Shown here in pieces: positions 1 to 45,371 of a stretch of DNA of 45,371 nucleotides. The stretch is from contig DASPIL010000104.1 of the NCBI GenBank assembly GCA_035629175.1, forward strand, positions 1-45,371. Direction: 5' to 3'. The translations under genes were made by a program, and so were the position numbers. This DNA comes from Verrucomicrobiia bacterium. Its GTDB lineage: Bacteria > Verrucomicrobiota > Verrucomicrobiia > Limisphaerales > DASXHY01. The notes beneath the pieces are model-generated. The model saw nothing but the letters and a program-made list of their open reading frames with translations. It ran no database searches and had not been told where the DNA came from. How positions within the stretch are numbered: position 1 is the first letter of the stretch; every line of letters begins with the position of its first letter.

Positions 1-298
1 ACCCGTTGGCAAACGGGATTTGAACAGGAGGACGCAGAGATAGCGGAGGAAGATGGTTGGTGAGGCAGATGAAAAGATGAAACGTTCCTCCTCCCCCCGG
101 CCCCCTCCTCCGGCTGCGCTCGGAAGAGGGGGAGAGGGACAAGGATTGAAACGGAAAACGTTTTTACGTCAATTACGCTGCTTTCCGTAAATTTCCAATC
201 CGATTTCGTGTGATTGGTGTGATTCGTGGTTTTCCGATTCTTTGACCCGTGGGCAAACGAATTCTTCACCAGCAGGACGCAGAGATGGCGGCGGAAGA
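1..298 (+). repeat. Diverged direct repeat pair (1-56 and 245-298)
   Basis: Both copies begin with ACCCGTNGGCAAACG and end with GGACGCAGAGATNGCGGNGG, with a more variable centre. By eye they agree at about four fifths of positions. A shorter relative of the second half (AACAGGAG followed by CACGCAGAGG) lies at 41181-41199. There is no coding potential and no flanking target duplication was recognised. Confidence 0.6.
101..132. repeat. GC-rich hairpin
   Basis: Left arm CCCCCTCCTCCG (101-112) pairs with CGGAAGAGGGGG (121-132) with one mismatch around an 8-nt loop. It is not followed by a T tract on either strand, so a terminator role is not supported. It resembles in composition the imperfect hairpin at 45147-45179. 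Confidence 0.5.
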
Positions 299-410
299 CG
301 AATGGGCCTGCAGCAGCCAAGCTGCATTTATTTAAATCGAGGGGAACTTCCCTGCTTGTCCGAGGGCGCCGATTGCCAACCGAGGAACGGGTCGCTTAAG
401 CTTCGAGCCG

Positions 411-1412
411 TTGAATTCACTCGTCCGCCATATCGAAGTCGCAGGCGCCTGGGCGCCGCTCCTCTTCGTGCTGCTGTTCATCGCCGCGTCGCTGCTGATG
501 ATCTGGCGCCTGGAATGCATGAACGCCGGGGGCCTGGAGGGAACCGTCCTGGGAACGCTCATCATGCCGTATTGTTCAGGCATCGGAAACCTCATGTTCG
601 CATTCGTTGTCGCTCGGGCCGGCAGCTCGGGATCCGAAGTGATGACGAACTCGCTCGTCAACAACGTGACCAACATGACGCTGCTGCTCGGGCTGCCTGC
701 AATTTTCTGGCGGATGAGCCTCTCGCCGCGCAGTGGCGGCAAAAAGAAAAAGCGCTCCGGCACATCGGAGCATCGCACGAATCGCCTCTCACTCCTGCTC
801 ACGCTCACCGCCGTGTTCGTGTTCACAGGCGCCGTGTGGGCATTGGCACGCGATGGCAAACTCGATTTCAACGACGGGTTGGTGCTGATTGGATTGTTCT
901 TCTTCTGGCAGATGTTTCATGTCTTCGAGGTTCTGAAATCCAATGCGCGGCAGAACAAGTCCTTTGATGCGATGCTGCCCATTGACCTGCTGCTGCTGGG
1001 ACTGGGAGCGTGGGCCACTTACATCAGCATCGAGTGGCTCGTCACGTGGGTCCGGCAAATTAAGACTGGCGGGTTCATCAACGCAGACAACCTGGGGTGG
1101 CTGAGCGGGTGGTTGATGGTTCTGCCCAATGGCCTCCTCGCGCTGTACTACGGCTGGCGTGGAAACCCGGAAATTGTTTACACCTCGCAGGTCGGTGATG
1201 GACACATCTGCATTCCGTTGTGCGTCGGAATTTTCGCGCTGCATCAAACAGTCGCCGTCCCGGCAATGTTCGAAACCGGGATGCTGCTCCTGTTCGGCGC
1301 GACCATTCTCCACGTCCTGTGCGTTGCCCTGTTCGGCGGGCTTCCGCGCATCGTGGGATGGGTTTGCGTCGGAGCCTACTGCGTCTTCATCTGGAAGGGT
1401 CTTCTGAACTGA
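411..1412 (+). CDS. Sodium/calcium exchanger-like membrane protein
   Basis: This 333-aa integral membrane protein resembles the CaCA (cation/Ca2+ antiporter) family, which exchanges Ca2+ or similar cations for Na+ or H+ across the inner membrane. An alpha-1-like segment lies at about residues 43-98 (SGIGNLMFAF, then NSLVNNVTNMTLLLG). An alpha-2-like segment lies near 238-275 (LPNGLLALYYGWRGNPE). About ten hydrophobic segments are visible, split by a basic loop at 107-126 (KKKKR). The start is a TTG; no upstream ATG or GTG exists in frame before a stop at 333, and the next internal Met would remove the first membrane segment. It converges on the next gene with only 3 nt between stops. Family assignment is fairly secure; the transported ion is unknown. 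Confidence 0.65.
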   Translation: MNSLVRHIEVAGAWAPLLFVLLFIAASLLMIWRLECMNAGGLEGTVLGTLIMPYCSGIGNLMFAFVVARAGSSGSEVMTNSLVNNVTNMTLLLGLPAIFWRMSLSPRSGGKKKKRSGTSEHRTNRLSLLLTLTAVFVFTGAVWALARDGKLDFNDGLVLIGLFFFWQMFHVFEVLKSNARQNKSFDAMLPIDLLLLGLGAWATYISIEWLVTWVRQIKTGGFINADNLGWLSGWLMVLPNGLLALYYGWRGNPEIVYTSQVGDGHICIPLCVGIFALHQTVAVPAMFETGMLLLFGATILHVLCVALFGGLPRIVGWVCVGAYCVFIWKGLLN

Positions 1413-1415
1413 GGG

Positions 1416-1841
1416 TCAGGCCGCGTCAGCAAGGGGACTGGCGCGCAAATGATCGGCCAGTTCAGCGAACGGCACCTGCGCGTTCAACCATCGGGAATTG
1501 AGGGCGATCTCGTTCATCGAAGCCCGCGTGTTATTGCAGATGAGGTAGAGCCCCCTGCCAAGCACGATGAACGCTTCAAAGAGCGTGCCTGTTGCGTGCC
1601 GGGTGAATTCAAAATCGCCGGCTGAATACCGGCCATTCAACAACTCGGCACGCAAGGCGCCGAGGTCGCTAACGAAGCTGGCCAGAAAGGCGTCATTGCG
1701 AGGGCCCTGATACCAAAGGATTTGCGCCTTGTGTTGGGCGACCGAAACGACGGCCCATTCGTCGAACACCACTGCGCCGTAGCGGTCGTTCATCTGGCGT
1801 GCACAATTCTCCACCTGATTCCGAATTTCGAGCAAAGTCAT
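1416..1841 (-). CDS. Conserved hypothetical protein (141 aa)
   Basis: I do not recognise a named family. The protein is soluble, without signal peptide or membrane segment, and starts MTLLEIRNQVE; the frame stays open upstream but the ATG at 1841 gives the more protein-like N terminus. Notable features are an FDEWAV motif near residue 27, a GDFEF segment, and a well-packed stretch FIVLGRGLYLICNNT that suggests a compact alpha/beta domain. I believe similar small proteins occur in other Verrucomicrobiota, but that is memory and not a search. It is divergent from the carotenoid-type gene, with a perfect 20-nt palindrome in the gap. Confidence 0.6.
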   Translation of the reverse strand: MTLLEIRNQVENCARQMNDRYGAVVFDEWAVVSVAQHKAQILWYQGPRNDAFLASFVSDLGALRAELLNGRYSAGDFEFTRHATGTLFEAFIVLGRGLYLICNNTRASMNEIALNSRWLNAQVPFAELADHLRASPLADAA

Positions 1842-1944
1842 AGGATTCAACAACGATCTTCGCGAAAAGCGGAGCAGGTTCAACGCCAGCAACGGCGCCC
1901 GTAAACAACCAAGCCGGAACGATTCCGTTCAACCACGGAAGGAC

Positions 1945-1964
1945 AGAAGGTTTCGAAACCTTCT
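1945..1964. promoter_or_regulatory. Perfect 20-nt palindrome, candidate operator
   Basis: AGAAGGTTTCGAAACCTTCT is a perfect inverted repeat of 10-bp halves without spacer. It lies in the 199-bp gap between two divergently transcribed genes (starts at 1841 and 2041). This fits an operator for a dimeric regulator, or a hairpin; there is no T tract that would make it a terminator for either neighbour. Confidence 0.45.
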
Positions 1965-2040
1965 TTACGCGATGTGCGATTCGAAATCGGCCATAAGACA
2001 CTGACCGCCTTTTAACGAGACACTTTTCAAGCTGTAGGAA

Positions 2041-2907
2041 ATGACCGAGCCAGATAACTTGAAGTCGATGCAGGAACAATCGCAGTGCGCAGGAATTCCG
2101 TGGCGGGCCGAAGCCCTCCGCGTGGGCTGCCTCCTCGCGTTCGTCATCAGCGCCGCCTGCGTTGCGCGTGAGGGGTTGCACGATTCCGACAACAGCATGA
2201 TTGCCATGCTGCTTCTGACCGGGGTAATCGCAACCATCGCTTCTGCTTCGCGCGCTTGGCCTCTTCAAAATGTCGCCTGGGCGGCGTTGGTGATTTCGGT
2301 TGTAGCGGGCGGCGCCCACGCAATTGGAGCGCTCACGGGCATTGTGTTTGGACCCTTTGTTTTCACCGACGCCGCAGGGCCGCGGCTCTTCAGAGTTCTC
2401 CCTGCAGCAATCCCTGCAATCTGGGTGGTCGTGATCCTCAGCTCCCGCGGCATGGCGAAGTGGGCACTGCACCCTTTCAGGAATCATCGCATCTATGGCT
2501 TTTGGCTCGTTTGCATCGCTTCGTTGTTGAGCGTTGTTTCGATCGCCGCCATTGATCCCTGGGCGAGCGGGCCGCGGCGCTTTTGGATGTGGAAAAGCAC
2601 CCTGCCCGTCACATGGCACGGAACTCCCCTCACCCTGTTTGCGGGATGGTTTGCCACAAGCATTGTTTGCATGACATTCGTGACCCCGATGTTGATTCAC
2701 AAAAAGCCGGGTGCGCAACCCGTCGACTATGGTTCCCCGATGGTATGGCTGGCTTTGGATGCCACGTTTGCGCTACTTCTCCTTCGGATGCAGTTCACGC
2801 TTGGCGCTGCGGTCATTGTCGCTGCAGCCTTCGCCTGCGCAGTTCCCCGTCTTGGAACAATGTTGCTTGGGAAAACGCCGCCGACTCAGAGCAATCGACG
2901 CGTGTAA
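2041..2907 (+). CDS. Carotenoid biosynthesis-type membrane protein (CruF-like)
   Basis: This 288-aa polytopic membrane protein resembles the carotenoid biosynthesis protein family (Pfam Caroten_synth, formerly DUF422), whose members include CruF-type C-1',2' hydratases acting on acyclic carotenoid ends. The diagnostic region is residues 91-136: GALTGIVFGPFVFTD, then GPRLFRVLPAAIPAIW and a hydrophobic helix ending SSRG. About seven hydrophobic helices are present. The start ATG has AGGA just upstream. No phytoene synthase, desaturase or cyclase lies nearby, so the pathway context is missing and the exact reaction is not predictable. The 3' end converges with the CNNM operon, 3 nt apart. Confidence 0.65.
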   Translation: MTEPDNLKSMQEQSQCAGIPWRAEALRVGCLLAFVISAACVAREGLHDSDNSMIAMLLLTGVIATIASASRAWPLQNVAWAALVISVVAGGAHAIGALTGIVFGPFVFTDAAGPRLFRVLPAAIPAIWVVVILSSRGMAKWALHPFRNHRIYGFWLVCIASLLSVVSIAAIDPWASGPRRFWMWKSTLPVTWHGTPLTLFAGWFATSIVCMTFVTPMLIHKKPGAQPVDYGSPMVWLALDATFALLLLRMQFTLGAAVIVAAAFACAVPRLGTMLLGKTPPTQSNRRV

Positions 2908-2910
2908 AAA

Positions 2911-4248
2911 TTATTCCGGTTCTGGCGGCGGACCTGGCAACCGGATCAGCCGCACCTTGGAGACGCGAGTGCCGTCCATTCCGTCGACCCGCAATTCGAA
3001 CTGCCCGACGATCACGGTGTTCCCCTCGCGTGGAAAACCGCCCAGCCGCTGTGTGATCCAGCCGCTCACGGTCGTGATGCCCTCGTCGCGAAGTGTTTCC
3101 CCCACGATCTCCTCGAGGTCGTGCAATGGAAGCGCCCCCGCGACGTCCCACATCCCTTCGTTGATTCGCGTGAGGAGCGGATTTTCCTGGTCAAACTCGT
3201 CCTGAATCTGGCCCACAATTTCTTCAAGGATGTTTTCCAACGTCACCAATCCCATCGTGCCGCCATATTCATCCACGACAATTGCGAGGTGCGACTTGCG
3301 TGCGAGAAATGTCTGCAGCACGCGTTCGAGCCGCGCAGTCTCGGGAACGTAAATCAGCTTGCGGGTGACGGGCAGCAGCTCCGCCGCTGAGCGCGCCTTC
3401 AGCCGCATCGCGAAAAGGTCCTTGAAATGCACAACCCCCAGTGTCTTGTCGATGTCTCCGGCCTCAGTCAGCGGGAATCGTGAATAGCGGGTCTTTTCCG
3501 CCACCTCCATGCATTCAGCCATCGTCGCTTCCGTGTCGAGAACGGTGATTTCCTGTCTTGGGCGCATGACCTCGCGAACCGTGCGCTGGCGCAGGTCGAG
3601 GGCATTCAAAACAATCAGTCTTCCGAAGGGCAAAGCCTGTGAATATTTCTGCGACTCACCCACAATGAGGCGCAACTCCTCCTCGGAATGCACGAGTTCA
3701 CCCTCCGTCACTGGCTCGATTCCGAAACGCCGCAGCAGCCAGTTCGCCGTTTGATTCAGAATCCAGATCAACGGAAATGAAACCCTGTAGAAGACATCGA
3801 GCGGGATCGCCACCCACATGGAAGTCTGGAGCGATTTGCGGATTGCCAGCGACTTGGGCGCAAGTTCGCCTGCCACAATATGAAGAAACGTGATCGTCGC
3901 GAATCCGACGATCACCGCGATGGTATGTTGCGCTTCAGGGGATTCGACCTGGAAGAATCGGATGACCGGTTCCAGCAGTACAATGAACACGGGTTCGCCA
4001 ATCCAGCCGAGTCCGAGACTGGCGAGCGTGATGCCGAGCTGGGTGGAGCTGAGGGCCGCGTCGAGGTTGCGCAAAATCTTGCGGGCGACCTTGGCGCGTC
4101 GCTGTCCTTTGACAACAAAGCTTTCGAGCTGCGTATCGCGCACCTTCACGAGCGCGAATTCCGCGGCAACGAAGAATCCGTTCAGGAGCACCAGGAAGAT
4201 CACAGCGAGGATCTTCCAGCTGACCGCCACGATCGCGGGCCAATCCAT
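2911..4248 (-). CDS. CNNM/CBS domain transporter-like protein, copy 1 (CorC/HlyC family)
   Basis: This 445-aa protein has the full three-part layout of the CNNM/'hemolysin' family: an N-terminal DUF21/CNNM membrane domain (about residues 10-190, including GFFVAAEFALVKVR), a CBS pair (about 215-335, ending VVDEYGGTMGLVTLENILEE) and a C-terminal CorC_HlyC domain (about 355-440). Characterised relatives act in Mg2+/Co2+ efflux or membrane homeostasis; 'hemolysin' is a historical label. It is the last gene of a three-gene paralogous operon. Its ATG overlaps the stop of the upstream paralogue (ATGA at 4245-4248), which suggests translational coupling. Confidence 0.85.
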   Translation of the reverse strand: MDWPAIVAVSWKILAVIFLVLLNGFFVAAEFALVKVRDTQLESFVVKGQRRAKVARKILRNLDAALSSTQLGITLASLGLGWIGEPVFIVLLEPVIRFFQVESPEAQHTIAVIVGFATITFLHIVAGELAPKSLAIRKSLQTSMWVAIPLDVFYRVSFPLIWILNQTANWLLRRFGIEPVTEGELVHSEEELRLIVGESQKYSQALPFGRLIVLNALDLRQRTVREVMRPRQEITVLDTEATMAECMEVAEKTRYSRFPLTEAGDIDKTLGVVHFKDLFAMRLKARSAAELLPVTRKLIYVPETARLERVLQTFLARKSHLAIVVDEYGGTMGLVTLENILEEIVGQIQDEFDQENPLLTRINEGMWDVAGALPLHDLEEIVGETLRDEGITTVSGWITQRLGGFPREGNTVIVGQFELRVDGMDGTRVSKVRLIRLPGPPPEPE

Positions 4249-5237
4249 CAGAGTTTTACCTCCCCGAACACCGGTTTCAGGATGTCCTCGAGCGTTACAA
4301 TTCCAATCTCGCGTCTATCGCGCGACAACACGATTCCCATTCGCTGGCCGCTGCGCTGCATCTGACGCAGGGCGATTTCCAATCGCAAGTCTTCATCCAG
4401 GTAAATTGCGGGACGAATGAAACGGGCCATGGGCTTTAACGGGTCAATGGCGGGTTCAAACAGCAAGGCGTTCAGGCTGACGAGGCCAACGATTCGACGC
4501 TGCCCATCGCGGCTTCCCCAAACAGGCACGCGGGTGAACTGGTGTTCGCGGCATTCCTCCAGGACGCGGCTGACAGGCCATTCGGCTTCCGCGGTGACCA
4601 CCTGCTCCAACGGACGAACGATCTGCCGCACCGTGGCGCTTTGCAGATCCAGCACGCGATTGATCATCGTGCGTTCCTCGCTGCTGAAGGCCTGTGCGGA
4701 TTCCTGCATGATGTGGCGCAACTCCTCGCGATTTCCGAAGAGGTGACGCTTGAAAGCGCGACCACCGCTCACGCGCAGCATCACGGAAGAAGCGCCTTCG
4801 ACGATTGCAACGAGCGGCCATAACACAAGATGCAAAATCCGGAACGGCTGCGCCATCGCCAGGCACAGGCGATTGGGAAACGTGCGGAACAGCATCTTCG
4901 GCAGCAGGTCGAACAGCGTGTAAAACAGGAACACGACGCTCGCGAACAGGAGAATAAAGGCGACCCGCTGTTGCGGAAGTGCACGATGCAATAAATAGAT
5001 GGCCCAGCCGAAGATGAAGAAATTCGCGGCCGTGTTGCCGACGAAGATCGTCCACAGAAAGTTTTCTGGATTCTCCAGATATCGGTAAAGCAATTGTGCC
5101 GAAGCACGTCCCGCACGCATCTGCTGCCGAATGCGAACGCGGCTGAGAGCGAATACTCCCGCTTCCATGCCAGACAGCAGGAACGACCACCCCAATGCCA
5201 CCAGGAGCAAGGCCCAGATCAAGGGATTGTCCGTCAT
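4248..5237 (-). CDS. CNNM/CBS domain protein, copy 2, lacking the CorC_HlyC domain
   Basis: This 329-aa paralogue has a DUF21/CNNM membrane domain (about residues 1-185; SGMEAGVFALSRVR) and a CBS pair (about 205-325), but stops directly after the second CBS motif (IGIVTLEDILKPVFGEV). It therefore lacks the C-terminal domain of its neighbours. The DEYGG-type motif that precedes this strand in copies 1 and 3 is degenerate here (LSRDRREIG). Start and stop both overlap neighbouring genes by ATGA junctions. It may form hetero-oligomers with the flanking full-length copies, as CNNM proteins are dimers; that is inference. Confidence 0.8.
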   Translation of the reverse strand: MTDNPLIWALLLVALGWSFLLSGMEAGVFALSRVRIRQQMRAGRASAQLLYRYLENPENFLWTIFVGNTAANFFIFGWAIYLLHRALPQQRVAFILLFASVVFLFYTLFDLLPKMLFRTFPNRLCLAMAQPFRILHLVLWPLVAIVEGASSVMLRVSGGRAFKRHLFGNREELRHIMQESAQAFSSEERTMINRVLDLQSATVRQIVRPLEQVVTAEAEWPVSRVLEECREHQFTRVPVWGSRDGQRRIVGLVSLNALLFEPAIDPLKPMARFIRPAIYLDEDLRLEIALRQMQRSGQRMGIVLSRDRREIGIVTLEDILKPVFGEVKL

Positions 5238-6508
5238 CGAACGACCTCCACCAGTAATTCCCTGACGCGGCGCTCGTCTGTGAGAACCGCGGTAAGCTTC
5301 AGCCCGTGAAACAATGCCGAATCTCCCGGTGACGGAACCACATGCAACAGCATCGCCAGCAATCCTCCCATTGTTTCAACTTCGGCGACGTTCCCGAGGG
5401 GCGGATGTTCACGCCGAAAATCATCGAGCCGCATGGTTCCGCTGACGCGCCAGCGGCCCTTGCCCAGCTTCTCCATGATGAAGCGTTCAGTTTCCATTTC
5501 CGGCCGGATGCGGCCGATCATCTCCTCCAGGATGTCTTCAGTCGTTACCAAGCCGGCCGTCCCGCCGTATTCGTCGAGCACGACCGCCATTCCGCGCTGC
5601 TGCCGCTGGAGGCTCTTCAACAATTGGAGAAGGTTCATCGATTCCGGCACGAACGATGGAAATTCAATCGCATCCGCAAGGTCCACATTCGGATCCAGCA
5701 GCAGCGCCCGCGTGTTCAGAATGCCCACGATGGTATCCGGCGTTTCGTCATAGAGCGGCAGGCGGCGATGCTTGAATTTCTTGGCAGCGGCCACCATTTC
5801 CTCGATCGACAAATCGTCAGAAATGCAGGCGATCTGCGAGCGCGGCTTCATCACTTCGCGGGCGGTGCGCCGATCGAGGCTGATGATCTGCAGAATGATT
5901 TCCTTCTCGGACTGTCGCAACGATCCCTGCTGATAGGCGAGCTCGACGAGTTCGCGATATTCATCGTCGCTGAAGGCCACCTGCGGCTGAACGGATTCGG
6001 GAATGATGGAGCGCAGAATCGCGCTGTTAAGCTTCTGGGCGGTGACGCGAAAAACCCACGCGAGCTTTTCCAGCAACAGCAGCGGTCGAGCGACTCGCAG
6101 CGCCCACAACTCAGGGCGCCGGACAGCCAGCGTTTTTGGCAACACTTCGCAGCCGAAAAGGATCAGCACAAACAACAGCAGGATCGTAGTCCAGAGCGGC
6201 CAGTGTCCGCTTAGAGCCATCCAGAACGCCGTCGCGAGCATCGCGGCACTGGCGAAGGTATTGCCGAGGACCATGGTTGCAAGAAGGTCCTGCGGCTCGG
6301 ACAGCAAGCGGGCGACGATGCCGCCGAGGTGCTTCTTGCGATCGGCGAGCTGGCGCACCTGCCAGTTGCTGAGCGAGAACAGGGCTGTTTCCGCGAGCGC
6401 AAAAAAGAAACTGGCGCCTGCGAAAAACAGCACCAGGACCGTCGCAATGACTGGGGCTGACTGCACGCCGCCAGAATGGAGAAAAGGATTGGCCAACGCA
6501 AAAGGCAA
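5234..6508 (-). CDS. CNNM/CBS domain transporter-like protein, copy 3 (CorC/HlyC family)
   Basis: This first gene of the operon encodes a 424-aa protein with the complete layout: CNNM membrane domain (about 15-200; FFFALAETALFSLSNWQVRQ), CBS pair (about 215-330; VLDEYGGTAGLVTTEDILEE) and CorC_HlyC domain (about 340-420). The longest frame begins with TTG at 6508; an internal TTG at 6496 and GTG at 6466 are alternatives, and no ATG precedes the first membrane helix. Its stop overlaps the start of copy 2. The promoter should lie in 6509-6623, where I see short imperfect inverted repeats (around GCAGTAGGCTGCTGC on the minus strand) but no clear -35/-10 pair. Confidence 0.8.
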   Translation of the reverse strand: MPFALANPFLHSGGVQSAPVIATVLVLFFAGASFFFALAETALFSLSNWQVRQLADRKKHLGGIVARLLSEPQDLLATMVLGNTFASAAMLATAFWMALSGHWPLWTTILLLFVLILFGCEVLPKTLAVRRPELWALRVARPLLLLEKLAWVFRVTAQKLNSAILRSIIPESVQPQVAFSDDEYRELVELAYQQGSLRQSEKEIILQIISLDRRTAREVMKPRSQIACISDDLSIEEMVAAAKKFKHRRLPLYDETPDTIVGILNTRALLLDPNVDLADAIEFPSFVPESMNLLQLLKSLQRQQRGMAVVLDEYGGTAGLVTTEDILEEMIGRIRPEMETERFIMEKLGKGRWRVSGTMRLDDFRREHPPLGNVAEVETMGGLLAMLLHVVPSPGDSALFHGLKLTAVLTDERRVRELLVEVVR

Positions 6509-6623
6509 AAACCCGCGAGGCTTTTCGCAGCGCAGGCCTCCGAGTCTGTTGAATCGCCGTCCTTCGCAGCAGCCTACTGCGGAGAACAGGACAATTTGGA
6601 AACCTGTATAGCTGCGCAGGCGT

Positions 6624-7805
6624 TCAATGACCGCCTGCCTGCCCCTTGAGATACGTGCCCCAGCCGATGATGATCGTCGAAAGAATCAGGGTCACGACGC
6701 CGGCGGCGATCAGTCCGTGCGCCTTCTTGCTTGAGCCCTTCCACTCCTTAAAGATCCAGCCCCAGATCGTTGCGAAGATGATGATGCTCGCCATGTGCAA
6801 CGTCCATGAGGCGAAGTCAAACTTGCCCATTTGTGTTGCGCCCATGGTGTAGAAAAAGAACTGGAAGTACCACGTGGTGCCCGCGAGTGCCGAGAAGAAA
6901 TAATTCGACGCGCGCGGCACGCGAAGGTCGTTCGTTGTTGCTGTCACCTGCGCTCCCGTGCTGTGTTCGCCGCCCGCCGCCTGCAGCCCGGCATGTTCGG
7001 GACGCACCTGCTGCGCAAGGTATTGATAGCCGCTGCGATTCTTGATGTTCAGGTAGGTGCACCAGATGAAGTTGGTGGTGAAGCCGCCAAGCAGCAGGAT
7101 GGGCAATGTGGGGAGGCCGGTCCAGATCTTGTCGGTGCCTGCGGCCAGCGATGCGGCGTCCATGCTCTTCCCCGCCTGCAGTGCAAACGCAAAGCATGCG
7201 CTCATGATTCCGCAGAAGGTCGCCACCAGGATTCCTTTTTTGAAATCGAATTCTTTGATCGACTCCTTCTTCTGCGCGGCCGGCATTTCCGATTCCTTCG
7301 TGTAGCCCGCAAGCGCGGCAATCCCAATGCCCAGCAAGCAGGTGGCAACACCGCCCAGGGTGATGATACCCGACTTATCCTGCACAACTTCCAGGATGCT
7401 CGGGCTTTCCGCGAACACAAAAAAGTTAGGGGTGAGCCATTTAAAAACTGGCGGCACAAGCGTGCCGAACGCTGCGCAGAATCCGAGCGCAACACCCGTC
7501 CCCAGCGATAGTCCGAGGTATCGCATGGTCAGTCCGTAAGTTAATCCGCCAAATCCCCAGAGCAGGCCAAACAAATATGTCCATGCCAGCGTTCGCGCCG
7601 ACTGTTGCCCAATGACGCCAAACAGGTCGTTGGTCATGAAATAGGCAAACGCCCAGGGACAAAGCACCCAGGAAAAGATGCCGCCCACGAGCCAGTACGT
7701 TTCCCACGACCATTTCCTCACCGCTTTGTAAGGAACGTAAAAACTGCCGGAAGCAAGGCCTCCCAGCCAGTGCAGGACGACGCCAAGGAATGGAGACGGA
7801 TTCAT
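6624..7805 (-). CDS. rhaT: L-rhamnose/H+ symporter RhaT
   Basis: This 393-aa membrane protein of the RhaT family (drug/metabolite transporter superfamily) imports L-rhamnose with protons. The N terminus is characteristic: GVVLHWLGGLASGSFYVP, followed by KAVRKWSWETYW and GGIFSWVLCPW. Ten hydrophobic segments are expected and visible. It is somewhat longer than the E. coli protein (344 aa), mainly from a central loop and a hydrophilic stretch near residues 270-290 before SNYFFSALAGTTWY. It lies 57 nt downstream of rhaA on the same strand, so both probably form one rhamnose-inducible transcript. Confidence 0.9.
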   Translation of the reverse strand: MNPSPFLGVVLHWLGGLASGSFYVPYKAVRKWSWETYWLVGGIFSWVLCPWAFAYFMTNDLFGVIGQQSARTLAWTYLFGLLWGFGGLTYGLTMRYLGLSLGTGVALGFCAAFGTLVPPVFKWLTPNFFVFAESPSILEVVQDKSGIITLGGVATCLLGIGIAALAGYTKESEMPAAQKKESIKEFDFKKGILVATFCGIMSACFAFALQAGKSMDAASLAAGTDKIWTGLPTLPILLLGGFTTNFIWCTYLNIKNRSGYQYLAQQVRPEHAGLQAAGGEHSTGAQVTATTNDLRVPRASNYFFSALAGTTWYFQFFFYTMGATQMGKFDFASWTLHMASIIIFATIWGWIFKEWKGSSKKAHGLIAAGVVTLILSTIIIGWGTYLKGQAGGH

Positions 7806-7862
7806 AGTCAGGTTGCTGCGTTACATTCGGGTTTCGGGTTCCGCGCCAGATTGCGTTCTGTT

Positions 7863-9140
7863 TCAGCGCTTGGACAGAACATTCGTTTCGTAGCTCTTCA
7901 CTTCCGCCATCCACGCGCCGCCTGCAGGCACACCCTGCTTCATGCAGTAATAATCCCAGACCGCTCCCACAGGCAGCGTCTTGGTTTCTTCCATGAACGC
8001 GAGGCGCGACGTGTAATCGCCGGCCAGCTCGGCCACGCGCAATTCCTCAACCGGCGCCAGCAGCGCTCCCAGCAACGCGCGGCACATATTGCGCGTGCCA
8101 ATGACCCATGCCGCCACGCGATTGATGGAGGCATCGAAATAATCCAGGCCGATCCGCACGCGGCCAGTGTAGCCGCCCCACACGATTTCCTGCGCCGTCG
8201 CGTTCAAATCGTCTGTCAGCGTCACCACATGGTCACTGTCCCACCGCACGCCGCGGCTGACGTGCAACGCAATCTCGGGCAGATACTGCAGCACTGCGGA
8301 AATCTTGTCGGCGATGCCTTCCGTCGGATGGTAATGACCCGCGTCCAGCGTCAGCAATTTCTTCCTGCTCACGGCGTATCCGAGGTAGAACTCATGCGAA
8401 CCCACGACATAACTTTCCGATCCAATGCCGAACAGCTTGGGTTCGACTGCATCCACGTTGAGCCTGGGATCGATGCGTTTCGCGAACACCGCGTCGAGCG
8501 ATTCAGCGAGGCGCGCGCGATAGCTTTTTCGATCTGCGGGCGTGTCCTTCATGCCGTCGGGAATCCAAAGGTTTGTCAGGCAGGAACTGCCCAATGCCTT
8601 GCCAATGGCGGCCCCGATCTCGCGGCATCGAATGCCATGCTCAATCCAGAACTGCCGGGTTTCCTTGTCGGGATGAGACAGGGTGAAACCGTCGGCGGAC
8701 TTCGGATGCGCGAAATACGTGGGATTGAAATCGAGGCCGAACCCTTCTGCTTTTGCCCACGCGATCCAATTGCGGAACTGGTCGGCACCCAATTCATCTC
8801 GATCCACTTTGCGGCCGTTCATTTCGGCATAGCATGCGTGCAGATTAAAGCGATGCTTCCCTGGAATGAGCGAGATGGCTTTCTCAAAATCCGCGCGCAG
8901 TTCGTCAGGCGTCCGCGCTTTTCCGGGATAATTTCCCGTGACGGCGAGCCCGCCGCCCAGTTCCATCCCCTTGTTTTCAAAGCCGCCAACGTCGTCGCCC
9001 TGCCAGCAATGGATGGAAATCGGAATCCCCGCCAGCGCCTTGAGCGCCTTCTCCGTGTCCACCCCAAGCGCCGCGTAACGTTCGGATGCGAGCTTGTAGG
9101 ATTTTTCCACGCTGGATTTGTTCAGCTTGAAGGAATGCAT
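7863..9140 (-). CDS. rhaA: L-rhamnose isomerase RhaA
   Basis: This 425-aa enzyme converts L-rhamnose to L-rhamnulose in the cytoplasm, the first catabolic step. The signature block KLFGIGSESYVVGSHEFYLG followed by TLDAGHYHPTE contains the metal/substrate-binding Asp and His residues of the RhaA active site; ISIHCWQGDDVGGFE near the N terminus is also family-typical. The length matches E. coli RhaA (419 aa). The ATG at 9140 (MHSFKLNKSS) is preferred over the longer frame to 9236, whose extra residues do not look like protein. Kinase rhaB and aldolase rhaD are not in this window. Confidence 0.95.
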   Translation of the reverse strand: MHSFKLNKSSVEKSYKLASERYAALGVDTEKALKALAGIPISIHCWQGDDVGGFENKGMELGGGLAVTGNYPGKARTPDELRADFEKAISLIPGKHRFNLHACYAEMNGRKVDRDELGADQFRNWIAWAKAEGFGLDFNPTYFAHPKSADGFTLSHPDKETRQFWIEHGIRCREIGAAIGKALGSSCLTNLWIPDGMKDTPADRKSYRARLAESLDAVFAKRIDPRLNVDAVEPKLFGIGSESYVVGSHEFYLGYAVSRKKLLTLDAGHYHPTEGIADKISAVLQYLPEIALHVSRGVRWDSDHVVTLTDDLNATAQEIVWGGYTGRVRIGLDYFDASINRVAAWVIGTRNMCRALLGALLAPVEELRVAELAGDYTSRLAFMEETKTLPVGAVWDYYCMKQGVPAGGAWMAEVKSYETNVLSKR

Positions 9141-9223
9141 AGGTTTCGTGATTCGCCGCCACGCGCGGGCCAAGGTTCGAACCTGATTGCAACGGCGCTG
9201 CGCGTATTGGACGGACGCAATGA

Positions 9224-9254
9224 TTGTGAAACGCACCAGATTTCTCCTTCACAA
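9224..9254. promoter_or_regulatory. Candidate RhaS/RhaR-type operator
   Basis: An inverted repeat TTGTGAA (9224-9230) and TTCACAA (9248-9254) is separated by 17 nt, in the 207-bp gap between rhaA and the divergent AraC-type regulator gene. AraC-family rhamnose activators are known to bind inverted half-sites separated by about 16-17 bp, so spacing and position fit. No experimentally known consensus for this phylum was available to compare. Confidence 0.45.
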
Positions 9255-9347
9255 AGTGGCCAGACTTCAGCACGATCCTGCCACGTTGCGCAGCGCAGCG
9301 AAGCCACACTCATCGCCATGAAAGTGCAACGCTGAAAATCGACAGAA

Positions 9348-10214
9348 ATGCTGACATTAAAGGCCAAAGACTGGTTCACGGACGCGTTTCCCCTGTCGGT
9401 CGAGCGGCGCGAACCGCAACCCGCGTTCCCTCCCCATAAGCACGAATTTTCCGAGATCGTCCTGGTGACTGCCGGCACCGCCCTGCATGTCACGGGCCAC
9501 GATTCCTGGCGCCTCTCGGCGGGCGAGGTGTTCGTCATTGGCGGACCCCGGGTTCACGAATACCGCGAATTGGAGAAGCTTGCGTTGATCAACATCCTCT
9601 TCGATGCAGGGAAACTGCGCGTCCAACCGGGCGACCTCCCATCGATTCCAGGATATCACGCGCTGTTCACGCTTGAGCCGGTGTGGCGGCGGCGCGGGCA
9701 ATTCACCAGCCGCTTGCGCCTTTCGCCTGCGGAATTGTCGGCGGTCCTGGGATTTGTGGACCAACTGGAAAGTGAATTGAAAGCGAGGCTGCCAGGGTTC
9801 GGCTTTCAATCCACGGCGCTCTTCATGCAGATTGTCTGTTACCTGTCGCGTTGTTATTCGCGATTCAAAGGTTCCGACTCGCGTGCACTGCTGCGAAGCG
9901 CTGAAGCCATTGCGCACCTTGAATCCAATTTCGCCGAACCGCTGAACCTGAACCGCCTTGCTGACATTGCGCACATGCCGAAGCGGACCTTCATCCGCTG
10001 CTTCCAGGCTGCCACGGGGAACTCACCGATCGCCTACCTCATTGAGTTGCGCATTCGGCACGCGGCGCGGCTGCTGCGCCAGACGAATGAGTCGGTGACG
10101 GACATTGCATTTCAGGTGGGGTTCAACGACAGCAATTACTTCACAAGGCAATTCCGCGCCGTGATAGGGCTGAGCCCGCGTGAGTATCGCAATCAGCAAC
10201 AATTGCGGGAGTAA
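9348..10214 (+). CDS. AraC-family transcriptional regulator, RhaS/RhaR-like
   Basis: This 288-aa regulator has an N-terminal cupin sugar-sensing domain (about residues 15-100; PPHKHEFSEIVLVTAG, HVTG, GEVFVIGGPRVHEY) and a C-terminal double helix-turn-helix (about 185-285; LNRLADIAHMPKRTFIRCF, then VTDIAFQVGFNDSNYFTRQF and SPREYR). The layout and several phrases of the cupin part resemble E. coli RhaS/RhaR. Its divergent position next to rhaA-rhaT makes a rhamnose-responsive activator the best guess. The ATG at 9348 leaves a 207-bp shared control region. Confidence 0.85.
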   Translation: MLTLKAKDWFTDAFPLSVERREPQPAFPPHKHEFSEIVLVTAGTALHVTGHDSWRLSAGEVFVIGGPRVHEYRELEKLALINILFDAGKLRVQPGDLPSIPGYHALFTLEPVWRRRGQFTSRLRLSPAELSAVLGFVDQLESELKARLPGFGFQSTALFMQIVCYLSRCYSRFKGSDSRALLRSAEAIAHLESNFAEPLNLNRLADIAHMPKRTFIRCFQAATGNSPIAYLIELRIRHAARLLRQTNESVTDIAFQVGFNDSNYFTRQFRAVIGLSPREYRNQQQLRE

Positions 10215-10224
10215 CGTCACGCGG

Positions 10225-10959
10225 TCACGTGAGGAGCAGTTTCAAACCTGCGATCAGGAGCACCACGGCCAGCAACCGCTTGATCGCCTGATGAGGGAGG
10301 CGCCGGCTGCCGAGATACGACCCGGCAATTCCGCCCAGGACGGCCGCAACGGCAAATGGAACGACAAAGGCCGGGAACGAGGATGTACTGACGACATTTC
10401 CCAGCAGTCCCGCACTGGAATTGGCAAGGATGAAGACTGCGGACACGGCGGCCGCCTGTCGCGCGCGCGCCCATCGCATGAACAGCAGGAGCGGCGTGAG
10501 AAAAATTCCACCGCCTGTTCCCGTCAACCCCGACAACAATCCCAACCCTGCGCCAATTGGAACGGCATGCCACGGTGACGGTTCCTTTCGCACTGTGTCA
10601 TCAGAAGGCTTCGCAAAAAACCGGGCAGCCGAGAACAGCAATACGGCTCCAACCAACACCTGGAACATCCGTGTGGGAAGATGAATATATCCGCCAAGAA
10701 AGGCGCACGGAATCGCGAGCACTGCGAACGGCCAGAAGAGACGGAACTGGAAATGCCCAGCGCGCCAAAATTGCCAGCTCGCGATGGTCGCCACAAGAAT
10801 GTTGAGCACGAGCGCCGCCGGCCGAATCACGGTTGCGGCCACGCCGAACAGCGACATGATCGCGATATACCCGGATGCCCCGGCGTGACCCACGGAAGAA
10901 TAAAGAAACGCGACCAGGAGAATGGCAAGGGACATAAAGGCCAGCTGGTCGTGGGACAT
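10225..10959 (-). CDS. TauE/SafE-family anion permease
   Basis: This 244-aa membrane protein of the TauE/SafE (DUF81) family, whose members export sulfite, sulfoacetate or other organosulfur anions. The two family repeats are visible: SSVGHAGASGYIAIMSL near residue 21 and GLLSGLTGTGGGIFLTPLLL near 140. About seven to eight hydrophobic helices are seen. It may be co-transcribed with the upstream hydrolase gene (49-nt gap). The substrate cannot be inferred from context. Confidence 0.85.
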   Translation of the reverse strand: MSHDQLAFMSLAILLVAFLYSSVGHAGASGYIAIMSLFGVAATVIRPAALVLNILVATIASWQFWRAGHFQFRLFWPFAVLAIPCAFLGGYIHLPTRMFQVLVGAVLLFSAARFFAKPSDDTVRKEPSPWHAVPIGAGLGLLSGLTGTGGGIFLTPLLLFMRWARARQAAAVSAVFILANSSAGLLGNVVSTSSFPAFVVPFAVAAVLGGIAGSYLGSRRLPHQAIKRLLAVVLLIAGLKLLLT

Positions 10960-11008
10960 TGCGCCTGTCTTTTAAGCGCGCACCTGCCTGGCCGCAAGTT
11001 CCCTCTCT

Positions 11009-12214
11009 TCAAAAGGACAGCGGTATAAATTGCCCGATCCCATAACCCGCAAAGATCGCCATCGCAACATCCCCGTCCCGCAGCGACCCGCCACGAGCGG
11101 CGATCCAGCCAACAACTCCTCCGCCCACCAACAACACAGTGCTCACTGCGAATGTGCACATCAACATCGCCAGAACGAAAAAGTTTGCGGAATACGCGTT
11201 CCGCAGCGCAAGGCACACGAACGCCAAGAGCGCTGTAACGGCAGCAAGGCTCCACCTTGGCAGGCGCAATCGTCGGACACCGGTGAGCATCAGCCAGATG
11301 ACAGCGAATACAAGAAGCTGATAGGGAACGCGACGCCACTGGGGCATCACGCCAATCCAGGAGTTGAGCGTCAAAATGCCTGTGGTAAGAAGGATCGAGG
11401 GCACCATCCATTTCCGCGTTTGTGCGAGTCGCGGATGAAGTTCTGGCAGGCGAAACATCAGGACAAACGCGCCCGTCATGCCGAGGATCAACCCCACAAG
11501 GCGCCATCGCCACGCTGTGACAGCAGCGGGAGGGGGCTTTCCAACAGCAGCGCACGACGCTTTAACAGCCGCCCGCACGAGCAACGGATCGAAGGGCTCG
11601 AGGGCATGGTCGGACCAGGGAGAAATGACCACTGTCGCATTCGTGCGGGCTCGTAAAAAAGCGGGCCGAATGAATTCGTCAAAGAAGCCGGCCAGCAAAA
11701 GCTCCGGGGGACCGTCCTCGCCCAGCGGGTCTGCTGCACCGACGCCGATAAAGAGCCTCGGGCGAAACCCGGCTTCCCGCACGTTCCAGGCGCCGACACT
11801 TCCCCCCATCGAATGGCCAATGTAAACATCCACAGCTCGCAGTGTCCCCAGAAGCGCCTGTGGTTTCAGCAACAGGTTTGTGAGGGAACAAGGTTGGGGA
11901 GACGCACCATGTCCCGCTTGATCCACTGAATAGCAATCAAAGCCAGCGGCAGCCAGCGCCTCGCCAAAACGAAAGAAGTTTTCTTTTGAGCCGGTTGCTC
12001 CATGGGCCAGCAGCACCACAGGATGGAGCCCCGGAGTTTCACGAACGAATCGAATTGCGGGTGTGTTTGGCGTCAGCATTATTTTTTCAACACGGACACC
12101 TTGCTCGACAACCCGGGAAAGAATGCTACCCAGAATCAAGCATGCGACGCCTCCCGCTACCAACAGCTGATTGGCACGGGCATTCATGAGTTCTTTTCTT
12201 TGCGGCGGAACCAT
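11009..12214 (-). CDS. Membrane-anchored alpha/beta hydrolase with C-terminal TM domain
   Basis: This 401-aa two-part protein begins with a membrane segment (about residues 16-32), followed by an alpha/beta-hydrolase domain (about 45-220): oxyanion region LLAHGATGSKENF, GHSMGG nucleophile elbow (Ser135) and a likely catalytic His203 in SDHALEP. The C-terminal 165 residues form five or six hydrophobic helices. The substrate is unknown; dienelactone-hydrolase-like or esterase activity facing the periplasm or membrane is plausible. ATG at 12214 is used; an in-frame ATG at 12187 (MNARANQ) is an equally possible start. It lies 30 nt after radC on the same strand. Confidence 0.7.
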   Translation of the reverse strand: MVPPQRKELMNARANQLLVAGGVACLILGSILSRVVEQGVRVEKIMLTPNTPAIRFVRETPGLHPVVLLAHGATGSKENFFRFGEALAAAGFDCYSVDQAGHGASPQPCSLTNLLLKPQALLGTLRAVDVYIGHSMGGSVGAWNVREAGFRPRLFIGVGAADPLGEDGPPELLLAGFFDEFIRPAFLRARTNATVVISPWSDHALEPFDPLLVRAAVKASCAAVGKPPPAAVTAWRWRLVGLILGMTGAFVLMFRLPELHPRLAQTRKWMVPSILLTTGILTLNSWIGVMPQWRRVPYQLLVFAVIWLMLTGVRRLRLPRWSLAAVTALLAFVCLALRNAYSANFFVLAMLMCTFAVSTVLLVGGGVVGWIAARGGSLRDGDVAMAIFAGYGIGQFIPLSF

Positions 12215-12244
12215 TCAGTGTCGGGCCGCTACCCGCACCTGCGT

Positions 12245-12952
12245 TCAGTAAAAATACCCCAATTCCCGCAGGCTGACGTAATCCTTCGGCCGATCCTGCG
12301 TGGCGCGCCCCAGAATCACATGATCGAGCACTTCAATCTTGAGCAACTGGCCGGCGCGGATCAAATCTCGCGTGACCTTCACGTCTGCTTCGGATGGTGT
12401 TGGATCGCCGCTCGGATGATTGTGCGCGAGAACTATTGCGGACGCGTTTGCAGCAATGGCGGGTTTGAAAACTTCGCGCGCATGCACAAGGATTGTATCG
12501 AGTGTGCCCTGCGAAATGCGTTCCACGCGGATCAATCGACGCCGCGTGTTCAGCAGAATGACCTGGAAATTTTCCACCGTGTAGGATCGATTCTCTTCGC
12601 GCAGGAGGTCCGCGATGCGTTCGGGATTATCCAGCGTTGGAGATTCCTGGCGGATTTCCGCTGCCATTCTCCGTGCCAGCGTGAACGCGCTCTTCAGTGC
12701 GATCGCCTTGTCGCGGCCGATGCCCTTGATCTGGCGCAGGTCTTCGATGGCGGCGCGCGAGAGGTTGTCGAGCGTGTTGAACTTGTGCAGCAACTGCTCC
12801 GCAACCTGGATGGCTGAAACGCCCTTCAGTCCTGTGCGAAGCAAAATGGCGATCAGTTCAGAATTTCGGAGAGCGTCAGCGCCGCATTGTGCGAGCCGTT
12901 CGCGTGGCCGTTCACTGTCTGGCATGTCCCTGATTCGAAGCCCCTCATGCAT
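12245..12952 (-). CDS. radC: RadC family JAB/MPN domain protein
   Basis: This 235-aa protein has the standard RadC layout: an N-terminal UPF0758 helical part with helix-hairpin-helix (MPDSERPRERL, QIKGIGRDKA) and a C-terminal JAB1/MPN-like domain with the metal motif HNHPSGDPTPSEAD. The cellular role is unsettled; early claims of a DNA-repair function were withdrawn, although a nuclease or recombination link is often assumed. The frame is open to 13048, but the ATG at 12952 is chosen because the family starts there and because a strong promoter ends 7 nt before it. Confidence 0.9.
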   Translation of the reverse strand: MHEGLRIRDMPDSERPRERLAQCGADALRNSELIAILLRTGLKGVSAIQVAEQLLHKFNTLDNLSRAAIEDLRQIKGIGRDKAIALKSAFTLARRMAAEIRQESPTLDNPERIADLLREENRSYTVENFQVILLNTRRRLIRVERISQGTLDTILVHAREVFKPAIAANASAIVLAHNHPSGDPTPSEADVKVTRDLIRAGQLLKIEVLDHVILGRATQDRPKDYVSLRELGYFY

Positions 12953-12988
12953 GCGCCGGATTAAACGGCAACCACGCGATCGCGTCAA
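12953..12988 (-). promoter_or_regulatory. Leaderless-type promoter of radC
   Basis: On the minus strand TTGACG (12983-12988), a 17-nt spacer, TTTAAT (12960-12965) and 7 nt to the ATG. Transcription would begin at or within a base or two of the start codon. This is the best sigma-70-like match in the window. Confidence 0.65.
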
Positions 12989-13083
12989 TGCCAGGCTGGA
13001 GAGCCGCCAAGTTGCCGCGGCTTCAAATCGCGGGTGAAGGGCGCGCAATCAAGTGCCACAATCTTCGCAATCTCGACACTGAA

Positions 13084-13099
13084 GCAGCCTGAAGGCTGC
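13084..13099. repeat. Short palindromic element (REP-like) after hflX
   Basis: GCAGCC-TGAA-GGCTGC forms a perfect 6-bp stem with a 4-nt loop, 10 nt beyond the hflX stop codon. A diverged relative with the same TGAAGCAG...GCTGCG frame is at 20371-20390. It could act as a weak transcript-end hairpin, but no T tract follows. Confidence 0.45.
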
Positions 13100-13108
13100 G
13101 CGCCTTCT

Positions 13109-14407
<1,299 letters not shown>

Positions 14408-14541
14408 CGAGTTGCGCTGGTCCTAATGTAAATCGCTGCAGCACCATACCATGTCCCTGGAAATAGAAAAGAGGGGGATGGATATTTGATTTTCAGGTTT
14501 CTCCGCTGTGCTGTCCCTGCCCCGCACAAAAACACCTGGGA

Positions 14542-14576
14542 TTGAATCATAAATGGAGTGGCTTTAGCCCGGGATT
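14542..14576 (+). promoter_or_regulatory. Possible promoter of the Lrp-type gene
   Basis: TTGAAT (14542-14547), a 17-nt spacer, TAGCCC (14565-14570), then 6 nt to a TTG in frame with the regulator. The -10 lacks the final T, so this is weaker than the other promoters listed. Confidence 0.3.
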
Positions 14577-14597
14577 TTGACACACTCCGCCCCGCAA

Positions 14598-15080
14598 ATG
14601 AATCCGGTGATCAAACTATTGCTCGAGGGTGGCAGCCTCAGCACCGCGCAAATGGCGCAGGTGCTCAAGCTGTCCGAAGCCGACGTGAATCGCGAATTGG
14701 AGCAACTTAAAAAGGATCGTATCCTCCTGGGCTGGCGCCCTGTGCTCAACGTCAGCAACGAGGCCGCCGGAACAGTCCGCGCCGTCATCGAGGTCCGGAT
14801 CACGCCCGAGCGGGGCGGCGGATTCAACCGCCTCGCCGAACGCATCAGCCGCTTCGATGAGGTTGAATCCTGCTATCTCATGTCAGGCGGCTACGATCTC
14901 CTGGTGTTCGTCAATGGCGCCACGCTCCAGCGCGTCGCAGCGTTTGTTTCCGAAAAACTTTCGTCGATCGAAGGCGTCCTTTCAACGGCCACGCATTTCA
15001 TGCTGCGCTCCTACAAGGAACAGGGATTTCTCCTGGATGTTAAGACTGAGGAGAACGAGCGCCTGAAGGTCGCGCCCTGA
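14598..15080 (+). CDS. Lrp/AsnC-family transcriptional regulator
   Basis: This 160-aa regulator has an N-terminal winged helix-turn-helix (LSTAQMAQVLKLSEADVNRE) and a C-terminal RAM/ActD effector domain (about 65-150; CYLMSGGYDLLVFVNG, GVLSTATHFML). Such proteins sense amino acids as oligomers. ATG at 14598 gives the clean domain start; a TTG at 14577 in frame would add seven residues and sits 6 nt after a possible -10 box. The next gene, a class I aminotransferase, starts 36 nt downstream, so the pair is probably co-transcribed and the regulator may respond to the amino acid or keto acid handled by the enzyme. Confidence 0.88.
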   Translation: MNPVIKLLLEGGSLSTAQMAQVLKLSEADVNRELEQLKKDRILLGWRPVLNVSNEAAGTVRAVIEVRITPERGGGFNRLAERISRFDEVESCYLMSGGYDLLVFVNGATLQRVAAFVSEKLSSIEGVLSTATHFMLRSYKEQGFLLDVKTEENERLKVAP

Positions 15081-15085
15081 CCCGC

Positions 15086-15109
15086 TCAAATTTGAAATCT
15101 CAAATTTGA
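15086..15109. repeat. Tandem palindromes TCAAATTTGA x2
   Basis: The 10-nt palindrome TCAAATTTGA occurs at 15086-15095 and again at 15100-15109, separated by AATC, in the 36-nt gap between the Lrp-type gene and the aminotransferase gene. It is markedly AT-rich compared with its surroundings. Possible roles are an autoregulatory Lrp-type site or a small inserted repeat. Confidence 0.5.
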
Positions 15110-15116
15110 TCCTCAC

Positions 15117-16286
15117 ATGGACACCACGCGTTTCATTGCCAAGCATGTCATTGACCTGCCCAGATCGGGCATTCGCGACTTCTTCGAGGTCGTTGCGAAG
15201 ATGCAGGACGTCATTTCACTCGGCATCGGCGAACCGGATTTCGACACGCCCTGGCACATTCGCGAGGCTGCGATCTACGCCCTCGAAAAGGGCCGCACGC
15301 ATTACACTTCGAATCTGGGCCTGATTGAATTGCGCCGGGAAATATCCCGCTACGTCGGCCAGCGGTTCGCGGTGAGCTACAATCCTGAGAACGAGATTCT
15401 CGTTACCGTTGGGGTTTCCGAAGCGATCGATATTGCGACCCGGGCGCTGATCAACCCCGGGGACAAGGTGATGTTTCATCAGCCGTGCTATGTGAGCTAT
15501 CACCCGAGCATCACGCTTGCCCACGGGACTGCGGCGCCCGTTCCGACGTTCGCGAAGGACAACTTTGCCCTGACAGCCGAAGCATTGCGCGCGGCGTGGC
15601 AACCGGGATGCAAACTGTTGATGCTGAACCTGCCCTGCAATCCAACGGGCGGCACGTGCAATCGGCAGCAACTGGAAGCGATCGCGAAGTTTGCGATTGA
15701 GAAGGACCTGCTCGTCTTGAGCGATGAGATTTATTCCGAGCTGACCTTCGAGGGCGAACACGTCAGCATTGCGAGCCTTCCAGGGATGAAGGAACGGACA
15801 ATATTCCTGCATGGCTTCTCGAAGGCGTTTGCTATGACAGGCTGGCGCATCGGGTACGGATGCGGCCCCGCGCCCCTCATCGAAGCGATGATGAAGGTGC
15901 ATCAATATTCGATGATGTGCGCTTCCATCATCAGCCAGGAAGGCGCAGTGGAGGCCTTGCGGCACGGCGAAGAGCCGATGAAAGCCATGCGCGAGCAGTA
16001 TCACCGTCGCCGCGATTTCATCGTGCGCAGGCTGAATGAAACCGGCCTGAAGTGCCACATGCCACGTGGTTCCTTTTACGCGTTCCCCGATATCAGCGTC
16101 ACAGGAATGTCGGAGAAGGAATTTGCCGTGGGCCTGCTGCAGGCGGAACGCGTTGCGATGGTGCCGGGATCGGCTTTTGGAGAAAATGGCGCGGGCTTTT
16201 GTCGCGCCTGCTTCGCGACGAGCTACGAGCAACTCATCGAGGCGGGCGATCGCATCGAACGCTACGTGCAATCGATCAAGCGCTAA
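15117..16286 (+). CDS. Class I/II pyridoxal-phosphate aminotransferase
   Basis: This 389-aa fold-type I PLP enzyme of the aspartate/aromatic aminotransferase group transfers an amino group between an amino acid and a keto acid. Visible motifs are SLGIGEPDFDTP near the N terminus, NLPCNPTGGTC with the Asn that contacts substrate/PLP, LSDEIYSELTFEG (Asp-x-x-Tyr pair), and the PLP lysine in HGFSKAFAMTGWRIGY. A conserved Arg for carboxylate binding is likely in the FCRACFATS region. Substrate specificity is not predictable. The last 11 nt overlap the 3' end of miaA on the other strand. Confidence 0.9.
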   Translation: MDTTRFIAKHVIDLPRSGIRDFFEVVAKMQDVISLGIGEPDFDTPWHIREAAIYALEKGRTHYTSNLGLIELRREISRYVGQRFAVSYNPENEILVTVGVSEAIDIATRALINPGDKVMFHQPCYVSYHPSITLAHGTAAPVPTFAKDNFALTAEALRAAWQPGCKLLMLNLPCNPTGGTCNRQQLEAIAKFAIEKDLLVLSDEIYSELTFEGEHVSIASLPGMKERTIFLHGFSKAFAMTGWRIGYGCGPAPLIEAMMKVHQYSMMCASIISQEGAVEALRHGEEPMKAMREQYHRRRDFIVRRLNETGLKCHMPRGSFYAFPDISVTGMSEKEFAVGLLQAERVAMVPGSAFGENGAGFCRACFATSYEQLIEAGDRIERYVQSIKR

Positions 16287-17214
16287 GACGACTTCGCCGG
16301 TTCGCCAAGGTTTCCACAACGCCAGCGAAATTGGTCGTCGCATCCAGTTCGATCCACTGGACTCCGGGGGCTTTGCGAAACCACGTCATCTGACGTTTCG
16401 CAAACTGCCGGGTTTTGACCTTCACAAGTTCGATCGTATCGGCCAAGGACCGGTCACCCTGCAGGTATTCAACCACCTGCCGGTATCCGATCGCCTGCAT
16501 GGGTGTTGGATTCGTGGTCAAACCACGTTCAATCAACCCGCGCGTCTCCTCCACCAACCCCAGGTCGAACATCCGATCCACACGCCGGTTGATGCGATCC
16601 CTCAGGTCAGCTGGCAAGCGCGCAATGCCGAAAAAGTTCGGCACGGACGACGCGGAGGCGTCCCACGCCGCGCGCTGGGATGAAAACGGCTTGCCGGTCA
16701 GGCGTATGACTTCGAGCGCCCGCACAACACGGCGCAGATTCTTGCGGTCGATTTGCTCGTGGGTAATCGGATCGCGCTCCTTTAACTCGGCGAGCAACGT
16801 TTCCGGTTCCGCAGCTTCGAGCTGCGCGCGCAACTCAGGATCGGCCGGCGGAGCTTCACCCAGCCCGCCAAGAAACGCCTGGATATACAACCCCGTGCCG
16901 CCGCAGAAGATCGGCACGCGACCCCGCGCTCGAATGCCGGCCTCAGCCGCGCGCGCGAGCCTCACGAATTGCGCCGCGTCGAATGATTCCTCCAGACCGA
17001 CAACATCGATCAGGTGATGTCGCACGCGTTGTTGCTCGGCGAGCGAAGGCTTGGCGGTTCCTATGTCCAATCCGCGATACACCTGCATTGAGTCGACCGA
17101 AATGATTTCGCCGTTAATGCGTTCAGCGAGGAGGATGGCAATCTCGGATTTCCCGACCGCAGTCGGCCCAGCGATGTAAACCGCGGCGGGTGGAGCCTGT
17201 GCAGGCGTTGCCAT
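16276..17214 (-). CDS. miaA: tRNA dimethylallyltransferase MiaA
   Basis: This 312-aa enzyme adds a dimethylallyl group to A37 of tRNAs reading UNN codons. It has the P-loop GPTAVGKS (16-23), the DSMQVYRGLDIGTAKPS region (from 41), and PTPMQAIGYRQVVEYLQG followed by the C-terminal KTRQFAKRQMTWFRK. The ATG at 17214, with GAGG just upstream, fits the family start; the frame remains open to 17442 but that part overlaps lgt and is not protein-like. It begins 5 nt after the lgt stop, so both are one transcript. Its substrate DMAPP comes from the MEP pathway, to which ispF in this window also belongs. Confidence 0.95.
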   Translation of the reverse strand: MATPAQAPPAAVYIAGPTAVGKSEIAILLAERINGEIISVDSMQVYRGLDIGTAKPSLAEQQRVRHHLIDVVGLEESFDAAQFVRLARAAEAGIRARGRVPIFCGGTGLYIQAFLGGLGEAPPADPELRAQLEAAEPETLLAELKERDPITHEQIDRKNLRRVVRALEVIRLTGKPFSSQRAAWDASASSVPNFFGIARLPADLRDRINRRVDRMFDLGLVEETRGLIERGLTTNPTPMQAIGYRQVVEYLQGDRSLADTIELVKVKTRQFAKRQMTWFRKAPGVQWIELDATTNFAGVVETLANRRSRLSA

Positions 17215-17219
17215 GGACC

Positions 17220-18008
17220 TCAACTGGATTTGGGAATCGCGGGCCGGCGCAAGACCACGAAAAGGGCTATTCCCGCCAGCAGGATACCAATGCTGATCAG
17301 ATGCGCGGGCGTTAATGGCCCGTAAAGATGCGCCTCCGTGTAATCGCCGCGGAAGGCCTCCACAATCGACCGCGTGATGGAGTAGCCGATCAGGTATGCC
17401 GCGAAGACCTGCCCGTCGAACCGTTTGCGCCGATACAACCACGCGAGGCCGAGATACAATCCAAGGCTCAGCAGTGAATCATACAGTTGCGATGGATGAA
17501 CGGCGGCGGCAACTCCGTTCAGCGGATGAGTCTCGTGGCCGGCAGGGTAACGCGCCGCCCAGGGAAGTGTGCAGACTTTGCCGTAACAGCAGCCATTCAG
17601 GAAACATCCGATCCGCCCGAAGATGTAGCCCAAGGCGATGCTTGGCGCGAGGGCATCGGCCATTTTCCAAAGGGGCAATTTCCGGAAGCGAACGTAAAGG
17701 ATGCATGCGAGCGAAGCTCCAATCAGGCCGCCGTAAAAAACGAGGCCGCCGTGATGCACCATGAAAATTTCCCAGACGGGTTCGTCCGCAAACTTCTCCT
17801 TCCAATAGCTGACGACATGCAACGTGCGGGCGCCGACGATCGTGCCGATGATAATCCAGGGGCCGATATCCAGCACACGTTCGGGATTCAAGCCGTCGCG
17901 AATCCCTCGGCGGCTGGCAGTCCACAGGCCCAGGAGGAACGCGATGGCCATCATCACGCCGTACCAATGAACAGAAAACGACCCGATCTGGAATGCAACT
18001 GGATCCAC
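17220..18008 (-). CDS. lgt: Prolipoprotein diacylglyceryl transferase Lgt
   Basis: This 262-aa inner-membrane enzyme transfers diacylglycerol from phosphatidylglycerol to the lipobox cysteine of prolipoproteins. About seven helices are visible with the signature HHGGLVFYGGLIGA and the highly conserved GRIGCFLNGCCYG, followed by HPSQLYDS and a late FRGDYTE segment. The start is a GTG at 18008; a TAGATT -10 box ends 6 nt upstream of it, so the mRNA may be leaderless. It is the first gene before miaA. Confidence 0.95.
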   Translation of the reverse strand: MDPVAFQIGSFSVHWYGVMMAIAFLLGLWTASRRGIRDGLNPERVLDIGPWIIIGTIVGARTLHVVSYWKEKFADEPVWEIFMVHHGGLVFYGGLIGASLACILYVRFRKLPLWKMADALAPSIALGYIFGRIGCFLNGCCYGKVCTLPWAARYPAGHETHPLNGVAAAVHPSQLYDSLLSLGLYLGLAWLYRRKRFDGQVFAAYLIGYSITRSIVEAFRGDYTEAHLYGPLTPAHLISIGILLAGIALFVVLRRPAIPKSS

Positions 18009-18020
18009 GGCGGCAATCTA
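18009..18020 (-). promoter_or_regulatory. Leaderless-type -10 element of lgt
   Basis: On the minus strand TAGATT (18015-18020) within CCTAGATTGCCGC is followed by 6 nt and the GTG start. No good -35 box is seen at 16-18 nt. The same CCTAGATTGCCGC string precedes the sigma factor gene (20236-20248). Confidence 0.5.
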
Positions 18021-18088
18021 GGGGCAAACGTCCGCAGTTGAGAAGAAAATTGCGGGTAGGTTCAATCCGCAATGCCCGCACCTGAGCA

Positions 18089-19081
18089 TCACGGAATCGG
18101 CGGAGGAGGCGGAGCTGGCTCGAAACCGATGGGCAGCGGGGGCTGGATGGGCGCGACCTCCACCAGGCTGCGCCACTCTTCGCGTTCCTCGGCTGACATC
18201 AACTTCCAACGTTCCGCATTCTTCAGAAACGCCTGCCGCTCGGGAAGGCTCAGGCTGGCAAATTTCTGGAAGGAGCGGATGCACTCCGCCCGCTGCTGGG
18301 GTGTCAGCTTCTCATACGCGGCCAGCGTTTTTTCCATCTGCTGTTTCTCAGCGTCGGTGAGTTTGTCCAAGGCCCGCGCTTTTTCTTCAGGCTGCAATTC
18401 AAAGAAGGCGCTGAAGCTCGCCAGCATTTTCTGGCGCTGCGCCTCTGGCAGGACCCGCCATGTATCGAGGCCCGCTTCAAGGCGCGCCCTTCGCTCGGGT
18501 GACATCTGGTTCAACACGCGCCTCCGTTGCTCGCGCGTCGCGGATTGAAGCTGACTGAAGTAACGCGCGGTCGTCTCGCTGTTCAGCAACTCCTCCTGGA
18601 ACGTCGGCGGCAGCAAGTCCCATTGTTCCAGACGGCGCTCAACCAGTTCCCGCTGCGGCAATGGAATCACCGCGAGCCGCGCCGCACGATTGGTTCTTGG
18701 CTCGCTCATCAATGGCAGCAGGTACCAGCGCAATTCTGTCGCCTGCAGCCGCAGCTCACGCTCTGCGGGTTTCAGGGATTCATACTCGCGAACCTTCGCC
18801 AGGATCTGCCGCCTGAGTTCCGGCGGCCGGTTGCTCAACGATTGGCGCCGCTCCGATACAGGCATCGCCAGCAAATCCCGAAATTGTTCGACGGGAGATT
18901 TGCCCGACCCGCCCTCGGTTCCCGCGATCCGCTTTAGCGATTCCACGGATCGAGTGACGCCGCCCTTATCCTGCGCTTCAACGGCAAACATCAGCACCAA
19001 CACGCTCAATGCTGCCACGATGCGTTGGGCACTGCGCCGGAGGCTGCCCTGCCCGTCCCGTGATATGCCGCGCGGGATCAT
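18089..19081 (-). CDS. DUF3106 exported/membrane-anchored protein
   Basis: This 330-aa protein has a hydrophobic N-terminal segment (about residues 20-36, possibly a signal peptide ending VEA), then an Arg/Glu/Gln-rich, all-helical body and a Pro-rich tail (PAPPPPPIP). The body contains recurring short units such as MSPERRARL, LQPEEKARAL, LTDAEKQQ, LTPQQRAECI, LSLPERQAFL and MSAEEREEW, as in DUF3106 and reminiscent of the LTxxQ repeats of Spy/CpxP periplasmic chaperones. Its ATG overlaps the stop of the putative anti-sigma gene (ATGA), so it is tightly tied to the upstream ECF sigma system. A role as envelope-stress sensor or effector is inference. Confidence 0.7.
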   Translation of the reverse strand: MIPRGISRDGQGSLRRSAQRIVAALSVLVLMFAVEAQDKGGVTRSVESLKRIAGTEGGSGKSPVEQFRDLLAMPVSERRQSLSNRPPELRRQILAKVREYESLKPAERELRLQATELRWYLLPLMSEPRTNRAARLAVIPLPQRELVERRLEQWDLLPPTFQEELLNSETTARYFSQLQSATREQRRRVLNQMSPERRARLEAGLDTWRVLPEAQRQKMLASFSAFFELQPEEKARALDKLTDAEKQQMEKTLAAYEKLTPQQRAECIRSFQKFASLSLPERQAFLKNAERWKLMSAEEREEWRSLVEVAPIQPPLPIGFEPAPPPPPIP

Positions 19082-19569
19082 TCAAACAACGCGAGCAATC
19101 GCTCATCGGGCTCGGGATTGGCGTTCAAGTGGCGAATGGCTTCAAAATCCTGCAACACCTCCGGGCTGGGCAGCGATACGACCCCCGAAACCGCCGTCAG
19201 GCTGCGGGCCATTTCGCGAGCCTGGACCTGTTGATGATGCGAGATGAGGCTGGCCGCTGCGAGCAAGGTAAGCACACCGCTGACAGCAAATGCAAGGCGA
19301 GGCAGGAGGCGGCGCCAGGACCAACTATTTGCGGATGTCGCGCGTGCGCGCATTTTCCCCTCGCGGTCAACGGCGTCGAGAACCCGCGCTGTAAAGTTGC
19401 TTGATAGCGGCGCGTTGGGAAGTCGCGAAAGACTTTCCGTCAATGCCAGTTCTGTATCAACCTCGGCAGCTGAATCACCATCTTCAACCGATGCGCGCCA
19501 GGCGGCCTCCTCGGCCGGGGTCAGGCGGCGGCGCCAGGCGAGTTCGCGCAATTGCTCCGGGTCGTTCAT
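19078..19569 (-). CDS. Putative anti-sigma factor, single-pass membrane protein
   Basis: This 163-aa protein has a cytoplasmic N-terminal helical part (about 1-95), one membrane helix (about 91-110; LAFAVSGVLTLLAAASLI) and a short periplasmic tail with a predicted helix ending DERLLALFE. It lacks the HxxxCxxC zinc motif of ZAS anti-sigma factors. The motif LPNAPLSSNFTARVLDAV before the membrane helix is one I associate with verrucomicrobial anti-sigma-like proteins. Position directly after an ECF sigma gene (39-nt gap) and ATGA coupling to the DUF3106 gene support the call. Confidence 0.65.
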   Translation of the reverse strand: MNDPEQLRELAWRRRLTPAEEAAWRASVEDGDSAAEVDTELALTESLSRLPNAPLSSNFTARVLDAVDREGKMRARATSANSWSWRRLLPRLAFAVSGVLTLLAAASLISHHQQVQAREMARSLTAVSGVVSLPSPEVLQDFEAIRHLNANPEPDERLLALFE

Positions 19570-19608
19570 GTTTTCTTTCCTTTCAAAAACCAGGATTTCG
19601 AAAAAGTT

Positions 19609-20232
19609 TCACGATTTTGGTTCTGTCCACACTCCGCTGCGAAGGTATGGCTTCAGCTTTTGCTTGAGCGCCTCGCGCCCGCGGTGAATCAGCGATTTGG
19701 TCGCCGAGACGGAGCATCCGAGCACGCTCGCAATCTCCTCGTAGCTCATGTCTTCCTGACGGCATAGCAGCACCGCGGTGCGCTGGGTTTCCGGCAACTC
19801 CGCCAGGGCTTCATCGATCTTCTGCTCCAGTTCGCCGTGCAACAACGATTCCGGCGGGACAAAGGCTTTCCTGTCCTCCACCTGGTGCAGAGGCTGGTCG
19901 TCGAGATTCGGATTCGGCGCGTCCAGCGATTCCGCGGGATGGCGGGATCGGCGGCGGATTTCGTTCAGGCAAAGGTTGCGTGCGATCGTGAAAATCCAGG
20001 TCGAAAACTTGGCTGAGATGCGGTAGCGATCCGCGGATTTGTAAACCTGCAGGAAAACATTCTGAGCCAGGTCTTCCGCCTCGGTGGGATCGCGCAGAAT
20101 GCGGTAGATCAGGTTGGTGATGGGTTGCTGGTATTTCTCGACAAGCCGGGTGAAAGCGTCCCGATCGCCCTGCTTCACGCGAAGCATCAGGGCGGCATCG
20201 GGATCAAGCTCGTCGGGCATGCGCTCAGTCAA
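19609..20232 (-). CDS. ECF RNA polymerase sigma factor (sigma-70 family)
   Basis: This 207-aa sigma factor has region 2 (about 25-95: FTRLVEKYQQPITNLIYRIL, DAEDLAQ-type motif TEAEDLAQNVFLQVYKS, then FSTWIFTIARNLCLNEIRRR) and region 4 (about 145-195: LPETQRTAVLL, MSYEEIASVLGCSVSATKSL). An acidic linker separates the two. The frame opens with TTG at 20232, and an ATG (MPDELDP) lies at 20220; a TAGATT box 8 nt upstream of the TTG makes either start possible. It heads the operon with the putative anti-sigma and DUF3106 genes. Confidence 0.92.
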   Translation of the reverse strand: MTERMPDELDPDAALMLRVKQGDRDAFTRLVEKYQQPITNLIYRILRDPTEAEDLAQNVFLQVYKSADRYRISAKFSTWIFTIARNLCLNEIRRRSRHPAESLDAPNPNLDDQPLHQVEDRKAFVPPESLLHGELEQKIDEALAELPETQRTAVLLCRQEDMSYEEIASVLGCSVSATKSLIHRGREALKQKLKPYLRSGVWTEPKS

Positions 20233-20269
20233 ACCGCGGCAATCTAGGCGAACACCGAACAGGCAACAA
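20233..20269 (-). promoter_or_regulatory. Promoter of the ECF sigma operon
   Basis: On the minus strand TTGTTG (20264-20269), a 17-nt spacer and TAGATT (20241-20246), 8 nt before the TTG and 20 nt before the ATG of the sigma gene. It resembles a housekeeping promoter, so I see no clear evidence for autoregulation by the ECF factor. Confidence 0.5.
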
Positions 20270-20370
20270 GGTTGCGAAGAAACCGTCGAAGACCGCGGCG
20301 TTTACGCCGGTTCAGCACAGGGACTGAAAGACGCGGGGGCAAGTTCCACGACTATGGCGAGTTTAACGGT

Positions 20371-20390
20371 GAAGCAGGCTGAAGCTGCGG
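20371..20390. repeat. Diverged REP-like palindrome
   Basis: TGAAGCAGGCTGAAGCTGCG is a degraded relative of the palindrome at 13081-13100 (same TGAAGCAG opening, TGAA loop and GCTGCG closing). A second small hairpin, CGGCG-TTTA-CGCCG, sits nearby at 20296-20309. Both lie in the gap between the sigma gene and glnD. Confidence 0.4.
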
Positions 20391-20444
20391 TCCACGCCGC
20401 TTTTCCCTTTGCGCATTTGCAGCTTTCTACCAGATTCAAGGCCC

Positions 20445-23237
20445 ATGCAGTCCCTGAAGGAAAAGATAGAGGCCAACGCTTTGGCCAAATTGCAGTTGCC
20501 AGCCGGCCGAATGCCAGCGCAGGAACTGGCCCGTTACAAGACCTTCCTCAAGGTTGAATCGCATCGCCTCAAACTTCACCATCGCTCCGGACGCACGGGC
20601 CGGGAGGTGTGCGAGGCCCGCGCCTTCATGCTCGATGTGCTGCTGCGTTATCTCTGGCAATCCGCCAAAAACAGCCTCTCACCGCAGGCGCAGAAAGAAT
20701 TTCCCGCCCTGGCATTGGTCGGCATCGGCGGATACGGCCGCGCCGAACTGAATCCGTTCAGCGACATTGATTTCATGTTCCTCCACGACGGCCAGGTCGT
20801 GGCCGCAGGAAAACCGCTGCCGCACCTTTCGAAGCTGATCGACGGCATTCTCTACCCGCTTTGGGATCTTGGGATGAAGGTCGGCCATTCCGTGAGGAGC
20901 GTTGACGATTGCGTCAAGGTCGCCAACACCGACATGCAATCAAAAACCTCGATGATCGAGGCGCGACTGATCGTGGGCGACGAGAATCTTTTCCGCAAAT
21001 TCCAAAAGGCGCTGGTGGCGAAATGCGTCGAAGGGCACGAGGACGAATACATTGCCGCGCGGCTTGAGGACCAGGCGACGCGCCGCGCAAAGTTCGGCAA
21101 CTCGGCCTCGATGCAGGAGCCGAACGTGAAGAATGGGTGTGGCGGGCTTCGCGATTTTCAAAACCTGCTGTGGATGACGTTCTTCAAGCATCGCACCCGC
21201 TCCCTCAAGGATCTTCAGGAACTGGAATTCGTCAGCCCTGGCGAGCGCAAACAGCTGGAGTCTGCCTATGATTTCCTCCTGCGCATACGGTCAGAGATGC
21301 ATTATCACACGGCGCGCGCGACCGATGTTTTGAGCAAGGCGCTGCAGCCCGCGATCGCCCACAATCTCGGCTACACCGACCGTTCGCCCAGCCGGCGCAT
21401 CGAAAAATTTATGCGCGATGTATACTCGCATTCGCGAAACATTTACCTGATCACGCGCACTCTCGAACAGCGAATGGCGCTGGTGCCCAAGCAAAAAGGG
21501 CGGATTCCGGGGCTGTCGCGCCTGACGGCATTGATTCCCCAGCGCAAAAAAACCGCTCCGCCTGAACCGGTCGACGGCTTCAGGTTTGTGAATGGCGAAA
21601 TCCACGCCGTTTCGAATCGCGTGTTCCGCGATCAGCCGCGCCGGCTCATGCGCGTGTTTCTCTATGCGCAACAGCGCGGCCTGACGCTGCACCCCGACCT
21701 TGCTCAATTGATCCGCAATCAGCGTTCCCTGGCGAATCGCGAGTTCCTGAACGATGAGCATGTGCGCGAGACATTCCTCGAGATCCTGAACCAGCGCGGA
21801 AACGTAGCGCCCATTCTCCGCGCCATGCACGAGGTGGGCCTTCTCGGCAAATACATTCCTGACTTCGGCAAGCTGACGTGCCTCGTGCAGCATGAGTTTT
21901 ATCATCAATACACCGCCGACGAACACACGCTGATGTGCCTGGAGCAGGCGGACCGGATCTGGGATGCGCACCAGCCGCCGGCCAGCGCCTATTCACCCTT
22001 GTTCCAGAAGCTCGAACGACCGTTCCTGCTGTACCTGGCCCTGCTCCTTCACGACACTGGCAAGCCCAAGGGGCACGGAAATCACTCGCACGAGAGCGGA
22101 CGCATCGCGTTGCGCGTTGCGCGGCGACTCAAGCTGGACGGCTCTGCCACGCACACACTGCGGCTCGTCATCGAACATCACCTGCTGATGGCCATCACGT
22201 CTCAACGACGAGATCTGGATGACCCGATGGAGATCCAGAAATTTGCGAAGGAAATCCAGACGCAGGAAAACCTCTCGCTGCTGACCATCCTGACCTTTGC
22301 TGATTCAATGGCCACCAGCGACAAGCTTTGGAATGGCTTCAAGGACTCGCTGTTGTGGTCGCTCTATAACCGTGCTGCGATGCTTCTGGCGGGCGCGACG
22401 GAATTCCTGCGGGCCGAAGAGAAGCAGCGCGAACTCTTGATGGCAGAGGTGGAACGCATGATGGACGGGCATCTCAGCCCTGACGAGCTGGAGGCACATT
22501 TTGTGGCGCTGCCCACGCGCTACTTCCAGATTCACACTGCGCGTGAAATTTTCGACGACCTCATCATTGCCCATCGATTCATGCGACTGCAGATCGCGGA
22601 GGAGGACACGCCGCTGGCGCCCGTGGTCAGCTGGCACAACGAACCCGACCGCGGCTACAGCGCGGTGAAGATCTGCACATGGGATCGCGCCGGGTTGTTC
22701 AGCAAAATCGCAGGATCATTCAGCGCGGCTGGAATGAACATCCTGAGCGCCCAGATTTTCACGCGGGCAGACGGGATCGTCCTCGACACATTCTTTGCGA
22801 TCGATGCCAAGACAGGAAACCTGGCCAGCCGCGAGCAGCGTGAGGAATTTGAGAAGCGGCTGAATCGCGTGCTGATGGAAGGCGAGGCCGAATTGCCGGC
22901 CTTGATCGCTCGACAAAAAAACGTGCGGCCCGTTTACCAGGCCTACACAGGAGAACGCATTCCCACGGAAATCCGGTTCGACAACGAGTCATCCGCTCAT
23001 CGGACGATGATTGAAATTGAAACGGAGGACCGCGTCGGGCTGTTGTATGGGATTTCGCACGCTCTCAGCGAAGTGAATCTCGACATTTCAGCGGCGAAGA
23101 TCCTGACCGAAAAAGGCGCAGCGATTGACACGTTCTACGTGCGCGAGCTGGATGGGGGCAAGGTGATGGGCGAAGCGCGGCAGAAAACGATCCAGCAAAC
23201 GCTGCGCAACGCGATCGACGCGCTGGACGCAAAATAA
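20445..23237 (+). CDS. glnD: Bifunctional PII uridylyltransferase/uridylyl-removing enzyme-like GlnD
   Basis: This 930-aa GlnD-type nitrogen sensor uridylylates PII at low glutamine and removes UMP at high glutamine. Domains in order: nucleotidyltransferase with GIGGYGRAELNPFSDID (93-109), a GlnD helical part, an HD phosphohydrolase domain (about 480-620; HEFYHQYTADEHTL at 483, LLLHDTGKPKG at 534, IEHHLLM) and two ACT domains (about 740-815 and 855-925) that bind glutamine. The ATG at 20445 is chosen over an upstream TTG at 20409. No glnB, glnK, amtB or glnA gene is nearby. It converges with the superoxide dismutase gene at a shared hairpin. Confidence 0.92.
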   Translation: MQSLKEKIEANALAKLQLPAGRMPAQELARYKTFLKVESHRLKLHHRSGRTGREVCEARAFMLDVLLRYLWQSAKNSLSPQAQKEFPALALVGIGGYGRAELNPFSDIDFMFLHDGQVVAAGKPLPHLSKLIDGILYPLWDLGMKVGHSVRSVDDCVKVANTDMQSKTSMIEARLIVGDENLFRKFQKALVAKCVEGHEDEYIAARLEDQATRRAKFGNSASMQEPNVKNGCGGLRDFQNLLWMTFFKHRTRSLKDLQELEFVSPGERKQLESAYDFLLRIRSEMHYHTARATDVLSKALQPAIAHNLGYTDRSPSRRIEKFMRDVYSHSRNIYLITRTLEQRMALVPKQKGRIPGLSRLTALIPQRKKTAPPEPVDGFRFVNGEIHAVSNRVFRDQPRRLMRVFLYAQQRGLTLHPDLAQLIRNQRSLANREFLNDEHVRETFLEILNQRGNVAPILRAMHEVGLLGKYIPDFGKLTCLVQHEFYHQYTADEHTLMCLEQADRIWDAHQPPASAYSPLFQKLERPFLLYLALLLHDTGKPKGHGNHSHESGRIALRVARRLKLDGSATHTLRLVIEHHLLMAITSQRRDLDDPMEIQKFAKEIQTQENLSLLTILTFADSMATSDKLWNGFKDSLLWSLYNRAAMLLAGATEFLRAEEKQRELLMAEVERMMDGHLSPDELEAHFVALPTRYFQIHTAREIFDDLIIAHRFMRLQIAEEDTPLAPVVSWHNEPDRGYSAVKICTWDRAGLFSKIAGSFSAAGMNILSAQIFTRADGIVLDTFFAIDAKTGNLASREQREEFEKRLNRVLMEGEAELPALIARQKNVRPVYQAYTGERIPTEIRFDNESSAHRTMIEIETEDRVGLLYGISHALSEVNLDISAAKILTEKGAAIDTFYVRELDGGKVMGEARQKTIQQTLRNAIDALDAK

Positions 23238-23240
23238 AAC

Positions 23241-23272
23241 CACGGGCACGCCGCTCGAGCAGCGTGCCCGTG
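23241..23272. terminator. Hairpin terminator between glnD and superoxide dismutase gene
   Basis: Arms CACGGGCACGC (23241-23251) and GCGTGCCCGTG (23262-23272) form a perfect 11-bp stem around a 10-nt loop. Read on the minus strand, the stem is followed by GTTTTATTTT, which makes a good intrinsic terminator for the superoxide dismutase gene. On the plus strand the downstream sequence is not T-rich, so termination of glnD is less certain. Confidence 0.75.
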
Positions 23273-23287
23273 ATGAACTCCAACGGA

Positions 23288-23917
23288 TCAGCGGCTCGCT
23301 GATTCGTAATTCTTGGAAACTTCGTTCCAGTTCACGACGTTCCAGAAAGCCTTCAGGTAATCCGCGCGCTTGTTCTGGTATTTCAGGTAATAGGCGTGCT
23401 CCCAGACGTCAACGCCGAGAACAGGCGTGCCTTCCGCACCTGCGACGGACTTGCCCATCAGCGGATTGTCCTGGTTCGCGGTCGAAACGATTTCCAGCTT
23501 GCCGCCGTTGGCAACGAGCCATGCCCAGCCGCTGCCGAACCGGCCAACGCCAGCCGCTTCAAACTTGGTTTTGAATTCTTCAAAGCTGCCGAAGGTTGAG
23601 TTGATCGCTTCCGCGAGCTTGCCTGACGGCGCGCCGCCCGCGCCGCCGGATAGAATGCGCCAGAAGAAGGTGTGATTCCAATGACCCCCGCCGTTGTTGC
23701 GCACGGGTCCCTTGATGGCGTCGGGAACCGAGGAAATTTCCTTCATCAGCGCATCGATCGATTTCGCCTCGAGCGCGGCGTTGCCCGCAATGGCCTTGTT
23801 GAGGTTGTCGACGTATGCCTTGTGATGGCGATCGTGGTGGATCTCCATGGTCTGCGCGTCAATGTGCGGTTCGAGCGCGTTGTTCGGATACGGAAGCGGA
23901 GCCAATTCGTGTGCCAT
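23288..23917 (-). CDS. Superoxide dismutase (Fe/Mn family, Mn-like)
   Basis: This 209-aa cytoplasmic enzyme converts superoxide to oxygen and hydrogen peroxide. Metal ligands are visible: His27 in [13 protein letters not shown], His82 in [10 protein letters not shown], and the Asp and His of [15 protein letters not shown]. The second-sphere Gln in [11 protein letters not shown] is the position typical of Mn-type enzymes, where Fe types usually carry Gln earlier in the chain, so I lean to Mn; cambialistic use cannot be excluded. It has its own promoter about 57 nt upstream and a strong intrinsic terminator. Confidence 0.93.
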
Positions 23918-23980
23918 AGTATTCCTGTCTTATTTTCGAAGCGACGATTCGCCTCGTTTCATTCTTGGGTAACGGGCGGA

Positions 23981-24008
23981 AACCTAGCCAACAACGTCCA
24001 AGAGTCAA
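23981..24008 (-). promoter_or_regulatory. Promoter of the superoxide dismutase gene
   Basis: On the minus strand TTGACT (24003-24008), a 16-nt spacer and TAGGTT (23981-23986). It predicts a conventional leader of about 57 nt, in contrast to the leaderless promoters elsewhere in the window. Confidence 0.6.
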
Positions 24009-24111
24009 GCCGCGCTGAAGAAAGGAACGTGTCAGAACGCAGGCGCGGAGCAAGGCGACGCAGGCGGGAAATTCTGCGATCCCGAAAACTTCGAGGTTGC
24101 TCGAGGTGCAG

Positions 24112-24705
24112 CTATTTCCCTGAAGGCGTGGGCGAACTGGCGGGATGCGAACTCAACTGCTTCATGCCATCGCGCACGTACAGCAAGCCTGAAAGACCCG
24201 TGCAGAACGCCGCGGCGTAGGTCCAGACGCGAAACCAAATTGCGCCCGCGGCCGCGTCCCATTTCAGCAACAGCCAGGCAATGCAGATGATTTGCAAAAC
24301 CGTTGCCACCTTGCCCGTGATGCGAGGGCGCACAGTGACTTTGCCGACTGTCATTTGAATGACTGCCAGCCCGACCAGCAGGAGCAGGTCGCGGCCAATG
24401 ATGATTCCAGTCAACCACATCGGGATTGCTCCCAAATGCGGCTTGTCGATGCTCAGGAGAATGATGCCCGAAACGAGCAACAGCTTGTCTGCAAGTGGAT
24501 CCAGCATGGCGCCCAGCTCGCTCTTCTGGTTGTACCGCCGCGCGATGTAGCCATCGACACCATCACAAACGGCGGCGAGAGCAAAGGCCAGCACGGCAAA
24601 GAGCCGATGCAATTCCTCGCCCGTGTTCTGATAATACAACACCTCCACTACGAAGAATGGAATCAGCAGGATTCGAACGATGGTTACTTTATTGGCGGTT
24701 GTCAT
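24112..24705 (-). CDS. pgsA: CDP-diacylglycerol-glycerol-3-phosphate 3-phosphatidyltransferase-like PgsA
   Basis: This 197-aa membrane enzyme of the CDP-alcohol phosphatidyltransferase family makes phosphatidylglycerophosphate, the precursor of phosphatidylglycerol and cardiolipin. The family signature D-x2-D-G-x2-A-R-x8-G-x3-D-x3-D is complete at residues 48-73. The N terminus NKVTIVRILLIPFFV is typical of PgsA; the C terminus ends in a short hydrophilic tail. It is divergent from psd-pssA, so all three phospholipid genes share a 129-bp control region. Phosphatidylglycerol is also the lipid donor for Lgt. Confidence 0.88.
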   Translation of the reverse strand: MTTANKVTIVRILLIPFFVVEVLYYQNTGEELHRLFAVLAFALAAVCDGVDGYIARRYNQKSELGAMLDPLADKLLLVSGIILLSIDKPHLGAIPMWLTGIIIGRDLLLLVGLAVIQMTVGKVTVRPRITGKVATVLQIICIAWLLLKWDAAAGAIWFRVWTYAAAFCTGLSGLLYVRDGMKQLSSHPASSPTPSGK

Positions 24706-24800
24706 GCCGGGACGCGCAAAATCATGATGCGGGAAGGAGCAGGGTTCAACTCACAATTGACTGGCGGTACACCCCACACGCCGGCAGGGAACTTTGCGCT

Positions 24801-24834
24801 TTGACCCGCGGCCATCCCGCCTTACCTTGCACCG
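24801..24834 (+). promoter_or_regulatory. Leaderless-type promoter of psd
   Basis: TTGACC (24801-24806), a 16-nt spacer, TACCTT (24823-24828), then 6 nt to the psd ATG at 24835. The expected transcription start coincides with the start codon, and no Shine-Dalgarno sequence is present. Confidence 0.6.
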
Positions 24835-25521
24835 ATGAAACATTCGGGAAAGGCAAGAAAAGCCGCGTGGAAAATGCTCATCGTCACGCTGATCCTGGTC
24901 GCGCTCGTGCCGATCATCGGATTCCTTGCGACCGTGGCGGGAGCCGCCATGATCGGGATCGCCATCTTTCTGTTTGTTGTCTGGCTCGCGTTCGCACTCT
25001 TCGTCCTCTATTTTTTTCGCGATCCCAATCCGACCATTCCCGCGGGCTCGAATCTCGTCCTTTCCCCTGGCCATGGAAAAGTGGACGTGATCGACACCAC
25101 CTCTGAATCGAAGTTCATGGGAGGCGAATGCAAGCGGGTCTCCATCTTTCTTTCAGTCGTCGACGTCCACGTTCAAAACGCTCCCGTCACGGGCAAGGTG
25201 GCATACCTGAAGCACACCGAAGGCGAATTCATGAATGCCATGAAGACGGAATGCGCCACATGCAATGAGAACGTGCTGATCGGTTTTGAAACGGCGGAGC
25301 CGGCTGGAGTCAAGATCGGACTGCGCCTGATCGCGGGGGTCATCGCCCGCCGCATCGTTCCCTGGGTTGAGAGCGGCGACGAAGTGATGCGGGGCGATCG
25401 CATCAGCCTGATTCAATTTGGTTCCCGCTGCGATGTCTACCTGCCGCTCTCGGCCCGAATCAACGTGAAGCTCGGGGACCGGGTGGTGGGCGGCGAATCA
25501 ATCATAGCGAACCTTGAATAA
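24835..25521 (+). CDS. psd: Phosphatidylserine decarboxylase proenzyme (short type)
   Basis: This 228-aa pyruvoyl enzyme converts phosphatidylserine to phosphatidylethanolamine at the inner membrane. Two N-terminal membrane helices (about 13-60) precede FFRDPNPTIP, SPGHGKV and the family motif VVDVHVQNAPVTGKV. The proenzyme is expected to self-cleave between Gly196 and Ser197 in IQFGSRCDVYLP, making the pyruvoyl group from Ser197. This is the short archaetidylserine-decarboxylase-like type, not the 300-aa enterobacterial type. It lies 11 nt upstream of pssA, which makes its substrate. Confidence 0.9.
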   Translation: MKHSGKARKAAWKMLIVTLILVALVPIIGFLATVAGAAMIGIAIFLFVVWLAFALFVLYFFRDPNPTIPAGSNLVLSPGHGKVDVIDTTSESKFMGGECKRVSIFLSVVDVHVQNAPVTGKVAYLKHTEGEFMNAMKTECATCNENVLIGFETAEPAGVKIGLRLIAGVIARRIVPWVESGDEVMRGDRISLIQFGSRCDVYLPLSARINVKLGDRVVGGESIIANLE

Positions 25522-25532
25522 CCAGGATTTAC

Positions 25533-26405
25533 ATGGCCTCGCCGGATTTGAAACCAACCAGCGACGCAGTTGAGAGCAGGCTGAAGATTTATTTCCTGCC
25601 CAACCTGCTCACGGCAGGAAATCTGTTCTGCGGCTTTGTTGCACTGACCAAAATTGTCGAGGCCGATCTCCCCTACGATTTCATCAAGATCAAGCAGGCG
25701 CTTGGCTTCATTCTGCTTGCCTGCATCTTCGACTTGTTTGACGGCCGCGTTGCCCGCATGGGCGGCGTGGAGAGCCCGTTTGGACGCGAGTTCGATTCGC
25801 TTGCGGACCTTGTCTCCTTTGGCGTGGCGCCTGCATTCCTCGTCCATCGCGTCGTTCTGCGCGACGTCTTCCAGGGGGCGCCCTTTGGCAATCATCCTGA
25901 GATCGGCTGGTTCATTGCTTCCATTTATCTCCTGTGCGGAGCATTCCGGCTCGCGCGGTTCAATTGCCTTGCAACGATGCCAGGCGGCGGCGGGAGCAAG
26001 GAGTTCCTCGGATTCCCCATTCCATCAGCGGCCGGCCTGGTCGCGTCTCTGACGCTGCTGATCATCCAGTTGAACGAAAAGGAACGAACACTTGGAAACT
26101 GGAAATATCTGCTCGCAGTGGTCCTCGTTTTCCTGTCGGCCATGATGGTGAGCAAGGTGCGCTATCCCAGCTTCAAGTCTCTCGGGCTGCGTTCAACGAG
26201 CACGTTCCTGAAGGCGATCGTGGCGGCGATGTTCTTGGGGCTGATCCTGGTGCTGCGGGAAAAGATCCTCTACTACGTTCTCCCCGCGCTCTTCACCGCT
26301 TATCTGGTCTATGGCTTCATCCGGCCGCGCATCTCGCGCCGTATTCGCCACGAGATAGAGGAAGAGGACGATGACGCCGCGGAAGCGGGAAGCGGACAAG
26401 CTTGA
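25533..26405 (+). CDS. pssA: CDP-diacylglycerol-serine O-phosphatidyltransferase PssA
   Basis: This 290-aa membrane enzyme makes phosphatidylserine from CDP-diacylglycerol and serine. The CDP-alcohol signature is complete: D67-x2-D70-G71...A74-R75...G84-x3-D88-x3-D92, inside FLPNLLTAGNLFCGF and FDSLADLVSFGVAPA, both typical of type II PssA. About eight hydrophobic helices follow, and the tail is acidic (EIEEEDDDAAEAGSG). With psd it forms a two-step phosphatidylethanolamine operon. The following LysE-type gene starts 7 nt after its stop. Confidence 0.92.
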   Translation: MASPDLKPTSDAVESRLKIYFLPNLLTAGNLFCGFVALTKIVEADLPYDFIKIKQALGFILLACIFDLFDGRVARMGGVESPFGREFDSLADLVSFGVAPAFLVHRVVLRDVFQGAPFGNHPEIGWFIASIYLLCGAFRLARFNCLATMPGGGGSKEFLGFPIPSAAGLVASLTLLIIQLNEKERTLGNWKYLLAVVLVFLSAMMVSKVRYPSFKSLGLRSTSTFLKAIVAAMFLGLILVLREKILYYVLPALFTAYLVYGFIRPRISRRIRHEIEEEDDDAAEAGSGQA

Positions 26406-26412
26406 AGGCGGA

Positions 26413-27111
26413 ATGGATGATCTGGACGTCATCTTACGCGCAGGGTTGACCGGATTCATCAGCGGGCTGCTCCTCTCAATTCCAGTAGGCCCGGTCAATC
26501 TCACGATCATCAACGAGGGAGCGCGCCGCGGTTTCAAATGGGCGCTGATGATCAGCCTGGGCGCGACGCTGATGGAAATCACCTACTGCTTCATCGCGTT
26601 CACGGGGTTCGCATCCTTCTTCACCAAAGGCATCATCAAAGCCGCGATGGAGCTGACCAGCTTTGTGTTCATGCTCTTCCTCGGAATCAAGTTTCTTCGC
26701 GCCAAATCCGTTGAATCGCCTGTGGAATTGGGGCCGCTAACACATCGGATCGAGGAACGGATCGAAGAAAAATTTCATCCGCATTCCGCATTCTGGACGG
26801 GTTATGTTCGGGTGATGGCGAACGTGGGCGTGCTGGTGTTCTGGATTATCCTGGCCGCGAATTTCATCTCGCGGGAATGGGTGACGCCCGACTGGACCGG
26901 CAAGCTGGCGTGCGTCGCAGGCGTGGCCTTGGGCACGGGTTCATGGTTTCTGGTCCTCAGCTTCGGCTCGTCACGAGGTTACGGCCGTTTCAGTGAAAAG
27001 ACTCTTCTGCGCATGGAGCACATTTCGGGCATCACACTGCTCGTGATCGCCGCGCTGCACGGCATGTACATCATCTGGCAACTCGCCCGTCGCGTCGGGC
27101 CTTCTGCTTAA
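26413..27111 (+). CDS. LysE/RhtB-family exporter
   Basis: This 232-aa membrane protein of the LysE family exports amino acids or related small metabolites. The N-terminal signature GLLLSIPVGPVNLTIINEGARRGFKW contains the conserved PxGP motif, and about six helices are visible. The ATG at 26413 (MDDLDV) is chosen because AAGG lies a few bases upstream; an alternative start at 26371 would overlap pssA by 35 nt. The middle of the protein has a charged loop (RIEERIEEKFHPH). Co-transcription with psd-pssA is likely, but no functional link is evident. Confidence 0.82.
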   Translation: MDDLDVILRAGLTGFISGLLLSIPVGPVNLTIINEGARRGFKWALMISLGATLMEITYCFIAFTGFASFFTKGIIKAAMELTSFVFMLFLGIKFLRAKSVESPVELGPLTHRIEERIEEKFHPHSAFWTGYVRVMANVGVLVFWIILAANFISREWVTPDWTGKLACVAGVALGTGSWFLVLSFGSSRGYGRFSEKTLLRMEHISGITLLVIAALHGMYIIWQLARRVGPSA

Positions 27112-27348
27112 TGCCCATCGGACTTGCGCATGCGTGATCGGCCGCCGGGACGCCGGCTCGCAAATGGGTTGCGATGATTGAATATCCATCCTGCTCACAT
27201 TCAGATTTCTCCCAATGCCGAAAAATGGGCCCAGTGCTGCACGATTTAGGCCGGGCCGGCAGGATTGAAGCGGCAAGCTGGCGCTCCAGCGTCCGCGCGC
27301 GCGCCATTCACGCGTGGACATTTGCGCAGTTTTTCCACACATTACGCC

Positions 27349-28587
27349 ATGCCTTTTACTCAACTTGGTTTGTCGGCCCCGCTGGTGGAGGGCGTCAAAG
27401 CCATGGGTTATGTCGATCCAACCCCCATCCAGCTGCGAGCCATTCCCCTGATTCTCGACGGGCAGGATGTCATCGGCAGCGCTCAAACGGGCACCGGCAA
27501 AACAGCCGCGTTCGCATTGCCGATCCTTACAAAATTGGGAAGCCATGATCCGCGCCCCAGGGTGCTGGTCCTCGAACCCACGCGCGAACTCGCCGCGCAA
27601 GTCGAGACCGCCATTCGCGACTTCTCGCGTTTCACCGATCTTAAAACCGCTGTCCTGTTCGGCGGCGTGGGTTACGGCCGCCAGATGGATGCCCTGAAGA
27701 CCGGGATCGACATCATCATCGCAACACCCGGCCGGCTCCTGGACCACATGGAACGCGGCACCTGCAGGCTCGACCACGTGCAGCACCTGGTTCTCGACGA
27801 AGCCGATCGCATGCTCGACATGGGATTCTTGCCGGACGTGCGGAGGATCGTTCAAAAGGTTCCGCGCGAACGGCAGACGATGCTCTTCTCGGCCACGATT
27901 CCAATTCAGATTGAGACGCTTATTAAATGGGCAATGCGGAACCCGGAGACGATCGAAATCGGAATGCGCCGCACGCCCGCCGAAAACGTCAAGCACGTCA
28001 TCTACCCGGTTTCGGAAGCACAGAAAACGGACCTGCTGCTCGCGTTGCTCGAACGTGTGAACTATGAGTCCGTCATCATCTTCTGCCGCACCAAGCATGG
28101 CGCGGATCGCATCGCCCAGCTATTGAAGCGCAACAATCACGCTGTCGCTGTCCTGCACTCCAACCGGACCCAACGCGAGCGTGAACAGGCGTTGAAGGGA
28201 TTTCGAGACGGACGATTCGAACTCCTGGTCGCGACAGACATCGCGGCGCGCGGCCTGGACATCGCGGATGTCAGTCACGTTATCAACTACGACGTTCCTC
28301 ATCATCCCGAGGATTACATCCATCGAATCGGCCGAACCGGCCGTGCTGAAGCGCTGGGCGATGCGTTCACGCTGATGGTTGCGGAGGATTCGAAGCACGT
28401 CGCCGCGATTGAACGTTTCATTGGGAGCAAGGTGCAGCGCGTCAAGATGGAAGGCTTCGATTATCGGTACACCGCGTTGTTCGAAGAGGAAAAACCCGGG
28501 CAACCGAAAGGCGCGGAGCGCCGCGTTTCAGCAGTGCGCGTTCACGGCGGTTATTACTTTGGCCCCGCGAAGCGCCGCAAGCGCTGA
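27349..28587 (+). CDS. DEAD-box ATP-dependent RNA helicase (RhlE-like)
   Basis: This 412-aa helicase remodels RNA structures, typically in ribosome assembly or RNA decay. The motifs are complete: Q motif (YVDPTPIQLRAIP), Walker A AQTGTGKT (45-52), PTREL, TPGRL, DEAD (150-153), SAT (181-183) and HRIGRTGR in the second RecA domain. The C-terminal extension is short and basic (ending AKRRKR), as in small RhlE-type proteins. The ATG at 27349 is where the Q-motif domain begins; the longer open frame upstream is not protein-like. A 237-nt gap upstream holds no gene. It converges with the beta-helix gene. Confidence 0.93.
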   Translation: MPFTQLGLSAPLVEGVKAMGYVDPTPIQLRAIPLILDGQDVIGSAQTGTGKTAAFALPILTKLGSHDPRPRVLVLEPTRELAAQVETAIRDFSRFTDLKTAVLFGGVGYGRQMDALKTGIDIIIATPGRLLDHMERGTCRLDHVQHLVLDEADRMLDMGFLPDVRRIVQKVPRERQTMLFSATIPIQIETLIKWAMRNPETIEIGMRRTPAENVKHVIYPVSEAQKTDLLLALLERVNYESVIIFCRTKHGADRIAQLLKRNNHAVAVLHSNRTQREREQALKGFRDGRFELLVATDIAARGLDIADVSHVINYDVPHHPEDYIHRIGRTGRAEALGDAFTLMVAEDSKHVAAIERFIGSKVQRVKMEGFDYRYTALFEEEKPGQPKGAERRVSAVRVHGGYYFGPAKRRKR

Positions 28588-28608
28588 TCATCGGTTCGAC
28601 TTCCAGAT

Positions 28609-30081
28609 TCAACGCTGCACGGCACCCACGCGCGGCTGCCGATTGCCCGGCAGCGGGTTTCCCAGAATGTCGTGCGCCGCAGGGACGCCAGCGCGCTGCC
28701 CCAAAAATTCCGGCGCAAAGCGCGCAAAACCATACACCCGCAGAGTCTCCAGCCCAGAGGCCGCATGTCCCGGTTGAAGCAGCGGCGGACAATGGGTAAT
28801 CCCTTTCACATCGGCAGGCGGCGCGATGTGCGTTCCGCAGAACACGTTGTTTTCGAAGACCATGTTCGTGCTCTTCCCAAAGTCATACGTTACGCGCCCA
28901 TCAACATAGAAGATGTTGTTGAAGAACTTCGTGTCCTTCGCATTTCCGCGATCCCATTCCGTGCAGAGAATCAGGGGCAAATTCTGGTTTGTCCCGACAT
29001 AGATCGTGTTGTTGTACACCAGCGTATTGCTTGCCCCGCCGCCGAAATGAAACACGCGTGCAGAATTGATTCCATCGTTCTGGCTCACGTTGTAGCGCAC
29101 GATCGTCCCCTCGTTGTATGAATTGCCGGGCGAACAAATCAGGATGAAGCCGCCTTCGTTGTCGTGGCTGTAGTTGTATTGGATTGTCGTGCGGCGGCAG
29201 AGGTAATCTGAATCAAATCCCTGGCCGTCCTTCGTTCCCTTGTAGCCCGAAACTTCGTTGAACTGGATCAATGTGTCATCGCTTGCGAAGGGCCAGATGC
29301 CTGCGGCGTAGTCCTGGCAGCGAGTGCGCCCGCCACGAATCACATTGTGTTCAACAAGCGCCCCATTGCTTCCCCAGATCTTGATGCCGTCGCCGCCGAT
29401 GTCTTCAAGCAGGTTCCGCCGAATCACCACACCCACGCTGCGGCCGCGGCCTGACGTGCGCTGGCAGATGCCATTGCGATCAGTGCGCACGACGTGACAA
29501 TTCTCGATGATCAATCCGTCGAAGTGCGAGTTGTTGCCGCCGCGTGCTTCGAAATAAACGCCGCATCCTTCCTGTTCCTTGCGCAAGTCGCCGTTTACGT
29601 CATGCACGAAAAGATTGTTCAGGCTTATATGGCGCATTTTCCCGAAGCCGTCTGATTGAATGCGCACGCCGGTCCGCCACGGCTCACGCTGCTCGCCCTC
29701 ATTGGTAATCTCAAGCCCTTCAACCTCCCAGAACTCAACGTTGCGCAGCAGCAAAGTGTCGAGGACCTTGCCTTCACCATCGATGCGTGGCCGCGCGCCC
29801 TCGCCATAAACACCAATCCTGATCGTATTGGTTTTGCCGTCGACCACCGCACCCGAGCCTGACGGCTTCAACTGTCCCGCGTAACGCGTTCCCGCCTTAA
29901 GGAGAAGCCGATCGCCCGGCTGAAATTGATTGCTGTTCGCCCGCGCTAGCGACTTCCACGCGCGCCCCGATTCAGTCCCATTGTGGCTGTCATCCCCGAG
30001 TTCGGAGTCCAAATGATACGTTGCCGCCGCGGCAGCCACGGCGGAGCAGCAGAACATCGTCGTCCAAAGAAGTTTTTTCAT
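28609..30081 (-). CDS. Exported right-handed parallel beta-helix protein
   Basis: This 490-aa protein has a signal peptide (MKKLLWTTMFCCSAVAAAAA). It continues with YHLDSELGDDSHNGTESGRAW, the typical opening of secreted parallel beta-helix (pectate-lyase-like, PbH1) proteins, then RANSNQFQPGDRLLLKAG. The body has repeated Asn/Val/Ile-rich coils (NLFVHDVNGD, VIENCHV, VIRRNLLEDIGGDGIKIWG, VRYNVSQN). Such proteins often bind or cleave polysaccharides; I cannot point to catalytic residues, so an enzymatic call is not justified. It fits with the xylanase and sugar genes further right as part of a plant-polymer lifestyle. Confidence 0.75.
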   Translation of the reverse strand: MKKLLWTTMFCCSAVAAAAATYHLDSELGDDSHNGTESGRAWKSLARANSNQFQPGDRLLLKAGTRYAGQLKPSGSGAVVDGKTNTIRIGVYGEGARPRIDGEGKVLDTLLLRNVEFWEVEGLEITNEGEQREPWRTGVRIQSDGFGKMRHISLNNLFVHDVNGDLRKEQEGCGVYFEARGGNNSHFDGLIIENCHVVRTDRNGICQRTSGRGRSVGVVIRRNLLEDIGGDGIKIWGSNGALVEHNVIRGGRTRCQDYAAGIWPFASDDTLIQFNEVSGYKGTKDGQGFDSDYLCRRTTIQYNYSHDNEGGFILICSPGNSYNEGTIVRYNVSQNDGINSARVFHFGGGASNTLVYNNTIYVGTNQNLPLILCTEWDRGNAKDTKFFNNIFYVDGRVTYDFGKSTNMVFENNVFCGTHIAPPADVKGITHCPPLLQPGHAASGLETLRVYGFARFAPEFLGQRAGVPAAHDILGNPLPGNRQPRVGAVQR

Positions 30082-30196
30082 TCGATCAAAGAAAGTTGCG
30101 GCGACGCCGCTGCGGATGAGACGCGCGGCCGTGCGCGCAGGTTTCCCGGACCTGCCGCCCCAGTACCAATAGGGCGTATTCGCCAGTCGAACTGCC

Positions 30197-30232
30197 TTGC
30201 GTTGGCGGAATCAGCCAAGATAAAGTTCGCGC
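30197..30232 (+). promoter_or_regulatory. Leaderless-type promoter of the DUF1232-like gene
   Basis: TTGCGT (30197-30202), an 18-nt spacer, TAAAGT (30221-30226), then 6 nt to the ATG at 30233. Confidence 0.5.
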
Positions 30233-30637
30233 ATGGCTGAAATCGCAGAGTTTGTGAATCGCGGGGCTGCCTCGATCACGCCGGGTGTTGTGGAGAAACT
30301 CGTGCGGGCGCTGCCGCAGTGGAAGCTTGAATTCACGCAAATTTACGAACCTCTCTTCCCGCACCTGGGAGCGCAGCTGGATTTTCTGGCTAACGCCCTC
30401 GAAGATTCATCGGAAGGCGCTTACAAGGAACTTCCCTATTTCGCGATTGCGCAGGCCGCCTTTGCGCTGATTTATGCGCACAAGAAGGTCGGCATTATTC
30501 CCGACGCCGTGTTGAATCTCGGCCGTGCGGACGATTCCAGCGTGGTTCGTGCCGTTCTCATCCAGAACGAGAAGGCATTTGCAATTTACGCCGCGAGCCA
30601 GGATCTGGAGTGGTCCAAGATCACGAGCCAGCCATAG
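30233..30637 (+). CDS. DUF1232/YkvA-like small protein
   Basis: This 134-aa protein has an N-terminal helical part and a C-terminal segment reading FALIYAHKKVGIIPD followed by LGRADDSSVVRAVL. This pattern (hydrophobic helix, IIPD, then DD a few residues on) matches the DUF1232/YkvA family, whose members are small proteins of unknown function often thought membrane-associated. The match is by motif and is moderately sure. It is divergent from the beta-helix gene across a 151-bp gap, and its promoter ends 6 nt before the ATG. Confidence 0.6.
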   Translation: MAEIAEFVNRGAASITPGVVEKLVRALPQWKLEFTQIYEPLFPHLGAQLDFLANALEDSSEGAYKELPYFAIAQAAFALIYAHKKVGIIPDAVLNLGRADDSSVVRAVLIQNEKAFAIYAASQDLEWSKITSQP

Positions 30638-30777
30638 CCTTCTCTCGCCGCGCTCCGTAGCGCAGGATACCAAACATGCCGTATCGCCGCGCTTCCAGGC
30701 CCGTCTGTGTGCGGATTCGCCATGCGCGCTTGAACGCGTCCATCTGGTTCTGAAAGGGCGCTGCCAGTTAACGCCAG

Positions 30778-31047
30778 TCAGACATCCGCGTCCGGAAATC
30801 GCTCCTTGATCATGCGGCGAATATCAGCCTCATCAGCAGGCTGGTAGCGGCGCCGTGTAATGTAGCGCTGCACCGCGTCCAACAGCAGCATCCAATCTTC
30901 TAGCGGCGGTTCCGCGACCTGCTGCCATTGGTCGAATCGCTTGCTGCGATGGTAGAACAGCCACTCGCGTCCAATATGGCGCGCGTAGACCTGGATCTTC
31001 TCGCCCTCGTCCGTCGTCCGTTTCCAACTGATTTCAGCCTTCGCCAT
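30778..31047 (-). CDS. Small conserved hypothetical protein (89 aa)
   Basis: This 89-aa soluble, charged protein is rich in Trp and Arg (ISWKRTTDEGEKIQVYARHI, REWLFYHRSKRFDQWQQV, LEDWMLLLDAVQRYITRRRY). I recognise no domain. It starts 8 nt after the ispF stop on the same strand, so it is very likely co-transcribed with ispF. The C terminus DEADIRRMIKERFPD looks like an amphipathic helix. It reads as a real gene because of its composition and operon placement. Confidence 0.6.
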   Translation of the reverse strand: MAKAEISWKRTTDEGEKIQVYARHIGREWLFYHRSKRFDQWQQVAEPPLEDWMLLLDAVQRYITRRRYQPADEADIRRMIKERFPDADV

Positions 31048-31055
31048 ATCAAATC

Positions 31056-31535
31056 CTATTCCGGCAACTCAACGCCCGCCACGGCCATCGCAGCAATTCC
31101 CTCTTCGCGACCTACGAAACCCATGCGTTCATTCGTTGTCGCCTTCACACCGATCCGCCGATCAGGCACGCCCAGCGCCGCCGCGAGGTTCGCTTTCATG
31201 GCCGCGATGAAAGGGTAAATTTTAGGCGCCTCCGCGATGAGGGTTGCATCGACGTTCACCAGCCGGCCTTTCCGAAGCGTGACCTGCCGCGCAGCTTCCT
31301 CGAGAAACACCCGGCTTGGTGCATCCTTCCAGCGAGGATCTGTATTCGGAAAGAAATGTCCGATGTCGACCTCGCCCAGCGCGCCGAGGATGGCATCGCA
31401 CACGGCATGCATCAGGACATCCGCATCGGAATGACCCGCGAGACCCTTTGTATGTGGAATTTCCACGCCGCCAAGAATTGTCTTTCGTCCCTCCGCAAAG
31501 GCGTGGACGTCGTAACCAATGCCTACATGCAACAT
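31056..31535 (-). CDS. ispF: 2-C-methyl-D-erythritol 2,4-cyclodiphosphate synthase IspF
   Basis: This 159-aa trimeric enzyme of the MEP isoprenoid pathway cyclises CDP-ME 2-phosphate. Zinc ligands Asp9 and His11 (GYDVHAF) and His43 (GHSDADVLMHAVCDA) are in place, and the C terminus carries the usual ATTNERMGFVGREEGIAA. The length is exactly typical. The ATG at 31535 is chosen; the frame stays open upstream but overlaps the divergent dipeptidase promoter. Isoprenoids from this pathway feed MiaA and the carotenoid-type gene. It is followed by the 89-aa gene. Confidence 0.95.
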   Translation of the reverse strand: MLHVGIGYDVHAFAEGRKTILGGVEIPHTKGLAGHSDADVLMHAVCDAILGALGEVDIGHFFPNTDPRWKDAPSRVFLEEAARQVTLRKGRLVNVDATLIAEAPKIYPFIAAMKANLAAALGVPDRRIGVKATTNERMGFVGREEGIAAMAVAGVELPE

Positions 31536-31570
31536 GCGCCGCAGGGTAAACGGAAACACCCAAAGCGCAA
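31536..31570 (-). promoter_or_regulatory. Leaderless-type promoter of ispF
   Basis: On the minus strand TTGCGC (31565-31570), a 16-nt spacer, TACCCT (31543-31548), then 7 nt to the ATG. It sits close to the divergent promoter of the dipeptidase gene. Confidence 0.5.
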
Positions 31571-31587
31571 CGCTCGGGGACGTTCCC

Positions 31588-31622
31588 TTTTCATCGAATG
31601 GAAAACATGCTAGAGAACCCCG
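31588..31622 (+). promoter_or_regulatory. Leaderless-type promoter of the dipeptidase gene
   Basis: TAGAGA (31611-31616) preceded by C (CTAG) and followed by 6 nt to the ATG at 31623. A weak -35 candidate TTTTCA (31588-31593) lies 17 nt upstream, and TGC just before the hexamer could act as an extended -10. Confidence 0.4.
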
Positions 31623-32996
31623 ATGCAAGCCGCGCTCGATTATCTCAGGCAGAACCAATCGCGATTTCTGGATGAACTCTGCGACTACGTCCGGTTTCCC
31701 AGCGTCTCCGCCCAGCCAAAGCACGTCCCCGACATGATGCGCTGTGCCGAATGGGTGGTGGATCGCTGCCGTGCTGCCGGCATGGAAGCGGAACTTTGCC
31801 GAACTTCAGGCCATCCGATTGTGCTCGCACGCACCCCACGGAGCGGCGCCCGGCGTCCGCACTTTCTTGTCTATGGGCACTACGACGTCCAGCCGCCGGA
31901 ACCGTTTGAACTCTGGACCACGGCGCCTTTCGAACCCCGCGTCCAAGGCCGCTCGCTGTTCGGCCGCGGGTCCAGCGACAACAAGGGCCAGAACCTTGCC
32001 CACATTCAGGCCGTGGAATCGTTTCTCAAGACAGGAACGGAACATCCCTGCGACCTTACGTTTATCATCGAAGGCGAAGAGGAGATTGGCAGCAAGAGCC
32101 TCGCCGGATTCCTTGTGAATCGCCGTGAGCAACTGCAGTGCGATGGCGTCGTGATTTCGGATACGGGAATGCCCGCGCCCGATTGCCCCGCCCTCACCTA
32201 CGCCCTGCGCGGCATTGCGGCGTTCGAGGTCACGCTGCATGGACCCGCGCGCGATTTGCATTCCGGAATTTTCGGCGGCACGGTTGACAATCCCGCCATG
32301 GCGCTCTGCCAGCTGCTCGCGCAGTTGCGAGACGACCAGGGGCGGGTCGACATTCCGGGGTTCTACGACGACGTCGATCCGCTTTCCGATTATGAACGGG
32401 AACAGTTCGGCCGGCTGCCGTTCACGAACGATCAATACAAGGCAATGCTTGGCGTCCCGGAATTGTTCGGCGAATCAGGCTTCACTCCATTCGAACAACG
32501 TTCCGCACGACCCACACTGGAGATCAACGGCCTGACCAGCGGATACCAGGGCGAGGGCAGCAAAACCATCGTGCCATCCTGGGCGCGTGCGAAAATCACC
32601 ACACGTCTCGTCCCTCGGCAAAACCCGGACAAGATTATTGAACTCCTCCGGAAGCACCTCCAAAAAATCTGCCCGCGCACTGTTCGCATCGAGATCGAAG
32701 CCGGGCACGGAGCGGAGCCTTACCTCGTTTCTCCGACAGGTCCGCAGGCGCAAGCTGCGTTGCGCGCGCTGAAGTCGGCGTTTGGACAGGAACCCATCCT
32801 GATGCGCGAAGGGGGATCAATCCCCATCGTGAATGACTTCAAGAAAATCCTGGGAGCCGAAACGTTGCTGCTCGGGCTGGCGCTGCCCGACGACAACGCG
32901 CACTCGCCAAACGAAAAGTTCAGCCTGGATTGTTTTGAGAAAGGCCGCGTGATGTCTGCACACCTGTGGCGGGAGCTGTCGAGCGTGCCGCTCTGA
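31623..32996 (+). CDS. M20 family metallo-dipeptidase
   Basis: This 457-aa di-zinc peptidase of the M20/M25/M40 family probably cleaves dipeptides in the cytoplasm. Metal and catalytic motifs are present: LVYGHYDVQPP (His ligand and Asp), GSSDNKGQ (bridging Asp), IEGEEEIGS (catalytic and metal Glu) and a late NEKFSL segment near the C terminus. The dimerisation domain occupies about residues 200-330 (DLHSGIFGGTVDNPA). The length is standard for this dipeptidase subgroup. It is divergent from ispF with an 87-bp gap. Confidence 0.92.
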   Translation: MQAALDYLRQNQSRFLDELCDYVRFPSVSAQPKHVPDMMRCAEWVVDRCRAAGMEAELCRTSGHPIVLARTPRSGARRPHFLVYGHYDVQPPEPFELWTTAPFEPRVQGRSLFGRGSSDNKGQNLAHIQAVESFLKTGTEHPCDLTFIIEGEEEIGSKSLAGFLVNRREQLQCDGVVISDTGMPAPDCPALTYALRGIAAFEVTLHGPARDLHSGIFGGTVDNPAMALCQLLAQLRDDQGRVDIPGFYDDVDPLSDYEREQFGRLPFTNDQYKAMLGVPELFGESGFTPFEQRSARPTLEINGLTSGYQGEGSKTIVPSWARAKITTRLVPRQNPDKIIELLRKHLQKICPRTVRIEIEAGHGAEPYLVSPTGPQAQAALRALKSAFGQEPILMREGGSIPIVNDFKKILGAETLLLGLALPDDNAHSPNEKFSLDCFEKGRVMSAHLWRELSSVPL

Positions 32997-33034
32997 TGGC
33001 AGCTCACGCCATCGTGAACAGCGGCGCCGCGCGC

Positions 33035-33994
33035 TTAATACCAATTCCGGAGCCGCACCTCGATGCCCGAGTCTGTCCCGAGGATCTGCTTGAAGTACGC
33101 TGCGTTCGTGGTGGTGCCGTTCTGGTTTCGATAGTGATAGGGATAAACCACCCCCGGACGAAATGCGCGCACTGAGTTCGTCGCCTGCTGCGGCGTCATC
33201 GTGAACGGCACGTTCATGCAGAGAAAGGCGACGTCAATGTTCTCGAGAGCGCGGATCTCTGGCTGGTCGCCGGTGTCGCCGCTGATGTAGATCCGCTTTC
33301 CGCCGATGTTCAGGACATACCCGTTTCCCGTCCCCGGCGAGTGATTCGCGTTGTAGGCGGGCACCGCCTCGATTCCAATCCCGAGCACATTGGTCGTCGC
33401 GCCATTCGGCAGAATCACCGTGCGATTCTGGAATCCGCCCATTCCTGAGTGCAGCGAAGGTGGAATAACAATTATTGAATTTGTCTTTGTCACCCCCGCA
33501 AGAACCGTGAGGTTCAAGTGATCGCCGTGGCTGTGGCTGATCAACACGAGGTCCGCATCTGGAAAGGTTGATGCCGCTGACACTGCGGGATCATTGAAGA
33601 TCCACTTGCCTTCCCACTGCATCACGAAAGAAGCGTGGTTCACTGGTCGAATGACAACGTCGCCATTCGTGGTGGCCAAGTGATCCCCATCCAGCACATT
33701 AGTTCCCGAAAACGCATAGGCGCGATAGGCCCGCTCGGGCAGGAAGGGCGCGGCAGAATCCGTGTGCTGCAGCGTCGTTCCCGTCGAGGAAAACGTCACG
33801 AGCGAACTCCAGTCAGACACGTTCGTGCTCACCTCAACCCGGCGCGCGCTCCCAGCGGGAGCAGCCAGCGTAAACGCCACCTCCCGGTTCGTGAGCTGCC
33901 GAATGCTCGTGAATTCAGGCGACGCCGCGTGGAGCAGCGGGACAATCGCACTGATGAGAGTTACGACCCCGGCGATCAGGATGTAGTTCTTCAT
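33035..33994 (-). CDS. Exported metallo-beta-lactamase-fold hydrolase with N-terminal STN module
   Basis: This 319-aa protein has a signal peptide (about 1-23). A small beta module (about 25-95) contains RRVEVSTNVSDWSSL and ends PERAYRAYAF. The MBL-fold domain (about 100-319) is of the UlaG/YqjP-like type: HSHGDHL (154-160), Asp240 in ISGDTGD and His287 in VYPYHYR, which suggests a zinc hydrolase. Substrate unknown. The STN...W module also appears at the C terminus of the xylanase in this window. An 86-nt gap separates it from the end of the PFOR gene. Confidence 0.8.
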   Translation of the reverse strand: MKNYILIAGVVTLISAIVPLLHAASPEFTSIRQLTNREVAFTLAAPAGSARRVEVSTNVSDWSSLVTFSSTGTTLQHTDSAAPFLPERAYRAYAFSGTNVLDGDHLATTNGDVVIRPVNHASFVMQWEGKWIFNDPAVSAASTFPDADLVLISHSHGDHLNLTVLAGVTKTNSIIVIPPSLHSGMGGFQNRTVILPNGATTNVLGIGIEAVPAYNANHSPGTGNGYVLNIGGKRIYISGDTGDQPEIRALENIDVAFLCMNVPFTMTPQQATNSVRAFRPGVVYPYHYRNQNGTTTNAAYFKQILGTDSGIEVRLRNWY

Positions 33995-34080
33995 AGCCGC
34001 AACCGCGCGATGCGGACTCTGCGTTCCGCAAATGGAAAGTGCGTGACGCCCGCGGCGCCCCGCACTGATGAGAATCCCAA

Positions 34081-37000
34081 TCAGTTCAGCACGGCCCGCT
34101 CTGCGGCAAACAACTCGCGCGTCTTCGCCTGAAGTTCCGCCAGTTGCAGCTCGCCTTTGTCGAGCTTCGCGATCAACGCCTTCTGGGCGAGGTAATCCTT
34201 GTTCACAACCCCCGCCTTGCTCTGCAGCATGCGCCAGGCTTTCCGCCGTTCCACCGCAAACAACACCATCTGCCGCGACACGGCGAAGTACTTCATCTTG
34301 CCGCCAATCTCAGCCTTGATGTAAACGCCGAAGTTCGGGACGTAACTGCGATGCGCCGAGTTGAACACGCGGCGGTTGATGACGTCGTCCTGCGTGATGA
34401 ACACAAGCATGTCGTCAAAGTGGATCATCTCGGAGATGTCCTCCTCCTTGATCGCTTTCACGTGTTTGCGGAAGCGCCCTTCCGTCAGCGCCCAGTGCGC
34501 GACCGTGTAATTGTATTCCTCGCCCGTGCTCGCATATTTCGTCCGCCACCAGTCGCGATCCGTGGAAGGATTACCCTTGAGATCGAACGCTTCCTGCGAC
34601 GTCTCGCCGCGCCGCGGGTTGAACACGAATTCCGGCATGCCGCGCGCATCGCGCACCAGCTTCGCCTGGTCTGCGCTCATGTTGTCCGCAACGCCATGCT
34701 CGGGCTGGCAGGTCGTGTAGGCTTGGAAAAACGCAGTGCCCCGATACTCCAGGCCGTCGAGCATCGCCCGATACAGCTTTGCTGCATTCGCCATCGAGAC
34801 CTGCGCAACGAATGGGGAGCCGTGCCCGCTGGTAAATGCTTCAGCAACGTTCTTCTTCTCGATCAACTTGCCCTGCGACGCCACGCCAAACTGGTTCATG
34901 TCATAGCCGCCAAGCATCGTGGACGAATCCGAATTCTGTCCGCCCGTGTTCGAATAAACCTGCGTGTCGAGCATCAGCATCTTCACGTTCGGACGATTCT
35001 GCAGGATGACCTTGGAAACGTTCTGGAATCCAATGTCGCCCAGCGCGCCGTCACCGCCTACGACCCAAACCTTCGGCAGTTCGCGAATTTCCTGGTCCGT
35101 CATCAATGCGTCGTCCAGGTGCGTAAGCGTGAAATAACCCGCCTCGGTCATGACGTCGTCCGTTGAGTCGAGCAGCGCGTCGGTCAGGCGCTCAGGGACA
35201 ACCGACCTGCGCGCGTGGTTCAGGATCAGCGATTCGCCCAAAAGCCAGCTGATCGTGGCGCCGTCCTGGAACAGCGAGTTCATCCAGGGATACGGATGAG
35301 GATTGGACGGCGGCGTGGAGCCGTAAACGGTGTTACATCCCGTGCTTGCGCCCATGAACATGACGCTCATGCCGTTCGCGTTGCGGCCGTCCACCGCCTG
35401 CAGGTCGCGATGATTGAATGCATCCTGGCGCATCACGGCGGAAATTGCCGAGACCAACTGCGCGTCGGTCACTGCACCATTGGCAGTCTCATACGCAGCA
35501 ATCCTGCGGGCTGTGTCGGCTTCGTTCTCTCCGCCCAGCCCATGAATGATGTGCAGGACCGCGCGGCGGAAGAGTTGATATTCCTTTTCATCGCGCAGTT
35601 TCAACGCCTGCAGCTTTGCCACGCCTTCGTTCTCAAGCCGCGTTGCCTTGCCGCGCAAGCGGTCGGCTTTTCTGTGATACATCGGGCGCATATACGCCTC
35701 GGTCACGGAAGCCAGCGCGCGCAGCACGCTCTTTTCCCCGCAACCCGCGCACGCGCCGTCTCCTGAAACGAGCGCCTCGTAATTGCGCCGCACCATCAGG
35801 TGATTCCGCAACGCTGCCTCCCGCGAACTGGCTGCGTCGTTGTCCTGGTAAAGGCCCAGATATTTCTGGGGCGTGTCCGGCAACAGCCGCGAAAAGATTT
35901 GCGCAGTCGTCAGGTGCGAATTGAGATCCTCCGTTTCGGTCGTCATGCGCAAGGCATCATGGTCGCCGCAGACCTGCACGCATTCGCCACAACCCTTGCA
36001 AAGATCGGAAACAAAGATCGAAAACAAACCGCCCGCGCCAGGCGTCTTCTGCTCAACGGAACGGAAAATCGCGGGCACGTTGGAATAGGCCAGCGGCAAA
36101 AGGTCGATGATGCCCGTGAACTCCGCCTTCGCCACATCGCGAACCGTGGCAAGCGCATTGATTTCGTCGCGGATGATGTCCTTGAACGGCAGCTTGGCGC
36201 GGGTCTTGACCGCTTCATTCATCTTCACGCGCGCCCGCTCCTCCACGCCTTTCAACTCCGCCGTCAGCTTCTGCCGGTCCGTGGGATCAGTCACATAGTA
36301 ATGCGCCGCGGTGCGCAGCACCGTGCTGACGTCCTGCGCCATGTTCGGCAGCGCAGTGTCGGGACATGCCGTGATGCATTCCATGCATTGCGTGCAATTT
36401 TCCGCGATGTAAACCGGCGTTTCGCGGCGCGCGACATACTTCGATTGCGTCGCACCCGTGCCCGCGCCCATGACACCGAGCGATGCCAGCGCGCCCGCGG
36501 GTTGGTGATACCCAAGGCCGCTGCGATATTCGGAATCGAACTTGGACAATGATTGAAACGCGTAGCGGGGCGTTTGCTGCGCAGGAGTGGGAACCCCGCT
36601 TCCGCACGCAGTGCCGCAGCCCGCCGTCGGAATGATGGGCGTGTCCCCCGCCACAGGCTTCAGCGGCGGATTGCGCATCGAAGAACGATCCGGGTCCGCA
36701 GCTTCGCCATACTTGATCTCCTGCACGCGCGAGAAGCCCTGCTCCATCACGGTCATGTTCGAAGCCACCACGTCCTCGCCGAAACGGCCAAACTTCTTTT
36801 GATACTGCTTCTTCACCGTGGCGAGATACGCCTCGTCAGAAATGCCGTTGATCTTCAGGAACGGCGATACCCGGAAGAACGCGCCCAGGAACGAATTGCC
36901 CTGCATGCGCAACTGCAGTTCGCCCTTGCTCGTCGCCTTTCGCGCAATTTCAAATCCGGGAAGGATGTAAACGCGGATGTTGTTTTCCACAACGAATCGG

Positions 37001-38886
37001 CGGTGATGCGCCGGGATGCGCTGCCACGCCGTCTCGGGCGTGTCGCTCGATTCCCACACGATGCAGCCGCCCTTCTTGATTCCTTCCAGCGGATTGGTAT
37101 GCGTGAACGCCTTCGGATCGCAGCAGAGCACGACATCCACGTGGTTCAATTCGCAGTTCACCTTGATGCGCTGCGGCGCCACGGTCAGGTAATAGTTCGT
37201 CGGCGCGCCCTTCTTCTCGGATCCGTATTTCGGATTGGCCATGATGAACAGCTTCTCCTTCAGCCGCCCATCCGCTTCATACTCGGGATTCTGATGGGAA
37301 ATCAGGTCGCCGAATTCGCCAATAATCTCCCCGAGGTTCTTGCCCGTTGTGATCATTCCCCATCCGCCGATGGAATGGAAGCGCACCGCAATCGACTTGT
37401 CCGGCAGCAACGACGGCGTGTCCTTCGAAATGACGGAATAAGGATGATCAATGCCGACCGTGAAGTAGGTCTCGCCGTCGGCAGGCCCTCTCCCGTCCTT
37501 GCGCCGCGTCTGCCCGATCGCGAATTCATAGGCGCCCAGCGAATGCTCGGGACGGAAATCGCGCGAGCCGATTCCATAGGAACCGCGGAACATGCGAGGC
37601 GTCTCCTCAGGCGAAAGTGCGGACACGCGCGCCGAAGCGTTGGATCCTGGATTCACAACCGCATTGGGACTTGCCTCGGAGGCTGGCATTGCGCGGTAGT
37701 GTTCATTCGCCTTGCCGAGCGCCACGCGAATTTCCCGCGCCAGCGGATTGTCACCCGACAACCCCTCGTCCGTGCGCTCCAGCACGATGACGTTCTTTTT
37801 GCCGCGCAGCGCATTGACGATCGCCGCCTCGGGAAATGGACGGATCACGTTGACGTGAATCGAACCCACTTTCGCATTCCGCTGGTCGCGCAGGTAATCG
37901 CAGGCAGCCTCGATGTTGTCGGCCGCGCAGCCCAGCGAGACAAATACGGTGTCCGCATCCTCGCATCGGTATTGATGCAACAGGCCGTAGCGGCGGCCCG
38001 TCAGGTTCCCAAACTCCTCGAGAGCCGCCTCGAGCATCGGCAGGATGTGTTCGTTGAAATTGTTCCGGCGGGCAATCACGCCGTTCATGTGATGCTCCTG
38101 ATTCTGGACGGGCCCGAGCAGGAGCGGGTTTTTCAGGTCCATCATCTCGGGCACGCGCCGCCGCTTGGGCCCAAACAATTCTCGCTGCGCCGGCGTTGGG
38201 CAATCGATGACGTCCCCCGCCGCCCCAAGAAACTCGCGAAGCAATTCAGCCTCGGGCGCGAAATAGGTGCGTTCGGAATGCGTCGTCAGCATGCCGTCCT
38301 GGATGTTCATTCCTGGGTTCAGCGACAGCTCGCACACCTTGCGCAGGACGATGGCCTGATCGGCCGCCTGCTGCGCGTCCTTGGCAACCAGCATGGTCCA
38401 GCCTGTATCGAGAGCGGCATAGAAGTCATCGTGCCCGCAGTGCACGTTCAGAGCGTGCTTGGTCAACGCGCGCGCGCCGACCTCCAGCACCATGGTGGAG
38501 AGTTTGCCGGGCGCGTGGTAATACTGCTCCATCGCGTAGACGATCCCCTGCCCCGACGTGAAGTTCACGGCCCGCTTGCCGCTCACAGCGAAGGCGGTCG
38601 CCCCGCCCTGCGCGGCGTGCTCGCCCTCGGTTTCCACTGCGATCTTCGCCTCTCCCCAGACATTAAGTTCCCCCTGCGCGTACGAACCCTGGTAAATCTC
38701 GCCTCCTTCCGTGGATGGCGTGATCGGATAAAAAATGCCGCCCTGGGTAATCCGCGTTTCAACATATTGCGCGACCAGCTGGTTCCCGTTGCACGTGACA
38801 CGGACGCCGGGATAGCGAGGTGCGGCGGCTGGCGCTGCCTGCGGTGTGTGGTGGGTGGCGGAGGGTGTGGAGGATGGCTGATTCAT
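34081..38886 (-). CDS. Pyruvate:ferredoxin (flavodoxin) oxidoreductase, single-chain, enlarged
   Basis: This 1601-aa single-chain enzyme oxidises pyruvate, or a related 2-oxoacid, with CoA to acetyl-CoA and reduced ferredoxin. Domains: pyruvate/TPP-binding alpha part (about 30-400; IFYPITPSTEGGE, FTSGQGIVYAMEQ), gamma part (about 500-690; FHSIGGWGMITTGKNLGE), two 4Fe-4S motifs (Cys831/834/837/841 and 963/966/969/973) and TPP domain (about 1040-1500). The proximal cluster Cys are all present (1046, 1049, 1184, 1393), as are GGDGALGDIGFQN and VYSNTGGQNSDSS. Known single-chain enzymes are about 1170-1230 aa. The extra length comes from an N-terminal Pro/Ala tail, linkers (about 400-450 and 735-800), about 75 residues between the clusters and about 110 residues between Cys1049 and Cys1184. 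Confidence 0.9.
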   Translation of the reverse strand: MNQPSSTPSATHHTPQAAPAAAPRYPGVRVTCNGNQLVAQYVETRITQGGIFYPITPSTEGGEIYQGSYAQGELNVWGEAKIAVETEGEHAAQGGATAFAVSGKRAVNFTSGQGIVYAMEQYYHAPGKLSTMVLEVGARALTKHALNVHCGHDDFYAALDTGWTMLVAKDAQQAADQAIVLRKVCELSLNPGMNIQDGMLTTHSERTYFAPEAELLREFLGAAGDVIDCPTPAQRELFGPKRRRVPEMMDLKNPLLLGPVQNQEHHMNGVIARRNNFNEHILPMLEAALEEFGNLTGRRYGLLHQYRCEDADTVFVSLGCAADNIEAACDYLRDQRNAKVGSIHVNVIRPFPEAAIVNALRGKKNVIVLERTDEGLSGDNPLAREIRVALGKANEHYRAMPASEASPNAVVNPGSNASARVSALSPEETPRMFRGSYGIGSRDFRPEHSLGAYEFAIGQTRRKDGRGPADGETYFTVGIDHPYSVISKDTPSLLPDKSIAVRFHSIGGWGMITTGKNLGEIIGEFGDLISHQNPEYEADGRLKEKLFIMANPKYGSEKKGAPTNYYLTVAPQRIKVNCELNHVDVVLCCDPKAFTHTNPLEGIKKGGCIVWESSDTPETAWQRIPAHHRRFVVENNIRVYILPGFEIARKATSKGELQLRMQGNSFLGAFFRVSPFLKINGISDEAYLATVKKQYQKKFGRFGEDVVASNMTVMEQGFSRVQEIKYGEAADPDRSSMRNPPLKPVAGDTPIIPTAGCGTACGSGVPTPAQQTPRYAFQSLSKFDSEYRSGLGYHQPAGALASLGVMGAGTGATQSKYVARRETPVYIAENCTQCMECITACPDTALPNMAQDVSTVLRTAAHYYVTDPTDRQKLTAELKGVEERARVKMNEAVKTRAKLPFKDIIRDEINALATVRDVAKAEFTGIIDLLPLAYSNVPAIFRSVEQKTPGAGGLFSIFVSDLCKGCGECVQVCGDHDALRMTTETEDLNSHLTTAQIFSRLLPDTPQKYLGLYQDNDAASSREAALRNHLMVRRNYEALVSGDGACAGCGEKSVLRALASVTEAYMRPMYHRKADRLRGKATRLENEGVAKLQALKLRDEKEYQLFRRAVLHIIHGLGGENEADTARRIAAYETANGAVTDAQLVSAISAVMRQDAFNHRDLQAVDGRNANGMSVMFMGASTGCNTVYGSTPPSNPHPYPWMNSLFQDGATISWLLGESLILNHARRSVVPERLTDALLDSTDDVMTEAGYFTLTHLDDALMTDQEIRELPKVWVVGGDGALGDIGFQNVSKVILQNRPNVKMLMLDTQVYSNTGGQNSDSSTMLGGYDMNQFGVASQGKLIEKKNVAEAFTSGHGSPFVAQVSMANAAKLYRAMLDGLEYRGTAFFQAYTTCQPEHGVADNMSADQAKLVRDARGMPEFVFNPRRGETSQEAFDLKGNPSTDRDWWRTKYASTGEEYNYTVAHWALTEGRFRKHVKAIKEEDISEMIHFDDMLVFITQDDVINRRVFNSAHRSYVPNFGVYIKAEIGGKMKYFAVSRQMVLFAVERRKAWRMLQSKAGVVNKDYLAQKALIAKLDKGELQLAELQAKTRELFAAERAVLN

Positions 38887-39136
38887 GTTTGCTTGATTGA
38901 AACTGAATCCGGCCCGGCACGTCCCGACTCCCCAAGAGTTCCCGAGCCGAAAACAAAATGTGGTCAGAGCATACGCCTCCCCACCAAGGACACAAACGAA
39001 ATAGTGGCGCAGATTTCACCGAAGACTGGGACGGAGGCACCATGCGACCGTGCTCAGCTGCCTCATTGCACGAGCGCATGCAATCGTCCCGCGAAACTGC
39101 GGCCAAACAAATGAGAAAACTAATCGGCAAACCCGG

Positions 39137-39173
39137 TTGCCCCGATCGGTCCTGGAGGGATATCCTCGCCGCA
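39137..39173 (+). promoter_or_regulatory. Leaderless-type promoter of the xylanase gene
   Basis: TTGCCC (39137-39142), an 18-nt spacer, TATCCT (39161-39166), then 7 nt to the ATG at 39174. It supports the shorter start that opens directly with the signal peptide. Confidence 0.5.
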
Positions 39174-41072
39174 ATGCAGCCCTGTTTCCCCCAGCGAGCG
39201 CTCGCGATTGTTGTGCTCCTCTGTTTCGTGTTGATCCTTCATGCCCGCGCACAGGGCCCAAACCTGCTCCAGAATCCCGGCTTCGAACAAGGCACAGCCG
39301 CCTGGTTTGGCTTCGGTCCCGTGAACTTCACCACGGTCGCAAGCCCTGTGAATTCAGGCGGCAACGCTGCCCGGATTCAAAATCGGTCCGACAGCTGGAA
39401 CGGCGTTGCGCAATCGCTGGCCGGCATGTTGGAACCCGGGAAACAATACAGCGTTCGGGCTTCTGTTCGCGTGGTTGCCGCCAGCCCCCAGCCAGTGAGG
39501 CTTACGATCCAACGGACGGACGGAAGCGGCACTTCGTACCATGGCGTTGCCAGCGCCACCGCAACGCCCAACACCTGGACGCAACTTGGCGGCAGTTACA
39601 CTCATGCTGCCTCCGGAACGCTGACCGCCCTGAACCTTTACATGGAGGGTCCCGAGGGAGGCGTGGACTTTTATGCGGACGATTTCGCGGTGGAAGGGCA
39701 TGACTGGAAAGCGGCTGCGAACGATCGCATTGAATCGATTCGGAAACGCGACGTGCTTCTGCATGTGATCGATGCCACGGGCAAACCGGTGTCTGGCGCA
39801 ACGGTGTCGGTGGCGCAGACTCGCCACCGGTTTGGATTCGGTTCGGCGATCAATGGCAACATCTCCAATCCGCAGTATGCCGCATTTTTCCGGACGAACT
39901 TTCAATGGGCGGTCATGGAGAACGAGGCGAAATGGTATGCCAACGAACCGTCCCAGGGTTCGGTCACGTATAACTCTGCCAACGCCATCACGAACTTTTG
40001 TCACTTGAACGGAATCACGCTGCGCGGACACACCATTTTCTGGGCAGTCGACCGATGGGTTCAGCCCTGGGTGACAAACCTTTCCAACGCAAACCTTCTC
40101 ATCGCTCTCACCAATCGCTTGAACAGTGCTGTGAATCATTTCAAGGGAACATTTGTGCATTGGGACGTGAACAACGAGATGTTGCACGGGGACTTTTTCG
40201 GAGATCGGCTGGGAACCTGGGTTAATTCATGGATGTTCAAGCATGCGCACGCGCTGGATCCCAGCGTTCGGCTCTTCGTGAATGATTACAATGTGGTTTC
40301 CGCAAATGAAACCGATGCCTACAAGCAACAGATCCAATCCCTCCTTGCCTCGAACGCCCCGATCCATGGAATCGGAGCGCAGGGACATTTCGGGTCCGTG
40401 ATCAACACAACGACGACAGAGAGCCGTCTCGACAGCCTGGCGGAACTCGGCCTGCCGATCTGGATCACGGAATATGATTCGGTGAACGAGGACGAATTTG
40501 TGCGCGCGGACAACCTGGAGAAGCTTTACCGGATTGCGTTTAGCAAACCATCTGTCGACGGCGTGATCATGTGGGGTTTCTGGGCGGGTTCCCATTGGCG
40601 CGGCAGCAATGCGGCCATCGTGAACCTGAACTGGACCTTGAATGAAGCGGGCAGGCGTTATCAAGCGCTGCTCGCCGAATGGACGACACGGACGAATGGG
40701 GGGACATTAGCAAGCGGCGAGTATTCGTTTCGCGGTTTTCACGGCAATTATGACGTCGCGATCACGGTTGGAGGGCAATCCACATTGCGAAAAATTGCGC
40801 TTGAGCCTGGGAGCGGGGTGAGCGCGCAGACGATTGTGGTGAACCCGGGAAATCCCGCGCCCGTCCTGCATTCCGTCAACCATGCGCCCATGCCGGGACA
40901 GTTCTCGTTTCAGGTAAGCGGAAACGCGGGCGGCCTGATTCAGATCCTGATGTCGACGAACCTCGCAACCTGGACGCCCCTGACGAATGTGCTCAACGCT
41001 CACGGAACCATTTCATTCACCCACGCAGCCGCGGCTGGGCCGGTTTATTTCCGGGCGAAGGTCCTGGACTAA
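39174..41072 (+). CDS. Secreted GH10 endo-beta-1,4-xylanase with CBM4/9-like module
   Basis: This 632-aa secreted enzyme should cleave xylan backbones. Order: signal peptide (1-27, ending HARA), a CBM4_9-like carbohydrate-binding module (about 28-175; PNLLQNPGFEQGTAAW, FYADDFAVEG), a GH10 barrel (about 185-505) and a C-terminal beta tail (about 510-632). The GH10 acid/base is Glu335 in WDVNNEMLHGD and the nucleophile is Glu433 in WITEYDS; RGHTIFW and the MWGFWAGSHWRG segment also fit. The tail ends with an STN...W module (ILMSTNLATWTPLTNV). The ATG at 39174 is favoured by signal peptide and promoter, although the frame is open to 38958. Confidence 0.92.
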   Translation: MQPCFPQRALAIVVLLCFVLILHARAQGPNLLQNPGFEQGTAAWFGFGPVNFTTVASPVNSGGNAARIQNRSDSWNGVAQSLAGMLEPGKQYSVRASVRVVAASPQPVRLTIQRTDGSGTSYHGVASATATPNTWTQLGGSYTHAASGTLTALNLYMEGPEGGVDFYADDFAVEGHDWKAAANDRIESIRKRDVLLHVIDATGKPVSGATVSVAQTRHRFGFGSAINGNISNPQYAAFFRTNFQWAVMENEAKWYANEPSQGSVTYNSANAITNFCHLNGITLRGHTIFWAVDRWVQPWVTNLSNANLLIALTNRLNSAVNHFKGTFVHWDVNNEMLHGDFFGDRLGTWVNSWMFKHAHALDPSVRLFVNDYNVVSANETDAYKQQIQSLLASNAPIHGIGAQGHFGSVINTTTTESRLDSLAELGLPIWITEYDSVNEDEFVRADNLEKLYRIAFSKPSVDGVIMWGFWAGSHWRGSNAAIVNLNWTLNEAGRRYQALLAEWTTRTNGGTLASGEYSFRGFHGNYDVAITVGGQSTLRKIALEPGSGVSAQTIVVNPGNPAPVLHSVNHAPMPGQFSFQVSGNAGGLIQILMSTNLATWTPLTNVLNAHGTISFTHAAAAGPVYFRAKVLD

Positions 41073-41171
41073 CCTTTGAGTGTGATGGGTGCTCTGGTCT
41101 CTCGCCCCGGCGCGCGGAAAAAAGGGGACTGCGGAACCACGCCATGCGAAGGCCACAAACAGCGCGAAGAG

Positions 41172-41255
41172 AAGATGTTTAACAGGAGCACGCAGAGGCA
41201 GCAGAGAAAAGGCAGAGGAGGCTGTTTCCGAATCCGTGTCCATCCGTGGTTACGT
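41172..41255 (+). repeat. Intergenic repeat fragment related to the left edge
   Basis: AACAGGAG followed by CACGCAGAGG (41181-41198) and, after about 40 nt, AATCCGTGTCCATCCGTGG match the two kinds of degenerate repeat at 1-298 (AACAGGAGGACGCAGAG; repeated GTGTGATT words and TTCGTGGTT). The copy lies in the 219-nt gap between the convergent xylanase and DUF6807 genes. Confidence 0.5.
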
Positions 41256-41291
41256 TCCTCATCCCTTCAATTTGGGGTTGCGACACCTGCG

Positions 41292-42242
41292 CTACGGGCG
41301 GCGGTCGTCTTCGCGCTTCAGTGCTTCCGTCGTCCACGCCTGCGGACGAATCACGATGCGATAGCGCAGATTCATTTCCTCGGCAGGTTTCAACGTTCGA
41401 ATTGCAGGCGCCAATATTGCCGCGCACACGAAACGCATTTCCTTTGAATTGACAACGTACCACGGCGCTTCCTTGCCCGCATTGACCGGATCACTGAAGA
41501 TTGCAATTCCGCCGACGTCCCGAGAACCGTCGGTGAAGTTGCACGCAAGGGCTGATGCCCTCGGGCGGGCGCGATCGCTTGCGAACTGATCCACCGGCCC
41601 TGAACTCGATACCACGGAAAAGCCCAGTGGCGATCCCGCCAAACGCAAGCCGAGTCCCGCGTACCCGCCATTCACACGCCCATCAGGTTCGCCCGGCATG
41701 GGCGTGCGTTCGAGCACGGCGCCATCCTTTCCCGCAGTAAAATTCGCGCGCCAGCCGATCGAGTAGCCGCCATTCGCGTCCGGGGCCGAAATCTCGAGTT
41801 CGCGCTGCTCGGTTAAATCAACGCGTCCACTTGGATGAACGCAGGTCACTTCCAGTTTGATCACAGCAGAGCCGTCCGGGTTGGCTCGAATTTCAGGCGC
41901 CGTCCACCGCGTTGCACCTTCCGCCTTTCCGGTCTGCCGGTTCTCTTCCCAATAGTTCGCCTTGTTGATGTATTTCCAGGAGAACCACAAACCGTAATGC
42001 CAGGGATGATCTTCAGGCTTGAAGTTCGTCAATGTCGTGCCCCCGATCGCGAGCGGATCGAAGAACGTCTTGCCCTTGGACGGATCAAAGCTAAAGCGCC
42101 AGATGACATTCGTTCCTTGCCGCCACGCGATGGATTTGTCATCGCGCTCCCATTCGGCTTGAAGGTGCGGGACCATTGTGGCGAAGAGAAGAAACGCAAA
42201 GCTGGTGAGGACACCACGAATTTCCGGCGCGGGATTTCTCAT
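41292..42242 (-). CDS. DUF6807 (PmoA-family-labelled) exported protein
   Basis: This 316-aa protein has a signal peptide (about 1-29, ending HLQA). It matches DUF6807, often mislabelled 'PmoA family' or 'methane oxygenase', a beta-sandwich family found beside sugar-processing genes. The key motif HPWHYGLWFSW (79-89) is preceded by FDPLAIGGTTLTN and followed by NYWEENRQTGKAEG. Late motifs are GYAGLGLRLAG and NPG-like NAGKEAPWYVVNSKEM. Function is unproven; there is no link to methane oxidation. It is divergent from the Gfo/Idh/MocA pair. Confidence 0.82.
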   Translation of the reverse strand: MRNPAPEIRGVLTSFAFLLFATMVPHLQAEWERDDKSIAWRQGTNVIWRFSFDPSKGKTFFDPLAIGGTTLTNFKPEDHPWHYGLWFSWKYINKANYWEENRQTGKAEGATRWTAPEIRANPDGSAVIKLEVTCVHPSGRVDLTEQRELEISAPDANGGYSIGWRANFTAGKDGAVLERTPMPGEPDGRVNGGYAGLGLRLAGSPLGFSVVSSSGPVDQFASDRARPRASALACNFTDGSRDVGGIAIFSDPVNAGKEAPWYVVNSKEMRFVCAAILAPAIRTLKPAEEMNLRYRIVIRPQAWTTEALKREDDRRP

Positions 42243-42277
42243 GGGCTACAGGCTACTCACAACGGGAAGGCGATCAA
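42243..42277 (-). promoter_or_regulatory. Leaderless-type promoter of the DUF6807 gene
   Basis: On the minus strand TTGATC (42272-42277), a 16-nt spacer, TAGCCT (42250-42255), then 7 nt to the ATG at 42242. Confidence 0.5.
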
Positions 42278-42329
42278 GCCATGCCAGCGCTGAATTCCAT
42301 GGAAGATCCTCTGTTTTCACCGTTTGCCC

Positions 42330-42364
42330 TTGGATTGCAACCGTTCGAAAGGCATAACGTTTGC
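42330..42364 (+). promoter_or_regulatory. Leaderless-type promoter of the Gfo/Idh/MocA gene
   Basis: TTGGAT (42330-42335), a 17-nt spacer, CATAAC (42353-42358), then 6 nt to the ATG at 42365. The -10 is CATAAC where TATAAT would be ideal. Confidence 0.45.
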
Positions 42365-43765
42365 ATGACTTCGAATCGCCCGTTGTCCCGCCGCCGTTTC
42401 GTCCAGGCAACCGCGCTCGCGACCACCGCAGTCGCCGCGCCCCTCATCATTCCCGCACGATTGCTGGGTGCCGATGCGCCGAGTAACCGCATCCGCGTGG
42501 GACACGTCGGCTGCGGCCGCATCGCGCTCTCGCACGACATGCCGGGCGTCGCGCGTTCCGGCCTTGCGGACATCGTTGCCGTTTGTGATCTCGACACCCG
42601 CCGCGGAACTGCAGGTCGCGAAAAGGCCCGCGAGTTGGGAGCCAGCAGCGGAGCGCCACAACCCGAGGTGCAGGTTTTTCGCGACTATCGTGAGCTGCTT
42701 GCGGCGTCGAACATTGACGCCGTCGTCATCAGCACGCCAGACCATTGGCACGCGGAAATCGCCCTCGCGGCGGTGCGCGCCGGGAAGGATATCTACCTGC
42801 AAAAGCCCATGACAATGACTCACGAGGAAAGCGTCCTGCTCCGCGACGCAGTGGTTAAGTCGGGCCGGGTTTTTCAACTCGGCAGCCAGCAACGGTCATG
42901 GGGTCCCAACGAACAATTCCGCAAAGCCTGTGAACTTGTCCGCAGCGGCCGCGTGGGCCAGTTGAAGCGGGTGGAAATTGGATTACCCACTGATCCCACC
43001 GCGCCAGACAGTCCCGAGCAGCCCGTCCCGGAAAACCTGAATTACGACATGTGGCTGGGACCGACGCCAAAGGTTTATTACACCGAGCAGCGCGTGCATT
43101 CGCAGACCGACATTGGATCGCGACCCGGCTGGCTGCGCAACGACGCCTATTGCCTCGGCATGATCACCGGCTGGGGTTCGCATCATTTTGACACCGCGCA
43201 TTGGGGCATGAATGCGGAACTCAGCGGACCGTCGAAGGTCGAAGGAACGGGCGAATTTCCGAAAAACAAAATCTGGAACGTGCACGGCGCGTATCGCATC
43301 GAGCTGACCTATCCCAACAACGTTCAAATGGTGGTGTCGGACAAATTCCCCAACGGCATCCGTTTCATAGGCGGCGAAGGTTGGATCTTCGTTTCGCGCG
43401 ATGCGCAGGCCGCAACGGCGAGTGATCCCACGTCGCGCGCAACTCCACTGAAGCCTCTGGACGCCAGCAACGAGAAGCTGCTCGATCCTCGCGGGCTCGC
43501 AGTCGAGTTCCAGCACAGCACTTCGCACCACAAGAACTGGCTCGAGTGTGTGAAGTCACGCAAGACAACGCTGGTGCCCGCGCCCGTCGCGCACCACGCG
43601 AACACCGCGTGCATTGTGGCTTGGATTGCGATGAAACTTGGGCGTCCGCTGAATTGGGATGCAAAGGCGGAAAACTTCGTGAACGACGTTGAGGCCAATG
43701 CAATGCTCTCTCGTGTGGAACGCGCTCCCTATGGCGCAGTGCGACTATCAAAAGCGCAGGCATGA
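42365..43765 (+). CDS. Tat-exported Gfo/Idh/MocA family oxidoreductase
   Basis: This 466-aa NAD(P)-dependent oxidoreductase is probably periplasmic. A twin-arginine signal SRRRFVQ (8-14) with a hydrophobic stretch and ARLLGADA is followed by a Rossmann domain (GHVGCGRIALSHD, nucleotide loop at 47-53). DIYLQKPMTMTHEE corresponds to the catalytic Lys motif (EKP, here QKP). The C-terminal alpha/beta domain includes GWGSHHFDTAHWGMN with the usual catalytic His region. Proteins of this type act on sugars or sugar-like compounds; substrate unknown. The ATG at 42365 is preferred because it opens at the Tat signal. Its stop overlaps the next gene's start by ATGA. Confidence 0.9.
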   Translation: MTSNRPLSRRRFVQATALATTAVAAPLIIPARLLGADAPSNRIRVGHVGCGRIALSHDMPGVARSGLADIVAVCDLDTRRGTAGREKARELGASSGAPQPEVQVFRDYRELLAASNIDAVVISTPDHWHAEIALAAVRAGKDIYLQKPMTMTHEESVLLRDAVVKSGRVFQLGSQQRSWGPNEQFRKACELVRSGRVGQLKRVEIGLPTDPTAPDSPEQPVPENLNYDMWLGPTPKVYYTEQRVHSQTDIGSRPGWLRNDAYCLGMITGWGSHHFDTAHWGMNAELSGPSKVEGTGEFPKNKIWNVHGAYRIELTYPNNVQMVVSDKFPNGIRFIGGEGWIFVSRDAQAATASDPTSRATPLKPLDASNEKLLDPRGLAVEFQHSTSHHKNWLECVKSRKTTLVPAPVAHHANTACIVAWIAMKLGRPLNWDAKAENFVNDVEANAMLSRVERAPYGAVRLSKAQA

Positions 43766-45123
43766 AACACACCCTCACAATGATGCTCATCGGATCCATC
43801 ATCGCGATGACACTTTCCGCCGCGGGTCAAGGAAGCGAACCAAAGGTGCGTTTTCGGCTGATGACCATTGATCCCGGCCATTTCCATGCCGCGCTGATTC
43901 AAAAGTTCATGTACGCCGATGTCGATCCGCGCGTGCAGGTGTACGCTCCGGCGGGCGATGATCTGCAGCAACACCTCAAGCGCATCGAGCAATTCAACAG
44001 CCGGACCAACGAACCGACTGCCTGGCAGCAGGAGCTTTATACGGGCGACGATTTCCTCGAAAAAGCCCTGACAACCAAGCCGGGAAACATCGTGGTGCTG
44101 GCTGGAAACAACGCCAGGAAAACTGAGTACATCTTGAAGTGCGTGCAGGCGGGACTGCACGTGCTCGCAGACAAACCGATGGCCATTACGACAGCAGATT
44201 TTACAAAACTGCAGGAAGCCTTCATCGTCGCGGAAGCAAAGGGCGTCCTGCTCTACGACATCATGACGGAGCGATTCGAGATCACCACGGCTTTGCAGCG
44301 GGAGCTTTCCCGGAACCAAGCGTTGTTTGGAACGCTTGTCCGGGGAACAGCCGAAAACCCGGCGATCACCAAGGAGAGCGTTCATCACTTTTCAAAGACG
44401 GTCGCTGGCATGCCGCTCAAGCGGCCGCAATGGTTCTTCGATGTGCAGCAAGAAGGTGAAGGCATTGTGGACGTCACGACGCACCTTGTGGACCTGGTTC
44501 AATGGGAAGCGTTTCCTGACCAGGCGCTGCAACCCCGCGACGTCAAGGTCATGAAAGCGCGCCGCTGGAGCACTCCGCTCACGCGCGAGCAGTTCCGCAA
44601 AGTCACGGGCGCCGAAACCTTTCCTAATTTTCTGCGCAAGGACGTGAAGGATGACCTGTTGCACGTGTATTCAAATGGCGAGTTCACCTACACGCTGCGC
44701 GGAGTCCATGCGAAGGTTTCGGTGATTTGGAATTTCGAGGCTCCCCCTGGAACAGGAGACACGCACGCGTCAATCATGCGCGGCACCCGCGCCAACCTCG
44801 TTATTCGACAAGGCGCGAACGAACAATTCAAACCCGTGCTCCACGTTGAAAACGCTGGCGGCGCGCCGGCGGCGGAGTTCGAAGCCGCCCTGCAAAGCGC
44901 GCTCGCAGCGATTCCCTTTCGCGCCATCTCATTCAAGCGCGACGGCGCGACGTGGCGAATTGTCGTTCCCGAGCACTATAACGCCGGACACGAAGCACAC
45001 TTCGCGCAGGTCACGCAGAACTTCCTGAACTACGTGCGCGCAGGCCAATTGCCGTCGTGGGAGCGGCCGAACATGCTCACGAAATACGCCACGATCATGC
45101 AGGCCTACGAACTGAGCCGCTGA
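43762..45123 (+). CDS. Exported Gfo/Idh/MocA-like oxidoreductase (Oxidoreduct_C type)
   Basis: This 453-aa protein has a Sec-type signal peptide (about 1-22; IGSIIAMTLSAAGQG) and then a Rossmann-like part opening VRFRLMTIDPGHFHAALIQK. Its Lys motif is LHVLADKPMAITTADF (EKP-type, here DKP), and a C-terminal domain matches the Oxidoreduct_C family (FNFEAPPGTGDTH-like WNFEAPPGTGDTH, VVPEHYNAGHEAHFAQVT). The classic GxGxxG nucleotide loop at the N terminus is not visible; GHFHAA stands in its place, as is typical for this subgroup. It is translationally coupled to the preceding Gfo/Idh/MocA gene, so both probably act on the same exported substrate. Confidence 0.85.
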   Translation: MKHTLTMMLIGSIIAMTLSAAGQGSEPKVRFRLMTIDPGHFHAALIQKFMYADVDPRVQVYAPAGDDLQQHLKRIEQFNSRTNEPTAWQQELYTGDDFLEKALTTKPGNIVVLAGNNARKTEYILKCVQAGLHVLADKPMAITTADFTKLQEAFIVAEAKGVLLYDIMTERFEITTALQRELSRNQALFGTLVRGTAENPAITKESVHHFSKTVAGMPLKRPQWFFDVQQEGEGIVDVTTHLVDLVQWEAFPDQALQPRDVKVMKARRWSTPLTREQFRKVTGAETFPNFLRKDVKDDLLHVYSNGEFTYTLRGVHAKVSVIWNFEAPPGTGDTHASIMRGTRANLVIRQGANEQFKPVLHVENAGGAPAAEFEAALQSALAAIPFRAISFKRDGATWRIVVPEHYNAGHEAHFAQVTQNFLNYVRAGQLPSWERPNMLTKYATIMQAYELSR

Positions 45124-45146
45124 TCTCTCCTCTCGGACCACTCCTT

Positions 45147-45179
45147 TCTCCCCTCGCCTGCGACGCAGGAGCGGGAGAG
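45147..45179. repeat. Imperfect GC-rich hairpin after the oxidoreductase operon
   Basis: CCTGC (45157-45161) pairs with GCAGG (45165-45169) around a 3-nt loop, and an outer TCTCCC/GGGAGA stem continues with bulges. It may mark the transcript end, but no T tract follows. It is similar in composition to the hairpin at 101-132. Confidence 0.4.
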
Positions 45180-45230
45180 ACCTCTGAGGTAGTCCGTCAA
45201 TCATGGAGTTGAAAGATGTTCACACGCATT

Positions 45231-45371
45231 TCATGCAGCGGGTTGGTGTGGAAGAAGGGCAGCGTAAAGGCTCTCGTAGAGTGTGACTCCGCGGCGCTGC
45301 AAGCTCCGCAGGTATCTAGCCTCGTCGTAAGGGGTGTTTTCTTTCCAACAGCGGAAAATGATTCGCAACCA
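45231..45371 (-). CDS. Transposase-like protein, C-terminal 46 residues (cut by window edge)
   Basis: The minus strand is open from the right edge to a TGA at 45231 and encodes 46 residues: RIIFRCWKENTPYDEARYL, then LQRRGVTLYESLYAALL, ending PHQPAA. The pattern 'R-[IL]-hydrophobic-W/CW...PYDE...YL' resembles the C-terminal end of IS110/IS1111-type transposases. Only the tail is visible and the family call is tentative; a non-transposon protein is possible. No inverted repeat could be identified in the 107 nt between its stop and the preceding gene. Confidence 0.45.
   Translation of the reverse strand, partial: WLRIIFRCWKENTPYDEARYLRSLQRRGVTLYESLYAALLPHQPAA

Follow-up and report, generated by a model that had tools for sequence, protein, structure and literature searches.

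An exported pair of Gfo/Idh/MocA-type proteins beside a DUF6807 gene in a Verrucomicrobiia genome: a candidate module for oxidation-assisted glycoside handling

Oxidation-assisted breakdown of glycosides outside the cytoplasm is a recently recognised process with parts that are unnamed. In the disaccharide and glucosinolate cluster BT2156–BT2160 of Bacteroides thetaiotaomicron, BT2158 is described in the available text as a periplasmic glycoside 3-dehydrogenase and is needed for some disaccharides (PMC11300592), and one study, in the part available, reports that mutants of BT2157 or BT2158 grew without a defect on sugars of the raffinose family (PMC11501099). In the rhizobial ThuAB system for trehalose and maltitol, the oxidoreductase ThuB is paired with ThuA, and the route is reported or inferred, in the portions available, to pass through 3-keto derivatives (PMC7404187, PMC4765114). 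Tat signals are found on GFOR from Zymomonas and on AAOR from Caulobacter, according to the available part of PMC4628093. For the genes themselves, Lac161_ORF9 (PF14100) from a soil Verrucomicrobia clone belongs, by the accessible text, to a putative operon that also encodes two proteins active as beta-galactosidases (PMC5342196). PDB entry 4oo3 (PARMER_00841 of Parabacteroides merdae) is a structure only, and its title, "putative oxidoreductase", gives neither function nor cofactor. Our literature search, which mostly did not cover subscription journals, found no function paper for the DUF6807 or Oxidoreduct_C families; DUF6807 received a passing mention only, and PF16490, PF19051 and 4OO3 were not found in papers, unlike PF14100. 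To our knowledge, these exact families have no known activity.

The window analysed here is a whole stretch of 45,371 nucleotides from contig DASPIL010000104.1 of a Verrucomicrobiia genome (5.4 Mb, 96% complete), and four genes near its end (Table 1) had been read in an initial annotation as an exported sugar-processing locus. Its four gene calls proved correct, with open reading frames in place and Pfam matches above cut-off, as did the ATGA coupling that it gave for the two oxidoreductases. The export that it assigned to all four proteins is supported by the appearance of their signal peptides, judged by regular expressions, a script and inspection by eye rather than by SignalP: GFO1 has a Tat-type signal (SRRRFVQ), and those of GFO2, DUF6807 and GH10 are Sec-type. 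To call exported Gfo/Idh/MocA enzymes striking was too strong, as GFOR, AAOR (PMC4628093) and BT2158 (PMC11300592) are described, in the parts available, as carrying export signals or as periplasmic. Because the GH10 gene converges on the DUF6807 gene, which in turn diverges from GFO1–GFO2, the four genes do not form one operon. The divergent intergenic region yielded no promoter-like site in a simple scan for sigma-70 motifs, and promoter and terminator scans gave no excess over shuffled sequences.

Table 1. Features of the locus, in window coordinates
Feature	Position	Strand	Basis
GH10 endo-xylanase with N-terminal CBM4/9 and Sec-type signal	39174..41072	+	PF00331, PF02018, 7d88 alignment
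DUF6807 protein with Sec-type signal	41292..42242	-	PF14100, AlphaFold2 model, PDB fold matches
Divergent intergenic region DUF6807/GFO1	42243..42364		Sequence and simple sigma-70 scan
GFO1, Gfo/Idh/MocA oxidoreductase with Tat-type signal	42365..43765	+	PF01408 and PF19051, motifs
GFO1 twin-arginine signal region, SRRRFVQ	42365..42472	+	Sequence; Tat-like in 40/42 aligned GFO1 proteins
GFO1/GFO2 start/stop overlap, ATGA	43762..43765	+	Sequence
GFO2, Oxidoreduct_C protein with Sec-type signal and Gfo/Idh/MocA fold	43762..45123	+	PF16490; related to PDB 4oo3
GFO2 DPGHFHA segment, replacing the Rossmann glycine motif	43870..43890	+	Alignment of 81 GFO2 proteins

The locus resembles each of the described systems in part. 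GFO1 matches both NCBIfam 3-dehydrogenase families, BT_2158 and BT_2159, weakly (E 1e-32 and 113.3 bits for the BT_2158 glycoside 3-dehydrogenase model NF058561, below its cut-off of 750), whereas, unlike BT2156–BT2160, the locus has a PF16490 protein as GFO2, a DUF6807 gene, and no match to the 3-keto-disaccharide hydrolase family PF06439 on the contig. The link to ThuAB, an oxidoreductase with ThuA, is that ThuA is a frequent neighbour of GFO1–GFO2 elsewhere and occurs joined to DUF6807; here the window's contig has no ThuA (PF06283) match, the proteins look exported and there are two oxidoreductases. The contig stops 248 bp past GFO2, so that genes farther downstream are outside view; genome-wide, we counted 20 PF06439 matches (19 above cut-off) and 6 ThuA matches. 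GFOR and AAOR are likewise Gfo/Idh/MocA enzymes with Tat signals (PMC4628093, available part), but they are single enzymes acting on free sugars and less similar to GFO1 than DgpA, 8tdf and 8tdh. The Lac161_ORF9 operon also has a DUF6807 gene among genes for carbohydrate-active proteins, but the accessible text mentions neither an assay of the PF14100 protein nor an oxidoreductase pair (PMC5342196).

GFO1 has the features of a Gfo/Idh/MocA enzyme: both domains score over cut-off (PF01408 E 1.7e-17 and PF19051 E 1.8e-20, in the ORF from 42281), and the Rossmann motif GCGRIA, the catalytic lysine in QKP and a GWGSHHFD segment are intact. The twin-arginine signal recurred in 41 or 40 of the 42 aligned GFO1 proteins, depending on which of two scripts was used. 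The top solved matches were DgpA (7xr9), 8tdf and 8tdh, all with E about 1e-20, and lower among them was 8tdi, with a chain named glucuronide-3-dehydrogenase. DgpA oxidises C3. From the gene neighbours and this distant similarity, C3 appears the most likely site of oxidation.

GFO2 belongs clearly to PF16490 (E 1.7e-123, 412 bits), as does 4oo3 (E 1e-155, 52% identity, fold-match Z 55.9), and its model has the Rossmann and C-terminal domains of the Gfo/Idh/MocA fold, with Z of 26–32 to the 49 other entries listed. Behind 4oo3, the ranking of fold matches gives three unnamed oxidoreductases and then NAD-dependent glycoside hydrolases, among them 8qc3 and 8qc8, at Z about 30.5, tied with many. 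The canonical GxGxxG-type dinucleotide motif is absent from GFO2, with DPGHFHA in its place, and PF01408 covers only model positions 34–109 of 120. DPGHFHA is exact in 65 of the 81 aligned proteins and PxHFH is found in all 81. The signal is of Sec or lipoprotein type, a Tat-like pattern being found in 3 of the 81 proteins, partly ahead of a likelier start. The pair thus shows an unexpected asymmetry, GFO1 combining a Tat signal with an intact Rossmann motif and GFO2 a Sec or lipoprotein signal with a lost glycine motif. The tightly held cofactor suggested earlier for both oxidoreductases fits GFO1 but is doubtful for GFO2, given its signal type and missing glycine motif.

On another reading, which we think less likely than not, GFO2 is a normal NAD(P) dehydrogenase whose glycine loop is unusual, the pair then being two dehydrogenases of different specificity. 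It retains the catalytic lysine (K138) and the D...H motif (D237, H241), and its fold resembles NAD-bound members of the family (Z about 30), but DPGHFHA or a close variant replaces GxGxxG in every aligned protein, the listed GFO2 sequences lack the acidic residue that follows strand 2, the model gives the first helix behind strand 1 a length of just 5 residues, and Sec- or lipoprotein-type signals offer no obvious route for a cytoplasmic cofactor. That reading concerns GFO2 only and is compatible with the explanation of the module that we prefer. More speculatively, the GFO2 family could be a Gfo/Idh/MocA fold that has lost its NAD(P) site, leaves the cytoplasm unfolded through Sec or as a lipoprotein, and has DPGHFHA at the position expected for the pyrophosphate loop. 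Without a nicotinamide cofactor of its own, it would eliminate, hydrate or epimerise, for instance, the keto-glycoside that Tat-exported GFO1 produces, and DUF6807 would assist in the manner of a mutarotase or epimerase. We regard this idea as rather unlikely; if true, it would describe a new periplasmic route, present in several phyla, by which two enzymes open glycosides. The locus poses a clear question: does the Sec-exported partner GFO2 hold NAD(P)?

GFO1 and GFO2 form a conserved module. We compared the best 80 of at least 570 candidate GFO2 loci, a sample that for this reason leans to close relatives, and found that in 37 of them, from several phyla, GFO2 is directly preceded by a GFO1 relative, defined as having more than 40% identity and ending upstream at no more than 2.9 kb from the stop of GFO2; strict adjacency held in 34. 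Spirosoma, Larkinella and Steroidobacter are among the bacteria with the pair. Under the 2.9-kb rule the other 43 did not have GFO1 just upstream, and 8 of the 80 have less than 1.5 kb of upstream sequence. Divergence of the two proteins is correlated (r 0.77, reached in none of 2,000 permutations), which common descent alone could explain. In 3 of the 34 listed related pairs (L058, L066, L072) the start codon lies at the same place as in the ATGA-type overlap. In the window's phylum, where we opened 20 of the 36 genomes with a match, the window's own excluded, GFO1 was adjacent to GFO2 in 9 loci and ThuA near in 4; this sample partly overlaps the other, at least by L186 and L193, whose contigs equal those of L067 and L087 in length.

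The DUF6807 protein matches PF14100 with E 8.2e-36 and 124.4 bits against a gathering score of 27. Its AlphaFold2 model (pLDDT 73.6, pTM 0.75) consists largely of beta strands, the helices being confined to the N-terminal signal and residues 219–224 and 305–314. At this model confidence, fold matches to 3ty1 (Z 16.4) and GalM 4bze (Z 15.9) tentatively predict a galactose-mutarotase-like fold, a beta supersandwich. PmoA, the particulate methane monooxygenase whose old name is tied to PF14100, is helical and membrane-bound, and we reject that identity on the mostly beta prediction.

That DUF6807 genes keep company with such oxidoreductases, as the initial annotation had held, was borne out by the neighbourhood statistics that it proposed as a check. 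Among the best 80 GFO2 loci, DUF6807 was present in 15, ThuA in 21 and either in 30; the 16 DUF6807 matches in 1.32 Mb compare with about 0.5 expected from a background of 20 genomes hand-picked for long contigs or an already known DUF6807 match. Most matches start within 4 kb of GFO2 (14 of 16 for DUF6807, 19 of 21 for ThuA). Approached from the other side, 9 of 15 opened DUF6807 loci of the window's own order, among the highest-scoring PF14100 matches, also have such oxidoreductases when read by eye. By Pfam, L073 encodes a single protein in which DUF6807 and ThuA are joined, and custom profiles of both match a single ORF in L079, L100 and L116. Four proteins encoded close to DUF6807 in other genomes were presumed to be 3-keto-disaccharide hydrolases; PF06439 was confirmed for one, and the remaining three had no Pfam match at E 1e-4.

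These counts bear on whether the window holds a chance cluster of unrelated carbohydrate genes, in which only GFO1–GFO2 is a unit and DUF6807 an accidental neighbour. DUF6807 is absent from all 20 opened loci of the phylum and, together with ThuA, from the 8 loci in the window's starred set of the GFO2 tree (L058–L063, L066 and L080, of which L058 and L060 have short flanks), and all 16 related matches lie on the GFO2 strand, whereas the window's DUF6807 is divergent. Against this, the genome's single PF14100 match sits beside its single PF16490 match in a genome-wide search, and the association is strongly enriched elsewhere; we consider such a chance cluster rather improbable.

The xylanase is well defined (PF00331 E 2.9e-47, 161.8 bits against a cut-off of 22.1, and PF02018, CBM_4_9, E 3e-25, both in the longer ORF from 38958). 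Its nearest solved chain is the beta-xylanase 7d88 (E 8e-128), and the alignment preserves WDVNNE and TEYDS, which we take to be the segments with the catalytic glutamates. A GH10 match occurred in only 1 of the 80 best GFO2 loci (L075, 26% identity), on which we reject the xylanase as a member of the unit; it is probably an independent neighbour outside the conserved module. Of the four-gene sugar-processing locus first proposed, the GFO1–GFO2 pair and the company of DUF6807 stand and the xylanase drops out. It is unlikely that the pair works like the nicotinoproteins GFOR and AAOR, interconverting free sugars such as xylose from the xylanase with bound NADP for osmoprotection or acids: GFOR (1ryd, 1h6a) and AAOR (5a02) are among the solved relatives of GFO1 and both have Tat signals (PMC4628093, available part), but their E values of about 1e-9 and 1e-7 compare with 1e-20 for DgpA, 8tdf and 8tdh, the xylanase is not a conserved neighbour, and the presence of ThuA in related loci suggests substrates of the disaccharide type.

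The best reading of the module is periplasmic oxidation-assisted (3-keto) glycoside handling, and we think it somewhat more likely than not that an exported module made up of GFO1, GFO2 and DUF6807 handles a glycoside or sugar with the help of oxidation. GFO1 would fold around NAD(P) in the cytoplasm, leave by the Tat route and, in the periplasm, oxidise a ring hydroxyl of the glycoside, most likely at C3. GFO2, threaded by Sec and devoid of the glycine motif, may then act on the oxidised intermediate through three conserved residues, a lysine, an aspartate and a histidine; it could be a variant dehydrogenase or reductase, or work without a cofactor of its own. DUF6807, with its predicted mutarotase-like fold, could handle an anomer, epimer or keto form, taking the place that ThuA would hold in many related loci, with the xylanase presumably acting independently. 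DUF6807 and Oxidoreduct_C, both families that lack an assigned role, thereby gain a hypothesis of function, to which the predicted DUF6807 fold, the altered Oxidoreduct_C cofactor site, and the fusions and neighbours tying DUF6807 to ThuA contribute.

Other genes recur near these families. Fusion to DUF7133 was seen in 4 of 8 proteins chosen for long DUF6807 ORFs, 3 of the 4 also having HEAT (one below cut-off) and 2 cytochrome c, and a DUF7133-HEAT-cytochrome c type gene comes after GFO2 in L059 and L062; we do not propose it as electron acceptor in this organism because the genome has no PF23500 match. In neighbour cluster counts, from which antisense "shadow" ORF clusters were removed by hand, a URO-D-like gene recurred in 13 of the best 80 GFO2 loci, 3 of them also with GFO1, and a sugar-isomerase, amidohydrolase and MFS set lay near GFO2 in 8 Dyadobacter loci, both assignments resting on clustering, with one or two members of each checked against Pfam. 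GFO2 therefore has other contexts as well. SusC/SusD-type genes, by cluster, adjoin it in five loci, and Pfam confirmed the assignment for L084, for L097 and, in L113, for SusD.

The GFO1 and GFO2 oxidoreductase genes overlap by ATGA, bearing out the coupling proposed in the initial annotation. The xylanase and DUF6807 genes are convergent and DUF6807 is divergent from the GFO1–GFO2 pair, and the four genes therefore do not form one operon. A divergent pyruvate:ferredoxin oxidoreductase lies upstream of the xylanase. The contig ends 248 bp past GFO2, and neither strand of that stretch wholly contains an ORF longer than 57 aa.

Positions of the genes in the window's last 6 kb and of related features in other loci and contigs
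Feature	Position	Strand
GH10 xylanase with CBM4/9 module	39174-41072	+
DUF6807 protein	41292-42242	-
GFO1, Gfo/Idh/MocA-fold protein	42365-43765	+
GFO2, Gfo/Idh/MocA-fold protein	43762-45123	+
DUF7133–HEAT–cytochrome c protein, Steroidobacteraceae locus	L059:11278-13893	
DUF7133–HEAT–cytochrome c protein, Steroidobacteraceae locus	L062:11278-13893	
ThuA, PF06439 and Gfo/Idh/MocA cluster, window's own genome	G000:C76:29088-31922	

The oxidoreductase pair is conserved. We used a GFO2 alignment to scan the genome collection and retained the best 80 of 570 candidate loci, in which a GFO1 relative (>40% identity) lies just upstream of GFO2 in 37 by distance, strictly adjacent in 34, and is not just upstream in 43. 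Among the 34 pairs listed, three (L058, L066, and L072) also contain a start codon within an identical ATGA overlap. The divergences of GFO1 and GFO2 are correlated (r 0.77; as high in 0 of 2000 permutations), for which common descent alone could suffice. Bacteroidota contribute 62 of these best 80 loci; the others belong to Pseudomonadota (5), Verrucomicrobiota (5), Lentisphaerota (3), Gemmatimonadota (2), Kiritimatiellota (1), and two further bacteria. The GFO2 tree places the window in a nine-row set (SH-aLRT 99) with five Pseudomonadota, two Gemmatimonadota, and one Opitutae row. GFO2 is patchy closer to home, as PF16490 exceeds the cut-off in 6 of 58 genomes of the window's order, its own included, and 37 of the 387 genomes from its phylum have a GFO2 match at E 1e-40.

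The xylanase had been taken as part of a sugar-processing unit, a claim that we drop: only 1 of the best 80 of 570 GFO2 loci contains a GH10 match (26% identity), and we accordingly treat the enzyme as lying outside the module. From its alignment to the beta-xylanase 7d88 (E 8e-128; WDVNNE and TEYDS segments retained), it is predicted to be an ordinary GH10 enzyme.

DUF6807 is found in 15 of the best 80 of 570 GFO2 loci, and its 16 matches compare with about 0.5 expected in 1.32 Mb from a background of 47 in 126.7 Mb (20 host genomes). ThuA occurs in 21 of these loci and either family in 30, with 14 of the 16 DUF6807 and 19 of the 21 ThuA matches starting less than 4 kb from GFO2. The association of DUF6807 with Oxidoreduct_C proteins thus holds in this set, but not among 20 loci sampled in the window's phylum, some of them shared with the 80, where DUF6807 was found in none, GFO1 was adjacent in 9, and ThuA was near in 4. 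No DUF6807 or ThuA match was found in the eight other loci of the window's tree group (L058-L063, L066, and L080). Other neighbors also recur. A URO-D-like gene (assigned by a Pfam run on the L098 member) is near GFO2 in 13 of the best 80 of 570 loci, 3 with GFO1 and 10 without GFO1 beside GFO2, and lies directly upstream in L085, L088, L090, L098, L106, L133, L134, and L136. Eight Dyadobacter loci (L078, L103, L120, L124, L127, L128, L130, and L135) carry an MFS transporter, an amidohydrolase, and a glucosamine-isomerase-like (sugar-isomerase) gene, followed by GFO2. As recurrent neighbors, the URO-D-like gene and the Dyadobacter set count against the DUF6807/ThuA link. Some Bacteroidota GFO2 copies have SusC/SusD-type genes next to them.

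DUF6807 itself is widespread, PF14100 being present in 50 of 58 genomes of the window's order, and in 9 of 15 DUF6807 loci inspected there it adjoins, on the same strand, a Gfo/Idh/MocA-like gene with 24-28% identity to GFO1. One protein (L073) exceeds the cut-offs of both PF14100 and PF06283, and single ORFs in L079, L100, and L116 are matched by our own DUF6807 and ThuA profiles together. DUF6807–DUF7133 fusions make up four of eight long proteins inspected: L206 and L208 with HEAT and cytochrome c domains, L207 with HEAT, and L209 with neither; L211 is a single case of DUF6807 fused to a PhoD-like phosphatase. In excerpts of PMC5342196, a PF14100 gene from a soil clone shares a putative operon with the genes of two proteins whose beta-galactosidase activity was measured. 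A DUF7133–HEAT–cytochrome c protein follows GFO2 in two Steroidobacteraceae loci (domains from a Pfam scan of the L059 copy; L062 copy 92% identical) and resembles Lac161_ORF7, for which beta-galactosidase activity is reported in PMC5342196, in its HEAT and cytochrome c domains.

No published function for DUF6807 or Oxidoreduct_C was found in our searches of an open-access collection of papers. The DUF6807 model (pLDDT 73.6, pTM 0.75, 18 sequences) is mostly beta, and the PDB entries that it matches best are carbohydrate-related beta-sandwich proteins: the PL26 rhamnogalacturonan lyase 5xqg (Z 17.5, rmsd 7.6), the putative aldose 1-epimerase 3ty1 (Z 16.4), GalM 4bze (Z 15.9), and several galactosidase and polysaccharide lyase domains. 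The matches also include an NDH subunit from a plant and the periplasmic domain of YidC, so the fold alone indicates no function. Among 18 proteins, H82, R200, and W98 never vary and H81 and D163 hardly do, a pattern that might mark an active site. In excerpts of PMC10291797, PF14100 serves to represent PmoA, a methane-oxidation protein; our predicted fold of a PF14100 member speaks against this.

Export of Gfo/Idh/MocA enzymes, presented initially as striking, already has precedents in GFOR and AAOR (excerpts of PMC4628093) and BT2158 (excerpts of PMC11300592). In GFO1, 40 of 42 aligned proteins have a Tat-like pattern; 40 also retain the GxGRI[A/S/G] motif and, in the same proteins, the QKP lysine, the remaining two lacking the motif stretch, and an acidic residue past the second strand is conserved. 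GFO2 signals are lipobox-like (42/81) or hydrophobic only (39/81); three of the 81 proteins show a Tat-like pattern. Its glycine motif is replaced by DPGHFHA, exact in 65 and PxHFH in all 81, and K138, D237, and H241 are at least 95% conserved. In the GFO2 model (pLDDT 92.1), the helix after the first strand has five residues only; the model matches 4oo3 at Z 55.9 (52% identity) and scores about Z 30 against NAD-bound members of the family, including NAD-dependent glycoside hydrolases (8qc3 and others). Because Tat exports folded proteins and Sec unfolded ones, a cytoplasmic cofactor could be exported together with GFO1 but not easily with GFO2. The proposed tightly held cofactor thus fits GFO1, with its intact motif, but is doubtful for GFO2, with its non-Tat signals and DPGHFHA.

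The best solved matches of GFO1 are DgpA (an enzyme that acts at C3), 8tdf, and 8tdh, and a glycoside 3-dehydrogenase model matches clearly, below its cut-off. Together with the ThuA/DUF6807 company in other genomes, these matches suggest that GFO1 would oxidize a periplasmic glycoside, with C3 as the likeliest site, and the keto product could then be a substrate of GFO2 and DUF6807. ThuAB is reported to work via 3-keto derivatives (excerpts of PMC7404187 and PMC4765114). Other contigs of the window's genome contain 20 PF06439 ("3-keto-disaccharide hydrolase") and 6 ThuA matches, and on contig C76 one match each to ThuA, PF06439, and Gfo/Idh/MocA lie close together on one strand, making 3-keto chemistry plausible in this organism.

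A third Gfo/Idh/MocA-type gene, assigned by a Pfam run on the L097 member, lies directly 3' of GFO2 in Spirosoma-like genomes (L075, L081, L089, L097, L110, L117, L125, and L126), and in L059 a relative carries the segment GLDHAH close to its start.
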